From Streptomyces sp. I6 (lineage in GTDB: Bacteria > Actinomycetota > Actinomycetes > Streptomycetales > Streptomycetaceae), in NCBI GenBank assembly GCA_003725745.1, contig RHDP01000001.1, positions 1,271,501 to 1,335,500 on the forward strand: DNA of 64,000 nt. Reading direction: 5' to 3'. The notes beneath the pieces are model-generated. The model did no database searches. It had not been told where the DNA came from and saw nothing but the letters and a program-made list of their open reading frames with translations. Of this stretch, positions 1 through 64,000 are shown piece by piece. The translations under genes and the position numbers were made by a program. How positions within the stretch are numbered: the stretch's first letter is position 1; every line of letters begins with the position of its first letter.

Positions 1-318
1 GCCGGTGACGGTCGCCCGGGCGGACTCGCCGACCGTGTCGGTCGCGAACGCCACCCCCGCGCCGAGCAGTTCACCGAGCCGGGCGGCGGCCGGGGCGAGG
101 GAGAAGGCCGGGTCGGGGGCACCCTTCGGGCGGCCGAGGTGCGAGGCGACGACGACCCGCGCGCCCGCGCCGGCCAGAGCCTTCACGGTCGGCAGCACGG
201 CGCGGATACGGCCGTCGTCGGTGATCGTGGTGCCGTCGAGCGGCACGTTCAGGTCGGCGCGGACGAAGACCCGCTTGCCGGAGACGCCTTCGGCGAGGAG
301 TTCGTCGATCGTCTTCAT
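1..318 (-). CDS. pgk: Phosphoglycerate kinase, N-terminal part (cut by window edge)
   Basis: This is the first 106 codons of phosphoglycerate kinase, which moves phosphate from 1,3-bisphosphoglycerate to ADP in glycolysis (cytosol). The visible protein starts MKTIDELL and carries the family signatures [10 protein letters not shown] near residue 22 and ASHLGRPKG near residue 60, which bind the acidic substrate. The ATG at 318 is preceded by AGGAG with 9 nt spacing. It lies 111 bp downstream of gap on the same strand, the usual gap-pgk(-tpiA) glycolytic operon. The C-terminal nucleotide-binding lobe lies outside the window. Confidence 0.97.
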
Positions 319-429
319 GCTTGGTGGCTCCTAGAGGGTGGTCGGGGACAAGCGACAGGGCCCGCGCAGCGCGCCGTTGCGCTGCCCGAGCCCTGCTCCG
401 CTCACATCAGGGTGCTGGCCGGCCGGTGA
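319..429 (-). other. gap-pgk intergenic spacer with hairpin
   Basis: The 111-bp spacer holds a two-part inverted repeat: outer arms CAGGGC (356-361) and GCCCTG (390-395), inner arms GCAGCG (366-371) and CGCTGC (380-385). A hairpin here could attenuate or stabilise the gap-pgk transcript. No T-run follows, so a simple intrinsic terminator is not supported. Confidence 0.4.
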
Positions 430-1446
<1,017 letters not shown>

Positions 1447-1627
1447 TCAGTGGTACGCCGGTTTCGACACCGGCGAGCTGATATGGGATGTCCCCGACCG
1501 CTTACGACCCTACCTCCCCGGGGCAGCCGGAGCGGCATCGAGCACGCCCCCGGATCGAGCCGAAAACCGGCGGCCCGCACCTACCGGCAAGTACGGGCCA
1601 CCGGCGTCTTTCGGCGGCTACACAGGG

Positions 1628-4566
1628 TCAGCGCCGGATCGCGGCGAGCGCCTCGGCGACCAGGGCGGCGCGGTCCTCGGGCGCGGTGACGTGCTCCAGG
1701 CCGAAGCCCAGCAGGACCGTGTCGGCAGTGGTGACGGCCGCGTACGAGACGAACAGCTCACCTGTGCGCGCCCAGTCACCTCCGAGCACGGGACTGCCCT
1801 CGGGCGCCCCCGGGGTGGTCCAGGGGCCGAGCGAGGTCTCGAAGCCCTCGATCTCCTTCTCCGAGCCCCCGGCGACCAGGGCCGCGTCGTCGGCGAACAC
1901 CCCGCGTCCGCCGCTACCCGGATCGGTGACGTAGGCGAGTGACAGCTCCACTTCCCTGCCCGCGTAGGCGCTCAGGTCGAAGGAGACCTGCTTCCAGCCG
2001 GCGGAGGAGCCGGTGAAGCTGTTCCAGGACCCGCTGGAGCCGGTCGCGGTGCAGCCGCCGGATTCCCGGGTGAGGTAGTGGCGCAGGAAGGGATGCCCGT
2101 TGAGGAAGTACCCGGCCTCGCAGTCCTCGGGCACCGCCGTGCCGCTGAGGCCGCCCTCGTCCGGGAGGGTCGTCCAGTCCCCGGCGCCGGGGGTGCGGGC
2201 CTCCAGCAGCGCGTGGTCGTAGCCCGGCTCGGTGTTCCAGTTGAGCGCGAGCCTCAGCCGGGGCCCGTCGGCCGCGGTGACCCCGGTGAGGTCGACGGTG
2301 CGGGTGAGCCGCTTCCAGTCGTTGTCGTCGTGGGTCGCGGAGGCCATCGACGAGCCCGCGTACGGGGCGTAGGGGTTGGCCACACCGCCGTAGCGGCCCG
2401 CCTGGGCGCTCGTGAACTGCGGGAACTGCGCGGGGGAAGGGTGTCGGAGGTGACGGTGTACGCGCCGGGCGCGTTCAGCGGGTTGCCGTCCGCGTCGGAC
2501 AGTTGCCCGCCGGCCCCGGCCAGGGCCCCCGTCCCGGAGAACCCGGTGGCCCCGGGCGCGGAGGCGCGGCCGTAGGCGCCCAGCCAGTACTGGCTGAAGT
2601 CGTTGGTCAGGGCCCTGCCGACCTGGGCGCTGCCGCCGGCCAGCTCACCGGCCTCGATCAGCTTGCCGCCCTCGTTGAGGTAGTCGCGCAGGGCGAGCTG
2701 GGTGGGGCCGCCGGGCGCCTGCGCGCCGGTGTGGTGGACGGCGGTGGAGAAGTGGCCGAGGACGCCGAGCGGGTGCGGTGCGCCCTGGGTGGCGACGTCC
2801 CAGACCACGGCCTTGCGGCCGTTGGCCCGGAGGGCGTCGACGTACACCTGGGCGTGCCGGGCCGGTGCGCCCTCCTCGGCCACCACCACGGTGTCGGCCT
2901 TGGGCCGGGCCGCGACGGTGTAGGTGAAGCGCTCGCTGGAGGTGCGCTTCCCGCTTCTGGTCTCGCCGGTGAACCAGACCTCGACCCGGTCGCCGACGTC
3001 CCCGTCCTTGACCTTGGCGCGGTACTCGTCGAAGCGGATGTTGTCCTCACCGCCGTAGGTCTCGCCGCCCTTCCACGGCCTGAGCGCCATGTCGTGGGTA
3101 CGGCCGCCGTTGACGCGGTACTTGAGTTCCTTGTCCCGCAGGGACTTGCGGGCGACGACGGAGACCTCCTGGTGGCCGCCGCGGGCGTAGGAGGTGGTGA
3201 ACGGGTCGACGGTGAAGTCGGGGGCCGCCAGGCCGACCGGTGACGACGGCTGGTCGGGGTGGGCTGCGGTCTCGGCGACGGAGAGCGCGAACTCGACGTT
3301 CTTGGCGAACTCCGCCTGGATCAGCTTCTCGTCGTCGGGGAAGTTGAAGCCGGAGCGGCAGTCCTCGGGCCGCCACCGGTCGTTCGGGTCCGCGGCCGAG
3401 ACGGTCTGGCAGGTCGTCATCTCCGGGGTGAACATCATCGTCCCGTTGACGTTGGCCGCGTGGCCGTTGGCCTCGCCGTTGGTGATGTAGAGCTCGGACG
3501 AGACCTGGGGGTGGTAGCCGGGGACGGCCGGGTTGTCCGGGGTGCCCGCCAGCGCCTTGTAGAGCACGTCGTCCGGGGTGGGGGTGGCGACCTGCCAGCC
3601 CACGCCGTACAGCAGCAGTTCGGCGGCGGAGTGGTAGTTGATGCCGTACTCGAAGCCGACGCGCTTCTGGAAGCGGTCCAGGGCGACGGTCTCGGGCTCG
3701 GAGGAGGGGCCGGGCCCGCGGTAGGTCTCGCCGGCGGGGTTGGGCGACGAACCCTCGTTGTCGTAGGCCCACTTGTAGGCGAAGTTGCGGTTCAGGTCGA
3801 CGCCGTCGCCGGTGGTGATCCTGCCGTCGCCGTTGTTGTCGCGCAGGTTCTTGCGCCAGAGGCGGTTGCTGTCGGAGGCGTGGGTGAAGTCGTAGCCGTC
3901 CGGGTTGGCCGAGAGCAGGAACCACAGCTCGGTGCGGTCCACGATCCGGGTGATGCGGCGGTCCTTGCCGTAGCCGTCCACGTAGTGGTGGAGGAGCCGC
4001 CGGGTCATCTCGGGGGTGATCCACTCTCGGGCGTGCTGGTTGGACATGTAGAGGGTGGCCGGCTTGGCGCCGTCCCGGTGCTTCTTGGCGCCCCTGGTCA
4101 GCTTGAGGGCGAGGATGTCCTTGCCCTGCACGGTCCTGCCGATGCTGACCACCTTGGTGATCGACGGGTTGGCGGCGGCGACGGCGAGGATCTCCTCGCG
4201 CAGGCCGCCCTCCCCGCTGTACGGCCGGAAGACGCCGTCCCCGGCGGCGGCGACGCGCTTCTCCGCCGCGCCGGACACGGTGTGCTCGGTGAGACTCACG
4301 CCCTTGTCGCGGAGTGCCTCCGCCTGGTCGTCGGTGAGGAACACCTCGACCGTGGCGGTGCCCCTGGCCGGCACCTGCTCGGTCAGTTCATGGCCGTCGG
4401 CGCCGGCCTGGAGGAGCAGCGGCGCCTGCTCCCTGGTGACTTCGGCCTGCCATACGGAGAGTCCGGCGCCGTCGGCACCGTCGTCCGCCCGGGCGAGCGG
4501 CGCGGCGGCCAGGCCGGCCATCAGCAGTGAGGTCGCGGCAAGGATCGATCTCGCTCGTCGTCTCAT
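1628..4566 (-). CDS. Secreted M14 zinc carboxypeptidase with InhA-like C-terminus (apparent frameshift)
   Basis: An extracellular metallocarboxypeptidase of about 979 residues once one missing base is restored. From the chosen ATG (4566, preceded by AAGGGGGG) it starts MRRRARSIL and has a Sec signal ending near LARADD. Zinc ligands are visible in NQHAREWITPE (near residue 180) and NYHSAAEL (near 310), with the catalytic Glu in FTPEMTTC (near 380). After the peptidase domain comes a beta-sandwich region ending in a domain like that of immune inhibitor A (residues about 850-930). The frame breaks at 2432-2436, a run of five C on the coding strand that needs a sixth: upstream reads to DTLPP, and downstream continues as AQFPQFTSAQAGRYGG. 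The gene stands alone, with its own promoter region at 4610-4638. Function is firm; whether the frameshift is biological is doubtful. Confidence 0.9.
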
Positions 4567-4609
4567 GGGCCCCCCTTGCTTTCGTCTGTCGCGAAAGAAA
4601 ACAGATGCC

Positions 4610-4638
4610 AGGCTCATGACACTTCATGATCATGTCAA
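4610..4638 (-). promoter_or_regulatory. Probable promoter and palindromic operator of the M14 peptidase gene
   Basis: In an otherwise GC-rich region this AT-rich stretch carries a perfect -35 (TTGACA, 4633-4638) and a weak -10 (GAGCCT, 4610-4615) with 17 bp spacing on the minus strand. Overlapping it are the 10-bp palindrome CATGATCATG and flanking TGACA/TGTCA arms, which suggests a dimeric regulator site covering the -35. The regulator is unknown. Confidence 0.5.
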
Positions 4639-5098
4639 GATGCGCCCGGCGGCCACATGGGCGGTGACGTCGCGGCAGGCGTCGCGGCGGGGGATGCGGG
4701 AGGACTACGGGACGACGGTGGACGGGACATCCGGGCCGGGCAGCCGGGACGCGGCGGGACGGGCACGGAGAGGCCCGTCCGGGGCCGGTCACGGACATCC
4801 GGACAAGCCGTGACGCCCGCGACCGGTGCCGGATGGACCGCGGCGCCGAACGGGTCTCGGCGGACAACCGGCCCTCGGAGAGCTCGGAGAGGCGTCACGG
4901 GACGTGCTTCGGCACGGGACGGACGTCTCGGCATCCGGCCGGCCTGCGACCGACGAGGTTCGGCGCGGGACGAGGTTCGGCGCGGGACGGGTTCGGCGGG
5001 CGGGACGGGTTCGGCGGGCGGGACCGGCAGGCGCCGGCCCGGAAACCCGTGGGGCGCCGGCTCGGGAGCCCCGGAGGGCACGCGCCCCCGGAGCGGGC
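4639..5098. repeat. Non-coding stretch with 17/18-bp tandem repeats (4954-5023)
   Basis: No open frame here has a coding look. The only structure is a short tandem array: two copies of a 17-bp unit starting CGAGGTTCGGCGCG (4954-4970, 4971-4987), followed by two copies of a related 18-bp unit starting CGGGTTCGGCGGGC (4988-5005, 5006-5023). It lies downstream of whiA and upstream of the peptidase promoter. Confidence 0.7.
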
Positions 5099-6088
5099 TC
5101 AGCCCACGAGGCCGTCGGCCATCTCCTCCGTCAGATTGGACTCCGTACCCGGGATGCCCAGATCCTGGGCGCGCTTGTCGGCCATCGCCAGCAGGCGGCG
5201 GATGCGGCCCGCGACCGCGTCCTTGGTCAGCGGCGGGTCCGCAAGGGCGCCCAGCTCCTCCAGGGAGGCCTGCTTGTGCTCCATGCGCAGCCGGCCCGCC
5301 GCGGCGAGGTGCTCGGGCACCTCCTCGCCGAGGATCTCCAGCGCGCGCTGCACCCGCGCTCCCGCGGCGACCGCGGCCCGGGCCGAGCGGCGCAGATTGG
5401 CGTCGTCGAAGTTGGCCAGCCGGTTGGCGGTGGCGCGGACCTCACGGCGCATCCGCCGCTCTTCCCAGGCCAGGACCGACTCGTGCGCCCCGAGCCGGGT
5501 CAGCAGCGCCCCGATCGCGTCACCGTCGCGCACCACGACCCGGTCGACCCCGCGCACCTCGCGGGCCTTCGCGCCGATGGAGAGCCGGCGTGCCGCACCG
5601 ACCAGGGCCAGCGCGGCCTCCGGGCCCGGGCAGGTGACTTCCAGGGAGGAGGAGCGACCGGGCTCGGTCAGCGAGCCGTGTGCGAGGAACGCGCCGCGCC
5701 AGGCGGCCTCCGCATCGCACGTGGCGCCCGAGACGACCTGGGGCGGCAGCCCCCGGATGGGGCGGCCCCGGCCGTCGACCAGCCCGGTCTGCCGGGCCAG
5801 CTGGTCACCGCCGGCCACGACGCGTACGACGTAGCGCGAACCGCGCCGCAGCCCGCCGGGAGCCATCACCACGAGGTCCGAGGAGTGCCCGAAGATCTCC
5901 AGGATGTCCTTGCGGAGCCTGCGCGCCGCGATGCCCGTGTCCAGCTCCGCCTCGATCACGATGCGCCCGCTGATCAGGTGCAGCCCGCCAGCGAACCGCA
6001 GGATCGACGAGACCTCCGCCTTTCTGCAGCAGGTCCGGGTGACGGGAAGCCGGGAGATCTCGTCCTTCACCGCTGCCGTCATCGCCAT
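5099..6088 (-). CDS. whiA: Sporulation regulator WhiA
   Basis: A DNA-binding protein of 329 residues that, with WhiB, switches aerial hyphae to sporulation septation in Streptomyces. It starts [14 protein letters not shown]. The N-terminal two thirds has the LAGLIDADG homing-endonuclease fold typical of WhiA (for example [14 protein letters not shown] near residue 26), without the catalytic acidic motif. The C-terminal helix-turn-helix spans about residues 265-315 ([19 protein letters not shown]). Its start overlaps the end of yvcK by 10 bp, so it is the last gene of uvrC-rapZ-yvcK-whiA and is probably translationally coupled. Length and order match the conserved actinobacterial cluster. Confidence 0.98.
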
Positions 6089-7113
6089 GGGCCGATCCTT
6101 CCATGCATCCGAAAAATACGGTCGTACGCGGCGGCCAACAGCTCCGGATCATGCTTCGGAGCCCCGTCGGGTCTGGCCACGGGCGCCAGCTCTACCGCGG
6201 CACCGAGCCGCTTCGCCGCGTCGGCGAGGGACTCGCGGTCGGGCACGGCGGCCTCGTCGGCCAGCACCACGTCCAGGGCGAGTTTAGGGGCGTGTCGCCC
6301 CAAAACCTCCACATGACGCTGCGGAGAGAAGCCCTCCGTTTCCCCGGGCTGCGGAGCCAGGTTGAGCGAGAGGACACGCCGGGCCTTGGTCTCGACGAGC
6401 GCGTCCAGCAACTCGGGCACGAGGAGGTGCGGGATCACCGAGGAGAACCAGGAGCCTGGGCCGAGGACCACCCAGTCCGCGTCGAGTACGGCGTCGACGG
6501 CGTCCGGTACGGCCGGCGGGTCGTTCGGCACCAGGTGCACGGACTGCACCTCGCCCGGCGTCAGCGCGACAGTCGCCTGTCCGCGGACCGTGCCCACCTC
6601 GTCGGGGCGGGCCGGGTCGTGCCCCCTGACCAGGGCCTGGAGCTCCAGCGGCACGGCGGACATGGGCAGCACCCGGCCGTGGGCGCCGAGCAGCCTGCCG
6701 ACCAGGTCCAGGGCCTGGACATGGTCGCCGAGCTGCTCCCACAGCGCGACGATCAGCAGATTGCCGACCGCGTGCTCGTGCAGCTCGCCCTGGGACTGGA
6801 AGCGGTGCTGGATGACCCGGGACCAGGTCTGGCCCCACTCGTCGTCCCCGCACAACGCCGCCAGCGCCTTGCGGAGATCGCCGGGCGGCAGTACCCCCAG
6901 CTCCTTGCGGAGCCGGCCGCTGGAGCCTCCGTCGTCGGCGACGGTGACGACGGCGGTGAGGTCGCCCGTGATGCGGCGCAGCGCGGCGAGGGACGCCGAC
7001 AGGCCCATGCCGCCGCCGAGCGCGACGACCTTGGGCTGGGTTCCGCGTCTGCGCCCGGTGCGGAGCGTGTCACCGCCCCGCAGCCGACGCAGCCGGGGGT
7101 TGCGTCCGGTCAC
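6079..7113 (-). CDS. yvcK: YvcK/CofD-like gluconeogenesis factor
   Basis: A 344-residue protein of the YvcK (CofD-like) family. Members bind UDP-sugars and affect cell-wall precursor supply and growth on gluconeogenic carbon. Family signatures are [12 protein letters not shown] (about residues 31-42), a nucleotide-binding loop, and [15 protein letters not shown] (about 63-77). The start is GTG at 7113, chosen because it overlaps the rapZ stop as GTGA and because the upstream in-frame sequence has no coding character. It overlaps whiA by 10 bp at the other end. In actinobacteria this family is a phosphorylation target of Ser/Thr kinases; this was not checked here. Confidence 0.95.
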
Positions 7114-8051
7114 TCGCGCCCCATGTCCCGGTGGACGACGACGGTCTCGATCCCCTCGGAGCCGAGCCGGGCGGCGAGCTTCTCGGACATCGCCACCGAG
7201 CGGTGCTTGCCGCCCGTGCAGCCGACGGCGATCGTCACGTACCGCTTGCCCTCGCGGCGGTAGCCCGCGGCGATCAGCTGCAGCAGCCCGGTGTACTGGT
7301 TGAGGAAGTCCTTGGCGCCGGGCTGGTTGAAGACATAGCCCGACACCTCCTCGTTCAGGCCGGTGAAGGGGCGCAGCTCCGGGACCCAGTGCGGGTTCGG
7401 CAGGAAGCGGCAGTCCACCACCAGGTCGGCGTCGACGGGGAGGCCGTACTTGTACCCGAACGACATCACGGTGGCCCGCAGCTCCGGCTCCTCGTCGCCG
7501 GCGAACTGGGCGTCCATCTTGGCGCGCAGCTCGTGGACGTTGAGGCTGGAGGTGTCGATCACGAGGTCGGCGTCGCCGCGCAGCTCCCGGAGGAGGTCCC
7601 TTTCGGCTGCGATGCCGTCGACGATCCGGCCGTCCCCCTGCAGCGGGTGCGGACGGCGCACCGACTCGAACCGGCGCACCAGGGCCTCGTCGGACGACTC
7701 CAGGAAGACGATCCGGCGGGTGACCTGCTTGGCGTCGAGGTCCGCGAGGGACTCGCGGAGGTTGTCGAAGAACCGCCGGCCGCGGACGTCCACGACGACC
7801 GCGATCCGGGCGACGTTGCCCTGGGAGCGCGCCCCGAGTTCCACCATGGTGGGAATCAGCGCGGGCGGTAGGTTGTCGACGACGAACCAGCCGAGGTCCT
7901 CCAGGCACTTCGCCGCGGTGCTGCGGCCGGCGCCCGACATTCCGGAGATGATCACCAGCTCGGGGATGGCCGCCTCTGCGGCCTGCCCGGCCTCGGTGGT
8001 GCCCGTATCCACGTCTCCTGCTCCGTGTTCTGGTCTGTTCTGCTCGGTCAT
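7110..8051 (-). CDS. rapZ: RNase adapter / P-loop nucleotide-binding protein RapZ (YvcJ)
   Basis: A 313-residue P-loop protein of the RapZ/YvcJ family. In enterobacteria it directs RNase E to GlmZ and senses glucosamine-6-phosphate. The role in Streptomyces, which lacks that small-RNA circuit, is not established. Walker A is [11 protein letters not shown] (about residues 35-45), with Arg in place of the usual Lys, a change I associate with actinobacterial members. The C-terminal domain has the family motif [15 protein letters not shown]. Four-base overlaps (ATGA/GTGA) join it to uvrC upstream and yvcK downstream. The first 30 residues are acidic and low complexity. Confidence 0.95.
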
Positions 8052-10105
8052 TCCGTGGTTCCCCCGTTCCCTTCCGTCACTGCTGCCCCGTCTTCCTCTT
8101 CAATGATCTCCCCTGTCGTCATGTTCACCGCCGGAGCGGCCGGCTCGGCCTGCGCCAGGGCGGCGGCCACGGACTCGGCGGTCTTCCTGCCGAACCCCGG
8201 GACCTCGCAGATCTGCTCGATCGTGGCCTGCCGCAGCCGCTTCACCGAGCCGAAGTGCTTGATCAGCGCCTGTTTGCGGGCGGCACCCAGACCCGGAACG
8301 GAGTCCAGCGGGCTGGTCCGCAGCCGCCGGCCGCGCTTGGAGCGCTGGTAGCGGACGGCGAAGTCGTGAGCGGTGTCCCGCACCCGCTGGATGAGGTACA
8401 GCCCCTCGCTGGAGCGGGGCAGCACGACCGGGTCGGCCTCCCCCGGCAGCCACACCTCCTCCATGCGCTTGGCGATCCCGGCGACGGCGACATCGTCGAT
8501 GCCCAGCTCGTCCAGGGCCCGCTGAGCCGCCGCCACCTGCGGCTGCCCGCCGTCGACGAGCACCAGCTGCGGCGGGTAGGCGAACCGTCTGGGCCTGCCG
8601 TCGTCCGCCGGGGCCGCCGGGGCCGCGCCGCCCGCCACGGCCTCGCCGTCCTCCGGGACCGCCCACTCTCCGGTCTTCTCCCGCTCCGCGAGATACCGCC
8701 GGAAGCGCCGGGTGATCACCTCGTGCATCGAGCGGACGTCGTCCTGGCCCTCGCCGTGCCAGAGCTGCGTGTCGCCGGCACGACCCTTGATCTGGAAGCG
8801 CCGGTACTCGCTCTTCCGGGGCAGCCCGTCCTCGAACACCACCATGGACGCGACCACGTCCTGACCCTGGAGGTGGGAGATGTCGAAGCACTCGATCCGC
8901 AGCGGCGCCGAGTCCAGGGCGAGCGCCTCGGCAATCTCCTCCAGGGCCCGGGAGCGGGTGGTCAGGTCGCTCGCGCGCCTGGTCTTGTGCAGGACGAGGG
9001 CCTGCTGGGCATTGCGCCCGACCGTCGCCATGAGGTCCTTCTTGTCGCCGCGCTGCGGGACGCGCAGCGACACGGCCGAGCCCCGCCGGTCGCCGAGCCA
9101 CTGGGTGACGGCGGCGAGGTCGTCGGGCAGGGCCGGAACGAGCACCTCCTTGGGGACGGCGTCGCCGCTCTCCTCCCCGTACAGCTGCTGCAGCGCGTGC
9201 TCGACGAGACCGGCGGTGTCGACGGCCTCGACCTTGTCGGTGACCCAGCCGCGCTGGCCGCGCACCCGCCCGCCGCGGACGTGGAAGATCTGGACGGCGG
9301 CCTCCAGTTCGTCCTCGGCGACCGCGATCAGATCCGCGTCGGTCGCGTCGGCCAGCACCACCGCGTTCTTCTCCATGGCGCGTTTGAGGGCCTCCAGGTC
9401 GTCCCGCAACCGGGCGGCCCGCTCGTACTCCATGTCCTCGGCAGCCGCCATCATCTCCTTCTCCAGGCGGCGGATGTAGGTGCCGGTGCGGCCGGCCATG
9501 AAGTCGCAGAACTCCTCGGCCAGTTCGCGGTGCTCCCCGGCACCGACGCGGCCGACGCAGGGCGCGGAGCACTTGCCGATGTAGCCCAGCAGGCAGGGCC
9601 TGCCGGTCCGCTCCGCGTTCCTGAACACCCCGGCGGAGCAGGTGCGCACCGGGAACACCCGGAGCATCAGGTCGACCGTCTCGCGGATCGCCCACGCGTG
9701 CGCGTACGGGCCGAAGTAGCGCACGCCCTTCTTCTTGGCGCCGCGCATCACCTGGACCCTCGGGAACGCCTCGTTCATCGTCACCGCGAGGTACGGATAG
9801 CTCTTGTCGTCCCGGTACTTCACGTTGAACCGGGGATCGAACTCCTTGATCCAGGAGTACTCCAGCTGGAGCGCCTCCACCTCCGTGGAGACGACGGTCC
9901 ACTCGACGGAGGCCGCGGTCGTGACCATCGTGCGGGTGCGCGGGTGCAGACCCGCCAGATCCTGGAAGTAGTTCGCCAGCCGCTGCCGCAGACTCTTCGC
10001 CTTGCCGACGTAGATCACCCGGCGGTGCGCGTCGCGGAACTTGTAGACCCCCGGCGAGTCGGGGATCTGTCCCGGCTTGGGGCGGTAGCTGGAGGGGTCT
10101 GCCAT
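8048..10105 (-). CDS. uvrC: Excinuclease ABC subunit UvrC
   Basis: The dual-incision endonuclease of nucleotide excision repair, 685 residues. Order of domains: GIY-YIG nuclease (about 14-95, with GVYKFRD and VIYVGKAKS), a cysteine cluster ending GKCSAPC, a UVR motif near residue 215 (UvrB contact), an RNase-H-like 5' nuclease ([12 protein letters not shown] and [11 protein letters not shown]), and a helix-hairpin-helix pair ([20 protein letters not shown]). The start is ATG 10105. Codons upstream are in frame but read as low-complexity Arg/Pro, and a -10 hexamer lies exactly 7 bp before this ATG with no ribosome site, so the mRNA is probably leaderless. It heads the uvrC-rapZ-yvcK-whiA operon. 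Confidence 0.98.
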
Positions 10106-10112
10106 GCCGCCC

Positions 10113-10135
10113 ACCCTACTGGCGGGCACGGACAG
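10113..10135 (-). promoter_or_regulatory. DNA-damage (RecA-NDp/PafBC-type) promoter of the uvrC-whiA operon
   Basis: On the minus strand, CTGTCCGTGC (10126-10135) is followed by 7 bp and TAGGGT (10113-10118), then 7 bp to the uvrC ATG. The RecA-independent damage promoter of actinobacteria has TTGTC(A/G)GTGG, 7 bp, TAnnnT. Here 7 of 10 box positions match, and spacing and -10 are perfect. The identical geometry at uvrB and polA supports it. Confidence 0.7.
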
Positions 10136-10664
10136 GCGGGCCGGCCGAGGGGCACGGACACCCGTCGTCGCGCCGGTGATCCGGACCCGGCGGTCCTGGC
10201 CTCCCGGCCCGCGCCGGAGGAGTGCGCAGAAGGCCGGAAAGGGCCTGGTGGGGCCGTGGGGGACCGGGAGGCGCGCCGGGGGGGAAGGAGCGGGCCGGGG
10301 GGAAGGAGGCGGAGAAGGACGGAGCCGGACGGGGCCGGAGCCGGGAGGGGCCGCCACTGCTCCCGGTGCGTCCGGGGCCTCACCGCCCGGCGGCACGTTC
10401 CGGATGCCCCCGCCGGGCTCCGCCGCCTCTCGGATGCCGTTCCGGTGCCTGGGTAGGTCCCTTGGAGGTCCCTTGGAGGTCCCTTTCGGACCGGAACCGG
10501 ACAGGCCGTTGTCCGGTGAGGGCCGGCACGCTTCAATGCGGTGTGACACGCGGCCGAGCCGGTTGCGCCGCAGAGCCCGGACCACCGCCGTGGGTCGCGT
10601 CCGCACGCCCCGCCCTCGGCGCGAGGGCCCACCGGGCGGCGGTGCACGTCCATCGAGGAGCCCC
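10136..10664. repeat. Divergent intergenic region with three AGGTCCCTT repeats
   Basis: This 529-bp region separates uvrC (minus) from the XRE-type regulator (plus). Most of it is GC-rich with no visible gene. At 10455-10485 the 9-mer AGGTCCCTT occurs three times at 11-bp steps (10455, 10466, 10477), that is, one per helical turn, about 180 bp before the regulator start. Such phasing is typical of protein binding sites. Confidence 0.6.
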
Positions 10665-11609
10665 ATGGGACACGCCGTGCACCCCGCGCACACGCGGGCC
10701 GAGCTGGACCGGGTGCTGCTCACGGGCCCCTTCCACCTCGCCCTGCGCGCCGCGCTCGCAGTGCGGGGGCTGCCGCTCCAGCGAGTTCAGCACCATCTCG
10801 CCCATCGGGGGATCAAAGTCGGGGTGACCAGTCTGAGTTACTGGCAGCAGGGGGCCCGTCGGCCCCGGCGCCCCGAGTCGCTGCGCGCCGTGCGGGCGCT
10901 CGAGGACGTGCTCGGGTTGCCGGAGAACTCGCTGCTGCGGCTGCTGCCCGGCGACGGCGGGTCCGGCCCCCGGCGCCCCTCGTCCCCTTCACCGCGCACG
11001 CCGGGCGCGGTGTCCGGGGCGGTGGAGCGGCTGGTGACCGGGCTCGGCCGGCCCGCGGACGGGGGGCTGCACACCGTGGGGCACCACGAGCGCGTGCGGA
11101 TCGGGCCGGGCCGTGAACTGCTGGGCCGGGACTCCCAGAAGATCGTGCGCGCCCACCGCGACGGCGTCGACCGCCTGCTGGCCGTCCACCGCGGGGACGC
11201 CGGATGGGATCCGGCACGGGTGACGGTGCGCGCGACGGAGAACTGCCGCCCGGGGCGCGTCCGGTACGACCGGGATGCGGGGGTGCTGGTCGCGGAACTT
11301 CTCCTCGAGGCGCGGCTGCGGTCCGGTGAGACGTATGTCCTCTGCTACGGCTTCGAGGACGGCACGGCGGGCCCGAGCGGCGAGTACCTGCGCGGCTTCC
11401 GCGGCTCCGGCGGGCAGTACATGCTGCAGGTCCGCTTCGACACGGCGGCGCTGCCGGTGCGGTGCCGGCACTTCGCCCAGAACTCCCCCGGCGCGGCGCG
11501 GATCTGCCGGGCCGAACTGACGCCGAGCGGCCGGCACCCGTCGGTGCACGTGGTCGACCAGGGCGTGCGGCCGGGGATCCAGGGGATCGACTGGCAGTGG
11601 GAACGCTGA
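10665..11609 (+). CDS. XRE-type helix-turn-helix protein, function unknown
   Basis: A 314-residue protein starting [14 protein letters not shown], with ATG 10665 preceded by GAGGAG. Residues about 22-95 look like an XRE-type DNA-binding domain ([14 protein letters not shown] ... [21 protein letters not shown]). The remaining two thirds has no domain I recognise. It is rich in beta-strand patterns ([27 protein letters not shown]) and has three cysteines near the C-terminus. I recall similar proteins as common streptomycete regulators of unknown target. It is monocistronic and convergent with the Rieske gene. Phased repeats upstream (10455-10485) could be an autoregulatory site, which is inference. 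Confidence 0.85.
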
Positions 11610-11962
11610 CGCGGGCCTGCCGGGTGGGGCACGCGGAGGGGAGAAGCGAAGAGCAGCGAAGAGCAGCGAAGAGCAGCGAAGAGGAACGGAAAGTTGAAGA
11701 AGAACGGGAAGAAGCGGGGAGAAGCCGGGAGAAGCGGAGGAGGTGCCCGCAACGACCCGCCGTCTCCTGCGGCCGCGGGCCACGGCACCGCGCGCGGGGC
11801 ACAAGGACCGCCGGACACGCCGCGAGGGCACTCCGGGTGCCGGGGCGCCACCCCGCAAGGGCGCGTACGGGACGTCGCACCGGGCGCGCACGGGACAGCA
11901 CGCCTGGATACGCCGGCGCATGGAGCGTCGCACCGGGCGCACAGGGGGCGGTACGGGCGGAT
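11610..11962. repeat. Purine-rich convergent intergenic region with 10-bp repeats
   Basis: No gene is supported. From about 11636 to 11745 the plus strand is almost entirely purine, unusual for this chromosome. It contains GAGCAGCGAA three times in tandem (11651-11680) followed by degenerate GAAG-rich copies. It lies between the convergent regulator and Rieske genes. Confidence 0.7.
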
Positions 11963-12391
11963 TCAGACCTCCGGGCCCGCCACCAGCTTCCCGTTCCGCA
12001 CCCGCACCGGGACCTCCGGAAGCGGCACGGTGGCCGGGCCCTGGAGAGCCGTGCCGGTCGTCACGTCGAACCGGCTGCCGTGGCAGGGACAGTTGCCCTC
12101 CGTGCCCTCCACCTTGTCGAGGACGCAGCCGGCGTGGGTGCACTGGGCGCTGAACGCCCGGTACCGGCCCTCGGCCGGGCAGTGGACGACGAGCCGCTGC
12201 TCGCGGTAGAGCCGGGCGCCCCCCACGGGGACCTCCCCGGCGGCGCCGAGGTCGACCGGCGCGGTCGGCGTCGGGACCTGGGCGTGGCCCAGCTTGGACT
12301 CGGTCGAGCAGGCGGCGGCCCCCAGCCCGGCCGCTCCGGCGAGGGCGGCGCCTTTCAGCACGGTACGGCGGGCGGTGGGTCGGCCGGACAT
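11963..12391 (-). CDS. Tat-exported Rieske [2Fe-2S] protein
   Basis: A 142-residue secreted or lipid-anchored redox protein. The N-terminus SGRPTARRTVLKG is a twin-arginine signal, followed by a hydrophobic Ala/Gly stretch and a cysteine in AAACSTES that could be a lipobox. The Rieske cluster ligands are complete: CTHAGC (about residues 83-88) and CPCHG (about 101-105). Length matches stand-alone small Rieske proteins of Streptomyces, not the QcrA subunit, which is larger with three membrane helices. Its electron partner is not evident from the neighbours. Confidence 0.93.
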   Translation of the reverse strand: MSGRPTARRTVLKGAALAGAAGLGAAACSTESKLGHAQVPTPTAPVDLGAAGEVPVGGARLYREQRLVVHCPAEGRYRAFSAQCTHAGCVLDKVEGTEGNCPCHGSRFDVTTGTALQGPATVPLPEVPVRVRNGKLVAGPEV

Positions 12392-12522
12392 GAGGTCTCC
12401 ACGGATGAGGGGCGGGGGTGGCCAAACCGACGATACCGGTGCAGATCGCGGCCCTTCCGGGCGGGTCCGCCGGGCCGGGACGGGACTGTCGCGCCCCGGA
12501 GCGATGGACTACGTTCTCAGCT

Positions 12523-13437
12523 GTGATCGTCGTCGCCGGTGAGTCCCTGATCGACCTGGTCCCGCTGCGGACCGACGGGGACGCATCGCTGCCGCCCCTG
12601 CTGCCGAGGCCGGGCGGCGGCCCGTACAACACGGCGGTGGCCCTGGGCCGCCTGGGGTCACCCGTGGCCTTCTGCTCCCGTGTCTCGTCGGACGGTTTCG
12701 GCGAGGCGCTGCTGGACGGGCTGCGCACGGCGGGGGTGCGGACGTCGCTGGTGCAGCGGGGCCCGGAGCCGACGAGTCTCGCGGTCGCCGAGGTCGGCCC
12801 GGACGGTTCCGCCGGCTACCGCTTCTACGTGACCGGCACCGCCGACCGGCTGTTCGCGCTGCCGGCGGAACTGCCGGGCGGGGTGAGGGCGCTGGCCCTC
12901 GGCACCTGCTCGCTGGTGCTGGAACCGGGGGCGAGCGCGTACGAGGCCCTGCTGCGGCGCGAGTCGGGGCGCGGGGTGCTCACCCTGCTCGATCCCAACA
13001 TCCGCCCGGGGCTGATCCCGGACGCCGGTGCGCACCGGGCGCGGTTCCGGGGCTGGCTCCCCTCGGTGTCGCTGCTGAAGCTCTCGGAGGAGGACGCCGC
13101 TTGGCTGGGCGGCACCCCTGACCGCTGGCTTGCCGAAGGGCCGGCCGCCGTGGTCGTGACGCACGGCGATCGCGGTCTCACGGTATGCACCCGGACGGGT
13201 GTGGAGGCCGCCGCCCCGGCCGTGGACGTGGCGGTGGCCGACACGATCGGTGCGGGCGACACCGTGAACGCGGCACTGCTGCACGACCTCGACCGGCGCG
13301 GCGCCCTCTCCCGCCGTGGTCTGCTGGCCCTGGACGCCGCCGGCTGGACCGAGGTGCTCGCGTTCGCCGCCCGTGCCGCGGCCGTCACCTGCTCCCGCGC
13401 GGGCGCGGAGCCCCCGTACGCCGCCGAACTGGAATGA
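12523..13437 (+). CDS. PfkB-family carbohydrate kinase
   Basis: A 304-residue sugar kinase of the ribokinase/PfkB family. The N-terminal signature GGGPYNTAVALGRLG is near residues 28-42. The C-terminal anion hole and catalytic base are in DTIGAGDTVNAALL (about residues 243-256, Asp of GAGD). The substrate cannot be read from sequence; fructokinase-like is a reasonable guess. The start is GTG 12523: a -10-like TACGTT at 12510-12515 lies 7 bp upstream with no ribosome site, so it is probably leaderless. Longer in-frame starts upstream run through promoter-like sequence. Confidence 0.92.
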   Translation: MIVVAGESLIDLVPLRTDGDASLPPLLPRPGGGPYNTAVALGRLGSPVAFCSRVSSDGFGEALLDGLRTAGVRTSLVQRGPEPTSLAVAEVGPDGSAGYRFYVTGTADRLFALPAELPGGVRALALGTCSLVLEPGASAYEALLRRESGRGVLTLLDPNIRPGLIPDAGAHRARFRGWLPSVSLLKLSEEDAAWLGGTPDRWLAEGPAAVVVTHGDRGLTVCTRTGVEAAAPAVDVAVADTIGAGDTVNAALLHDLDRRGALSRRGLLALDAAGWTEVLAFAARAAAVTCSRAGAEPPYAAELE

Positions 13438-13535
13438 CCCCGGGGTCCGGTGAGCCGTCCGGAACCCGGTACAGCGGCGTTGGCAGGGGGACGGGGCCCC
13501 GGAGGCACGGAGACGCAGAGCCACGGAAACGCGGA

Positions 13536-13567
13536 GACACGGGGACACGGGGACACGGGGACACGGA
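13536..13567. repeat. 8-bp tandem repeat GACACGGG
   Basis: Four tandem copies (the last ending GGA) lie between the PfkB kinase gene and the uvrA terminator, continuing a degenerate GGAGNCACGG stretch from about 13500. Non-coding. Confidence 0.8.
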
Positions 13568-13660
13568 AACGTGAGGCCCGGTAGGGGAAGGCCGTCGTGG
13601 TCCGGGGCCGGGTGCGGGGCCGGTGGCCGGACCCGGACCACGACGGCCGGTGCCTCGGGA

Positions 13661-13692
13661 CCGCAGGGCCGGCCCCGGAGCCGGCCCTGCGG
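13661..13692 (-). terminator. Terminator of uvrA
   Basis: A perfect 13-bp inverted repeat, CCGCAGGGCCGGC (13661-13673) and its complement (13680-13692), with a 6-nt loop, lies 18 nt past the uvrA stop. It has no T-tract, as is common for Streptomyces terminators. It may also stop transcripts from the convergent PfkB gene. Confidence 0.8.
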
Positions 13693-13709
13693 AGCCGGCC
13701 CCGACCGGG

Positions 13710-16700
13710 TCAGGCCTTGCGGGCGCGCCCGCGCGACGCGGCCGTCCTCTTCTTGACCGGTGCCGCGTCGGCCGTCACCGTCTTCTTCACGGCGGTGGAG
13801 TTGGCGGAGACGACCGGCTTCCTGGACGCGGCCTTCTTCGCCGCCGTCTTGCGCGACTGCGGCGGGACGGAGTCGCTGACCCGCTCCGGGCCCAGGATGT
13901 CCCGCAGGAACTTGCCCGTGTGGCTCGCCGGCACCCCGGCGACCTGCTCGGGCGTGCCCTCGGCGATGACGAGGCCACCACCGCTGCCGCCCTCGGGCCC
14001 CATGTCGACGACCCAGTCGGCGGTCTTGATCACATCGAGGTTGTGCTCGATCACGATCACGGTGTTGCCCTTGTCGACCAGTCCGGACAGCACGTTGATC
14101 AGCTTCGCGATGTCCTCGAAGTGCAGCCCGGTCGTGGGCTCGTCCAGAACGTAGACGGTGCGGCCGGTCGACCGCTTCTGCAGCTCGCTCGCCAGCTTCA
14201 CCCGCTGCGCCTCACCGCCGGAGAGCGTGGGCGCGGGCTGGCCCAGCCTGACGTACCCGAGGCCCACCTCGTTCAGCGTCTTCAGGTGACGGGAGATCGT
14301 CGGCACGGCCTCGAAGAAGTGCAGCGCCTCCTCGATCGGCATGTCCAGCACCTCGGCGATGGACTTGCCCTTGTAGTGGACCTCCAGGGTCTCCCGGTTG
14401 TAGCGCGCACCGTGGCACACCTCGCACGGGACGTACACGTCCGGCAGGAAGTTCATCTCGATCTTGATGGTGCCGTCGCCGGAGCAGTTCTCGCAGCGTC
14501 CGCCCTTCACGTTGAAGGAGAAGCGGCCCGGCAGATAGCCGCGCACCTTCGCCTCCATCGTCTCCGCGAAGAGTCTGCGGACGTGGTCGAAGACACCGGT
14601 GTATGTCGCCGGGTTGGACCGCGGGGTGCGGCCGATGGGCGACTGGTCGACGTGGACGACCTTGTCGACGAGATCGTCGCCGTCCACCCGCGTGTGCCGG
14701 CCCGGCACCGACTTGGCGCCGTTCAGCTCACGGGCCAGGTGGGTGTACAGGATGTCGTTGACCAGCGTCGACTTGCCCGAACCGGAGACACCGGTGACGG
14801 CCGTGAGCACGCCGAGCGGGAACGACACGTCGATGTCCCGGAGGTTGTTCTCCCGGGCGCCGTGCACCGTGAGCTGCCGGTCGTGGTCCACCGGTCGCCG
14901 GATATCCGGCGTCGCGATGGACTTCTTCCCGGACAGGTAGAGCCCGGTCATCGAGTCCTTGTTGGCCAGCAGCTGCTTCAGCGGTCCGGAGTGGACGACC
15001 TTGCCGCCGTGCTCGCCGGCGCCCGGGCCGATGTCCACGACCCAGTCGGCGACCTTGATCGTGTCCTCGTCGTGCTCGACGACGATCAGGGTGTTGCCCA
15101 TGTCCCTCAGCCGCACCAGGGTCTCGATCAGCCGGTGGTTGTCGCGCTGGTGCAGTCCGATGGACGGCTCGTCCAGCACGTACAGCACGCCGACGAGTCC
15201 CGAGCCGATCTGGGTGGCCAGCCGGATGCGCTGCGCCTCACCGCCGGACAGGGTGCCCGCGGCCCGGTTGAGGGAGAGGTAGTCCAGGCCGACGTCCACC
15301 AGGAACCGCAGCCGCTCGTTGACCTCCTTGAGCACCCGCTCGGCGATCTTCTTGTCGCGGTCGTTCAGTGTCAGCCGGCCCAGGAAGTCGGCGCACTCGC
15401 TGATCGACATGGCCGAGACCTCGGCGATGGACCGGTCCATGACCGTCACCGCCAGGACGATCGGCTTCAGCCGGGTGCCGTCGCAGGTGGGGCAGGGCAC
15501 CTCCCGCATGTAGCCCTCGAAGCGCTCGCGGCTGGAGTCGCTCTCCGCCTCGCTGTGGCGCCGCTTCACGAAGGACACCGCGCCCTCGAACGCCGGGGTG
15601 GTGTAGGCGCGCTCCCGCCCGTAGCGGTTCCGGTAGCGGACCTCGACCTGGGTCCTGTGGCCGTACAGCAGGGCCTTCCTGGCACGCTGCGGCAGCCCGG
15701 CCCACGGGATGTCCGTGCGGAAGCCGAGCGCGTCGGAGAGCCCGCCGATCAACCGGCCGAAGTACTCCTTGGTGTGGCCGTGCGACCAGGGGTGGATGGC
15801 GCCGTCGTCGAGGGAGCGGTCCTCGTCCGGGACGATCAGGTCGGGGTCGACCTCCATCCGGGTGCCGATGCCGGTGCAGTCGGGGCAGGCGCCGAAGGGC
15901 GAGTTGAAGGAGAACGAACGGGGTTCCAGCTCCTCGAAGGAGAGGTCGTCGTACGGGCAGTACAGATGCTCCGAGTACATCCGCTCGCGCTCGGGTCGTC
16001 CTCGGGGAGGTCGACGAAGTCCAGCACCACCATGCCGCCGGACAGGCCCAGCGCGGTCTCCACGGAGTCCGTGAGCCGGCGCTTGGCGCTCTCCTTGACG
16101 GTCAGGCGGTCGACGACCACCTCGATGGTGTGCTTCTCCTGCTTCTTGAGCTTCGGCGGCTCGGTGAGCTGGATCGTGCGCCCGTCGACCCGGGCCCGCG
16201 CGTACCCCTTGGACTGGAGGTCGGCGAAGAGGTCGGCGAACTCGCCCTTGCGCTCCCGCACCAGCGGCGACAGCACCTGGAAGCGGCTCCCCTCGGGCAG
16301 CTCCAGCACCTTGTCGACGATGGCCTGCGGTGACTGGCGGGAGATGGGGCGCGCGCACTCGGGGCAGTGCGGCTTGCCGATCCTCGCGAAGAGCAGCCGG
16401 AGGTAGTCGTAGACCTCGGTGATCGTGCCCACCGTGGAGCGGGGGTTGCGGGACGTGGACTTCTGGTCGATCGAGACGGCCGGGGAGAGGCCCTCGATGA
16501 AGTCCACGTCCGGCTTGTCCATCTGGCCCAGGAACTGCCGGGCGTAGGAGGACAGCGACTCGACGTAGCGGCGCTGCCCCTCCGCGAAGATCGTGTCGAA
16601 CGCGAGCGACGACTTGCCCGACCCCGAGAGCCCGGTGAAGACGATGAGTGAGTCACGCGGGAGGTCGAGCGAGACGTTCTTCAGGTTGTGCTCGCGAGCG

Positions 16701-16726
16701 CCACGGACGATGAGACGGTCGGCCAC
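13710..16726 (-). CDS. uvrA: Excinuclease ABC subunit UvrA (apparent frameshift)
   Basis: The damage-recognition ATPase of nucleotide excision repair, about 1005 residues when one missing base is restored. The N-terminal half (GTG 16726, [15 protein letters not shown]) has Walker [10 protein letters not shown]. The second half has GVSGSGKST, two ABC signatures ([22 protein letters not shown]) and the zinc module CENCSGDG ... CEVC. The C-terminus is Lys/Arg/Ala-rich. The frame breaks at 15993-15995, where a CCC on the coding strand needs one more base between DLPEDDP and [11 protein letters not shown]. An essential repair gene with intact flanking sequence argues for a consensus error. Unlike uvrB, uvrC and polA, I find no damage-type promoter before it. 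A possible -10 (TAGCCT, 16799-16804) gives a leader with AAAGGTG as ribosome site. Confidence 0.96.
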
Positions 16727-16915
16727 GCCGGGTCCGCACCTTTCTTGAGACAGGTCGTGAGAAGCATCGGGGGCACGGCCCCCGGCCCGGACTGCTCCAG
16801 GCTAGGACGACCACGGGATCGACGGCTGCCGGACGGGTGAGCACCCGGCCCTCCAGAATGCCTCCACCCCGAGCCTATAGCACGCGTATTCGATTAACGC
16901 CGGTCCTCACCCACC

Positions 16916-16944
16916 TTCACCCGAACGTGTGGCAGGGCTATCGT
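16916..16944 (+). promoter_or_regulatory. Promoter for a leaderless mRNA
   Basis: A -35 TTCACC (16916-16921), 17 bp, and -10 TATCGT (16939-16944) place the transcription start at or next to the ATG at 16952. No ribosome site precedes that ATG. This supports both the start choice and leaderless translation. Confidence 0.6.
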
Positions 16945-16951
16945 CTTCCCC

Positions 16952-17653
16952 ATGATCGATCCCGTGGACGACCTGGCCTCCGTACGCGCAGCGACCGAGC
17001 GGCTGCTGAACGCGGCCGCCGCCCTGGACAACGCGGCGGCCGCCGGGCCGTCACGGCTCCCCGGCTGGAGCCGCGGGCACGTCCTGGCCCATCTCGCCCG
17101 CAACGCCGACGCCCTCGTCAACGTCCTCGAGGGCCGCCCCATGTACCCGAGCGCCGAGGCCCGCGAGACGGACATCGAGCGCGACGCGCCGCGGCCGCTC
17201 GCCGCCCAGCTCGACGACGTACGCGAGTCCGGTGAGCGCTTCCAGGCCGCGGCCGCGGCGGACGCGGACTGGTCCCGGACCGTGCAGCTCCGCAACGGCG
17301 TCAAGGACACCGCCGCCCGTGTCCCCTTCCGGCGGCTGATCGAGGTCGAACTGCACCACGTGGACCTCGGCATCGGCTACGAGCTGGAAGACCTCCCGGC
17401 CGGCTTCACCGAGCGCGAGACCGGATTCCTCGCGGAGCGCTTCCACGGGCACCGGGACGTCCCGGCCACGACCGTCGCCGTCGCCGGCGGCGGCGGCGGC
17501 GGACGGAGCTGGACCACGGGAGGAGGTGCCGCAGGCGGTCCGCTCACGGTCCGGGGCACCGCCGCGGACCTGCTCGGCTGGCTCGCGGGCCGGCGTGACG
17601 GAGCGGCGCTCGAGGTCACCGGCGGCCCACTGCCGGTGCTGCCGCCGCTGTAG
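16952..17653 (+). CDS. Maleylpyruvate-isomerase-family (mycothiol-dependent, DinB-like) protein
   Basis: A 233-residue protein of the DinB/MDMPI four-helix-bundle superfamily, whose members use a His3 metal site and often mycothiol, the thiol cofactor of actinobacteria. The family pattern LPGWSRGHVLAHLARNAD is at about residues 32-49, and a second His pair is in EVELHHVDLG (about 130-139). The C-terminal domain with LLGWLAGR matches the MDMPI C-terminal domain. The exact substrate is unknown; true maleylpyruvate isomerase activity should not be assumed. ATG 16952 is probably leaderless. A poly-Gly stretch (residues 178-184) separates the domains. The MBL-fold gene follows 21 bp later. Confidence 0.88.
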   Translation: MIDPVDDLASVRAATERLLNAAAALDNAAAAGPSRLPGWSRGHVLAHLARNADALVNVLEGRPMYPSAEARETDIERDAPRPLAAQLDDVRESGERFQAAAAADADWSRTVQLRNGVKDTAARVPFRRLIEVELHHVDLGIGYELEDLPAGFTERETGFLAERFHGHRDVPATTVAVAGGGGGGRSWTTGGGAAGGPLTVRGTAADLLGWLAGRRDGAALEVTGGPLPVLPPL

Positions 17654-17674
17654 TCGGCTGAGTACGCTGGCCCC

Positions 17675-18331
17675 ATGACTTACAGCGGAGCGGTGAAGGT
17701 CGGCGGCCCTGCGGACGTCCACGAGCTGGCGGCCCTGATGATCTCCAAGGTCGCCGTCGGCGCCATGGACAACAACGCCTACCTGCTGCGCTGCCGGGCC
17801 ACCGACGAACAGCTGCTGATCGACGCGGCCGGCGAGCCCGAGACCCTCCTCCGGCTGATCGGCGACGACGGGATCACGTCCGTCGTCACCACGCACCGGC
17901 ACGGCGACCACTGGGGCGCGCTGGCCGATGTGGTGGGGGCGACGGGGGCGCGCACCTACGCGGGCCGCCACGACGCCGCCGGCATCCCGGTGCCGACCGA
18001 TGTGCTCGTCGACGACGGCGACACGATCCGGGTGGGCCGGGTCGAGCTCACCGCCCGCCATCTGGTCGGCCACACGCCCGGTTCGATCGCGCTCGTCTAC
18101 GACGACCCGCACGGCCACCCGCACGTCTTCACCGGGGACTGCCTCTTCCCGGGCGGCGTGGGCAACACCTGGAAGGACCCTCAGGCCTTCGCGTCGCTGA
18201 TCCGCGACGTGGAGACGAAGCTCTTCGACGTACTGCCGGACGAGACCTGGGTCTACCCCGGCCACGGCGACGACACGACGCTCGGCGACGAGCGGCCGCA
18301 CCTCCCCGAGTGGCACCGGCGCGGCTGGTGA
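17675..18331 (+). CDS. MBL-fold metallo-hydrolase
   Basis: A 218-residue metallo-beta-lactamase-fold hydrolase, glyoxalase-II-like. Metal ligands are all present: THRHGDHWG (HxHxDH, about residues 71-79), GHTPGS (about 128-133), FTGDCLF (about 152-158) and YPGHGDDT (about 195-202). The substrate is unknown, possibly a thioester. A -10-like TACGCT (17663-17668) lies 6 bp before the ATG with no ribosome site, so it may have its own leaderless transcript, although the 21-bp gap would also permit co-transcription with the gene before it. Pairing of the two could reflect mycothiol chemistry, which is inference. Confidence 0.92.
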   Translation: MTYSGAVKVGGPADVHELAALMISKVAVGAMDNNAYLLRCRATDEQLLIDAAGEPETLLRLIGDDGITSVVTTHRHGDHWGALADVVGATGARTYAGRHDAAGIPVPTDVLVDDGDTIRVGRVELTARHLVGHTPGSIALVYDDPHGHPHVFTGDCLFPGGVGNTWKDPQAFASLIRDVETKLFDVLPDETWVYPGHGDDTTLGDERPHLPEWHRRGW

Positions 18332-18428
18332 CGACGGGCCCGGCGGGCCGTGGGAGGGCCGCCGGACGGGGCGCGCGGCACGGGAAAACGCGGTGCCGGC
18401 GCCCGAACACCCGGCTAGCCTGCCGCCC

Positions 18429-19501
18429 ATGACACCGCCCGGAAGCCCCTCCGCGCTCCCCGTACCCGTCTACCCGCCCAAACCCCGGCCCGGGGACCGG
18501 ATCGCCGTGATCTCCCCCTCCTCGGGCCTGCCCGGTCTGCTGCCGCTGCCGTACGAGCTGGGGGTCGAGCGGCTGGAGAAGGAGTTCGGGCTGGTGCCGG
18601 TCGAGTACCCGGCCACCCGCACGATGGGGTCCACACCCGCCGGCGTGCCGACGACGTCCACGCGGCCTTCGCGGACCCGGAGATCCGCGCCGTGATCGCG
18701 TCGATCGGCGGCGACGACCAGATCACGGTGCTGCCCCTGCTGGACCGGGAGTTGATACGGGCGAACCCGAAGCCGTTCTTCGGCTACAGCGACAACACCA
18801 ATCTGCTCGCGTTCCTCTGGAACACCGGAGTGGTCGGCTACCACGGCGCCTCGGTGATGTGCGAACTCGGCCGGCCCGGCGCCGTGGCACCGCTGACCGG
18901 GGACTCGCTGCGGGCCGCCCTGTTCACCTCCGGCCCCTACGAGCTGCGCCCGGCGGACCGGGTCCGGGTGATCGACCGCAACTGGGACGATCCGGGTACG
19001 TTCGCGGACGAACCGGAGACCTTCCCCGCGGCCGGGTGGACCTGGACGGGGCCCGAACGGATCGTCGAGGGCCGCAGCTGGGGCGGAAACCTGGAGATCC
19101 TCTCCTGGATGCTCATGGCCGACCGGGAGATCCAGCGCGACCCCGCCGTGTACGACGGCTGTGTGCTGTTCCTGGAGACCTCCGAGGAGCTGCCTTCGGC
19201 CACCGAGGTGTTCCGGATCCTGCGCAGTATGGGCGAGCGGGGGCTGCTGCACCGCTTCCCCGCGCTGCTGTGGGCACGTCCCAAGACCTGGTCGTTCGAG
19301 CAGCCGCTCGACGCGGAAGGGCAGGCCCGCTACGCACGGGAGCAGCGCGAGGCCGTGGAACGGGCGCTCGCCGTGTACGCACCGGACACCATGGCGGTGT
19401 TCGACGTCGACCTCGGGCACACCGATCCCCAACTGGTGATCCCCTACGGCGGGCTGATCAGGGTCGACGGCCCGGCCCGTCGCATCGTGGTCACGTACTG
19501 A
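18429..19501 (+). CDS. S66-family LD-carboxypeptidase / MccF-like peptidase (apparent frameshift)
   Basis: A serine peptidase of family S66, about 357 residues when one missing base is restored. Members cleave LD bonds of peptidoglycan tetrapeptides or, as MccF, inactivate microcin C. The catalytic Ser is in FGYSDNTNLL, with the Glu in FLETSEE and the His in DVDLGHTDPQ. The frame breaks at about 18640-18646 after RTMGSTPA; restoring one base gives ERADDVHAAFADPEIRAVIAS. The start is ATG 18429, with TAGCCT (18416-18421) 7 bp upstream and no ribosome site: probable leaderless mRNA. The sequence resembles the MccF-like branch (IGGDDQITVL) more than the E. coli LdcA branch, but the distinction is not firm. 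Confidence 0.88.
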
Positions 19502-19851
19502 GCCGCTGGACGGAGCGGAACGAGGCGTCGGCCCGGGGGCCCGGGAGTCCGGGCCTTGCACCCGGACCGCGAACCCCGCCTGCTGACGGCCCGGAGGTGA
19601 TCCGGGTCCTGGCTCCGGGCGACGAACAGCGGCCGAGACACGTCAACGGGACGGACGGGGCAGGCGGCCCGGGCGGACGGGACGGGCGAGACAGGGCCGC
19701 AGTCGGCGGCCATCGGCGGCCGCTCACAGCGACCGCGTGGCAGGGGCGCGCAAGCGGGGCGCACGGACCGTCCACCCGGTGCGCACCCATTCGCCGATCA
19801 TGCGCCCATGCGCCCCCGTAACCGCCACCGAGCACGGGTAGTTGGCGCGAC
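19502..19851. other. Intergenic region, nothing recognised
   Basis: 350 bp between the S66 peptidase and the MHS transporter on the same strand. I see no gene, tRNA, clear promoter pair or strong hairpin. Confidence 0.6.
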
Positions 19852-21231
19852 ATGCACCATCGTCACACCACGCCGTCGGGGGAGTCGCCGTCGGCGGAGT
19901 CGCCGGAGTCGCCACCGGCGCCTCCGGCAGCACCCGAGGCATCCGTCTCCATGCCCCGGCTCGCGGCCGCCTCGCTCGCCGGGACGGCCGTGGAGTTCTA
20001 CGACTTCTTCGTCTACGGCACGGCCGCGGCGCTGGTGCTCGGGCCGTTGTTCTTCCCCGAGTTCTCCCCGCTGGCGGGGACCCTCGCCGCCTTCGGGACG
20101 TTCGCCGTGGGCTTCGTCTCCCGACCACTGGGATCGGTGCTCTTCGGGCACATCGGCGACCGTCACGGCCGGCGCCCGGTGCTGTTCGCCTCACTGCTGC
20201 TGACGGGCCTGGCCACGGTGGGCGTGGGGTGTGTCCCGTCGTACGCGACCCTCGGAGTGGCCGCTCCCGTACTGCTGCTGGTGCTGCGCTTCCTCCAGGG
20301 GCTCGGCCTCGGCGGCGAGTGGGGCGGCGCGGTGCTGCTGACCGCCGAACACGCTCCGGCCGGGCGGCGCGCGCTCTGGGCGAGCTTTCCGCAGATCGGC
20401 CCGTCGGTGGGGTTCCTGCTGGCCAACGGGGTCATGCTGGCGCTGTCCGCGGGGCTGACCGACGCCCAGTTCCGGGACTGGGGCTGGCGGGTCCCGTTCT
20501 GGGCGGCGGGGCTGCTGGCGGCCGGGGGGCTGCTGCTGCGCGGCTCGCTGGCGGAGACCCCGCAGTTCGAGCGGATCACCGAGCGGGCCCGGCTGCCACT
20601 GGCGGAGGTGCTGCGCGGGCACTGGCGGCTGGTGCTGCTCACCGCGGGCGCGCTGTCGGTCGGCTACGCGCTCTTCTACGCCGTCTCCACGTGGTCGCTG
20701 GCGTACGGCACCGAGCGGCTCGGAGTGAGCAGGACCGTGATGCTCGTCTGCGTGATGGCGGCGGTCGCCGTCCAAGGGGCCGTGACGCCGTTCGCGGCGA
20801 TGCTCGGGGACCGCTACGGGCGCCGGCCGCTCTGTCTCGCCGGGTGCGCGGCGAGCGCGTTGTGGGTGTTCCCGATGGTGGCACTGCTGCAGACCGCCGA
20901 ACCGCTGCTGATGTTCACCGGGTTCGCGGGCGCCCTGCTGGCGTTCATCACGATGTTCGCGGTGGTGGCGGCGTATCTGCCGGAGCTGTACGAGGCCAGG
21001 GTGCGGTGCACCGGGGCCGCGGTCGGCTACAACCTGGCGGGAGTGCTCGGCGGCGCGCTCACCCCGCTCGTCGCCACGGTCGTGGCGGGCGGGAGCGGAC
21101 CCCCGTGGGGGGTGGCCGCGTATCTGAGCGGGATCGCCGTGCTGAGCCTCGGCTGCTTCGCGCTGCTGCCGGAAACGGCACCGGCGCATGAGCGGGTGCG
21201 CCACCCCTCCGGGGACGCGGCCGCCGTGTGA
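19852..21231 (+). CDS. MFS transporter, metabolite:H+ symporter (MHS) family
   Basis: A 459-residue inner-membrane transporter with 12 predicted membrane segments. The family signature TAVEFYDFFVYGTAAALV (near residue 45) and GHIGDRHGRRPVL mark the MHS group (ShiA, ProP and KgtP relatives), which moves organic acids, betaines or shikimate with protons. The second copy of the loop motif, LGDRYGRRPL, lies between segments 8 and 9. The substrate is not predictable. The first 33 residues are Pro/Ser/Glu-rich and unusual. An internal ATG at 19951, preceded by GAGG, would start directly at MPRLAAASLAG and is a credible alternative start. A shared terminator separates it from convergent terC. Confidence 0.88.
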   Translation: MHHRHTTPSGESPSAESPESPPAPPAAPEASVSMPRLAAASLAGTAVEFYDFFVYGTAAALVLGPLFFPEFSPLAGTLAAFGTFAVGFVSRPLGSVLFGHIGDRHGRRPVLFASLLLTGLATVGVGCVPSYATLGVAAPVLLLVLRFLQGLGLGGEWGGAVLLTAEHAPAGRRALWASFPQIGPSVGFLLANGVMLALSAGLTDAQFRDWGWRVPFWAAGLLAAGGLLLRGSLAETPQFERITERARLPLAEVLRGHWRLVLLTAGALSVGYALFYAVSTWSLAYGTERLGVSRTVMLVCVMAAVAVQGAVTPFAAMLGDRYGRRPLCLAGCAASALWVFPMVALLQTAEPLLMFTGFAGALLAFITMFAVVAAYLPELYEARVRCTGAAVGYNLAGVLGGALTPLVATVVAGGSGPPWGVAAYLSGIAVLSLGCFALLPETAPAHERVRHPSGDAAAV

Positions 21232-21304
21232 GGCCCCGGCCTCTCGGACGCCGCGACCCGCTCTCCACCGCGACCGCGCGGCCCCGCGGTCCACCGGAGG
21301 CGAC

Positions 21305-21340
21305 GGCACCGGCCGGGTCCTGTACGACCCGGCCGGTGCC
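21305..21340. terminator. Bidirectional terminator between MHS transporter and terC
   Basis: A perfect 15-bp inverted repeat GGCACCGGCCGGGTC (21305-21319) with its complement (21326-21340) and the 6-nt loop CTGTAC lies between the two convergent stop codons, 37 bp from the terC end. Confidence 0.85.
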
Positions 21341-21376
21341 GAGGTGCCGTGCGCGTCAGGAAGCGCACCGCGGGAG

Positions 21377-22390
21377 TCAGGCCTCGACGCTGTCCTTCTC
21401 GGCCTCGGCCGTGGGCTCCGTCTCCGGCTTGTCCTGCCCGGTCCGCTTCTCCTGCTTCCTGGAGGCGATCAGGCTGGTGAGGGTGGTGACGATCAGGACA
21501 CCGCAGATGAACGTCAGCGAGAACGGGGTGGAGATCTCGGGGACGTGGACCCCGGACTCGTGCAGTGCGTGCAGCACCAGCTTGACGCCGATGAAGCCGA
21601 GGATCACCGACAGGCCGTAGCTGAGGTGGACCAGCTTGGTGAGCAGTCCGCCGATCAGGAAGTACAGCTGCCGCAGACCCATCAGCGCGAAGGCGTTCGC
21701 GGTGAAGACGATGTACGGATCCTGGGTGAGGCCGAAGATCGCGGGGATCGAGTCCAGCGCGAACAGCACGTCGGTGGTGCCGATGGCGAGCATGACGACC
21801 ATCAACGGCGTCAGGACCCGGCTGCCGTTGACGCGGATGAAGAGCTTGGTGCCGTGGTACCTGTCGGCGACGCCGAACTTCCGCTCGATGGACTTGAGGA
21901 GCCGGTTCTCCTCGAAGTCGTCCTCGTCCTCGTCGGAGCGCGCCTCCTGGATGAGCTTCCAGGCGGTGTAGATCAGGAACGCGCCGAAGATGTAGAAGAC
22001 CCAGGAGAAGTTGGCGATGATCGCGGCGCCCGCGGCGATGAAGACGGCCCGCAGCACCAGCGCGATGAGCACGCCGAACATCAGCACCCGCTGCTGGAGC
22101 TGGGACGGAACCGCGAACTTCGCCATGATCAGTACGAAGACGAAGAGGTTGTCCACGCTGAGCGACTTCTCGGTGATGTAGCCCGCGAAGAACTCGCCCG
22201 AGGCCTGGCTCTCACCCGCCATCAGCAGGGCGACGCCGAAGATCGCGGCGAGGACGATCCAGACGATCGTCCAGATTCCCGCTTCCTTGATCGACACGTC
22301 GTGGGGCTTGCGCCCGATGAAGAAGTCGACCGAGATCAGGGCGAGGAGACCGAGAATGGTCACCAGCCACATGGTCAACGAAACGTCCAT
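21377..22390 (-). CDS. terC: TerC/Alx-family membrane protein, probable Mn2+ exporter
   Basis: A 337-residue polytopic membrane protein of the TerC family. Members in E. coli (Alx) and Bacillus export manganese and are controlled by yybP-ykoY riboswitches. Conserved acidic membrane motifs are SVDNLFVFVL (about residues 78-87) and ALDSIPAIFG (about 200-209), the presumed metal path. About eight to nine membrane segments and a charged C-terminal tail rich in Glu/Lys. ATG 22390 is preceded by GGAGG at 5 nt spacing. That ribosome site lies in an 8-base element complementary to the 3' strand of the upstream riboswitch helix. The Ter label is historical; tellurite resistance is not implied. Other TerD proteins lie just upstream. 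Confidence 0.93.
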   Translation of the reverse strand: MDVSLTMWLVTILGLLALISVDFFIGRKPHDVSIKEAGIWTIVWIVLAAIFGVALLMAGESQASGEFFAGYITEKSLSVDNLFVFVLIMAKFAVPSQLQQRVLMFGVLIALVLRAVFIAAGAAIIANFSWVFYIFGAFLIYTAWKLIQEARSDEDEDDFEENRLLKSIERKFGVADRYHGTKLFIRVNGSRVLTPLMVVMLAIGTTDVLFALDSIPAIFGLTQDPYIVFTANAFALMGLRQLYFLIGGLLTKLVHLSYGLSVILGFIGVKLVLHALHESGVHVPEISTPFSLTFICGVLIVTTLTSLIASRKQEKRTGQDKPETEPTAEAEKDSVEA

Positions 22391-22432
22391 TGCGCCTCCG
22401 GCGTCGTACGGCTACTCACCAGCGTCGTCGTT

Positions 22433-22555
22433 GCCGGAGGTCTCTTCCACCCGGGGTGGCTGGTCGCCGAACCGCGGGCCGGCGCCCCGGGACCGCTCTG
22501 GTCTTTCGGTCCGTACTGACGGGCACGCCGCAGGTGGGAGTACTCCCCTCCGTCC
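22433..22555 (-). promoter_or_regulatory. yybP-ykoY-type Mn2+ riboswitch candidate in the terC leader
   Basis: On the minus strand, P1 pairs CGGAGG (within 22547-22555) with CCTCCG (22434-22440). Directly inside P1 are the class hallmarks GGAGTA on the 5' side (22541-22548) and AAGAGA on the 3' side. A second helix joins CCACC with GGTGG, and CGTCAGTACGG sits where the conserved GUCA/UAC loop belongs. The 3' strand of P1, CCTCCGGC (22433-22440), is perfectly complementary to GCCGGAGG (22395-22402), which contains the terC ribosome site. Metal binding stabilising P1 would thus free translation. Assignment is from memory of the family consensus. Confidence 0.75.
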
Positions 22556-22582
22556 GAGGAACCCTACCCGAAAGACCAAAGA

Positions 22583-22612
22583 AAGGTAAAGGCAGAGGTA
22601 AACAAGGGTCAA
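22583..22612 (-). promoter_or_regulatory. terC promoter
   Basis: On the minus strand, -35 TTGACC (22607-22612), 18 bp, -10 TACCTT (22583-22588), within a rare AT-rich patch. Transcription would start near 22576, about 20 nt before the riboswitch helix P1, giving a leader of about 185 nt. Confidence 0.65.
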
Positions 22613-22679
22613 AATCACAGATCAGCACGCGGAAGTCCGGTTCATCCCGGGCGCCGGACACCACACGGGGGCGCGTGAG

Positions 22680-22725
22680 GCGCACCAGCAGACCGTCACA
22701 AAGCGCACCAGCAGACCTTCACAAA
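22680..22725. repeat. 23-bp direct repeat upstream of the terC promoter
   Basis: Two tandem copies starting GCGCACCAGCAGACC (22680-22702 and 22703-22725) differ at one base. They lie about 70-115 bp upstream of the terC -35 box, within the 278-bp stretch between that promoter and the next gene, in which I see no gene. Two ACCTGCA copies follow near 22760-22780. Confidence 0.7.
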
Positions 22726-22890
22726 ACGGTACAGGCGAGCAAAGGCCGGCATAGACCTGCATATACCTGCACACAGACCGACCGGACCCGTGGCAAGCCG
22801 CAGGGACCCGAACACACCGGCAGCAGGCCGCACGGCCCACACGGAACCGGCCGGCGGCTCTCGGTCTCCACCGAGCCGTGTGTGCGGAGG

Positions 22891-24846
22891 TCAGCGCCGC
22901 CGGATCCGCCGTGCCTGGGCGACCTTGGCCAGCACCGGCCCGAGCATGTCCGCGTACTCCGGGAACGCGGGCGGCTCGTACGTCCAGACGTGCTGGACCC
23001 AGGGATCGGCCAGGTGGTCGTCCGGGACCGGGGTGATCCGCAGCAGCGAGCGCCACAGCGGATCGAGCACCGGCCCGTACGCGGACGCGTCCTCCCGGTC
23101 GGCCACCATGAGCAGATGGACGCCGACCGCGGGGCCCTCGTCGGCGAGGTAACGGAGCTGTGTCACGGCCCGGTCGTCGAAGCCGTGCGGGAAGTCGCTG
23201 ACGACCAGCAGCTGCTGAGCGGTGTCCAGGTCCGGTGGCAGTGCGTCGGCGGCGTCCCCGCGCACGGCCATCTGCACCAGGTCGACGCGCCGCGTGAGCG
23301 TGGCGAGCACCGCCGAGACGCCCGAGGCTCCTGCCGCGGGCGGCTCGTCCAGCACACCCGACCGCGCCAGCGGGGCCAGCGAACGCGCCGCCGTACCCGC
23401 GGGGTCGATCACCCGCACGGTGAACTCCCCGGCCGGATGGGCCGCGAGCAGCCGGGTCGCGTGGGCGACCGCGGTGTCCATGGCGAGCGCGCGCGCCGGC
23501 GCCTCCTCCGGCGCCGCGGCGCGCTCCGACGGGGTCCGGCCGCTGTCCACCCAGAGACCGCGCTCCAGCGGCAGCCGGACCAGCATCGGGATCCGGAGGC
23601 CGGGTCGCTCGGGAAGGTGGAGGTCCCCGAGGCGGAGGGCCATCGGCGTCTCCGTCGGGACGCGGTAGTGCCGCCAGACCGGACTGTCCCAGCGCGCGAA
23701 CGCCGGCGGCAGTGCGGGCTCGACGACCTCCGACTCGGCGGCCAGCTGGTCGAGATCGCGGTCCAGGACCTCGCGGGCACGTCCCGTCAGCTCGTCGTGC
23801 CTGGCACGGGCCGCCTCACGAGCGGCGTCCCCCGTGCCGGCGAGACGGCTGCGCGGATCGGACAGGGCGCGGTCGAGTTCCCGGCCGAGCCGTGAGCCGG
23901 CGAAGTCCACCGCGCTGCGGTACGCGGCCGTCGTCCGGGCGAGGTCCTCGAACATGCCCCACACCTGGTTGTACAGCCGCTCCTCCATGGACCAGCCGGT
24001 GGCGTCGCCCGCGACGGGCACCGGCGGCCTTCCGGGCGCGGCGGGCGGTACGGCCGGGGGCGGCTGCGGGGCGGCGGACCGCCTGCGCGGGTGCGTGTAG
24101 TCGACGGGGCCGCCGTACCTCCGGGCCGCGGGCTGCGGCGGCGCCTCGGGTTCCGCGGTCTGCGGGCCCGTGTTCGAGGCTGATGCAGCCGGGCCGTGGT
24201 CGGCAGCGGGGCCCGGTTCCCCCGCGGTGGCGGCCGCGGTGGCGCCGCGCCGCACCTCCGCCGTCCGGACGGGGGGTGTGCCGGCCGTGCGGGGGAGGCC
24301 GGGCGCGACGGCTTCGTGGACGGCGGCGGCGAGTTCGCCGGCGCGGTCGAGCCCCTGGTCGGCAAGGCAGGCGGCGAGGCCGCCGGCGTATCCCTGGCCG
24401 ACCGCGCGGACCTTCCAGGCCCCGTGCCTGCGGTAGAACTCCAGGGCCACGACGGCGGCTTCGGATTCCAGGCCGGTGATGGTGTAGCTGGCGGCACCGG
24501 GGCCGTCGGGGGCGCCGACGGAGAGGAACGGCGCGGCGACCGCCCCGAAGCGGACGGGGAACCCGGGACCCGACGGCAGCGCGAGCACCACCGCCACACG
24601 ATGCACCGAGGAGGGCACGGCGTTCAGGTCGACGGCCAGCAGATGGCCGGCGGTGGCCTGGCGGGAGACCTCGACACCGGGCAGTGCCGGCTGGGCGGGG
24701 TGGGCGACCCACTCGGCACCGGGCACCCGCCCGTCCTCGCCGCTCAACGTGACGGCGGCCACGACCGGTGCGCCGGCCGACACCCGGATGTCGAGCCGCG
24801 GGTGGGGCAAGGGATGGTTCTGTCCCCTGACCAGCTCGGCCGTCAT
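22891..24846 (-). CDS. TerD-domain protein with inactive FtsK/HerA-like C-terminal domain
   Basis: A 651-residue cytoplasmic protein. Residues about 1-165 are a TerD domain (LDIRVSAG ... VHRVAVVLAL ... ALEFYRRHGAWKVRAVGQGY). A Pro/Ala/Arg-rich linker (165-275) leads to a helical segment and a C-terminal region (about 400-651) resembling the FtsK/HerA-type domains of Ter stress systems (LRIPMLVRLPLERGLWVD, FTVRVIDPAGTA, QLLVVSDFPHGFDDRA). I see no Walker A lysine where one would be expected, so ATPase activity is doubtful. ATG 24846 (MTAELVRGQN) follows AGAGG. It lies 120 bp downstream of the smaller terD gene on the same strand, a recurrent streptomycete pairing. Role: metal or oxidative stress response by analogy, unproven. 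Confidence 0.82.
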   Translation of the reverse strand: MTAELVRGQNHPLPHPRLDIRVSAGAPVVAAVTLSGEDGRVPGAEWVAHPAQPALPGVEVSRQATAGHLLAVDLNAVPSSVHRVAVVLALPSGPGFPVRFGAVAAPFLSVGAPDGPGAASYTITGLESEAAVVALEFYRRHGAWKVRAVGQGYAGGLAACLADQGLDRAGELAAAVHEAVAPGLPRTAGTPPVRTAEVRRGATAAATAGEPGPAADHGPAASASNTGPQTAEPEAPPQPAARRYGGPVDYTHPRRRSAAPQPPPAVPPAAPGRPPVPVAGDATGWSMEERLYNQVWGMFEDLARTTAAYRSAVDFAGSRLGRELDRALSDPRSRLAGTGDAAREAARARHDELTGRAREVLDRDLDQLAAESEVVEPALPPAFARWDSPVWRHYRVPTETPMALRLGDLHLPERPGLRIPMLVRLPLERGLWVDSGRTPSERAAAPEEAPARALAMDTAVAHATRLLAAHPAGEFTVRVIDPAGTAARSLAPLARSGVLDEPPAAGASGVSAVLATLTRRVDLVQMAVRGDAADALPPDLDTAQQLLVVSDFPHGFDDRAVTQLRYLADEGPAVGVHLLMVADREDASAYGPVLDPLWRSLLRITPVPDDHLADPWVQHVWTYEPPAFPEYADMLGPVLAKVAQARRIRRR

Positions 24847-24912
24847 CGCCTCTGTCCCCCTCGGTGGTGTGCGGATCGGCCCCCGGCGTCCGCTGCCTCC
24901 GGGAGCCACCGG

Positions 24913-24937
24913 GCCGCCGCGGCGGAGAGCTCCGCGG
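24913..24937 (-). terminator. Possible terminator or attenuator between the two terD genes
   Basis: An 8-bp perfect inverted repeat, CGCCGCGG (24913-24920) and CCGCGGCG (24930-24937), lies 30 nt past the stop of the first terD gene. It could partially terminate and set the ratio of the two TerD proteins. Confidence 0.4.
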
Positions 24938-24966
24938 CGCCCGGTCCCGGTGGCCGCGCCCGGCGC

Positions 24967-25572
24967 CTACAGGTGAGGCAGGATCGCGGGCATCAGGTCC
25001 TGGAACGTCCGGCCGTCGGCCGGGTTGCCCAGGGCGGTCATCTGCCAGCCGGAGCCGGCGCGGTGCACCTTGGCCATGATCTGGGCGGTGTACTGTCCGC
25101 CGCCGTCCAGCGTGTAGCGGGCGAGTTCCTGGCCGTTGGTCTCGTCCACGATGCGGCAGAACGCGTTCTGCACCTCCTGGAAGGTCTGGCCGGTGAAGGA
25201 GTTGACGGTGAACACGATCTGGTCGATGTGCACCGGAACCCGCTGCAGGTCGACGAGGATCGCCTCGTCGTCGCCGCCCCGGCCGGCGCCGCCGACCAGG
25301 TTGTCGCCGGTGTGGCGGACCGAGCCGTCGTCGCTCACGAGGTGGCGGAAGAAGACCACGTCCACGGGCTGATCGCCGGCGAAGAGCACCGCCGAGGCGT
25401 CCAGGTCGATCTCCCGGGTGCGCGACCCGAACAGCCCCCGCCGGGGCGCGGCCTGCCAGCCGAGGCCCATCCGCACCGCGGTGAGGGCGCCGCCGCCCTT
25501 CTTCTCCAGGCTGATGGCCTGTCCCTTGGTCAGATTGACACCGGGAGCACTGCCCTTGGATACGTCCGCCAC
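24967..25572 (-). CDS. TerD-family stress protein
   Basis: A 201-residue TerD-family protein, part of the calcium-binding cytoplasmic Ter proteins linked to tellurite, oxidative and phage stress. Signatures: SLEKKGGGALTAVRMGLGW (residues 21-39), EIDLDASAVLF (about 53-63) and DDEAILVDLQRVP (about 100-112), whose acidic residues form the metal sites. The loop PRRGLFGSRTRE is an insertion seen in actinobacterial TerD. ATG 25572 follows a purine-rich GGGAGAAGGGGACAG. A TAGGGT (25629-25634, minus strand) upstream may be its -10. Hairpin GCAACCG/CGGTTGC (25601-25624) sits in the leader or ends uvrB transcription. Confidence 0.94.
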   Translation of the reverse strand: MADVSKGSAPGVNLTKGQAISLEKKGGGALTAVRMGLGWQAAPRRGLFGSRTREIDLDASAVLFAGDQPVDVVFFRHLVSDDGSVRHTGDNLVGGAGRGGDDEAILVDLQRVPVHIDQIVFTVNSFTGQTFQEVQNAFCRIVDETNGQELARYTLDGGGQYTAQIMAKVHRAGSGWQMTALGNPADGRTFQDLMPAILPHL

Positions 25573-25699
25573 GTGCTGTCCCCTTCTCCCTCGTTCCCCC
25601 GCAACCGTCCGTGAGTGCGGTTGCCTGCACCCTACGCAGTCACTCCGGCGGCGCAGCGGACTCGGTGTGTTTTGTGTCGGTGTTGAGACACTGGCCGGT

Positions 25700-27859
25700 T
25701 CAGGCGATACCGGCCTCCCTCATCTGCCGCAGCTCCTTCTTGAGTTCGCCGACCTCGTCGCGCAGCCGCGCGGCCACCTCGAACTGGAGCTCCGCCGCCG
25801 CCGCGCGCATCCGGTCCGTCATCTCCTCGATGATCCCGGCCAGTTCGGCGGCCGGCCGGTCGCTCGTGATCGCTCCGCGGCCCGCCTTCGCGCCCTTGCC
25901 GGCCTTGGCACCGCTGCCTCCGGCACCCTTGCCGGAATGCGCGGCCAGCGACGGGACGGGCGCCTTGGCGCCCCTGCCGTCCTTGCCCTGCCGGTAGCCG
26001 GAGCCGAGCAGCTGCTCGGTGTCGACCTCCTCGCGGGCGATGGTGGCGACGATGTCGTTGATCTTCTTGCGCAGCGGCTGCGGGTCGATGCCGTTCGCCT
26101 TGTTGTACGCGATCTGCTTGGCCCGGCGCCGGTTGGTCTCCTCGATCGCCTTCTCCATGGCCGGAGTGATCTTGTCGGCGTACATGTGGACCTGCCCGGA
26201 GACATTGCGCGCCGCACGGCCGATGGTCTGGATCAGCGAGGTTCCGGAGCGCAGGAAACCCTCCTTGTCGGCGTCGAGGATGGCCACCAGGGACACTTCG
26301 GGGAGGTCGAGGCCCTCACGGAGGAGGTTGATGCCGACCAGCACGTCGTACTCACCGGCGCGCAGCTCGCGCAGCAGCTCGATCCGGCGGAGCGTGTCGA
26401 CGTCGCTGTGCAGGTAGCGGACCCGGACGCCGAGCTCCAGGAAGTAGTCCGTCAGGTCCTCGGCCATCTTCTTGGTGAGCGTGGTGACAAGGACGCGCTC
26501 GTCCTTCTCGGTGCGCGTGCGGATCTCGTGCACGAGGTCGTCGATCTGGCCCTCGGTCGGCTTGACGACGACCTCCGGGTCGACCAGGCCGGTGGGGCGG
26601 ATGATCTGCTCGACGGAGCCGTCGGCGCGGGAGAGCTCGTAGGTGCCCGGGGTCGCCGAGAGGTAGACGGTCTGGTCGATGCGCTCCTGGAACTCCTCCC
26701 ACTTCAGCGGCCGGTTGTCGAGCGCGGACGGCAGCCGGAAGCCGTGCTCCACGAGGGTGCGCTTGCGGGAGGCGTCGCCCTCGTACATGGCGCCGATCTG
26801 CGGGACCGTGACATGGGACTCGTCGATGACGAGCAGGAAGTCCTCCGGGAAGTAGTCGAGGAGCGTGTTCGGCGCACTGCCCGGAAGGCGGCCGTCGAAG
26901 TGCATCGAGTAGTTCTCGACACCGGCGCAGGTGCCGATCTGGCGCAGCATCTCGATGTCGTACGTGGTGCGCATGCGCAGCCGCTGGGCCTCCAGGAGCT
27001 TGCCCTGCTTCTCGAGCTCCGCGAGGCGCTCCTCGAGTTCCCGCTCGATTCCGGTGATCGCCTTCTCCATGCGCTCCGGACCGGCGACGTAGTGGCTCGC
27101 CGGGAAGACGTACAGCTCGTTGTCGTCGCTGATGACCTCGCCGGTGACCGGGTGGAGCGTGGAGAGCGCCTCGATCTCGTCGCCGAACATCTCGATCCGC
27201 ACGGCGAGTTCCTCGTACACCGGGAAGATCTCGATGGTGTCGCCGCGGACCCGGAAGGTGCCGCGGGTGAAGGCGAGGTCGTTGCGCGCGTACTGGATGT
27301 CCACGAAGCGGCGCAGCAGGCCGTCGCGGTCGATCTCGTCGCCGACCCGCAGGGGGACCATGCGGTCCACGTACTCCTGCGGGGTGCCGAGGCCGTAGAT
27401 ACACGAGACGGAGGCGACCACCACGACGTCCCGGCGGGTGAGCAGGGAGTTCGTCGCGGAGTGGCGCAGCCGCTCCACCTCCTCGTTGATGGAGGAGTCC
27501 TTCTCGATGTAGGTGTCCGACTGGGGGACGTACGCCTCGGGCTGGTAGTAGTCGTAGTACGAGACGAAGTACTCGACCGCGTTGTTCGGCAGCAGCTCAC
27601 GGAACTCGTTCGCCAGCTGGGCGGCCAGCGTCTTGTTCGGCGCCATCACGAGGGTCGGTCGCTGAAGCTTCTCGATCATCCAGGCCGTGGTGGCCGACTT
27701 GCCGGTCCCGGTCGCGCCCAGCAGGACGACGTCCTTCTCGCCCGCGCGGACCCGCCGGTCGAGTTCGGCGATGGCCGCGGGCTGGTCACCGCCGGGCCGG
27801 TAGGGACTGACGACCTCGAAGGGCGCCATCGTGCGTGGGATCTCGGTAACGGGCCGCAT
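25700..27859 (-). CDS. uvrB: Excinuclease ABC subunit UvrB
   Basis: The DNA-loading helicase-like subunit of nucleotide excision repair, 719 residues. Walker A is [11 protein letters not shown] near residue 43. The damage-clamping beta-hairpin is [17 protein letters not shown] near residue 100. Helicase motifs include LLVIDESHV and [12 protein letters not shown]. The C-terminal UVR motif (near residue 685) contacts UvrC. A Lys/Ala/Gly-rich linker, typical of Streptomyces, precedes it. I choose ATG 27859 ([10 protein letters not shown]) over ATG 27889 because a damage-type promoter (27867-27889) ends exactly 7 bp upstream, which would place the upstream ATG inside the promoter. The mRNA would be leaderless. 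It is read toward the terD genes. Confidence 0.98.
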
Positions 27860-27866
27860 GCCACCA

Positions 27867-27889
27867 ACCGTACGACCCCCCACTGACAA
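27867..27889 (-). promoter_or_regulatory. DNA-damage (RecA-NDp/PafBC-type) promoter of uvrB
   Basis: On the minus strand, TTGTCAGTGG (27880-27889), 7 bp, TACGGT (27867-27872), then 7 bp to the ATG. All ten box positions match the RecA-independent damage promoter as known from mycobacterial recA, and the -10 fits TAnnnT. This is the best example of three in the window. Confidence 0.88.
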
Positions 27890-27975
27890 CCGGACCGATC
27901 CCGGTCGTGCACCGGGCCGGCGGCGCGGCCGCCACCGGGCGCGGACGGCGGGCGCCGGGACGGCGGGCCCGGTCA

Positions 27976-28087
27976 GCGCCGGGAGGGCGGGCCGTCAGCG
28001 CCGGGAGGGCGGGCCGTCAGCGCCGGGAGGGCGGGCCGTCAGCGCCGGGAGGGCGGGCCGTCAGGGCCGGGAGGGTGTGGGCCGTCA
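27976..28087. repeat. 22-bp minisatellite upstream of uvrB
   Basis: Four perfect head-to-tail copies of a 22-bp unit starting GCGCCGGGAGGGCGGG (27976-28063) are followed by a degenerate 24-bp fifth copy that includes the stop codon of the MHYT gene. The array ends about 90 bp upstream of the uvrB promoter. The period is not a multiple of three, and neither strand has a coding look. Confidence 0.92.
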
Positions 28088-28969
28088 GGGCCGGCGGGCG
28101 CGCTCGGACACGCGGCGCGCCCCGCGGGCGGGCACCGTCCGGTCCGCCGGGCCGACGTGGGAGGGCCGGCGCTGCGCGGGCACGCCCGCGGCGGGCACGG
28201 CACGCCCCGGGGCCGGTGCGTGCCGTGCCCCCGGGGCCGACGCCAGGAGCGCGCGGTCGGACACGACGATCACCACCGCCAGGACTACGAACACCACGGG
28301 CCCCACCAGCACCGGCGCGAGCAGCGTGGCAGAGGTTCCGTCCCCGGCCGGCGGTACGGGCGCGGCGTCCACATGGACGGTGACGGCGGCCATGCCGGTG
28401 TAGTGCATGCCGCTCACCGCCACACCCATCAACAGCCCGGCGCCGAGGCTCGGCAGGAAACCGCGGACGGACACCGCCGCCCACAGCGCGGCGGTCGCCG
28501 CGACGACGGCGATCACGACCGACAGCGCGACGGTCGCCGTGTCGTACTCGATCCGGCCGCTGAGCCGTACGCCGGCCATGCCGAGGTAGTGCACGGTCGC
28601 GATACCGAGACCGGTGATCATCCCGCCGGTCACCACGGCCATCGCGTTCACGCCGCGCTGCCCCACGACGAGGATCCCGATGGCGGTCATGGCGACGGCG
28701 ACGCCGAGGCCGGCGAAGGTGATCACGGGGTCGTGGCCGACCGCGACCTCCTGGACGGCGAAGCCCGACATGGCCACGTAGTGCATCGTCCAGATCCCGG
28801 AGCCGATGGAGACGGCTCCGAGAGCCAGCCAGCCGGGCCGGACGGAGCCCCCGCCCCGCAGCGCCCGGGTCGTGCAGCGCAGCCCGAGCACACCGCCGAG
28901 GCACGCCATGAGATACGCGGCCACGGGCGTGACGAGCCCATGGCTGAAACCGTCCACTGTGCCCCGCAT
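28085..28969 (-). CDS. MHYT-domain integral membrane sensor
   Basis: A 294-residue membrane protein with about seven membrane segments. The sensor motif occurs three times as MHYVAMSGF (near residue 55), VHYLGMAGV (near 120) and MHYTGMAAV (near 190). The MHYT family is thought to bind copper and sense O2, CO or NO. Unlike classic members it carries no GGDEF, EAL, kinase or other output domain; after the last segment only about 50 Arg/Pro/Ala-rich residues remain, possibly cytoplasmic. ATG 28969 was chosen because it directly precedes the first membrane segment. It reads toward uvrB and ends within the 22-bp repeat array. Confidence 0.88.
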   Translation of the reverse strand: MRGTVDGFSHGLVTPVAAYLMACLGGVLGLRCTTRALRGGGSVRPGWLALGAVSIGSGIWTMHYVAMSGFAVQEVAVGHDPVITFAGLGVAVAMTAIGILVVGQRGVNAMAVVTGGMITGLGIATVHYLGMAGVRLSGRIEYDTATVALSVVIAVVAATAALWAAVSVRGFLPSLGAGLLMGVAVSGMHYTGMAAVTVHVDAAPVPPAGDGTSATLLAPVLVGPVVFVVLAVVIVVSDRALLASAPGARHAPAPGRAVPAAGVPAQRRPSHVGPADRTVPARGARRVSERARRP

Positions 28970-29416
28970 CGCGCCAAGCCCTTCGCCCCGTGTGTCGCCA
29001 GGTGTTCTCGTGCGTCCCGTCGAGAAGGCCGTCCGCGCCGAGCGTATTTCGAGCACCCCGGCAAGCAAAGCTCGGGAGGGAGGTTCATCGGGAAGGGCCG
29101 CGGCGCGGGAGCCACGGCGCACGGGCCCCGTTCGTTCCGCCGCCGTGCCGCGAACGCATCCGATCGGCCCGTGAGCCCGCCGAACGCCGCTCGGCCCGGC
29201 CGCACGGTCCGGCGGCGGGCCGCCCTGCCGGAGAGGGACGGGGGTGCAGGTATCACCGCTGCCCTGCCCAGGCGTGCCGGGGCCGGGATCACCGCTGCCC
29301 TGCCCGAGGAGGACGGGGTGCCGGGGGCCGCTGCCCTGCCCCAGGCGCGCCGGGGCCGCTGCCGTGCCTCGGGGGGCGGGGTGCCGGGGAGGGGAGGTCA
29401 CTGGCACACTGCGGCA
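28970..29416. other. Divergent intergenic region with degenerate GC-rich repeats
   Basis: 447 bp between the MHYT gene (minus) and an MFS gene (plus). From about 29250 to 29390, variants of CACCGCTGCCCTGCCC recur at irregular spacing. No gene or convincing -35/-10 pair for the minus gene was found. A weak CACACT (29405-29410) lies 6 bp before the MFS start. Confidence 0.5.
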
Positions 29417-30724
29417 GTGGCCCGTACCCCCCGTGAAGTGACCGCCGCCGCCGGCCCCGTCGATCTGGCCGGCCTGCGCCGCCGGATCACTCCCGTGCTG
29501 GTCGTGAGCCAGATCCTCGGCGGGCTCGGGGTCGCGACCGGCATCGCCCTGGCGGCCGTACTGGCCCAGCAGGTCAGCGGGTCGGAGGCGCTGTCGGGGC
29601 TCGCCCCCACCGCGACGGTCGCCGGGACGGCGCTGTTGTCCGTGCCGCTCGCCGCGCTGATGACCGCCCGCGGCCGGCGGCCCGGGCTGGTGCTGGCCTA
29701 TCTGATCGGGTCCGCGGGTGCGGGTGTGGTGGTGCTGGCGTCCGTGCTCGGCAACTTCCCGCTGCTCCTCCTGGGCATGGCCGGCTTCGGAGCCGCGTCC
29801 TCGGCGAACCTCCAGGCGCGGTTCGCCGCCGCGGACCTCGCCGAGCCGGCGAGACGCGCCCGAGCCATCTCCCTGGTGGTGTGGGCGACCACGGTCGGCG
29901 CGGTCCTGGGACCGAACATCGCGGCACCGGCGGGCCGGAGCGTCTCCGGGGCCGGGATACCGGAGGCCGCGGGTCCTTTCGTCTGGGCCTCGGGGGTCTT
30001 CCTGGTCGCGGCGGTGGTCGTCGCCCTGCTGCTGCGGCCGGATCCGCTGCTGACGGCCCGGGCGCTGGCGCCGTCGGAGAAGGGGGAGAGCCAGGAGCGG
30101 TCGCTGCGGTCCGCCGTCCGTGCCGTACGCGAGTCCCCCGGGGCCCGGCTGGCGCTCGTCACGGTCGCCGCGTCGCACACCGCGATGGTGTCGATCATGT
30201 CGATGACGCCGCTGGCGCTGATCCACCACGGCGCCGGAGTGCAGCTGATCGGCCTGGTCATCAGCGGCCATATCGCCGGTATGTACGCGTTCTCGCCGGT
30301 GATGGGCGTGCTGGCCGACCGCCTCGGCAGGCTCTCGGTGATCGGTTTGGCCGTGGGCCTGCTCTCGTGCGCCGCGCTGCTGGCGGGTACCGCCGGGGCG
30401 AGCCACGGCCGTGTCGCGGCGGGCCTGTTCCTGCTCGGCCTCGGCTGGTCCGCGGGCCTGGTCTCCGGTTCCGCCCTGCTGACCGACTCCGTGGAGGGGC
30501 CCGCCCGCGCCGCGGTCCAGGGCCTGTCGGACCTGACCATGAACGCCGCCGCGGGCATCGGCGGGGTGCTGGCCGGGCTGATCGTGGCGCAGGGCGGCTA
30601 CGGTCTGCTCAACCTCGTCGGTGCCGCTCTGCTGCTGCCGCTCGCGGCCCTCGCCGTCCGCCGCGCCGCCACCGGGACCGGCGCGGCGCGGGACCGGCCG
30701 CCCAACGACGCCGTCACCGGCTGA
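29417..30724 (+). CDS. MFS transporter, drug-exporter-like
   Basis: A 435-residue major facilitator with 12 membrane segments and a cytoplasmic loop near the middle (ALAPSEKGESQERS). Conserved loop motifs include MTARGRRPGL after segment 2 and GVLADRLGRLSVIG in the second half, typical of proton-driven exporters. Substrate unknown. The start is GTG 29417 (VARTPREVTAAAG), since upstream in-frame sequence is degenerate repeat. There is no ribosome site, and a weak -10 lies 6 bp upstream, so leaderless expression is possible. The stop overlaps that of the convergent cupin gene by 11 bp. Confidence 0.88.
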   Translation: MARTPREVTAAAGPVDLAGLRRRITPVLVVSQILGGLGVATGIALAAVLAQQVSGSEALSGLAPTATVAGTALLSVPLAALMTARGRRPGLVLAYLIGSAGAGVVVLASVLGNFPLLLLGMAGFGAASSANLQARFAAADLAEPARRARAISLVVWATTVGAVLGPNIAAPAGRSVSGAGIPEAAGPFVWASGVFLVAAVVVALLLRPDPLLTARALAPSEKGESQERSLRSAVRAVRESPGARLALVTVAASHTAMVSIMSMTPLALIHHGAGVQLIGLVISGHIAGMYAFSPVMGVLADRLGRLSVIGLAVGLLSCAALLAGTAGASHGRVAAGLFLLGLGWSAGLVSGSALLTDSVEGPARAAVQGLSDLTMNAAAGIGGVLAGLIVAQGGYGLLNLVGAALLLPLAALAVRRAATGTGAARDRPPNDAVTG

Positions 30725-31091
30725 CGTGGTACGCCTTGCGCAGCGTCTCGTGCACCGTCCACGTCGTCCGGTCTCCCTCCCGCAGCACACAGGCGTCGCC
30801 CGGCCCGATCTCCAGCGTCGCGCCGCCCTCGACCTCGACCGTGGCCCGCCCACTGACCACGACGAACAGCTCGTTGGCCTCCGTGTCGGTGACGACCCCG
30901 GGGGTGATCTGCCACAGGCCCCGCAGCTGCCGCCCGTCCTCGGACTGCCACAGCACCCGGCCCGTCACCACCGGGTCACCCGAGACGATCTGCGCGGGGT
31001 CGAGGGGTTCGGGCTCCAGCTCCACGTCCGGGATGTGCACGACGAACGAAGGAGAAGAAGGCCCGGCAACTGAGTGATCAAAGGTCGTCAT
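30714..31091 (-). CDS. Small single-domain cupin protein
   Basis: A 125-residue cupin. The two cupin motifs are recognisable (TEANELFVVVSGRATVEVEGG at about residues 70-90 and GPGDACVLREGDRTTWTV at about 97-114), but most metal-binding histidines are replaced, which suggests the RmlC-like cupin_3 group with ligand binding rather than oxygenase chemistry. ATG 31091 follows AAGGTGAG. Its 3' end overlaps the MFS gene on the other strand by 11 bp, so the two transcripts are partly complementary. Function unknown. Confidence 0.85.
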   Translation of the reverse strand: MTTFDHSVAGPSSPSFVVHIPDVELEPEPLDPAQIVSGDPVVTGRVLWQSEDGRQLRGLWQITPGVVTDTEANELFVVVSGRATVEVEGGATLEIGPGDACVLREGDRTTWTVHETLRKAYHVSR

Positions 31092-31258
31092 GGCGGCTCA
31101 CCTTAGCGGGCGAAAGATCCGCGGCACGCGGCGAGCCGCCTCGGGCGGCACCCGGGCAGGGGGCACGGTCGTGGTACGCCCACGGCTGCCACGCGCGACG
31201 GCGTGGACACCCACGGCAGCGCTTGCCCGAGTTCCCCCTCGTACAGGAGCGACCACCG

Positions 31259-32158
31259 ATGTCAGCAGTGCGCACAGGGCGTCGCATCGCCCTCATGACG
31301 GCCGTCTGCCTCCTCTCGGCCCTCACTGCGGCCGGACCGGCCACCGCCGGGGAGACGGCCGGGACCCGCGCGAAGGCGGGGCATGACACCGACCCGTTCC
31401 CCGGCTCGCTGCCCGGATCCGATTCCCGGCGGGCCCCCGGCGCCCTCTACAAGCAGGTCCTGGACACCCTGGGCCCGCAGCGGCTCACCGCCGAGCAGCG
31501 CCGGACCACCGCCCGGAAGGAGGCGGCGGCCTCCGCGTGGTTCCGGCGCCCCGCCGTCCGCGCCCAGCGGGCCGGGTACATCGTCTCGGGCGGGCTGCAC
31601 CAGTCCCAGCAGACGTCGTACTGGTGCGGCCCGGCCGCCCTGGTCATCACACAGTCCGCGCACGACGAGGTCGGCGGGCGCTCCCAGCGGGCGGCGGCGG
31701 ACCTCCTGGAGACCGACTCCAGTGGCACGGCCTGGTACGGGGTCGGCATCGACGTCCCGGAGCCGACCGGCTATCCGATGGCCGACGCCCTCAACCACCG
31801 TCTCCCGGGCGCCAACTACGTGCCACGGTCGCTGCCGTACAGCCCGACGGCGGCCGATGTGGCGGACTTCCGCAGGCACATCGTCCACAACACCGACTAC
31901 GACTACGCGATCGCCGGCAACGCCTGGGAGGTGCCGGGCGGACCGCACCTGGCCGGCCACCCGAACATCGAGATCTTCCACTGGGTCGCCATCGACGGCT
32001 ACAACAGCGACACCGACGCCCGGCAGGTCCGCTACCTGGACCCGGTCGGCGGGGTGAGCACCAGCGTGATCTCGTGGGCCGGCGGGGTCCCCAAGTCCGC
32101 CAGGATCTCCGCGGACGCCATCACGACGATCATGGGTGGCCGTGGCTACGTCTGGTAG
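31259..32158 (+). CDS. Secreted C39-like papain-fold peptidase
   Basis: A 299-residue exported protein. The signal peptide (RTGRRIALMTAVCLL, cleavage near ATAGET) is followed by a C39-type cysteine peptidase core: the catalytic Cys in QTSYWCGPAALVI (near residue 124), the His in FHWVAIDGY (near 241), and Asp/Asn in RYLDPVGG. ATG 31259 has AGGAG upstream. C39-like proteins of this stand-alone kind lack the ABC transporter of bacteriocin processing systems and are probably extracellular proteases. Substrate unknown. The lipoprotein gene follows on the same strand. Confidence 0.85.
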   Translation: MSAVRTGRRIALMTAVCLLSALTAAGPATAGETAGTRAKAGHDTDPFPGSLPGSDSRRAPGALYKQVLDTLGPQRLTAEQRRTTARKEAAASAWFRRPAVRAQRAGYIVSGGLHQSQQTSYWCGPAALVITQSAHDEVGGRSQRAAADLLETDSSGTAWYGVGIDVPEPTGYPMADALNHRLPGANYVPRSLPYSPTAADVADFRRHIVHNTDYDYAIAGNAWEVPGGPHLAGHPNIEIFHWVAIDGYNSDTDARQVRYLDPVGGVSTSVISWAGGVPKSARISADAITTIMGGRGYVW

Positions 32159-32245
32159 GGCCGGGCGGGAGCCCCTGCCCGGCGGGTTGCGTCCCGGGGG
32201 TGGAACGGCGCCTGGCCGGCCGGTCCGGGCGGGCGGACTCCGGGT

Positions 32246-32329
32246 CCCGGCGGGCGGGCTCCGGGTGCGGGCAGGGGGACGGAGGATCCCGGCGGGCGGG
32301 CTCCGGGTGCGGGCAGGGGGACGGAGGAT
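32246..32329. repeat. 42-bp tandem direct repeat
   Basis: Two exact 42-bp copies (32246-32287, 32288-32329) begin CCCGGCGGGCGGGCTCCGG, and a truncated third follows. The period is 14 codons. In the frame of the downstream lipoprotein it reads as repeated Arg/Gly-rich peptides, so its extent changes the N-terminal signal region if the upstream start is used. Confidence 0.85.
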
Positions 32330-33559
32330 CCCGGCGGGCGGACGGAAGGTCCCGGCGGGCGCGCCGGTGGTCCCTGCCTTGCTGGGTTCGGCCCTGCTGG
32401 TGCTCGCGGGCCTCGGCTGTTCACCGGCCGACAGGTCCGGCCCCACGCAGCCCACGGCCGCCCCCGCCTCCTCGGCGTCCGCCCCGTCCCGGCCCACGCA
32501 CGTCCGGGCGGCCTGCGAGGCGCCGCTGCCCGAGAGCTGGCGGGCGGCACTCGCCGCGGGCGAGTTCCGCGCGCCGAGAGGCCAGCGCGCGGTCCTGACC
32601 GAGATCGGCCCCCGGGCCCGCTGGACCGTGGTGCAGCTCTCCGACGGTCAGAGCCGCCGGGCGGCCGTCGTCGAGGACGCCGAGGCGCCGCGCACGCTGC
32701 TGACGTTCGCCGACCCCGTCGAGCACCAGCTTCTCGCCGCCGATGTGTCGGCCGACGGGCGGTGGACGGCGTTCGCGGTGCTGGAGGGCCGCACGCTCGA
32801 CAGTCCGTGGTCGCTCTATGTCCAGGACGCCGAGGGCGGTATGCGCCGGCTGGCGCGGTCCGCCCTCCCCGGGCCGCTCCCCCATCCCGTCGTCCGGGAC
32901 GGTGCGGTCTTCTGGGCACAGGGCACGGGCCGGGGCCGGGCCACGATCTTCACCAGTCCGGTCCGCCCGCCCGGTTCCGGGGACACGGCGCCCGCGCCGC
33001 GCGCCCTGCACTCCGGTGTGATCGAAGCCCCGTTCGCCGCGGGCGGGCTGCTGGCCTGGCGGGAGGCGAGTGCGGACGGCCGGTCGACGAAGCTGTCGGC
33101 GCTGTCCTTCGCCACCCTGCGCCCGGCCGGGCTACCGGGGCCCGTCGCCGCGCTGCGGGATCTGCGGTCGCCCGCCTCCGACGGCACCACCTGGGCCTGG
33201 GTCGAGGACGACGAGGACGGCGGGGACGGCGGGGATCCGAGGCTGGTGGTCTGGCGGCAGGGGCAGCCGTCACCGGTGACACGGCTCTCGGGGGCCCCGC
33301 GGCCGAGGGGCTCGACCAGCTGCGGATCAGCGGTGAACTGATCACCTGGCGTACCCCGGAAGCCGCCTACGCCCTGGATCTGCGGTCCTCCGCGTACACG
33401 CGGATCACCCCGCAGTACGGATACGCCCAGGCCAGAGCGGGGGCGCTGGCCGTCGCCTACCACAAGGACCGGGCGAAGGGGCCGGACGCGCGGACCGTGA
33501 TCCAGATCGTACGTGCGGACCGGCTACCCCGGCTGCCGGCACCGCGCGACTGCGGCTGA
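32307..33559 (+). CDS. Lipoprotein with beta-propeller-like repeats (apparent frameshift)
   Basis: A secreted lipoprotein of about 417 residues when one missing base is restored. The hydrophobic segment LLGSALLVLAGLGC ends in a clear lipobox. The mature part has repeated WTAFAVLEGR, LVVWRQGQ and ITWRTPEAAYAL strands reminiscent of a TolB or WD-like propeller, but no family is firmly recognised. The frame breaks at 33290-33294 (a G5 run that needs a sixth G), after PVTRLSG; downstream continues EGLDQLRISGELITW. The start is uncertain: GTG 32307 gives a charged n-region within the 42-bp repeats, GTG 32367 a very short one; neither has a good ribosome site. Confidence 0.72.
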
Positions 33560-33609
33560 CGACCCGGTGCACCGCTCGGGTCCGCCGTGCGGGGCACCGG
33601 GCCTCCGCT

Positions 33610-33663
33610 GCCACCCCACCGGGAGTGCGGGCCCGGCCGGGCCCGCACTCCCGGTGGGGTGGC
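33610..33663. terminator. 54-bp perfect palindrome, probable strong terminator
   Basis: Each arm is 27 nt with no unpaired loop (left arm GCCACCCCACCGGG ..., centre CCCGG|CCGGG at 33636/33637). It lies 51 bp past the lipoprotein stop and 139 bp before psuG. As RNA it would form an extremely stable hairpin on either strand; as DNA it could extrude a cruciform. Confidence 0.85.
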
Positions 33664-33801
33664 GACGGGCCCGCGGAGCGGGCCTGTTCAGCGGGGCGGA
33701 GATGACGGATGCGGCGGGACGTGGGCGCTGATCCCGCGAGGCCGTGGCGGTTCGGCAGCGGAAACGTTTGCGCACGCCCCTGCCGTGCCAGGGATGTGGA
33801 C

Positions 33802-34710
33802 ATGCCCGAGACCACGCTGATGCTGTCCGAAGAGGTGCGGGAGGCGCTTGACGCGCGTCGGCCCGTCGTCGCCCTGGAGTCCACCATCATCGCCCACGGA
33901 CTGCCGCGGCCACGCAATCTGGCCGTCGCCGAGGAGCTGGAGTCCCTGGTCAGAGACGCCGGCGCGGTGCCGGCGACGGTCGCCGTACTGGACGGCCGGG
34001 CACGTGTCGGCCTGGAGAAGCGCGCCATGGAGCGCATCGCGACGGACCCGGAGGTACGCAAGTTCGGGCACCGCGACCTGGCCCCCGCCCTCGCCGCCGG
34101 GGCCAGCGGGGCGACGACCGTGTCCGCCACCGCCTTCCTGGCGGCGCGCGCCGGAATCCGGGTCTTCGCCACGGGCGGGCTCGGCGGAGTCCACCGGGAG
34201 TGGACCGTCTCCCAGGACGAGTCGGCGGACCTGCGGCTGCTCGCCAGGACGGGGATCACCGTCGTCTGCGCCGGGGTGAAGTCCATCCTGGACGTCCCGG
34301 CGACACTGCAGCGCCTGGAGACCCTCGGGGTCGCCGTCCTCGGCTACGGCACCGGGTACTTCCCCGGGTTCTATCTGTCCTCCTCCGGGCTGCCGGTCGA
34401 CTGGACGGTCGGGACCCCGCAGGAGGTGGCGGACGTGATGCGGGCGCAGAGCGCGCTCGGCGGACCGGAGACCGCGCTGATCGTGGCCCGGCCGGTGCCG
34501 GAGGACGAGCAACTGGACCCGGCGCTGCACGACCGGGTGCTCGCGGAGGCCCTCGACGAGTGCCGGGAACGGGGCATCGACGGCCAGGCGGTCACCCCGT
34601 TCCTGCTGGACCTGCTGGTGAAACGCACGGGTGGCGCCTCCCTCGAAGCCAATCTGGCGGCGGTCCGCGGCAATGTGCGGCTGGCGGCGCGGATCGCGGC
34701 GGCGCTGTGA
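33802..34710 (+). CDS. psuG: Pseudouridine-5'-phosphate glycosidase
   Basis: A 302-residue enzyme that reversibly cleaves pseudouridine 5'-phosphate into uracil and ribose 5-phosphate. Family signatures: ALESTIIAHGLPRPRN (residues 24-39, Glu26), GLEKRAMERIA (about 72-82), FATGGLGGVHREW (about 127-139) and TVVCAGVKSILD (about 153-164, the Schiff-base lysine). ATG 33802 is chosen because family homology begins there. The kinase gene follows with at most a 30-bp gap and a possible GTGA overlap, giving the psuG-psuK pair for salvage of pseudouridine from RNA turnover. Acts in the cytosol; typically trimeric. Confidence 0.95.
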   Translation: MPETTLMLSEEVREALDARRPVVALESTIIAHGLPRPRNLAVAEELESLVRDAGAVPATVAVLDGRARVGLEKRAMERIATDPEVRKFGHRDLAPALAAGASGATTVSATAFLAARAGIRVFATGGLGGVHREWTVSQDESADLRLLARTGITVVCAGVKSILDVPATLQRLETLGVAVLGYGTGYFPGFYLSSSGLPVDWTVGTPQEVADVMRAQSALGGPETALIVARPVPEDEQLDPALHDRVLAEALDECRERGIDGQAVTPFLLDLLVKRTGGASLEANLAAVRGNVRLAARIAAAL

Positions 34711-34739
34711 GGACGCCTTCCGGGCGGGAGGGGACCGCG

Positions 34740-35659
34740 GTGCCGAGCGGGGCCGGGGCGCTGCTGGTGGTCGGCGACGTGGCCACGGACGTGGTGGCCC
34801 GGCACACCGGGGCGCTCACCCGCGGGACGGACACCGCGGCGGAGATACGGACACTGCCGGGCGGGGCCGGCGCGAACGCGGCCTGCTGGGCGGCGTACTC
34901 GGGTTGCAGCGACGTACGGCTGCTCGGCCGGGTCGGGGCCGGCACCGCGGACTGGCACGGAACGCTGCTGCGGGGCTCGGGAGTCCACCCGATGCTGGTC
35001 CCGGACCAGGAGGCGCCGACGGCGACCATCGTCGTGCTGGTCGACGCGGAGGCGGAGCGGACCTTCCTCACCGACAGCGGAGCGGCGCTGCGGCTGTGTC
35101 CCGGCGACTGGTCGGCGCGGATGCTGGACGGGGTGGCCAGGCTCCATCTGTCCGGGTACCTGTTCTTCTCCGAGCCCGGTCGTGAGCTGGCATGCCTGGC
35201 GCTCGCGGACGCACTCGACCGGGGTGTTCCGGTGAGTGTCGACCCGGCGTCGGCGGGGTTCATCGCCGGCTTCGGCGCCGACCGCTTCCTCGCGGCGACG
35301 GCGGGTGCCGCGGTGCTGCTCCCCAACGAGGACGAGGCCCGGCTCCTCACCGGCCTCCCCGATGCGGCCGGTGCCGCGGCCCGGCTGAGCCGCCATGTCC
35401 CGCTCGTCGCCGTCACGCTCGGCGCGAGCGGCGCGCTCGTGGCGGAGTCGGGCGCGGTGACCGCCAGGATCGCCGCTGTCCCCGCGGCACCGGTCGACTC
35501 CACGGGCGCGGGCGACGCCTTCACCGGCGCCTTCCTGGCGGCGCTGCTCGCGGACGCGACCCCGGCCGCCGCGGCATCGGCGGGATGCCGGGCGGGGGCC
35601 CACGCGGTCACCGTCCGCGGGGCCGCCCGCCGGGGAGCATCGCGGCAACACCGCCGTGA
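34740..35659 (+). CDS. psuK: PfkB-family kinase, probable pseudouridine kinase (apparent frameshift)
   Basis: A ribokinase-family kinase of about 306 residues, probably making pseudouridine 5'-phosphate for PsuG. Motifs: GGAGANAACWAAYSG near residue 39 and DSTGAGDAFTGAFLAALL near residue 253. Without correction the frame runs 130 codons further as Pro/Arg repeat sequence. Restoring one G in the run 35619-35622 gives VRGGRPPGSIAATPP and a stop at 35659, a normal PfkB length, so I annotate that end. The start is GTG 34740, preceded by GGGAGGGG; an alternative GTG 34707 overlaps the psuG stop as GTGA. The substrate assignment rests on the neighbour, since PfkB specificity is hard to read. Confidence 0.82.
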
Positions 35660-36076
35660 CCGCCGGTCCGCAGCACGGAGGCGGGCCGGGCCGGCCCGTA
35701 CACCGCCGGGGAGGCCGCGACCCGCTCGCACCCGGCGCGGCCGGCAACCGGCCCTCACCCGGGCAGAGCGAACCGGACCGCCAGCGCCGGTCCGCCCCGC
35801 AGCGGACCGCCAGCGCCGGACCGCCCCGCACCGGACCGCCAGCGCCGGACCGCCCCGCACCGGACCGCAGCGGACCGGCAGTCCGGGGCGGCCGCCCCCG
35901 GGCGGGCCCGAACCCTCGCCGTCAGGTCCTGAACGCGGCCGCACGACGGCGGACCGCAACCCGCCGCCGCCGGAAGACCCGTATGCCGCGGAGCACCGGC
36001 CCACCATGGCGGCCGAAGCCGCCGGACGGCCTCGGTCGGCCGCTCCCGGGTGACCCGTTCCCGTCGCACCGGTCCG
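35660..36076. repeat. Convergent intergenic region with 29-bp tandem repeats
   Basis: Three head-to-tail 29-bp copies beginning GGACCGCCAGCGCCGG lie at 35775-35803, 35804-35832 and 35833-35861, with GGACCGC fragments on both sides. The region lies between the convergent kinase and HxlR genes. No gene is supported. Long frames through it on both strands are read-through of the two frameshifted neighbours. Confidence 0.85.
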
Positions 36077-36822
36077 TCAACGCCCCTGGCCGCTGCCCTG
36101 TTCGGCCGCGCCTCGCGACGGGCCGCCGGACGTGTCGACGAGCACGCGCCCGTCCCGCCCGGCGCCCGGCCGCATGGCCGCCAGCGCGACGGCCAGTGTC
36201 CCGCCGCCGGAGACCCGGATCCGTCCGTCCCGTACGCCCTCCTGGAGGCCGAGGTCCCCCCTGCTGACGGCGAGGCAGGTCCCGCCGTCCAGCTCAAGCC
36301 GGGTGACCGGGCCTCCGGCGGGCGCCGGGCCGTCTCCGTACCCGGCGGCTCCGCGCCCGTCCGGCACGGGGCGCAGATGGAACTCCCCTCCGGAAGGCGC
36401 ACTTCGACGGTGTCCGTCACGCCCGCCGCCTCCAGACGGCGCAGCAGCGGGACGGCGAACCAGTGGGCCCGGACCGCGTCGGTCGGCCGGGGTCCGTCGA
36501 GCGCGGGCGCGCCCCATTCGGCCAGTGCCCCGACCAGGGGCAGCAACGCCCCTCCGCGTGCGGTGAGTTCGTATACGTACGCCGACGCCGGGGCGGGCAG
36601 CCGGCGCCGGGTCGCCAGCCCGTCACGCTCCATGTCCTTGAGCCGGGACGCGAGGACGTCCGTGCTGACTCCGGGCAGATCGGCGTGGAGGTCGGTGTAC
36701 CGGCGGGGGCCGGACAGCAGTTCCCGCACGATCAGCAGCGTCCAGCGGTCGCCGACGGAGTCGAGGGCGCGTGCGACGGCGCAGAACTGGTCGTAGCTTC
36801 GGCGGCGTGGAGGACGGGGCAT
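36077..36822 (-). CDS. HxlR-family transcriptional regulator with C-terminal SCP2-like domain (apparent frameshift)
   Basis: About 248 residues when one base is restored. Residues 8-100 are an HxlR-type winged helix (FCAVARALDSVGDRWTLLIVRELL, with Cys14 in the usual redox or ligand position; DVLASRLKDMERDGL as recognition region). The C-terminal part (LELDGGTCLAVSRGDLGL, GGTLAVALAAM) resembles the SCP2 sterol-carrier fold often fused to this family in actinobacteria. The frame breaks at 36385-36388 (G4 on the coding strand, G5 needed) between VRLPEG and EFHLRPV. It is divergent from the aminotransferase gene with two palindromes between, so it probably controls that gene and itself. Confidence 0.87.
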
Positions 36823-36844
36823 GCGAGGCAGTCTAGACCCGTTG

Positions 36845-36881
36845 TTGGACTTTCCAAGCTCTCACTTGGTAAAACCAAGTG
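36845..36881. promoter_or_regulatory. Twin palindromic operators between HxlR regulator and aminotransferase
   Basis: Two perfect inverted repeats: TTGGA-CTT-TCCAA (36845-36857) and CACTTGGT-AAA-ACCAAGTG (36863-36881). Both share half-site TTGG/CCAA with a 3-bp centre, and their centres (36851, 36872) are 21 bp apart, two helical turns. They sit in an AT-rich patch 23 bp from the regulator ATG and 43 bp from the aminotransferase ATG. Most likely bound by two HxlR dimers on one face. Confidence 0.8.
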
Positions 36882-36924
36882 CCATCGAGTACCACCGTCG
36901 CGCCAGCCCTGGGGAGGCCTCCGC

Positions 36925-38136
36925 ATGGAGTTCCGGCAGTCGAGCAAGCTCAGCGAGGTCTGCTACGAGATCCGCGGCCCGGTGATCGAGCACGCCAACG
37001 CGCTGGAGGAAGCGGGCCACAGCGTGCTGCGGCTGAACACCGGCAACCCCGCTCTCTTCGGCTTCGAGGCCCCGGAGGAGATCGTCCAGGACATGATCCG
37101 GATGCTCCCGAAGGCCCACGGCTACACGGACTCGAGGGGGATCCTCTCCGCGCGGCGCGCCGTTGCCCAGCGCTACCAGGCCCTCGGGCTGGCAGACGTC
37201 TCCGTCGACGACGTGTTCCTCGGCAACGGCGTCTCCGAGCTTGTGTCCATGGCGGTGCAGGCGCTGCTGGAGGACGGCGACGAAGTGCTCGTTCCCGCAC
37301 CCGACTTCCCGCTGTGGACCGCCGTCACCACCCTCTCCGGCGGAAAGGCCGTCCACTACCTCTGCGACGAGTCGGCGGACTGGTACCCCGACCTCGACGA
37401 CATGGCGTCGAAGATCACCGACCGGACCAGGGCCATCGTGATCATCAATCCCAACAACCCCACCGGAGCGGTGTATCCGCGCGAGATCGTCGAGGGGATG
37501 CTGGACCTCGCTCGCCGCCATCAGCTGATGGTCTTCGCCGACGAGATCTACGACCAGATCGTCTACGACGACGCCGTCCACCACACCGCGGCCGCCCTCG
37601 CGCCGGATCTGGTCGTCCTCACCTTCAGCGGTCTGTCCAAGACGTACCGGGTCGCGGGCTTCCGCTCCGGCTGGCTGGTCGTCACCGGTCCCAGGCAGCA
37701 CGCGCGCAGCTATCTGGAGGGGCTCACGATGCTCGCCTCGATGCGACTGTGCCCCAACGCTCCCGCCCAGTACGCCATCCAGGCCGCACTCGGCGGACGC
37801 CAGTCGATCCACGAACTGACCGCACCGGGCGGACGGCTGCGCGAGCAGCGCGACCGGGCCTGGGAGCGGCTGAACGAGATCCCGGGCGTCTCGTGCGTGA
37901 AACCCAGGGGGGCGCTGTACGCCTTCCCGCGCCTGGACCCCAAGGTGCACCCGGTGCACGACGACGAGAAGTTCGTCCTGGACCTGCTGCTGAGGGAGAA
38001 GATCCAGGTGGTGCAGGGCACCGGCTTCAGCTGGCCCCGGCCGGACCACTTCCGCATCCTGACCCTGCCGTACGCCGACGACCTCGACGCCGCGATCAGC
38101 CGGATCGGGCGCTTCCTGAGCGGCTACCGCCAGTAG
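36925..38136 (+). CDS. Class I/II aminotransferase, alanine transaminase (AlaA/AlaT)-like
   Basis: A 403-residue PLP enzyme. The N-terminus (MEFRQSSKLSEVCYEIRGP) and LNTGNPALFGF match the AlaA/AlaT branch that interconverts pyruvate and alanine with glutamate. The PLP lysine is in FSGLSKTYRVAGFRSGW (near residue 239). IINPNNPTGAVYP (near 173) and ADEIYDQIVYD (near 207) bind the cofactor, and RILTLPY near the C-terminus holds the carboxylate-binding Arg. ATG 36925 follows GGGGAGG. It is divergent from an HxlR regulator with a double operator between, unusual for a housekeeping alanine transaminase and suggesting conditional expression. Confidence 0.93.
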   Translation: MEFRQSSKLSEVCYEIRGPVIEHANALEEAGHSVLRLNTGNPALFGFEAPEEIVQDMIRMLPKAHGYTDSRGILSARRAVAQRYQALGLADVSVDDVFLGNGVSELVSMAVQALLEDGDEVLVPAPDFPLWTAVTTLSGGKAVHYLCDESADWYPDLDDMASKITDRTRAIVIINPNNPTGAVYPREIVEGMLDLARRHQLMVFADEIYDQIVYDDAVHHTAAALAPDLVVLTFSGLSKTYRVAGFRSGWLVVTGPRQHARSYLEGLTMLASMRLCPNAPAQYAIQAALGGRQSIHELTAPGGRLREQRDRAWERLNEIPGVSCVKPRGALYAFPRLDPKVHPVHDDEKFVLDLLLREKIQVVQGTGFSWPRPDHFRILTLPYADDLDAAISRIGRFLSGYRQ

Positions 38137-38228
38137 AACCGGGCCGCCGCCCACGGGTCGGAACTCCAGGCCACGGGCCGGACACCGACCCCCACCGCGA
38201 ACGCTTCGGGGAAGGATGTGGTGCACCG

Positions 38229-38888
38229 GTGGACCCGCTGGTGGTCGTCGAGCCGCTGAGGCGGCGGCACTGCGCGGAGTGCCGCCGGGGGCCCCTGGAG
38301 CGGCTGGTGCTGGAGTTCGACGCACCGCGTTGTCTGGACTGCGCGGACCTGGGCCATCTGGTCTTCCTGCCGCGTGGGGACGCGGCGCTGACCCGGCGGG
38401 CGCGCGAGGCGAGTTCCCTGTGGGCCGTGGTCGTACGGCACAACAGACGGCGCACCCGGTACGAACGGCAGGGCCTGCTCGTGGAGGAGGCGGCGCTTGC
38501 TCGCGCGGAGGCGGCATGCCTCGCGGACGGGGACGCGCGGGCGCGCCGGCGGGAGCGGGACGCCGTCCGGCGGGCGGCGGAGGACGTCCGCTTCGCCGCC
38601 CGGCTCACCGCGGAGATCCTGCGGCTCTTCCCTTCCTGCCCCCTCGACCGCGCGCTGGACGTGGCGGCGCACACCTCGGCGCGGGGCAGCGGGCGCGTGG
38701 GCCGGACCGCGGCAGGCCGTGCCCTGGACGAGGGCGCGGTCACGGCGGCGGTACGGGCTTCGGTGCGCCATCTGGACACGCCGTACGACGAGTTGCTGAT
38801 GCGGCGCGTCCCCCGCCACGAGGCTCGTCGGCGCGTCGCCCCGGCCGTGGAGGCGACACTCACCGCCTGGCGGGCGACACCGGCGTGA
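38229..38888 (+). CDS. DUF2293-domain protein
   Basis: A 219-residue protein of unknown function. The N-terminus has a CxxC pair of zinc-finger type (RRHCAECRRGP and APRCLDCADLGH, residues about 10-40). The middle is a charged helical segment rich in Arg/Ala/Glu (RAEAACLADGDARARRRER), and the C-terminus has the DUF2293 motif ARGSGRVGRTAAGRALDE followed by RHLDTPYDELLMRRVPRHEAR. DUF2293 resembles HTH-like nucleic-acid-binding proteins, but no function is known. The start GTG 38229 is a best guess, with GGGGAAGG 14 nt upstream. Same strand as, and 92 bp after, the aminotransferase. Confidence 0.83.
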   Translation: MDPLVVVEPLRRRHCAECRRGPLERLVLEFDAPRCLDCADLGHLVFLPRGDAALTRRAREASSLWAVVVRHNRRRTRYERQGLLVEEAALARAEAACLADGDARARRRERDAVRRAAEDVRFAARLTAEILRLFPSCPLDRALDVAAHTSARGSGRVGRTAAGRALDEGAVTAAVRASVRHLDTPYDELLMRRVPRHEARRRVAPAVEATLTAWRATPA

Positions 38889-39072
38889 CGGGCCGCGGCG
38901 TCCGGCGAGGGGGCCACGGACGGGGTGCGGTCCGGCGAGGGTCGCCGCGGGGTGCGGGTGCGGGGCGGGGAATCCCGGGGCGGGGAGCCGGCCCGGCGGG
39001 CGATCCACGGGCCCGGGGACGCCGGACGGGACGTGCGGGGGCGGCGCATCCGGCCCGGAACGCGTCCGCCGG

Positions 39073-39714
39073 CTACGCCATGGCACGGGCCCGGCGGTAC
39101 AGCATGGCACCGCCGAGGACGAGGGCCGCGCCGGCCGGGATGGTGAGGCCGAGCGTGGACGGCGTGCCGGTCTCGGCCAGGTGGACAGGGCCCTGCTGGG
39201 GCTCCAGGTCACGCGTGGCGGGACGGACCTCCGACGGCGTGGTCACCGTCGGAGGGGTCACCGGCCGCGGCCGGGCCGGCGGGTTGGCGGAGTTCGAGGA
39301 GGAGTTGCCCACCGCCGCGTTGCCGACACCGACGACGTTCACGGAGTTGCCGGTGACGTTCACCGGGACGTCGACGGGCAGTTGGACCGCGTTCCCGGAG
39401 AGGATCCCGGGGGATTCCTCCGTCTGCGCCGCGGCGAGGGCACCGCTGTCAGCGGCACCGCTGCCGGTGCCGTCCCCTTCGTTCGCACAGGCGTTGCCGG
39501 CCGCGGGGTTCAGCAGACCGATCACGTTCACCGTGTTGCCGCACACGTTCACCGGCACATGGACCGGGACCTGCACCGTGTTGCCGGAGATCAGACCAGG
39601 TGAGCCGATCGCGCTCCCCTGCGCGCCCGAGTCGGCGTGTGCGGCCCCCGCGGCGGCCAGCGCGCCACCCGTGACCATCGCCGCGACCAGACCTGTTCGG
39701 CGAATCTGCCTCAT
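39073..39714 (-). CDS. Long chaplin with sortase signal; second chaplin domain lacks cysteines
   Basis: A 213-residue cell-wall-anchored chaplin of the ChpA/B/C type. These amyloid-forming surface proteins lower surface tension so aerial hyphae can rise. Signal peptide residues 1-27. Chaplin domain 1 is at 37-78 (SPGLISGNTVQVPVHVPVNV) with cysteines 58 and 76. Domain 2 is at 100-141, aligned without gaps, but the two cysteine positions are Thr121 and Ser139, so it cannot form the usual disulfide. A Pro/Thr-rich wall spanner leads to the class-E-type sortase signal LAETG (179-183), a membrane helix and an Arg-rich tail. ATG 39714 follows AGGGAA. Confidence 0.95.
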   Translation of the reverse strand: MRQIRRTGLVAAMVTGGALAAAGAAHADSGAQGSAIGSPGLISGNTVQVPVHVPVNVCGNTVNVIGLLNPAAGNACANEGDGTGSGAADSGALAAAQTEESPGILSGNAVQLPVDVPVNVTGNSVNVVGVGNAAVGNSSSNSANPPARPRPVTPPTVTTPSEVRPATRDLEPQQGPVHLAETGTPSTLGLTIPAGAALVLGGAMLYRRARAMA

Positions 39715-40119
39715 GGTTCCCTGCCTTCCGGTGGATGAACACGGGTGCTCACCCGCACCGGAAATAACGGCACGAAGCCGACCGGGTTATGGCCACACCT
39801 CGTTTCACCCCTTCGGGTGGGGAAAGGCAGAACCGTTCGGCACCGTCCGCGCGTTCGGCTGCCGGAACCGCGATCGCGAACAGGCGCCCCGGTGCGCGGC
39901 GGGACGGCCGGGAGGGTCGCGCGCGGGAGAGCCCCTGCGCCCATCCCCGCCGGTTCACGTCCGGGTCGGCCGGCGGCGCCCGCCGGTCCGGTGGCAGGCA
40001 CTCCGGGCCGGCGGGGCAGCGGACGACGGGGCAACACATAGCAGATGAGCCGACGGCGGGGCCCGCCACCGGATGTCCCTCGGTGGAGGGCAGGCGGGCC
40101 GGGTACCCGGCGGCGGGTG
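39715..40119. other. Long chaplin upstream region, no gene recognised
   Basis: 405 bp between the chaplin start and the SWIM gene stop, both on the minus strand. It is AT-richer near 39740-39800. I see no confident -35/-10 pair; a CTATGT near 40035-40041 could be a -10 of a long leader. A BldN-type promoter would be expected for a chaplin, but I could not place one. Confidence 0.4.
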
Positions 40120-41474
40120 TCAGCGGCCCAGCAGGGTCGTGAGCGCACCGACCGGGTCCTCGTCCGGTACGCCCCGCGGCCACCAGTCGTCCCGGCCGGC
40201 GTCGGACTCGTATCCGTACCACAATCCGTCCCGGCCCAGGCGCAGTTGGAGGGACGGGGTGGAGAGGCGATTGCGCCGGGGGCGGAAGTGCGGGAAGTCC
40301 GCGGCTGCGAGGGCGGGGCGCGCCCGGTCGAAGGGGCCGGCGGGCGGATCCCACTCCTCCTCCAGGGCCGCCAGACCCGCGAGCCCGCCCTGGCGCCAGG
40401 CCGCCACGGCGCGCGCCAGTTCGGTGGGGGTGCGGCCGCCCGCGCGGGCCAGCGCGGTGTAGAGCGCGCGGGTGGAGGCGGTCAGCCCGGATCCGGGGTG
40501 AGCGGCGGCGAGCCGGACGGCGTCCTGCCAGAGGCTGAGCCCGCCGACCGGGTCCGTGCCCGTGTGCAGGATGGCGTGCGCACGGGCAGCCGCCTCCGTG
40601 GCGAGGAGGTCGAGGGCGAGCGGGTCGGGCGCGCCGTCGGCCTGCGGGTACACGGGAGGGCGCCCGGGCTGCGGCGGCACGGTCAGCGGGGGCGGAAGCG
40701 GGGGCGGGTCCGCCGGGTGAGGGCGTCGCGTGCGCGGACCGTCGCGAGAGCGGGAGCGGCGCCGCTCCCGCCGTCGCCGGGTCGCGGGGCCGTGGTGCGC
40801 GCCCCGGCCGGGGCCGCGCCGCTTTCGGCGGCCGCGAGGACGGCGTTGCGCCGGGTGAGTTCGGCCAGGACCTCTTGTTCGCCGCGGCCGCGCATGAGGA
40901 ACAGCACGAACGGGTCCTCGTCGAGGATCCTGGCGGTCTGGTAGCAGAGCGCGGCCGCGTGCTTGCAGGGGAGTCCGTCGTCGGGGCACGAGCAGTCGGG
41001 GATCAGGTCGCCGGGCGCGGGCAGCAGCTCGGCGGCGGCCGCGAGGGCGTGTGGAACGTCCTTGTCGAGCAGGGCCGCGATGTGGTCCGGGCGGGCCGCC
41101 GCGGCGTCCAGCAGCCGCTCCCAGTCGTCCTCGCCGAGGGTGCGCAGCCGGATCTCCGCGCGGTAGGGCCGGGGGCGGGAGCCGTGGACGTATGCGGCGA
41201 CCCTGCCCGGCGTCACCGTGATCGCGTCGACGTGGCCGTGTCCCGCGTACGCCCGGCCGCGGGAGAGCCGGGCCGGGTCGAGGGCGGCGTCCTCCAGGGC
41301 GTCCACCCAGGCGTTGCCCCACCAGGAGGCGGCGAGACCGTCGCCCCCCGGCCCGCGGGCGGGGGCGGGGAACGTGCGGCGCCGGTCGTCCGGCCGGCGC
41401 GGGGCCTCCCGGCCGGGCCGCTCGGTGCCGCGCGGCACGGCCGGTCCGCCGCGGCGGGGCTGGGCGCGGCTCAC
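40120..41474 (-). CDS. SWIM zinc-finger protein, SNF2 partner (apparent frameshift)
   Basis: About 451 residues when one base is restored. It starts at GTG 41474, overlapping the SNF2 gene stop as GTGA. N-terminal region ASWWGNAWVDALED (near residue 50) and RGRAYAGHG are typical of bacterial SWIM proteins encoded beside SNF2 helicases. The SWIM finger is CSCPDDGLPCKHAAALCY (near residue 165, CxCx(n)CxH). The C-terminal half has repeated helices (LATEAAARAHAILHTG). The frame breaks at about 40709-40716 between ALTRR and DPPPLPPPLTV in a GC-run region. SWIM domains bind DNA or protein; role with the helicase in chromatin remodelling-like or repair work is inference. Confidence 0.87.
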
Positions 41475-44305
41475 GACGGCCTCCTCAGGGACACGAGATC
41501 GGCCAGCTCCCGGTCGGTGAGCTCGGTCAGCGCTGCCTCGCCGGAGCCGAGCACCGCGTCGGCCAGTGCCCGCTTGGACAGCAGCAGTTCGGCGATGCGG
41601 TCCTCGACCGTACCCTCCGCGATCAGCCGGTGGACCTGGACGGGCCGGGTCTGCCCGATGCGGTGGGCGCGGTCGGTGGCCTGGTCCTCCACCGCCGGGT
41701 TCCACCAGCGGTCGTAGTGGACGACGTGTCCCGCCCGGGTCAGATTGAGGCCGGTGCCCGCCGCTTTGAGGGAGAGGACGAAGACGGGGATGCCGCCCGA
41801 CTGGAAGCGGTCCACCATCTTGTCCCGCTCCGGCACGGGGGTGGAGCCGTGCAGCAGCTGGGAGGGGATCGTGCGAGAGGACAGATGGCCGCAGATGAGC
41901 CGCGCCATGGCCACGTACTGGGTGAAGACGAGTACCGATCCGCCCTCGGCCATGATCGCGTCGAGCAGTTCGTCCAGTAGCGCGAGTTTGCCGGAGCGCG
42001 CCGTGAGCCGGGGGCGGTCCTCTTTCAGGAACTGCGCCGGGTGGTTGCAGATCTGCTTGAGCGAGGTGAGCAGCTTCATGATCAGGCCGCGGCGGGCGAT
42101 GCCCTCGGCGGTCTCGATCCGGGCCATCGTCTCCCGGACGACCGCTTCGTAGAGCGAGGCCTGCTCCCGGGTGAGCGGGACGGGGTGGTCGGACTCCGTC
42201 TTCGGCGGGAGCTCGGGCAGGATGCCGGGGTCGCTCTTCTTCCGCCGCATCAGGAAGGGCCGGACGAGCCGGGCGAGACGCTCCACCGCCTCCTCGTCGC
42301 CGACCCGCTCGTGGTTCTCGACGGCGCGGGCGTGGCGGGAGCGGAAGGACTTCAGCGGGCCGAGCAGCCCCGGGGTGGTCCAGTCCAGGAGGGACCACAG
42401 CTCGGAGAGGTTGTTCTCGACGGGGGTGCCGGTCAGGGCGACCCGGGCCGGGGCGGGGATCGTGCGCAGGGCCCTGGCGGTGGCGGAGAAGGGGTTCTTG
42501 ACGTGCTGGGCCTCGTCGGCGACGACCATGCCCCACTCGCGGGCGGCGAGTTCCCCGGCGCTGGTGCGCATCGTGCCGTAGGTCGTCAGCACGAATCCCC
42601 CGGGTCCGGTGTCGAGGCTGCGCTGCGGGCCGTGGAAGCGCCCGACGGGTGCTCCGGGTGCGAAGCGCCTGATCTCGCGCTGCCAGTTGCCGAGCAGGGA
42701 CGCCGGGCAGACGACGAGCGTGGGGGCGGTGACGGCCCGGTGCTCGGCCCGGTGCAGATGGAGTGCGATGACCGTCACGGTCTTGCCGAGGCCCATGTCG
42801 TCGGCGAGGCAGCCGCCGAGCCCCAGCGAGGTCATCTGGTCCAGCCAGGCGAGTCCGCGAAGCTGGTAGTCGCGCAGGGTGGCGGCGAGGGCCGCGGGCT
42901 GGGCGAGGGCGGCGGGGCCGCGGGTGAGCCGGTCCCGCAGGGCGGCCAGCGCGCCCTCGGGCACGGCCTCGACGGTCTCCCCGTCGACCTCGGCGGTGCC
43001 GGTGAGCGCCACGGCCAGGGCGTCCACCGGTTCCAGCAGGCCGAGTTCCCGCTTGCGGGCCTTGCGCACGAGGTCCGGGTCGACCACCACCCACTGGTCG
43101 CGCAGCCGCACGATGGGCCGGTGGGACTCCGCGAGCGCGTCCATCTCCTGCTCGGTGAGCGGGTCCCCGTCCAGCGCGAGCCGCCAGTCGAAGCGCAGGA
43201 GCCGCTCGCCGTCGAAGAAGGGCGTACCGTCCGTGGCCGAACCGGGCGCGGGCGCCCGGACGACCGCCGTCGCGGTCAGGTTCCTGGCGAGCTCCCTGGG
43301 CCAGTGCACGGCGATCCCTGCGTCGGCCAGGCGGGTGGCGGCCGGGCCGAGCAGCTCGTACAGCTCGTCCTCGGTGACCGGCAGGACGTCGGGCACCTCG
43401 CGGTCGAGCAGCCGGCCGAGCGGTGGCCAGACGCGGGCGGCACGGCGCAGGGCCAGCACGGTGTCGATGCGGGCGCGGGGGCCGAAGTGCCCGTCGCCCC
43501 GCGCCTCCCCGGCCCACAGCCCTGCGGCGTCGACCACGAGCGTCGGGTCGGCGAGGCTGTGCACCTGGACGAGGACGGCCGCGGCCTGCCCGTCGCCGCC
43601 GTCCTCCGCGGAGACGTCGAACAGCTCGTGTACGGGCAGGTCAAGCCGCAGGGAGATCCGCACGCCGGCGTCCATTCCGGCCGCGGCCTCGGCCGCCCAT
43701 GCGCGGGCGCGGGGCAGATGCTGCGGCGCCGTCGCGGCGAACGGCCCGCCCGCGGCGTACGCGGCCGCCGGAGTGCGGGGCAGGCTGTCCGCGACGGCGT
43801 CGAGGAAGGCCCTGATCAGCGCCTCGGGCTCGGGCAGCCGCAGCGGCCGCGAACCGGGGAGCGGTGTGGCGTGCGCCTCGTACGGCAGGGCGGCGGCGAT
43901 GGCGCGGAGGTGGGCGATGTCGTCCGCGTCCAGCGGTCCTGCGCGCCAGGCGTCGTGGTCGGACGGCGTCAGGCCGGGCAGCACCCTGCCGCGTGCCACG
44001 AGCTGGAGGGCGTGCAGCGCGGCGGCACCCCAGCATGCCGTGGCGGGATGGGCCGCCGGGTCGTGCCGGGCGGCGGCGAGCAGCGGGACGGCGACGGCGA
44101 CGGGCAGCACCAGCGCGGGGACGGTACGGCTGCGGACCCCGGCTCCGTGCCCGCGGACGACGGTGATCCGGGCCGGGGCGCCGGGGGCGGCCGCTCCCGG
44201 CGCGGTGCCGGTGGGCAGGGGCCGCCCGTCGGGACTCCAGAAGGCGACGCTGCCGTCGCGGGGCAGTGCCGCCGGGAGGAACACGGCGGCAAGGGTGTGC
44301 AGCAT
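41471..44305 (-). CDS. SNF2/RapA-family DEAD-like helicase
   Basis: A 944-residue ATP-driven DNA translocase. The N-terminal third is poorly conserved, then an SNF2-associated domain (LLRFDWRLALDGDPLTEQEM near residue 375) precedes the helicase core: Walker A ADDMGLGKTVT (near 508), the DEAQH box (VVADEAQHVKN near 590), motif III TGTPVENNLSEL, and C-terminal motifs VHYDRWWNPAVEDQATDRA and IGQTRPVQVHRL. ATG 44305 is preceded by GGGAGG at 12 nt spacing. It forms a two-gene operon with the SWIM protein by a 4-bp overlap. In bacteria such pairs are widespread; the function is unsettled (repair, transcription recycling or defence have been suggested). Confidence 0.93.
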   Translation of the reverse strand: MLHTLAAVFLPAALPRDGSVAFWSPDGRPLPTGTAPGAAAPGAPARITVVRGHGAGVRSRTVPALVLPVAVAVPLLAAARHDPAAHPATACWGAAALHALQLVARGRVLPGLTPSDHDAWRAGPLDADDIAHLRAIAAALPYEAHATPLPGSRPLRLPEPEALIRAFLDAVADSLPRTPAAAYAAGGPFAATAPQHLPRARAWAAEAAAGMDAGVRISLRLDLPVHELFDVSAEDGGDGQAAAVLVQVHSLADPTLVVDAAGLWAGEARGDGHFGPRARIDTVLALRRAARVWPPLGRLLDREVPDVLPVTEDELYELLGPAATRLADAGIAVHWPRELARNLTATAVVRAPAPGSATDGTPFFDGERLLRFDWRLALDGDPLTEQEMDALAESHRPIVRLRDQWVVVDPDLVRKARKRELGLLEPVDALAVALTGTAEVDGETVEAVPEGALAALRDRLTRGPAALAQPAALAATLRDYQLRGLAWLDQMTSLGLGGCLADDMGLGKTVTVIALHLHRAEHRAVTAPTLVVCPASLLGNWQREIRRFAPGAPVGRFHGPQRSLDTGPGGFVLTTYGTMRTSAGELAAREWGMVVADEAQHVKNPFSATARALRTIPAPARVALTGTPVENNLSELWSLLDWTTPGLLGPLKSFRSRHARAVENHERVGDEEAVERLARLVRPFLMRRKKSDPGILPELPPKTESDHPVPLTREQASLYEAVVRETMARIETAEGIARRGLIMKLLTSLKQICNHPAQFLKEDRPRLTARSGKLALLDELLDAIMAEGGSVLVFTQYVAMARLICGHLSSRTIPSQLLHGSTPVPERDKMVDRFQSGGIPVFVLSLKAAGTGLNLTRAGHVVHYDRWWNPAVEDQATDRAHRIGQTRPVQVHRLIAEGTVEDRIAELLLSKRALADAVLGSGEAALTELTDRELADLVSLRRPS

Positions 44306-44371
44306 GCCGGGTCGCCGCCTCCCTTCGCCTCGGTCGCACGAGCGGCGTGCCGTGGACGCCGTGGAGGAACG

Positions 44372-44394
44372 ACCATACGGGGAGGGTCTGACAG
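44372..44394 (-). promoter_or_regulatory. Possible damage-type promoter of the SNF2-SWIM operon
   Basis: On the minus strand, CTGTCAGACC (44385-44394), 7 bp, TATGGT (44372-44377). The TGTCAG core and spacing fit the damage promoter seen at uvrB, but the GTGG end of the box does not, so this is a weak match. The mRNA would have a leader of about 60 nt with a ribosome site. Confidence 0.35.
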
Positions 44395-44800
44395 TGACGC
44401 GCGCCGGTTCCGGTGGTCGTGGCTCGGTCCCGGGCCTCAGGGCCCAGGGCCTGCGTCCCGGCCGGGCACCGTCGCGCGGCGCACGGGAGGGCGGCGCGCG
44501 CGGGGCGCGGGAGGGCGGCGCGCGCAGGGCGCGGGAGGGCGGCGCGCGCAGGGCGCGGACACAGGGCGGGGTCCACCGGGCGGGCACGGAGCCTGCCCCG
44601 CCGGGTGCGGGACGGTGCCGGATTCGCGGCCGCAGCGGGCGCCCGGGCACGGCAGGACCAGGGCGCAGCAGGACCAGGGCACAGGGCGCGCACGGTGCGG
44701 GAAACGGCCAGGTGCCCGCTCCGGGCCGGTGGTCCGCGGCGCACGGGCACGAGGCGGTGAGCGTCCGGGCGGACACGCTCCCCGGCGAACCGCCGGCGTC
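44395..44800. repeat. Intergenic region with 24-bp tandem repeats
   Basis: Between about 44479 and 44557 a 24-bp unit (GGGAGGGCGGCGCGCGC with a GGGCGC joint) is repeated about three times; GGGAGGG recurs at 44485, 44509 and 44533. No gene is supported in this 406-bp stretch between the SNF2 operon promoter and the SPFH gene stop. Confidence 0.75.
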
Positions 44801-45748
44801 TCACATCCTTCCGTCGTCCAGCGACTCGTGGCCGCCGTGTGCCGGGTCGCTCAGTGCCGCGGGGCTCTCCGGTACCACCGGCATCGGAAGGTCCGGCATG
44901 GCGGGCATGGCCGTCGCGTTGGTCACCGGCGTGTTCAGCGGCGGCTTGACCTCGGGTGGCTCGTGGTGGGACTCCTCCTCCCGGGCGGGGCCCGAACCGC
45001 GTTCGAGGAAGCGCAGGAGCTCCACCGGGATCGGCAGGACCAGGGTGGAGTTCTTCTCGGCGGCGACCGCCATGACGGTCTGCAGCAGGCGCAGTTGCAG
45101 GGCCGCCGGCGTCTCCGACATCTGGTGCGCCGCCTCGGCCAGCTTCTTCGACGCCTGGAGTTCCGCGTCCGCGTTGATCACGCGTGCCCGGCGCTCCCGG
45201 TCGGCCTCCGCCTGGCGTGCCATGGAGCGCTTCATCGTCTCCGGCAGCGAGACGTCCTTGATCTCCACCCGGTCGACACTCACGCCCCAGCCGAGCGCCG
45301 GGCTGTCGATCATGAGTTCGAGGCCCTGGTTGAGCTTCTCACGGTTGGACAGGAGGTCGTCCAGCTCGCTCTTGCCGATGATCGAGCGCAGCGATGTCTG
45401 GGCCATCTGGGAGACGGCGAAGCGGTAGTCCTCGACCCTCACGATGGCGTCGGCCGCGTCGACCACCTTGAAGTAGACGACGGCGTCCACCCTGACGGTG
45501 ACGTTGTCCCTGGTGATTCCCTCCTGCGCGGGCACGGGCATCGTCACGATCTGCAGATTGACCTTGTGCAGCCGGTCCACGACCGGAACGATCATGGTGA
45601 ATCCGGGTCCGCGGACCCGGTCGCGCAGTCGGCCGAGGCGGAAGACCACGCCCCGCTCGTACTGCTTGACGACCTTGGCCGCGGCCATGACATAGGCGAG
45701 GCATGCGGCACCCGCCGCGACACCGAGCGCCACGAGATCCACATCCAT
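44801..45748 (-). CDS. SPFH/stomatin-like membrane protein (slipin)
   Basis: A 315-residue membrane-anchored SPFH (band 7) protein. The membrane helix is at residues 4-22, and the slipin signature KQYERGVVFRLGRLRD at about 28-43 with GPGFTMIVPVVD follows. Coiled-coil helices span about 170-235 (ARQAEADRERRARVINADAELQ). The C-terminal tail is Pro/Glu-rich. Slipins scaffold membrane microdomains; they often pair with an NfeD protease partner, which is not seen next to this gene. ATG 45748 is preceded by AGGGGG at 8 nt; GTG 45751 directly before it is an equal alternative. Confidence 0.93.
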   Translation of the reverse strand: MDVDLVALGVAAGAACLAYVMAAAKVVKQYERGVVFRLGRLRDRVRGPGFTMIVPVVDRLHKVNLQIVTMPVPAQEGITRDNVTVRVDAVVYFKVVDAADAIVRVEDYRFAVSQMAQTSLRSIIGKSELDDLLSNREKLNQGLELMIDSPALGWGVSVDRVEIKDVSLPETMKRSMARQAEADRERRARVINADAELQASKKLAEAAHQMSETPAALQLRLLQTVMAVAAEKNSTLVLPIPVELLRFLERGSGPAREEESHHEPPEVKPPLNTPVTNATAMPAMPDLPMPVVPESPAALSDPAHGGHESLDDGRM

Positions 45749-45938
45749 CACGGCACCCCCTGCCGTTTCACACGTCCGGGAGTTTCGGTCTGTGTTTCAA
45801 CGGTATTCCTGTCCGGTGCGGCGGTCGAGCGCCGTGCGGGGGCGGGCCGTCCCCTGAGCGGGCGCATCCGGCGTGCGGACCCCGGAGGAGGTCCGGCAGG
45901 GTCGGAACAGGAGTCCGCACCACAGACGGGGACCAGTC

Positions 45939-46274
45939 ATGGCCGATCACCGGCGCCTCGGCATCGCCGCCGGGGCAGTGCTTCTGACCGCCGCCCTCGC
46001 CGGCTGTTCCGGCCTGGGCCGGACCGCCGTGGGCACCGTGAACTACGAGCCGGGTGGGGTGCGCGTCGTCACGGTGTCCAACCCGGTGGTGACCGGCTGC
46101 CACAGCCTGCTGCCGGACGGTGCGGTACGCATCGAGAACGCGACGCTGATCGACCTCATCGCCTACCGGACACCGGACTGCACCGGCGGCGACACGACCT
46201 ACATCGCCACGACGCTGTTCAACAACATCGCTCCGGGCACCCAGCCCTGGCGCAGCTACCGCTGGGTCCACTGA
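45939..46274 (+). CDS. Small putative lipoprotein, function unknown
   Basis: A 111-residue secreted lipoprotein. The n-region MADHRRLG, hydrophobic LLTAALAGC and Ser after the lipobox Cys (residue 23) make membrane anchoring likely. The mature part has two further cysteines (TGCHSLL and PDCTGGD) that could form a disulfide, and a beta-rich pattern (VRVVTVSNPVV, TTYIATTLFNN). No family recognised. ATG 45939 has GGGGACC upstream. It is divergent from the SPFH gene and monocistronic. Confidence 0.82.
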   Translation: MADHRRLGIAAGAVLLTAALAGCSGLGRTAVGTVNYEPGGVRVVTVSNPVVTGCHSLLPDGAVRIENATLIDLIAYRTPDCTGGDTTYIATTLFNNIAPGTQPWRSYRWVH

Positions 46275-46520
46275 GCCGCCGCCCCGGTTCCTCCCGGTGC
46301 CCGGACCTGCCCGCCGTCCTCCTGCTCAGGCGCCGCCCCCGGCCCCGCCGCCCCTCCTGCTCGGGCCTCCCGCCTGCGCCCGGCCCCCGCCCTCCCGGTG
46401 CCCCGCTTCCGCCGCGGCTCCCCGGGCCTTCTCCGGGGCCGCCCCGCGGCCGCCTTCGCCTCGCTCGCCCTACCGGTCCCCGCGGTCCGGGTGGATGCTG
46501 GAAGGGAAGGGACGAGGCCC

Positions 46521-46796
46521 ATGCGTACGGGAAACGAACCGGCCACGGCTCGCAGTCCGCTGCGGATGCGGTTCTGGCTGAGTGTCTGGGGACTGCTGTG
46601 GGCGGTCTCGGGGACGGCCGTCTTCGCGCTCGCCGAACGCCCCGGGTGGGCGATCACCTGCGCGGTGCTGAGCCTGGTCGTCATGACCGACCTGATGATC
46701 GTGGTACACCGGCTCCACCAGGGACCGCACTACCAGCCCGGTCACGGCATCCCGCCCTACGAGCCGGACCGCGGGGACGACCGGCGGCGGCGTTAG
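46521..46796 (+). CDS. DUF6343-like small membrane protein
   Basis: A 91-residue protein with two membrane helices (LSVWGLLWAVSGTAVFALA and AITCAVLSLVVMTDLMIVV) and a charged C-terminal tail (DRGDDRRRR). The N-terminus RTGNEPATARSPLRMRFWL matches the small streptomycete DUF6343 group as I recall it. Function unknown. ATG 46521 is preceded by GGGAAGGGACGAGG. The 246 bp before it are strongly pyrimidine-rich on this strand with no further gene. It ends 3 bp from the stop of the convergent TPR gene. Confidence 0.82.
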   Translation: MRTGNEPATARSPLRMRFWLSVWGLLWAVSGTAVFALAERPGWAITCAVLSLVVMTDLMIVVHRLHQGPHYQPGHGIPPYEPDRGDDRRRR

Positions 46797-46799
46797 GAC

Positions 46800-47162
46800 T
46801 CAGGACTCGAAGCGCGCGGCTTCCAGGTACTCGGGCCTGGGATCGAGCGCGGCGGCGAGCCGGAAGTGCCGCTGTGCCCGGTCCGGGCGGCCGGCGCGCT
46901 GGAAGGTGCGGGCCAGCGCGAAGTGGGCGAAGGCGTTGTCGGGTTCGTGGTCGACTATGTGCTGGAACTCGCGCTCCGCCGCACGAAGTCGGGCGGACGC
47001 GAAGTAGGCGCGCGCCCGCAGCAGCCGGGCCGCTCCGCTCTCCGGATGGGCGGCGATGACCGAGTCGAGGAGCTTGATCGCCCCGCGCGGATCCCGCGAG
47101 GCGAGCAGTTGCTCGGCCGCGCGGAAGTCGATGACGTGGGTTTCCGGGGTGGCCTCGGGCAC
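46800..47162 (-). CDS. Tetratricopeptide-repeat protein
   Basis: A 120-residue cytoplasmic protein with about three TPR units (FRAAEQLLASRDPRGAIKLL, ARLLRARAYFASARLRAAER, AFAHFALARTFQRAGRPDRA), a protein-protein interaction scaffold. I start it at GTG 47162 because the long ribosome site GGAGGAAAGGA precedes it by 8 nt; ATG 47198 is in frame but lacks that signal and adds a low-complexity leader. It lies downstream of coaE on the same strand, separated by 291 bp. Partner unknown. Confidence 0.88.
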   Translation of the reverse strand: MPEATPETHVIDFRAAEQLLASRDPRGAIKLLDSVIAAHPESGAARLLRARAYFASARLRAAEREFQHIVDHEPDNAFAHFALARTFQRAGRPDRAQRHFRLAAALDPRPEYLEAARFES

Positions 47163-47453
47163 GCTCGCATCCTTTCCTCCCCGCCCCCTGTCCGCCATCC
47201 CCTGGGCGACATCCTCCGCTCGACGTCCCCGGCCGCGGGGTTTACCGGCGGGCGCGGCGTACCCGGTGCGCGGCCGTGCCGTCCCCTCGCCCTACCGCCG
47301 GGTGCGCCGTCACCGCGGGCCGCGCACCCGGCGGTACCCGGCGGTACCCGGCCCCACGATCCCGTCCCGCCGTGAACACCGCCACCGCGGGCCCCGCCGC
47401 GGGCCGTGGGCCGGGCCCGACCCGGGTGATCACGGCCGCACAGGGCGCCGGTC

Positions 47454-48053
47454 CTAGCCCCGCGCGCGCTGCCTCAGCTCGGCCCAGACCTCGCGGACCC
47501 GGGGCTCCAGTGCCTCCAGCGGCCCGTCGTTGTCGATGATCAGATCGGCGACGGCCCTGCGCTGCTCGGGTTCCGCCTGCGCGGCCATCCGGGCGCGCGC
47601 CTCCGACCCGGTCATGCCGCGCAGCCGTACGAGCCGGTCCAGCCGGGTCTCGGGGGCCGCGTCCACGACGACGACCAGGTCGTACAGGGGGGCGAGGCCG
47701 TTCTCCGCGAGCAGCGGTACGTCGTGGACGACCACCGCCTCCGGGCCGGCCGCGGCCTCCAGTTCGGCCGACCGCGCCCCGACCAGCGGGTGCACGATGG
47801 CGTTCAGCCGGGCCAGCCGTTCGGCGTCGGAGAACACGATCGCGCCGAGTCGGGGCCGGTCGAGGGTGCCCTCCGGTGTGAGGATGTCGGGACCGAACGC
47901 CTCGACGACGGCGGCTAGGCCCGGTGTGCCGGGCTCGACGACCTCTCGGGCGATCTTGTCCGCGTCGATCAGCACCGCGCCGTACGACGCGAGAAGCCGT
48001 GACACTTCGCTCTTGCCGGCGCCGATACCGCCGGTCAGGCCCACCTTCAGCAT
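47454..48053 (-). CDS. coaE: Dephospho-CoA kinase
   Basis: A 199-residue kinase for the last step of coenzyme A synthesis, phosphorylating the 3'-hydroxyl of dephospho-CoA. Walker A is [13 protein letters not shown] (residues 5-17); [14 protein letters not shown] (about 31-44) and [19 protein letters not shown] (about 105-123) are family motifs. Length is the bacterial core, without the C-terminal UPF0157 extension found in mycobacteria. ATG 48053 has -10-like TATGCT (48061-48066) exactly 7 bp upstream and no ribosome site: probable leaderless mRNA. Longer in-frame starts run into the PAC2 gene. Confidence 0.96.
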
Positions 48054-48111
48054 GGGCGGAAGCATAGGCACGCACCGGGGGCGGCGGTCCGCCGGGCCCC
48101 TGGACACGGGC

Positions 48112-49050
48112 CTATGAGTCGCCCTCGCGTTCGGCCAGGAACCGCTCGAACTGCCTGCCGATCTCGTCCGCCGACGGGAGCTCCGCCGGTTCGGCGACCA
48201 GGCTGCCCCGGGTGTCGGCACCGGCGATGGCGTCGTACTGGTGCTCGAGCCCTCTCACCAGGGACGTCAGCTCCTCGTCACCCTCGCCGATCTGGCGTTC
48301 GATCTCGGTCTGGGTGCGCTGGGCCCGGGCGCGCAGGGTGTGCGCGATGCCGGGGAGCACCAGCCCCGTCGCGGCGGTGATCGCTTCGAGGGCGGTCAGC
48401 GCGGCGTCCGGGTACGCGGAGCGGGCGACGTAGTGCGGCACATGGGCGGCGACGCCGAGGACGTCGTGGCCCCACTGCGCCAGCCGGTACTCGACCAGGG
48501 ATTCCGCGCTGCCCGGCACCTGGGCCTCGTCGAAGGGGCTGCGATGACCGGGCATCAGGTCCGTCCGGGTGCCGTGCGGGGTGACTCCGACGGGACGGGT
48601 GTGCGGCACGCCCATGGGGATGCCGTGGAAGTTCACGGAGAGGCGCACCCCGAGCCGCTCGACGATCTGCCGCACGGCCGCGGCGAACAGCTCCCACTCC
48701 ACGTCCGGCTCGGGGCCGGACAGCAGCAGGAACGGGGCGCCGGTGGCGTCCTGGACCAGCCGGACCTCCAGGGAGGGGGTCTCGAAACCGGTCCAGCGGT
48801 CCCGGCGGAAGGTGAGCAGCGGGCGGCGGGCGCGGTAGTCGACGAGCCGGTCGTGGTCGAAGCGGGCCACCACCTGGTGGGGCAGGGATCCGAGCAGGGC
48901 GGTGACGAGTTGCTCGCCCGTCTCGCCCGCGTCGATGTACCCGTCGAAGTGGTACAGCATGACGAGCCCGGCCGACTCCTGTGCCAACGCCACGTCGACG
49001 ACCGCCAGGCCCTTCGGCTCCCACTCGTACAGACTCTGCGGATCTCGCAC
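48112..49050 (-). CDS. PAC2-family (proteasome assembly chaperone 2-like) protein
   Basis: A 312-residue protein of the PAC2 family, found across actinobacteria beside the 20S proteasome lineage. Motifs: [19 protein letters not shown] (about residues 31-49), [14 protein letters not shown], and [17 protein letters not shown] (about 139-155). The C-terminal helix ([19 protein letters not shown]) may contact partners. Role in proteasome assembly in Streptomyces is not shown. GTG 49050 has GGAGAAGGGG upstream. It follows rpsA and its terminator on the same strand. Confidence 0.9.
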
Positions 49051-49170
49051 CGTTACCGCCCCTTCTCCGTGTCTGAGGTGTCAACCCCGCACCCGGTGCG
49101 ATCATTCCCGACGGTGCCCGGGCCGCTCCGGGGAGCCGGTCGGGCGGGGGCCTCGGCGCGTTCGGAAATG

Positions 49171-49208
49171 GCGGAGGCCCGCCCCCCGTGAAGGGGGCGG
49201 GCCTCCGC
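49171..49208 (-). terminator. Terminator of rpsA
   Basis: A perfect 16-bp inverted repeat GCGGAGGCCCGCCCCC (49171-49186) and its complement (49193-49208) with loop CGTGAA, 28 bp past the rpsA stop. Confidence 0.88.
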
Positions 49209-49236
49209 ACCGGTTGCCCGGTGGCCGGCGGGAGCC

Positions 49237-50730
49237 TCAGCTCTGGCCGCCTGCCAGCTTCTCGCGGAGCGCGGCGAGGGCCTCGTCCGACGCCAGGGCG
49301 CCGGAGTTGTCGTCCGACTCCGAGGAGTACGAACCGCCCTGCGGCGCGGCGGCCGGAGCGGCCTGCCCGCCCTCGGCGGCGGCGGCCTCGTCGGCCTCGC
49401 GGGACTTGATGACCTGCGCCTGGTGCTGCTCGAAGCGCTGCTGCGCCTCGGCGTACTGGTGCTCCCACTCCTCGCGCTGCTTCTCGTAACCCTCGAGCCA
49501 GTCGTTGGTCTCGGGGTCGAAGCCCTCGGGGTAGATGTAGTTGCCCTGGTCGTCGTAGGACGCGGCCATGCCGTACAGGGTCGGGTCGAACTCGACCGAC
49601 GCCGGGTCGGCACCGAAGGACTCGTTGGCCTGCTTCAGGGACAGCGAGATCCGGCGACGCTCGAGGTCGATGTCGATGACCTTGACGAAGATCTCGTCGT
49701 TGACCTGGACGACCTGCTCCGGGATCTCCACGTGGCGCTCGGCCAGCTCGGAGATGTGGACCAGGCCCTCGATGCCCTCGTCCACGCGGACGAACGCACC
49801 GAACGGCACCAGCTTGGTGACCTTGCCCGGGACGACCTGGCCGATCTGGTGGGTGCGGGCGAACTGCTGCCACGGGTCTTCCTGCGTCGCCTTCAGCGAC
49901 AGCGAGACACGCTCGCGGTCCATGTCGACGTCGAGGACCTCGACGGTGACCTCCTGGCCGACCTCGACCACCTCGGACGGGTGGTCGATGTGCTTCCAGG
50001 ACAGCTCGGAGACGTGCACCAGACCGTCGACGCCACCCAGGTCCACGAAGGCACCGAAGTTGACGATCGAGGACACGACGCCGGACCGCACCTGGCCCTT
50101 CTGCAGGGTGGTGAGGAACGTCTGGCGGACCTCGGACTGGGTCTGCTCCAGCCAGGCACGGCGGGACAGGACCACGTTGTTGCGGTTCTTGTCCAGCTCG
50201 ATGATCTTGGCCTCGAGCTCCTTGCCGACGTACGGCTGGAGGTCGCGGACGCGGCGCATCTCGACCAGGGAGGCGGGGAGGAAGCCGCGGAGGCCGATGT
50301 CGAGGATGAGACCACCCTTGACGACCTCGATGACGGTACCGGTGACGATGCCGTCCTCTTCCTTGATCTTCTCGATGGTGCCCCAGGCACGCTCGTACTG
50401 GGCGCGCTTCTTCGAGAGGATCAGGCGGCCTTCCTTGTCCTCCTTCTGGAGGACGAGGGCCTCGATCTCGTCACCGACGGCGACGACCTCGTTGGGGTCG
50501 ACGTCGTGCTTGATCGAGAGCTCGCGGCTCGGGATGACACCTTCGGTCTTGTAACCGATGTCGAGCAGGACCTCGTCCCGGTCGACCTTCACGATGACGC
50601 CGTCGACGATGTCGCCGTCGTTGAAGTACTTGATCGTCTCGTCGATCGCGGCGAGGAAGGCTTCCTCGTTACCGATGTCGTTGACCGCAACCTGCGGGGT
50701 GGTGGCGGTGGTCTCGGTGCTGCTCGTCAT
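49237..50730 (-). CDS. rpsA: 30S ribosomal protein S1
   Basis: A 497-residue RNA-binding ribosomal protein that helps mRNA binding. Four S1 (OB-fold) domains at about residues 35-105, 120-190, 205-275 and 290-360, for example GVVSSIVNFGAFVDLGGVDG and GKVTKLVPFGAFVRVDEG. The actinobacterial length (four domains, not six as in E. coli) and Ser/Asp-rich C-terminal tail are normal. ATG 50730 (MTSSTETTATTPQ) has only a weak, distant GGAG about 13 nt upstream, a feature also known for other rpsA genes. A clear promoter lies at 50928-50956, giving a leader of about 190 nt. Confidence 0.98.
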   Translation of the reverse strand: MTSSTETTATTPQVAVNDIGNEEAFLAAIDETIKYFNDGDIVDGVIVKVDRDEVLLDIGYKTEGVIPSRELSIKHDVDPNEVVAVGDEIEALVLQKEDKEGRLILSKKRAQYERAWGTIEKIKEEDGIVTGTVIEVVKGGLILDIGLRGFLPASLVEMRRVRDLQPYVGKELEAKIIELDKNRNNVVLSRRAWLEQTQSEVRQTFLTTLQKGQVRSGVVSSIVNFGAFVDLGGVDGLVHVSELSWKHIDHPSEVVEVGQEVTVEVLDVDMDRERVSLSLKATQEDPWQQFARTHQIGQVVPGKVTKLVPFGAFVRVDEGIEGLVHISELAERHVEIPEQVVQVNDEIFVKVIDIDLERRRISLSLKQANESFGADPASVEFDPTLYGMAASYDDQGNYIYPEGFDPETNDWLEGYEKQREEWEHQYAEAQQRFEQHQAQVIKSREADEAAAAEGGQAAPAAAPQGGSYSSESDDNSGALASDEALAALREKLAGGQS

Positions 50731-50921
50731 GTGGGAAAGGGCTCCGGTACGGACATTGAAGTCGTAGGTACTGCTACGCCGTGAGCCCGTATCGCAGCTG
50801 CAGAAGCCGGACAGCCAAGGAAGCGCCAACCCCAGCAGGAATGGCGCCTCGACAACCGAGGGGACATACAGCAGATGCGAGCGCGGCCTGCTCCGTCTGA
50901 GGCGCGCAAGCCCGCAGCGCA
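50731..50921 (-). other. Long rpsA leader
   Basis: The predicted transcript has about 190 untranslated nt with a small hairpin (CCTCG-GTTGT-CGAGG) mid-way and no strong ribosome site. S1 autoregulation through such a leader is known in E. coli; here it is only a possibility. Confidence 0.4.
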
Positions 50922-50927
50922 ACCTTT

Positions 50928-50956
50928 AGCATACGGGGGCGGCAGGGCACGGTCAA
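50928..50956 (-). promoter_or_regulatory. rpsA promoter
   Basis: On the minus strand, TTGACC (50951-50956), 17 bp, TATGCT (50928-50933): near-ideal vegetative sigma (HrdB-type) promoter, as expected for a ribosomal protein gene. Confidence 0.88.
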
Positions 50957-51112
50957 TGCGCGAAGACCCCCACCCGGGGCGGAACTCCGCATACCCGGCA
51001 CAACTAGGGTTTGCCGAGGCCATGATGGCCGCGCCTCGCTCCCCGCGACACGGCCGCAGGGCCCTCGCGGTGCTTCCGGGCGAGGCACCAGCAACGTACA
51101 ACGACGGGCGAG

Positions 51113-51939
51113 ATGATCCAAGAGCACGAACCGCAGGCGACCCGGCGTCACACCGGCGGTGCGGAGAGCAGCCGCGCCAGCCGCGGCTGGTGGGACCGCA
51201 ACGCCGACGCGTACCAGAGCGAGCACGGCTCCTTCCTCGGTGACGACCGGTTCGTCTGGTGTCCCGAGGGCCTGGACGAGGCCGAGGCCCGGCTGCTCGG
51301 TCCGGCGGAGTCCCTGCGGGGCGCCGCCGTACTGGAGGTGGGCGCCGGCGCGGCCCAGTGCTCCCGCTGGCTGCTGGCCCAGGGCGCGCGGCCGGTGGCC
51401 CTGGACCTCTCGCACCGCCAGCTCCAGCACGCCCTGCGGATCGGTGCGGGCTTCCCCTGGTCGAGGCGGACGCCCGCGCACTGCCCTTCGCCGACGGCTC
51501 CTTCGACCTGGCGTGCTCCGCGTTCGGGGCCGTGCCGTTCGTCGCCGACCCGGTGCGCGTGTTCCGGGAGGTGAGGCGGGTCCTGCGGCCCGGCGGGCGG
51601 TGGGTCTTCTCGGTCACGCACCCCGTCCGCTGGGCGTTCCCCGACGAGCCGGGACCCGAGGGGCTGAGCGTCTCCGCCTCGTACTTCGACCGCACCCCGT
51701 ACGTGGAGCAGGACGAGGAGGGCCGGGCCGTCTACGTGGAGCACCACAGGACGATCGGGGACCGCGTCCGCGACGTGGTGGCGGCCGGCTTCCGGCTGAC
51801 CGACCTGGTCGAGCCGGAGTGGCCGGCCTGGAACGGCCAGGAGTGGGGCGGCTGGTCACCGCTGCGCGGGAACCTGGTCCCGGGGACGGCGATCTTCGTC
51901 TGCGAGCGGAGCGGGACCGGCCCGGACGGGGGGACCTGA
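51113..51939 (+). CDS. Class I SAM-dependent methyltransferase (apparent frameshift)
   Basis: About 275 residues when one base is restored. Motif I is AAVLEVGAGAAQCSRWLLAQGA (near residue 70), then the acidic loop VALDLSHRQL; after the break follow EADARALPFADGSFDLACSAFGAV and EVRRVLRPGGRWVFS (motifs for SAM binding). The frame breaks at 51454-51457 (C4, C5 needed) between RIGAGFP and LVEADARAL. Substrate unknown; the C-terminus (VEPEWPAWNGQEWGGWSP) is characteristic of a streptomycete subgroup. ATG 51113. hrpB begins 1 bp past its stop, so the two are co-transcribed. Confidence 0.9.
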
Positions 51940-51940
51940 C

Positions 51941-54439
51941 GTGATCCCCGAGGAGGCCCTCGCCCGGCTTCCCGTGCGCACGGCCCTCCCCGCGCTGGAA
52001 CGGGCCCTGGACTCGCACGGCGCCGCCGTGCTGTGCGCGCCGCCCGGTACGGGCAAGACGACACTGGTGCCGATCGCGCTCGCCGGGCTGCCGGACCGCG
52101 GCGGCGCCCGCGGCCGGGTCGTCGTCGCCGAGCCCCGGCGGATCGCGGCCCGTGCGGCGGCACGGCGCATGGCGTGGCTGCTCGGTGAGAAGGCGGGCGG
52201 CCGGGTCGGCTTCACGGTGCGCGGCGAGCGGGTCGTCGGGCCGGGCACCGCGATCGAGGTCGTCACCACCGGAGTGCTGCTCCAGCGGCTCCAGCGCGAC
52301 CAGGAACTCGCCGGGGTCGGCACCGTCATCCTCGACGAGTGCCACGAACGGCACCTGGACGCCGACACCGTCGCGGCGTTCCTGCTCGACGTGCGCGAGA
52401 CCCTGCGGCCCGAACTGCGGCTGGTGGCGGCGTCGGCCACCACGGACGCGGAGGGCTGGGCCCGGCTCCTCGGCGACGCGCCGGTCGTCCGGGCCGAGGA
52501 CGCCGCCCACCCCGTCGAGGTGGTGTGGGCGCCACCCGCCCGCCCGGTGCGTCCGCCGCACGGCACCCGGGTCGACCCGGCGCTGCTCGCGCATGTGGCG
52601 TCGGTGGTCCGCGCGGCGCTGGCCGAGCGGACCGGGGACGTGCTCTGCTTCCTGCCGGGGGTGGCGGAGATCGCGCGGGTCGCCCGGCTGCTCGGGGGCA
52701 CCGGGGCGGAGGTGCTCCAGGTGCACGGGCGGGCACCGGCGGCCGTGCAGGACGCGGTGCTCTCCGCCGGGCGGCACCGCAGGGTGGTGCTGGCGACCTC
52801 GGTCGCGGAGTCGTCGCTGACCGTGCCCGGCGTGCGGGTCGTCGTGGATGCGGGACTCGCCCGGGAGCCGCGCACCGACCACGCCCGGGGCCTCGGCTCG
52901 CTCACGACGGTACGGGTCTCCCGGGCCGCGGCCCGGCAGCGGGCGGGCCGGGCGGGGCGCGAGGCTCCCGGCACGGTCTACCGCTGCTGGGCCGAGGCGG
53001 AGCACGCCCGGCTGCCGCGCTTCCCCGCGCCGGAGATCCAGGTGGCGGACCTGACGGCGTTCGCCCTGCAAACGGCGTGCTGGGGCGATCCGGACGCCGC
53101 CGGGCTCGCCCTGCCGGATCCGCCGCCCGCGGGCGCGATGGCCGCGGCCCGCTCGGTCCTCACGGCCGTGGGCGCGGTCGGCCCGTCGGGCCGGGCGACC
53201 GACCGGGGTCGGCGCATGGCCCGGCTCGGAGTCCATCCGCGGCTCGCACGGGCCCTGGTCGACGGTGCCCCGGAGGTGGGCCCGCGGCGCACCGCGGAGG
53301 TCGTCGCGCTGCTGAGCGAGGAGCCCCCGCGGGAGTACGGGGACGACCTGACCGCCGCCTGGCGCACGGCCCGGCGCGGCCGCGACGCGTACGCCGCCCG
53401 CTGGCGCGCGGAGGCGGACCGGCTGACGCGCTCGCTCGGCGGCGGCGCCGGCGCCCCGGCCGGTGCGGCGGCCGCCTCCGACGACACGGCCGCCGGGTTC
53501 GTGACCGCGCTCGCCTTCCCCGAGCGCGTCGCGCGGGCGCGGGGCGGGACGTCGTACCTGATGGTCTCCGGGACCGGTGCGGAACTCGGCGAGGGCTCAC
53601 CGCTGCGGGGCTCCCCCTGGCTGGCGGTGGCGGTGGCCGACCGGCCGGCGCAGGCCGCGTCCGCGCGGGTGCGGCTCGCCGCCGTCATGGACGAGGGGAC
53701 CGCACGCGCCGCAGCGGAGCACCTGCACTCTCGCGGCGAGGAGGTGCGGTGGGAGGACGGCGACGTCACCGCCCGCCGGGTGGAACGGCTGGGCGCGGTG
53801 GAGCTGTCCGTGCGCCCGCTGCCGAAGCCGGGGGCCGGCCTGGTCCGGGACGCGCTGCTGGAGGGGCTCCGGCGTGAGGGGCCGGGGCTGCTCGCCTGGT
53901 CGCGGGAGGCCGCGGCGCTGCGGCAGCGGCTCGGCTTTCTGCACCGGGTGCGGGGCGCGCCCTGGCCGGACGTGTCGGACACGCCCCTGCTGGATCGCGC
54001 CGGTGAGTGGCTGGAGCCGGAGCTGTCCCGGGCCCGGCGCCGGGCCGATCTGGCGGGGATCGACGCCGGGCCGTGCCTGCGACGGCTGCTGCCCTGGGCC
54101 ACGGGCGAGGCGGCCCGCCTCGACGAACTGGCCCCGGAGCGGATCGAGGTGCCGAGCGGGTCGCGGATCCGGGTGGACTACGCGGGCGAGCAGCCCGTGC
54201 TGGCCGTGAAGCTCCAGGAGTTGTTCGGGCTCCGGGAGACACCGCGCCTGGCGGGGGTGCCCGTGCTCGTCCACCTCCTCTCCCCCGCGGGGCGTCCCGC
54301 GGCGGTGACCGCGGACCTCGCCTCGTTCTGGCGCGACGGGTACCGGGCGGTGCGCGCCGAGCTGCGCGGGCGCTACCCGAGGCATCCCTGGCCGGAGGAC
54401 CCGGCGACGGCGGAGCCCACGCGGGGGGTGAAGCGCTGA
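51941..54439 (+). CDS. hrpB: ATP-dependent RNA helicase HrpB
   Basis: An 832-residue DEAH/RHA helicase of the HrpB type. Walker A CAPPGTGKTTLVPIAL (near residue 36), DECH box VILDECHERHLDAD (near 130), motif III ASATTDAEGW, motif VI RQRAGRAGREAPG (near 330). The C-terminal HrpB domain includes RIRVDYAGEQPVLAVKLQEL and RGRYPRHPWPEDP. Biological role is unclear even in E. coli (non-essential RNA helicase). GTG 51941 starts directly after the methyltransferase stop. The end is convergent with the DUF3068 gene, 39 bp apart. Confidence 0.96.
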   Translation: MIPEEALARLPVRTALPALERALDSHGAAVLCAPPGTGKTTLVPIALAGLPDRGGARGRVVVAEPRRIAARAAARRMAWLLGEKAGGRVGFTVRGERVVGPGTAIEVVTTGVLLQRLQRDQELAGVGTVILDECHERHLDADTVAAFLLDVRETLRPELRLVAASATTDAEGWARLLGDAPVVRAEDAAHPVEVVWAPPARPVRPPHGTRVDPALLAHVASVVRAALAERTGDVLCFLPGVAEIARVARLLGGTGAEVLQVHGRAPAAVQDAVLSAGRHRRVVLATSVAESSLTVPGVRVVVDAGLAREPRTDHARGLGSLTTVRVSRAAARQRAGRAGREAPGTVYRCWAEAEHARLPRFPAPEIQVADLTAFALQTACWGDPDAAGLALPDPPPAGAMAAARSVLTAVGAVGPSGRATDRGRRMARLGVHPRLARALVDGAPEVGPRRTAEVVALLSEEPPREYGDDLTAAWRTARRGRDAYAARWRAEADRLTRSLGGGAGAPAGAAAASDDTAAGFVTALAFPERVARARGGTSYLMVSGTGAELGEGSPLRGSPWLAVAVADRPAQAASARVRLAAVMDEGTARAAAEHLHSRGEEVRWEDGDVTARRVERLGAVELSVRPLPKPGAGLVRDALLEGLRREGPGLLAWSREAAALRQRLGFLHRVRGAPWPDVSDTPLLDRAGEWLEPELSRARRRADLAGIDAGPCLRRLLPWATGEAARLDELAPERIEVPSGSRIRVDYAGEQPVLAVKLQELFGLRETPRLAGVPVLVHLLSPAGRPAAVTADLASFWRDGYRAVRAELRGRYPRHPWPEDPATAEPTRGVKR

Positions 54440-54478
54440 CCGCCCCGGCCGTGGAGCCGAACACCGCGGCCGCGCTCC

Positions 54479-55530
54479 TCACATCCCGGCCGGCCCGGGT
54501 TCGCGAGCCGGCCCGGGTTCGCGAGCCGGCCCGGGTTCGCGAGCCGGCGCGCCGCCCTCGTCGCGCCCCGGCGCGGCGTCGCCGCCGGGCCGGCGTGAGC
54601 GCGCTTCGAGGAGGAGGGAGACCGCGAGGAGGCCCGCGCCGAGGCCCAGGAAGGTCCACGGCAGGCGGGAGACCAGCAGGAGCACGAGCCCGCGCTGGGA
54701 CGACACCTGGGCGACCGTGCGGTCCACGTAGTCCTCGCGCATCCGGACGTGCCCGGAGAACGCGGTCACCCGGTCGCGGCCGCCGAGCAGCGAACCGCCG
54801 CGCAGTTCCTCGGTGTGGATCTCCTCGCCGTTGACGGGCGCCCCGGTGACCGGCTCGACCCAGAACATGCGTGTGGTGGTGTACCAGCGGGTGGTGCCGG
54901 TCCGCTCTTCCAGCGTCGCCGCGTCGATGCCGGGTATCGGCATCTTCTTCGGGTACGGCACCTTGGTCCACGGGACCGTCTGCTCGAAGTAGTAGACCTC
55001 CAGTCCGCGGAAGGTCCGGGTCCCCTTGTAGTGGATGGGGGCGGAGGTCCTGGTCTGGGCGTCGAAGTACGCGTAGTCCCGCTTCTCGGTGAGGAAGGGC
55101 CACTTGAACTCGATGCCCTCGCGCCGGACCGGGTCGCCGTCGACCATCTCCCCCGGGGCGTGCACGGGTGCCTGGGTGTGGGCGTCGAAGATGTACCGCT
55201 CGGGGATCTGGGAGACCGTCTTCCCGTCCGGCCCCTGGACGTGGGAGAGCGAGTCCCAGACCACCACGTCCCGGCCCGCGTGGCGCTCGATCCGCTCCGA
55301 CTCCTCCACGTTGCCCTTGAGGGTCTGCACGATGGTGACCTTCTCCACCTGCTCGGCCCGCATGGTGTCGTACCGCAGCAGGGTCGCCGGTCTCGCCTCG
55401 AGCACCGTCTCCTGGTACTGGCCCGGGGGATCTTGGCCAGCCGGGGGAAGGCGTACCAGCGCAGCACCGGCGCCAGCGCCGCGAAGAAGACGGCGAACGA
55501 CAGGAGCACAAGACTCGCTCTGCGGCGCAC
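54479..55530 (-). CDS. DUF3068 membrane protein (apparent frameshift)
   Basis: About 350 residues when one base is restored. An N-terminal membrane helix (LVLLSFAVFFAALAPVLRW) and a second near residue 290 (LPWTFLGLGAGLLAVSLLL) flank a large extracytoplasmic domain with the DUF3068 pattern (GRDVVVWDSLSHV, PERYIFDAHTQAPVH, FLTEKRDYAYFDAQTR). In mycobacteria and Streptomyces the family is called porin PorA-like, without proof. The frame breaks at 55426-55430 (C5, C6 needed) between AKIP and PGQYQETVLEARP. The C-terminus is a run of PAREPG repeats from an 18-bp direct repeat (about 54495-54548). GTG 55530 follows GGGAGGAG. The small membrane gene at 55548 is just upstream. Confidence 0.88.
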
Positions 55531-55547
55531 GGCGGCTGCTCCTCCCG

Positions 55548-55685
55548 CTACTTCACGGGTCCGGGGACCGTGGTGAGGAGAGGTCTGGGCGAGGTCTCCC
55601 CGGGCGGCACGTCGAGTACGGCGATGAGCAGCACGACGAGCAGCACGGGGACCAGCCCGGCGGCTGCGGCGACGAGGGCGCGCAT
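55548..55685 (-). CDS. Small single-helix membrane protein (45 aa)
   Basis: A 45-residue frame with one strong membrane helix (LVAAAAGLVPVLLVVLLIAVL) and a short Pro/Thr-rich outer tail. ATG 55685 is preceded by GGGAGG at 7 nt. It ends 17 bp before the DUF3068 start and its 3' end overlaps that gene's ribosome site region, which suggests coupled expression. No family recognised. A co-factor or regulatory subunit for the DUF3068 protein is plausible but unproven. Confidence 0.65.
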   Translation of the reverse strand: MRALVAAAAGLVPVLLVVLLIAVLDVPPGETSPRPLLTTVPGPVK

Positions 55686-55786
55686 GGTCGGCCTCCCGGG
55701 TACGCGGTCTGATGGGGCGTCAGAGCAGCGGGCGGGGGCACCGTAGCAACGGGGGATCGAGAAGAGAACACGTCGCACCGCACACG

Positions 55787-55826
55787 GCACCGCCCCTCCG
55801 CGGGGATACACGCGGAGGGGCGGTGC
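55787..55826 (-). terminator. Terminator of the lytic transglycosylase gene
   Basis: A perfect 16-bp inverted repeat GCACCGCCCCTCCGCG (55787-55802) and its complement (55811-55826) with an 8-nt loop, 19 bp past the stop. Confidence 0.88.
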
Positions 55827-55844
55827 GGTCTGCGGCCCGCCGGG

Positions 55845-57641
55845 TCAGGCGGCCGGGGCCGCCGGGGCGGCGACCTGGAGTTCGAGGATCAGCACGGCAC
55901 CGCCCTCGGTCGTCAGGCGCAGCAGGAACGTGCCGGACCGGTCGTCGGAGAAGATCTGCGGCAGCACCAGCATGCCGTCGGCGTCGGTCCTCAGCTCCGT
56001 GAGCGTGCGGACCGGATCGCCCTCGGCGTCCTTGAAGTACGGGCCCTCGGTGTTCTCGTCCGGGTCGTCGGCCGCGCTGACCATCGTGGCCGTGACGGCC
56101 GCACCCGTTGCCGTCGCACCCTTGAACGTGGCCTTGACCTCGACCGCGTGGGCGAACTCGGAGGACGGCGAGGCCGTCAGCTCCTCGTCGCCGGTCCGCG
56201 CGAGGGCGTCCGCCTGGCGGGGAGTGACGGTCGCGGTGTAGTCGAGCCGGGGCAGGGCCCGGCCGGCGACGGTCACCCGGATGGTGAAGTCACCGGTCTG
56301 CTCACCGGCCTTCAGCGCGGGTGCGACGGCCACGCCGCCCTCCCCGGTGCGCACGACCGCGCTCGTGCGGTCGCCGGAGAAGCGGGCGTCGGTCTCGCTG
56401 ACGAGCTCGAAGACCAGGTCGGCGCCCACGACCGACTGACCGGAGCGGCTCTTCGCCCGGACCTTCGGCAGCTCGGCGAAGTCCTCACCGGCGGTGGCGG
56501 TGGGACGTCCGCCGCCGGCGTTCTCGATGCCGAACACCGTCGCGGACGGCGGAGGGGTCGGGGGGGACGGCTTCGCCGGGGTGGTCGGGGTGGTCGGGCC
56601 CGGGGACGGCGCACCGGGCTCCGGCTTCGCCGGGGGAGGCTTGGGGCTTCCCGTCGAGCCGCCGGGTACCGAGGGGGACGGCGACTGGCCGGGCGCGGTG
56701 CCCGGTGTCGTCGGCTTGGCCGGAGTGACGGGCACGGCCGGTGTCGTCGGCGTGGCCGGAGCGGCGGGCATGGTCGGCGTGACGGGCTTGGCAGGAGTGA
56801 CGGGCGTGGTCGTAGAGCCGCTGCCGCTGCTCTCGACGGGCAGGACACCCGATCCGTCGGGGACCTCATGAGTGCCCCGCTTGTAGTACTCGAACCAGGA
56901 CAGGACCGTCCGCAGGTACTCCCGCGAACGGTTGTAGCTCAGAATCGCCCTGTCGAGGTCCTCCTTGACGGACAGGTCGCGGCCGCCCGCACACAGGTAC
57001 TTCGCCGCGGCGAGCGCCGCGTCATGGATGTTGTTCGGGTCCTTGCGGCCGTCACCGTTGGCGTCCTGGCCCCAGGTGGCCCAGGTCGACGGGATGAACT
57101 GCATCGGGCCGACCGCGCGGTCGTGGGTGCGGTCGCCGTCGTACGCGCCGCCGTCGGTGTCGGAGATGTCGGCGAACCCCACCCCGTTCAGCACCGGGCC
57201 GAGGATCGGGGAGAACGTCGTGCCGTCGGCGTCGACCCGCCCGCCGCGCGCCTGGCCGGACTCGACCTTGCCGATCGCGGCGAGCAGTTGCCAGGGGAGG
57301 CGGCAGCCGGGGTTGCTCGCGGCGACGGTCTGCTCGGCCTGCTTGTACGCGCCCAGCACCGTGGCCGGGATCCCGGCCTCCGCCTCGCCCACCGCAGGCA
57401 GAGGGGGCGAGGCACCGGGCTTGTTGGGGCTGTTCAGCGGCGGCAGGTCCGTGTAGTAGGGGGAGTTGCCGGTCGCCGAGGAACCCGTGGGCGGGGTCGC
57501 TTCGGAGGCTCGCGCGTCGCCGCCGGTGGCGGTGGGCGCGACACCCGGCGCCTGCGACGCGGAGAGCGCGGCCACGGCGACCGCCGCCACCGCCGTCGTG
57601 GTGGCCCCCTTGCGCAGCCGGCGGCCGAATTGCGCTGCCAT
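55845..57641 (-). CDS. Secreted lytic murein transglycosylase with Ig-like C-terminal domains
   Basis: A 598-residue exported cell-wall enzyme. Signal peptide to about residue 32. The SLT (lysozyme-like) catalytic domain spans about 100-260, with catalytic Glu127 in LAAIGKVESGQ and the family motif DRAVGPMQFIPSTWATWG (near 173). A calcium-loop-like DANGDGRKDPNN follows. Residues about 275-370 are a long Pro/Thr-rich wall-spanning linker of PxxPTTP type. The rest (about 375-598) is two Ig-like or invasin-type beta domains (VVGADLVFELVSETDA, AAVTATMVSAADDPDE). ATG 57641. Cleaves glycan strands in peptidoglycan; the C-terminal domains probably hold it to the surface. Monocistronic with its own terminator. 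Confidence 0.93.
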   Translation of the reverse strand: MAAQFGRRLRKGATTTAVAAVAVAALSASQAPGVAPTATGGDARASEATPPTGSSATGNSPYYTDLPPLNSPNKPGASPPLPAVGEAEAGIPATVLGAYKQAEQTVAASNPGCRLPWQLLAAIGKVESGQARGGRVDADGTTFSPILGPVLNGVGFADISDTDGGAYDGDRTHDRAVGPMQFIPSTWATWGQDANGDGRKDPNNIHDAALAAAKYLCAGGRDLSVKEDLDRAILSYNRSREYLRTVLSWFEYYKRGTHEVPDGSGVLPVESSGSGSTTTPVTPAKPVTPTMPAAPATPTTPAVPVTPAKPTTPGTAPGQSPSPSVPGGSTGSPKPPPAKPEPGAPSPGPTTPTTPAKPSPPTPPPSATVFGIENAGGGRPTATAGEDFAELPKVRAKSRSGQSVVGADLVFELVSETDARFSGDRTSAVVRTGEGGVAVAPALKAGEQTGDFTIRVTVAGRALPRLDYTATVTPRQADALARTGDEELTASPSSEFAHAVEVKATFKGATATGAAVTATMVSAADDPDENTEGPYFKDAEGDPVRTLTELRTDADGMLVLPQIFSDDRSGTFLLRLTTEGGAVLILELQVAAPAAPAA

Positions 57642-57868
57642 ACCCCTGGTCCCCTCCCCGTAGGCCGCTGTTCGCGCTCTCGCGCGATGTACCGTGCGAC
57701 ACTACGGCAACCCCCCGCACCGCGACACAGGCGCCCCGGCCACTCTCGCCGGGTGTTCACCCCGCGTCCACAGCCGGCATGCGGGCCTCCGGATCGCATG
57801 GCACACCGCCGGGTTCCCGCATACTGGGCGGCATCGTTCGAATACGGCCTCACGGGGGGCGGCCCGCC

Positions 57869-58717
57869 ATGCCTTTCACGCTCAGTCACGCTGCGGCGGT
57901 CCTGCCCTGCCTCCGCAGGAACGGCACGGCTCGGGGGCCGCTGTTCACCTCGGCACTCGTCGCGGGCTCGTTCGCACCCGACGCGACCTACTTCACGGCC
58001 AGTGTGCTGCCCGGTGCGATGCGGTTCGGCGAAGTGACGCACGGCCCGCTGGGGGTGCTGACGGTCGACGTCGTCATCGCGGCCGGACTGGTGGGGCTCT
58101 GGCTGATGGTGCGTGAACCGCTGCTGGCCCTGCTACCGCGGCGCCTCCAGGCACGCGCCCACGCCGTTGTGCGAGGCGGCGCCCGGAACGACCGGACCGG
58201 GGCGGCAGCGGCGCTGTGGTTCTGCGTCTCGGCGGCGATCGGTGCGGCGACGCACGTCGTCTGGGACGCGTTCACCCACTTCGACCGCTGGGGCACGCGG
58301 GCCCTGCCGGTGCTCGCGGAATCCGTCGCCGGATTCCCCCTCTACACGTACACGCAGTACGGGAGTTCGATCCTGGCGCTGGTGGCGCTGGGCTGGTTCA
58401 TCCGGTCCGCGTGGAAGCACACCCCGGGGTGTGCCGGACCGGTGCCCGTGCCGTCGATCGGCCGGCGGGGGCGGTGGGCCGCCGTGGCCCTGCTGACGCT
58501 GTGCGTCCTGGCGGGAACGGTGCACCGCTGTGTGCGCTTCTACCAGTACTGGGGCCGGATCGAGACGCCCCTCGACATCATTCCGACCGCGTGCTTCGGA
58601 GCGGGGGCCGGGCTCGCGGTGGGCGTGCTGCTGTACGGCGCGGCGGTCCGGATGCGGTCACGGCGGGGCACGAGCCCGGACGCGGCGCCCTCGCGGGAGC
58701 GGGCGGGCGTGTCCTGA
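57869..58717 (+). CDS. DUF4184 integral membrane protein
   Basis: A 282-residue membrane protein of the DUF4184 family. The N-terminus MPFTLSHAAAVLP is the family hallmark. GSFAPDATYFT (near residue 33) and AAIGAATHVVWDAFTHFDRWG (near 123) carry conserved Asp/His reminiscent of membrane metal-dependent hydrolases (YdjM/LrgB-like). About six membrane segments. Function unknown. ATG 57869 is preceded by GGGGGG. Divergent from the transglycosylase. Confidence 0.9.
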   Translation: MPFTLSHAAAVLPCLRRNGTARGPLFTSALVAGSFAPDATYFTASVLPGAMRFGEVTHGPLGVLTVDVVIAAGLVGLWLMVREPLLALLPRRLQARAHAVVRGGARNDRTGAAAALWFCVSAAIGAATHVVWDAFTHFDRWGTRALPVLAESVAGFPLYTYTQYGSSILALVALGWFIRSAWKHTPGCAGPVPVPSIGRRGRWAAVALLTLCVLAGTVHRCVRFYQYWGRIETPLDIIPTACFGAGAGLAVGVLLYGAAVRMRSRRGTSPDAAPSRERAGVS

Positions 58718-59280
58718 CGGCCCCCGGCCACCGGAAAGCCGGTCGAGTCCGGGCCGGTGCGGGCTCACGCCTACCGGACGCCGCTTCAGGCACGAGCCCC
58801 AGCCCCGCAACGCCCGCGCGAAAGGGCCGGACCGGCCGAGGTCACGGCCGGCGCCGGAACGCCCGCACCGGACGCCGCGCCAGGCACACGCCGTCACCCG
58901 CGGCACCCGCAACCCACGCGGCACCGCACGGAAACGCCGGCCCGGCAAAGGCCGCGCGGGATCAGCCGCCCATGGCGGCAGCGGCCACCCCGCAACGCCC
59001 GCGCGGGAACGCCCGCACCACCCACGAACCCCGGTCACACGCGGGAACGCCCGCACCCCGCGCACGCACCCGGCCACGCCCCACGCGGGAACGCCAGCCC
59101 GGAAGACGCGACACCGGGCGGCTCACGCCCCGGTTCGCAGTCGCCGGACGAAGGGGCGACGCCGCACACGCACGCCGGGTCCACCGCACGCCGGGCGAAC
59201 AGCACGCCGGGTCCACCGCGCGGCGCCGCACGATCACTCGGCGCGCCCCGTGGCCGTCCGCGGCGCCCGCCCCGGTGGTG
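58718..59280. repeat. Convergent intergenic region with dispersed 14- and 17-bp repeats
   Basis: A 563-bp stretch between DUF4184 and polA (convergent). GGAACGCCCGCACC occurs exactly at 58856-58869, 59006-59019 and 59044-59057, with a degraded copy near 59084. CACGCCGGGTCCACCGC occurs at 59171-59187 and 59203-59219. No gene or hairpin terminator recognised. Confidence 0.75.
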
Positions 59281-61995
59281 TCAGTGGGCGGCGGACTCCC
59301 AGTCCGGGCCCACGCCGACCGAGACGTCCAGCGGTGCGCGCAGTTCCGCCGCCGCGGACATCTCGCGGCGGACGAGTTCCTCGACCCGCTCGCGCTCGCC
59401 CGGGGCGATCTCCAGAACGATCTCGTCGTGGACCTGGAGCAGCATCCGGGAGGTGAGCGCCTCCGCCCGCAGCGCCGCGTCGACCCGCAGCATCGCCATC
59501 TTGACGATGTCCGCCGCCGTGCCCTGGATCGGCGCGTTCAGCGCCATCCGCTCGGCCGCCTCGCGGCGCTGGCGGTTGTCGCTGTTGAGGTCCGGGAGGT
59601 ACCGCCGGCGGCCGAACATCGTCGCCGTGTAGCCCGTGGCCCGCGCCTCGTCCACGACGCGGCGCAGATAGTCGCGGACCCCGCCGAACCGCTCGAAGTA
59701 GGTGTCCATCAGGGTCCGCGCCTCGGCCGCCTCGATGTTCAGCTGCTGGCTGAGGCCGAACGCGGAGAGGCCGTAGGCCAGTCCGTACGACATCGCCTTG
59801 ATCTTGCGGCGCATCTCCGCGTCGACCGCGGACCGGTCCACGCCGAAGACCTGGGAGGCCACCGTCGTGTGCAGGTCCTCGCCCGAGGTGAACGCCTCGA
59901 TCAGGCCCTCGTCCTCCGAGAGATGGGCCATGACGCGCAGCTCGATCTGGCTGTAGTCGGCGGTCATCAGCGACTCGAAGCCCTCGCCGACGACGAAGCC
60001 GCGGCGGATCGCGCGGCCCTCGTCCGTGCGCACCGGCACGTTCTGCAGGTTCGGGTCGGTCGAGGAGAGCCGTCCGGTCGCGGCGACCGTCTGGCTGAAC
60101 GTGGTGTGGATCCGGCCGTCCGCGGCGATGGTCTTGATCAGGCCCTCGACGGTGGAGCGCAGCCGGGCCTGCTCGCGGTGGCGCAGCATGATGACCGGCA
60201 GCTCGTGGTCGGTCTGGCCGGAGAGCCAGGCCAGCGCGTCGGCGTCGGTGGTGTAGCCGGTCTTGGTCTTCTTGGTCTTGGGGAGGTTCAGCTCCCCGAA
60301 GAAGACCTCCTGGAGCTGCTTGGGCGAGCCGAGGTTGAACTCGTGGCCCACCGAGGCGTGGGCCTCCTTCACGGCCTGCTGCACCGCTCCGGCGAACTGC
60401 TGCTCCATGGCCTCCAGATGGGCCCGGTCGGCTGAGATGCCGTGCCGCTCCATCCTGGCCAGCAGCAGCGACGTGGGCAGCTCCATGCCGTGCAGCAGCT
60501 CGCCGGCGCCGACCTCCTCGAGCTTCCCGCCGAAGGCCTCGCCCAGGTCGAGGACCGCGCGGGCCTGCGCCATCAGGGCGTCGGCCTCGGCCTGCTCGTC
60601 CTCGGCTCCGAAGGCCAGCTGCCCGTCGGCGGCGGCCGGGGCCAGCTCGCGGTGGAGGTACTCCACGGAGAGGGCGTCCAGCGCGAAGGACCGGCGGCCG
60701 GGCTTGACCAGGTAGGCGGCCAGGGCGGTGTCCATGGTGATGCCCCGCAGGTCCCAGCCGTGCTCGGGGAGGACCCTCAGCGCCTCCTTCGCACTGTGCA
60801 CGACCTTCGGCCGGTCCGGGTCGGAGAGCCAGGCGGCGAAGGCCCGCTCGTCGGCCTCGTCGAGCTGGGTCGTGTCGAACCAGGCCGCCGCTCCCCCGGC
60901 GGCCGCGAGAGCGATCTCGCTGACGCTGCCGACGCCCAGCGCCCAGGCGGCGACCGAGGCGACGCCGAGGGGCTGGGCGCCGTGCCGCTCCAGCCAGGGG
61001 GCCAGCTCGCCGGGGCCGAGCACACTGCCGTCCAGCTGCACACCGGCGGCCGGGGCCGGGGCGTCGTCCTCGGCGGCGCCCGGGTCGACGGCGAGCAGCC
61101 GCTCGCGCAGGCTCGGGTTGCGGATCTCCAGGACCTCCAGGAAGCCCTTCAGCGCGGTCCGGTCATAAGGCGCGCGCTCGAGGTCGCCGACGGACTTCGG
61201 CAGCTCCACGTCACGGACCAGTTCCGTCAGGTGACGGTTGAGCTTGACGGCCTCCAGATGGTCGCGGAGCGCCTGCCCGACCTTGCCCTTGACCTCGCCG
61301 GCGCGCTCGACCAGCTCCGCGAACGAGCCGAACTGGCTGATCCACTTCGTGGCGGTCTTCTCGCCGACGCCGGGGATGCCCGGGAGGTTGTCGGACGGGT
61401 CGCCGCGGAGGGCGGCGAAGTCCGGGTACTGGGAGGGGGTCAGCCCGTACTTCTCCTGGACCTTCTCCGGGGTGAAGCGGGTCAGCTCGCTGACGCCCTT
61501 GGTGGGGTAGAGCACGGTGACGTGGTCGGAGACCAGCTGGAAGGAGTCCCGGTCGCCGGTGACGATCAGCACCTCGAAGCCCGCGGCCTCGGCCCGGGTG
61601 GCGAGGGTCGCGATGATGTCGTCGGCCTCGAAGCCGTCCACCGCGAACCGCACCGCGTTCATCGTGTCGAGCAGTTCGCCGATCAGCTCGACCTGGCCCT
61701 TGAACTCGTCCGGGGTCGAGGAGCGGTTGGCCTTGTACTCGGGGAAGTCCTGGGAGCGCCAGGTCTTCCGGGAGACGTCGAAGGCCACGGCGAAATGCGT
61801 GGGCGCCTCGTCGCGGAGCGTGTTCGCCAGCATCGACGCGAAGCCGTAGATCGCGTTGGTCGTCTGGCCGCTCGCGGTGGTGAAGTTCTCCGCGGGCAGG
61901 GCGAAGAACGCCCGGTACGCCAGCGAGTGCCCGTCCATGAGGAGCAGGCGCGGACGGGTTTCCTCTGAGGTCTTCTTCGATGCTGTCTCAGCCAC
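59281..61995 (-). CDS. polA: DNA polymerase I
   Basis: A 904-residue family A polymerase for gap filling after excision repair and Okazaki fragment maturation. The N-terminal 5' nuclease (residues about 15-310) has DGHSLAYRAFFAL, FEADDIIATL and VTGDRDSFQLV. The middle domain lacks the acidic pair of the proofreading 3' exonuclease where E. coli has DTE (here ASVAAWALG), as in other actinobacteria, so proofreading is probably absent. Polymerase motifs A (DYSQIELRVMAHL), B (RRKIKAMSYGLAYGLSAFGL) and C (QVHDEIVLE) are intact. GTG 61995 is chosen because a damage-type promoter ends exactly 7 bp upstream, with no ribosome site: leaderless mRNA likely. Confidence 0.98.
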   Translation of the reverse strand: MAETASKKTSEETRPRLLLMDGHSLAYRAFFALPAENFTTASGQTTNAIYGFASMLANTLRDEAPTHFAVAFDVSRKTWRSQDFPEYKANRSSTPDEFKGQVELIGELLDTMNAVRFAVDGFEADDIIATLATRAEAAGFEVLIVTGDRDSFQLVSDHVTVLYPTKGVSELTRFTPEKVQEKYGLTPSQYPDFAALRGDPSDNLPGIPGVGEKTATKWISQFGSFAELVERAGEVKGKVGQALRDHLEAVKLNRHLTELVRDVELPKSVGDLERAPYDRTALKGFLEVLEIRNPSLRERLLAVDPGAAEDDAPAPAAGVQLDGSVLGPGELAPWLERHGAQPLGVASVAAWALGVGSVSEIALAAAGGAAAWFDTTQLDEADERAFAAWLSDPDRPKVVHSAKEALRVLPEHGWDLRGITMDTALAAYLVKPGRRSFALDALSVEYLHRELAPAAADGQLAFGAEDEQAEADALMAQARAVLDLGEAFGGKLEEVGAGELLHGMELPTSLLLARMERHGISADRAHLEAMEQQFAGAVQQAVKEAHASVGHEFNLGSPKQLQEVFFGELNLPKTKKTKTGYTTDADALAWLSGQTDHELPVIMLRHREQARLRSTVEGLIKTIAADGRIHTTFSQTVAATGRLSSTDPNLQNVPVRTDEGRAIRRGFVVGEGFESLMTADYSQIELRVMAHLSEDEGLIEAFTSGEDLHTTVASQVFGVDRSAVDAEMRRKIKAMSYGLAYGLSAFGLSQQLNIEAAEARTLMDTYFERFGGVRDYLRRVVDEARATGYTATMFGRRRYLPDLNSDNRQRREAAERMALNAPIQGTAADIVKMAMLRVDAALRAEALTSRMLLQVHDEIVLEIAPGERERVEELVRREMSAAAELRAPLDVSVGVGPDWESAAH

Positions 61996-62002
61996 GCCCC
62001 CG

Positions 62003-62025
62003 ATCCTGCCACGGCCCACCGACAG
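62003..62025 (-). promoter_or_regulatory. DNA-damage (RecA-NDp/PafBC-type) promoter of polA
   Basis: On the minus strand, CTGTCGGTGG (62016-62025; 9 of 10 positions match), 7 bp, CAGGAT (62003-62008), then 7 bp to the GTG start. The -10 departs from TAnnnT at its first base, but geometry is identical to uvrB and uvrC. Confidence 0.75.
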
Positions 62026-62181
62026 TGCCGCCCACGCCCGCCCGTGGGCGGCGGCGAGGGCCGGCTCAGCGCGAACTGCTCCACCGTGCCGCCCACGCCC
62101 GCCGGGCCACGGCCGCCGCCGCGTGACAGGATCGGAGGTCACGGCACGTCTCCCCGATGTCCGCGCCCGAAGGAGAACACC

Positions 62182-64000
<1,819 letters not shown>

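Follow-up and report, generated by a model that had tools for sequence, protein, structure and literature searches.

The leader of the terC gene studied here is proposed to consist of a Mn2+-sensing aptamer of the yybP-ykoY type (positions 22552-22433, minus strand) and a directly adjoining platform that would switch translation on, a reading to which we assign a probability of about 0.85. The leader very probably works as an on-switch; its kind is known, and Rfam overlooks it. All positions refer to the window, the whole 64,000 nt stretch of Streptomyces sp. I6 DNA that was analysed.

The gene product belongs to the TerC/Alx family, with scores of 178.4 bits against Pfam TerC (cut-off 27.8) and 379.5 bits against the NCBIfam model TIGR03718 (R_switched_Alx, cut-off 246.4). 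Upstream on the same strand, the gene at 22891-24909 (minus) contains a TerD domain, and terC thus adjoins a ter-type gene. TerC proteins of B. subtilis are reported to metalate secreted enzymes (PMC10550928), and by analogy TerC may act as more than an exporter, delivering metal to secreted enzymes besides exporting it. The terC start codon (ATG, 22390-22388) lies four bases past the strand containing the ribosome site, GCCGGAGG (22402-22395), and this strand is fully complementary to CCUCCGGC (22440-22433, reading CCTCCGGC on the minus strand) at the 3′ end of the aptamer. The first-pass annotation had pointed out this 8-base complement, and its letters and coordinates all proved correct on reading the minus strand. 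By itself such an 8-mer is not rare, as it occurs 13 times in the 64-kb window against 14.4 expected from shuffled sequences, and a pairing between P1 and the ribosome site therefore needs comparative support.

We collected 110 terC loci of Streptomyces (overlapping sets of 80 and 30, own locus included), with 94 distinct leaders when that of the window is counted. The sequence GGGGAGUA was found upstream of terC in 106 of the 110 loci, the exceptions being L028, L055, L063 and L066. The L028 leader (Streptomyces sp. TRM49041) lacks the middle of the aptamer and keeps the P1 3′ strand and the ribosome site, which could reflect either a genuine deletion or a gap in the assembly. Forty Streptomyces leaders picked for diversity (alignment A2) had 96.8% of cells paired in helices P1.1, P1.2, P3.1, P3.2 and P4, with a covariation score of 0.107 versus 0.069 for shuffled alignments (0/500), and P1.1 and P1.2 hardly vary within this set. 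RNAalifold alone drew the lower part otherwise, with a local GGAGUACUCC hairpin replacing P1.2. R1, a covariance model built from A2 and free of any E. coli sequence, nevertheless recognised the E. coli alx leader across all 112 positions (40.4 bits; E = 2.5e-6 in 71,002 bases), which places the Streptomyces leaders in homology with a reported Mn2+-responsive riboswitch; R1 gave no match to E. coli mntP at E≤10. Finally, R1 matches fetched outside Streptomyces were aligned with alx (alignment A3, 102 matches from 100 loci); these are fitted to the model, and A3 therefore leans towards it. The resulting parts of the locus, all on the minus strand, are as follows.

22547-22552, minus strand: P1.1 5′ strand CGGAGG (R1 match 22552-22433; helix 1 of alignment A3)
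22540-22546, minus strand: L1 5′ side GGAGUAC (R1 match; GGAGUA invariant in 102/102 aligned matches)
22537-22539, minus strand: P1.2 5′ strand UCC (R1 match; helix 2 of A3)
22522-22530, minus strand: P3.1 5′ strand, with one unpaired base inside (R1 match; A2 and A3)
22513-22521, minus strand: L3 5′ side CGUCAGUAC (A3 column 42 is A in 102/102)
22507-22512, minus strand: P3.2 5′ strand GGACCG (R1 match; A2 and A3)
22490-22495, minus strand: P3.2 3′ strand CGGUCC (R1 match; A2 and A3)
22480-22487, minus strand: P3.1 3′ strand (R1 match; A2 and A3)
22475-22478, minus strand: P4 5′ strand CCCG (A2; helix 5 of A3, 98.2% of cells paired)
22450-22453, minus strand: P4 3′ strand CGGG (A2 and A3)
22446-22448, minus strand: P1.2 3′ strand GGA (R1 match; A3)
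22441-22445, minus strand: L1 3′ side AGAGA (last three bases, AGA, invariant in 102/102)
22433-22440, minus strand: switch strand CCUCCGGC (22440-22435 form the P1.1 3′ strand; all eight bases form the anti-ribosome-site strand)
22420-22433, minus strand: small linker hairpin CAACG-ACGA-CGCUG with one A.C mismatch (leader alignment)
22395-22402, minus strand: ribosome-site strand GCCGGAGG, complement of the switch strand (sequence and comparison)
21377-22390, minus strand: terC, encoding a TerC/Alx-family protein of 337 aa (matches to Pfam TerC and to NCBIfam TIGR03718 R_switched_Alx)

From P1.1 to P4, 94.3% of the A3 cells were paired, and changes on both sides of a pair affected 582 cells versus 176 in shuffled alignments; the covariation score was 0.593, compared with 0.201 after shuffling and at most 0.104 when the structure was slid along the alignment. 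Pairing reached 94.6% of cells in P1.1, with both-side changes in three pairs, and 99.7% in P1.2, where 68 cells had changed on both sides. P1.1, P1.2, P3.1, P3.2 and P4 thus follow each other in the order of a yybP-ykoY aptamer and are supported by covariation against both shuffled and slid controls. The residues that mark this family are also present, as L1 GGAGUA, the 3′ AGA and an L3 with its invariant adenosine all occur in the leader of the window. In A3, all 102 sequences, alx included, share GGAGUA in L1, G, C and A within the CGUCA of L3, and the 3′ AGA; the U of CGUCA is kept in 98 of them. The Mn2+ site of the L. lactis riboswitch comprises G9, U39, C40, A41, U44 and C45, with N7 of A41 taking part (PMC9190785). 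Matched letter by letter to L. lactis, in a register that is our own inference, L3 of the window reads U, C, A, A and C, with A where L. lactis has U44, and position 22517 is proposed as the equivalent of the Mn2+-contacting A41 on this inferred register. The P2 hairpin of the four-way junction is absent, with P1.2 and P3.1 separated by only 6 nt and short linkers also in A2. As alx has a comparably short linker in A3, P2 seems dispensable, and the literature mentions a three-way form in Streptococcus (PMC9495176). The linker hairpin between switch strand and ribosome site is common among Streptomyces leaders in the form CAGCG-ACGA-CGCUG, and its four inner pairs are paired in 94.9% of cells.

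A match of the leader to the Rfam model RF00080 had been expected in the first-pass annotation, which had named its absence as an outcome that would refute the riboswitch, and this expectation failed: there was no match at the gathering score (45 bits) in the whole window, so that the leader falls outside the family by that rule, and none at E≤10 in the region 22300-22800. Elsewhere in the genome RF00080 gave two weak matches (14.1 and 10.4 bits), and among 60 genomes of the order it gave sub-threshold matches (E≤1) in 17 and a match over the cut-off in none. It likewise had no match in the leader of the window (L133) or in leaders L151-L160, all of which are found by R1. The E. coli alx locus was also without a match to RF00080 at E≤1, and mntP scored 41.6 bits, below the cut-off of 45, so the rule also drops reported members of the family. 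As it misses alx, a reported Mn2+ riboswitch, RF00080 was rejected as arbiter, and the fault lies with this model, since R1 finds alx whereas RF00080 does not. A missing RF00080 match must consequently not be taken as a missing manganese riboswitch.

Searches with R1 gave matches in 136 of 150 Streptomyces genomes at E≤0.001, and at E≤0.01 in 139 of 246 genomes of the class, spread over 53 of 103 genera, with 20 of the 139 genomes being Streptomyces. Of the matches outside Streptomyces that were fetched, 87/99 stand 5′ of a TerC homologue; this association with TerC, like the homology of the aptamer, is evident from sequence comparison. We also inspected nine terC leaders from nine of the 14 R1-negative Streptomyces genomes (L264-L272, with the start placed one codon off in L272), which seem to represent several stages of aptamer loss. 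Four of the nine keep GCCGGAGG and six keep CCGGAGG, while L267 and L270 keep both switch strand and ribosome site and are without L1. The four leaders with GCCGGAGG indicate that the ribosome site can outlive the aptamer, or that the hairpin can remain without it.

Within Streptomyces, all eight Watson-Crick pairs between switch strand and ribosome site were conserved in 91 of the 94 distinct leaders, and at least seven in 93; both partners of the outer pair have changed in L054. The observed duplex energy was reached by 23/1000 permutations in Streptomyces alone, as the two strands hardly vary there and own and swapped pairings consequently differ little; the Streptomyces leaders by themselves were therefore rejected as proof of coevolution. 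The distant set consisted of 86 leaders with a start called by script, some of which may be wrong, and contained 26 distinct switch strands. The duplex of each leader's own switch strand and ribosome site averaged -13.23 kcal/mol over the 86 leaders, versus -10.53 kcal/mol for permuted pairs (0/1000), and with one leader per distinct switch strand the values were -11.49 and -7.88 kcal/mol, respectively (permuted sd 0.41, 0/1000). An own complement of at least six Watson-Crick bases was found for 15/26 distinct strands, compared with a mean of 2.1 and a maximum of 7 after shuffling, and 0/5000 shuffles reached 15. Among 41 leaders with a switch strand other than CCUCCGG, 20 have a six-base complement to their own strand and seven would suit the Streptomyces strand.

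Examples of joint change of switch strand and ribosome site are CCUUCGGC with GCCGAAGG, CCUCGAAC with GUUCGAGG, CCUCCAGC with GCUGGAGG, and CCUUCCAC with GUGGAAGG. Several of these changes take the ribosome site away from GGAGG, such as GCCGAAGG facing CCUUCGGC, and to judge from the sequences ribosome binding alone would not explain such shifts. Where present (60/86 leaders), the complement ends 4-17 nt (median 9) 5′ of the start codon, and an own complement of at least six bases is missing in 26/86 distant TerC leaders. The 8-mer is thus kept within Streptomyces, and outside it both strands change together, which takes the match beyond chance. Conservation of the complement had been set beforehand as a test of the proposed switch, and the strand pair passed it in Streptomyces as well as, by covariation, across the distant leaders.

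Because they share the switch strand, the P1.1 pairing and the ribosome-site pairing are mutually exclusive on one RNA molecule, as is expected of a translational ON switch and as the first-pass annotation had maintained; predicted folding and comparison both agree with this. In the predicted ground state of the free window RNA, switch strand and ribosome site are paired with a probability of 0.98-0.99 and P1.1 with a probability of 0.0. When P1.1 or the whole aptamer was forced, the modelled ribosome site did not become fully unpaired (pairing 0.04-0.87 per base). The OFF ensemble lies approximately 10 kcal/mol below the ON ensemble (-85.5 versus -75.1 kcal/mol), in nearest-neighbour energies that omit tertiary contacts and Mn2+ and hence cannot settle the balance between the two states. 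Co-transcriptional folding would be a natural way out of such OFF-favouring energies. The leader as a whole folds no better than its shuffles (z = -0.60).

We propose that without Mn2+ the 3′ strand of P1.1 and two further bases (together CCUCCGGC) would pair with GCCGGAGG, keeping terC translation low. Binding of Mn2+, together with Mg2+, would dock L1 onto L3 and stabilise P1.1, which would take its 3′ strand off the ribosome site and allow terC to be translated; the two overhanging bases of the switch strand (GC, 22434-22433) may serve as a toehold for this strand exchange. The ligand, the stabilisation of P1.1 and the ON direction are taken from homologues: Mn2+ stabilises P1.1 in the X. 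oryzae riboswitch (PMC6754395), and a hidden ribosome site is freed by Mn2+ in E. coli mntP (PMC11647493), which applied to the terC leader suggests that Mn2+ holds the switch strand in P1.1. The exchange of the switch strand between P1 and the ribosome site, which had been suggested from the single sequence to turn terC translation on, is strongly supported by the comparison.

A share of the control may lie at transcription. An RNA of this kind could also act mainly on transcription, with a hairpin formed against P1 leading to Rho-dependent or U-less termination, or with the untranslated transcript being shortened, and with masking of the ribosome site as a secondary effect. We regard such a mainly transcriptional action as unlikely, despite published precedents: a yybP element upstream of SCO2347, which encodes an integral membrane protein, is given as an example of active attenuation in S. 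coelicolor (PMC4681348), E. coli mntP combines its riboswitch with Rho (PMC11647493), and TaRTLEt lists yybP-ykoY among the families with evidence of termination (PMC12121620). A simple scan of 22300-22900, to which Rho sites are invisible, showed no terminator-like site, and an intrinsic terminator in the leader was dropped as a candidate on this basis; furthermore, the complement covaries at its short distance from the start codon in the 60 distant leaders that have it. It is less probable still that the fold is real and senses another signal, such as pH or another divalent ion, or that the ribosome-site hairpin is constitutive. The alx element was first described as pH-responsive (PMC3874183), alkaline pH adds to Mn2+ in E. 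coli (PMC9603457), and two of the nine R1-negative leaders keep the two strands without L1. On the other hand, the residues of L1, the A41 equivalent of L3 and the 3′ AGA show no variation among the aligned matches, alx included, and the genes that follow encode TerC in most distant matches and GDT1 in two of the other matches tested, all of which favours a Mn2+-responsive aptamer.

The conserved 3′ part of the leader might alternatively represent a short upstream reading frame (GUG GAA GAG ACC ...) that attenuates terC. This frame has a stop before the ribosome site in 64 of the 94 distinct leaders, 57 of the frames are 12 codons long, and the sole leader without the GUG (L042) has AUG instead. 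Yet 19/94 lack a stop before terC codon 6, in a further 10 the stop falls at the ribosome site or past it, lengths range from 9 to 27 codons, the frame begins within the aptamer core with no ribosome site of its own recognisable by eye, and a paired change in P4 (a UA pair, columns 93-137) accounts for the AUG of L042. With neither frame nor stop conserved, the reading frame was rejected as highly improbable. Chance complementarity between a G-rich ribosome site and a C-rich strand, which the frequency of the 8-mer in the window would allow, has next to no likelihood, as the joint changes across distinct switch strands (0/5000 shuffles) rule it out. Translational control by strand exchange remains our preferred reading.

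Several other loci carried similar RNAs. The own genome contains a second RNA resembling a Mn2+ riboswitch on the minus strand of L001 (approximately G000:C1:1778278-1778457), located before a GDT1/UPF0016 gene; it carries AAGGGGAGTAG, CGTCGACATACTG and GAGACCTTCGGCA, with TGCCGAAG downstream, and reached only 14.1 bits with RF00080. The same arrangement was seen in another Streptomyces genome (L118:1501-1647; RF00080 24.3 bits, sub-threshold), where the downstream protein has the ELPDKT motif of the own genome's GDT1 gene, its family being judged by eye. R1 aptamers precede GDT1 antiporters in L239 and L248 (Pfam), and by eye also in L254 and L258; in these four the P1 complement, located by eye, lies well upstream of the start, and they may have a different, transcriptional platform. 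In L163, L165, L169 and L185 the aptamers stand before proteins with similar starts (MGKLSRLIGLAS in L165, MASFSRLIDLAS in L185; L163 and L169 by eye), and the L165 and L185 proteins (approximately 290 aa) matched no Pfam family. L211 has its aptamer before a PGPGW transmembrane protein, while L219 and L235 each contain two back-to-back R1 matches on opposite strands.

We consider it rather probable that actinomycetes possess a large, P2-less subclass of Mn2+ riboswitches that is related to alx and missed by Rfam, with the ribosome site of each gene dictated by the aptamer upstream: this site would be a near-copy of the P1 5′ strand, drifting along with it even off GGAGG (e.g. GAAGG), so that one strand exchange makes up the whole switch. 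The proposed switch provides a simple and testable model of Mn2+-dependent terC translation that applies to the majority of sampled Streptomyces and to many further actinomycetes; the natural variants with joint changes in P1 and ribosome site are ready-made compensatory mutants. The literature search, with some key subscription papers outside its scope, did not find a direct platform of P1 and ribosome site described for actinomycetes. Already in print are a yybP-ykoY element before C. glutamicum terC (PMC3890552) and a yybP element in S. coelicolor (PMC4681348), and the kind of switch is known from mntP and alx; what is useful here is the direct, compact platform and the blind spot of Rfam.

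Among the closest known systems is E. coli alx, a yybP-ykoY member responsive to Mn2+ and pH, which shares the aptamer core recognised by R1 and the TerC/Alx gene, and for which control is reported to be at translation (PMC3874183), as is proposed here. Inspected by eye, alx differs in that the P1 3′ strand has its own hairpin complement immediately behind it, with the ribosome site further down. Switch strand and ribosome site of alx share only four contiguous Watson-Crick bases, and their best duplex is interrupted (-7.8 kcal/mol), which is similar to swapped actinomycete pairs, and a direct pairing in alx would thus be weak, yet possible. E. coli mntP, also a yybP-ykoY riboswitch that turns translation on, is alike in that Mn2+ exposes a hidden ribosome site (PMC11647493), but it controls another gene and has no direct complement (three bases, -1.8 kcal/mol, for a switch strand chosen by eye). 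C. glutamicum cg2157 is likewise an actinobacterial terC with a yybP-ykoY leader supported by RNA-seq (PMC3890552), and differs in that its leader was recognised by the then-current Rfam model, with 49.13 bits. The Mn2+ riboswitches of X. oryzae and L. lactis have the P1.1 switch helix, the docking of L1 and L3 and the invariant adenosine in common with the terC leader (PMC6754395, PMC9190785); they are transcriptional, and the structure that competes with P1.1 is a terminator in those reports, whereas in Streptomyces it would be the pairing with the ribosome site of terC.
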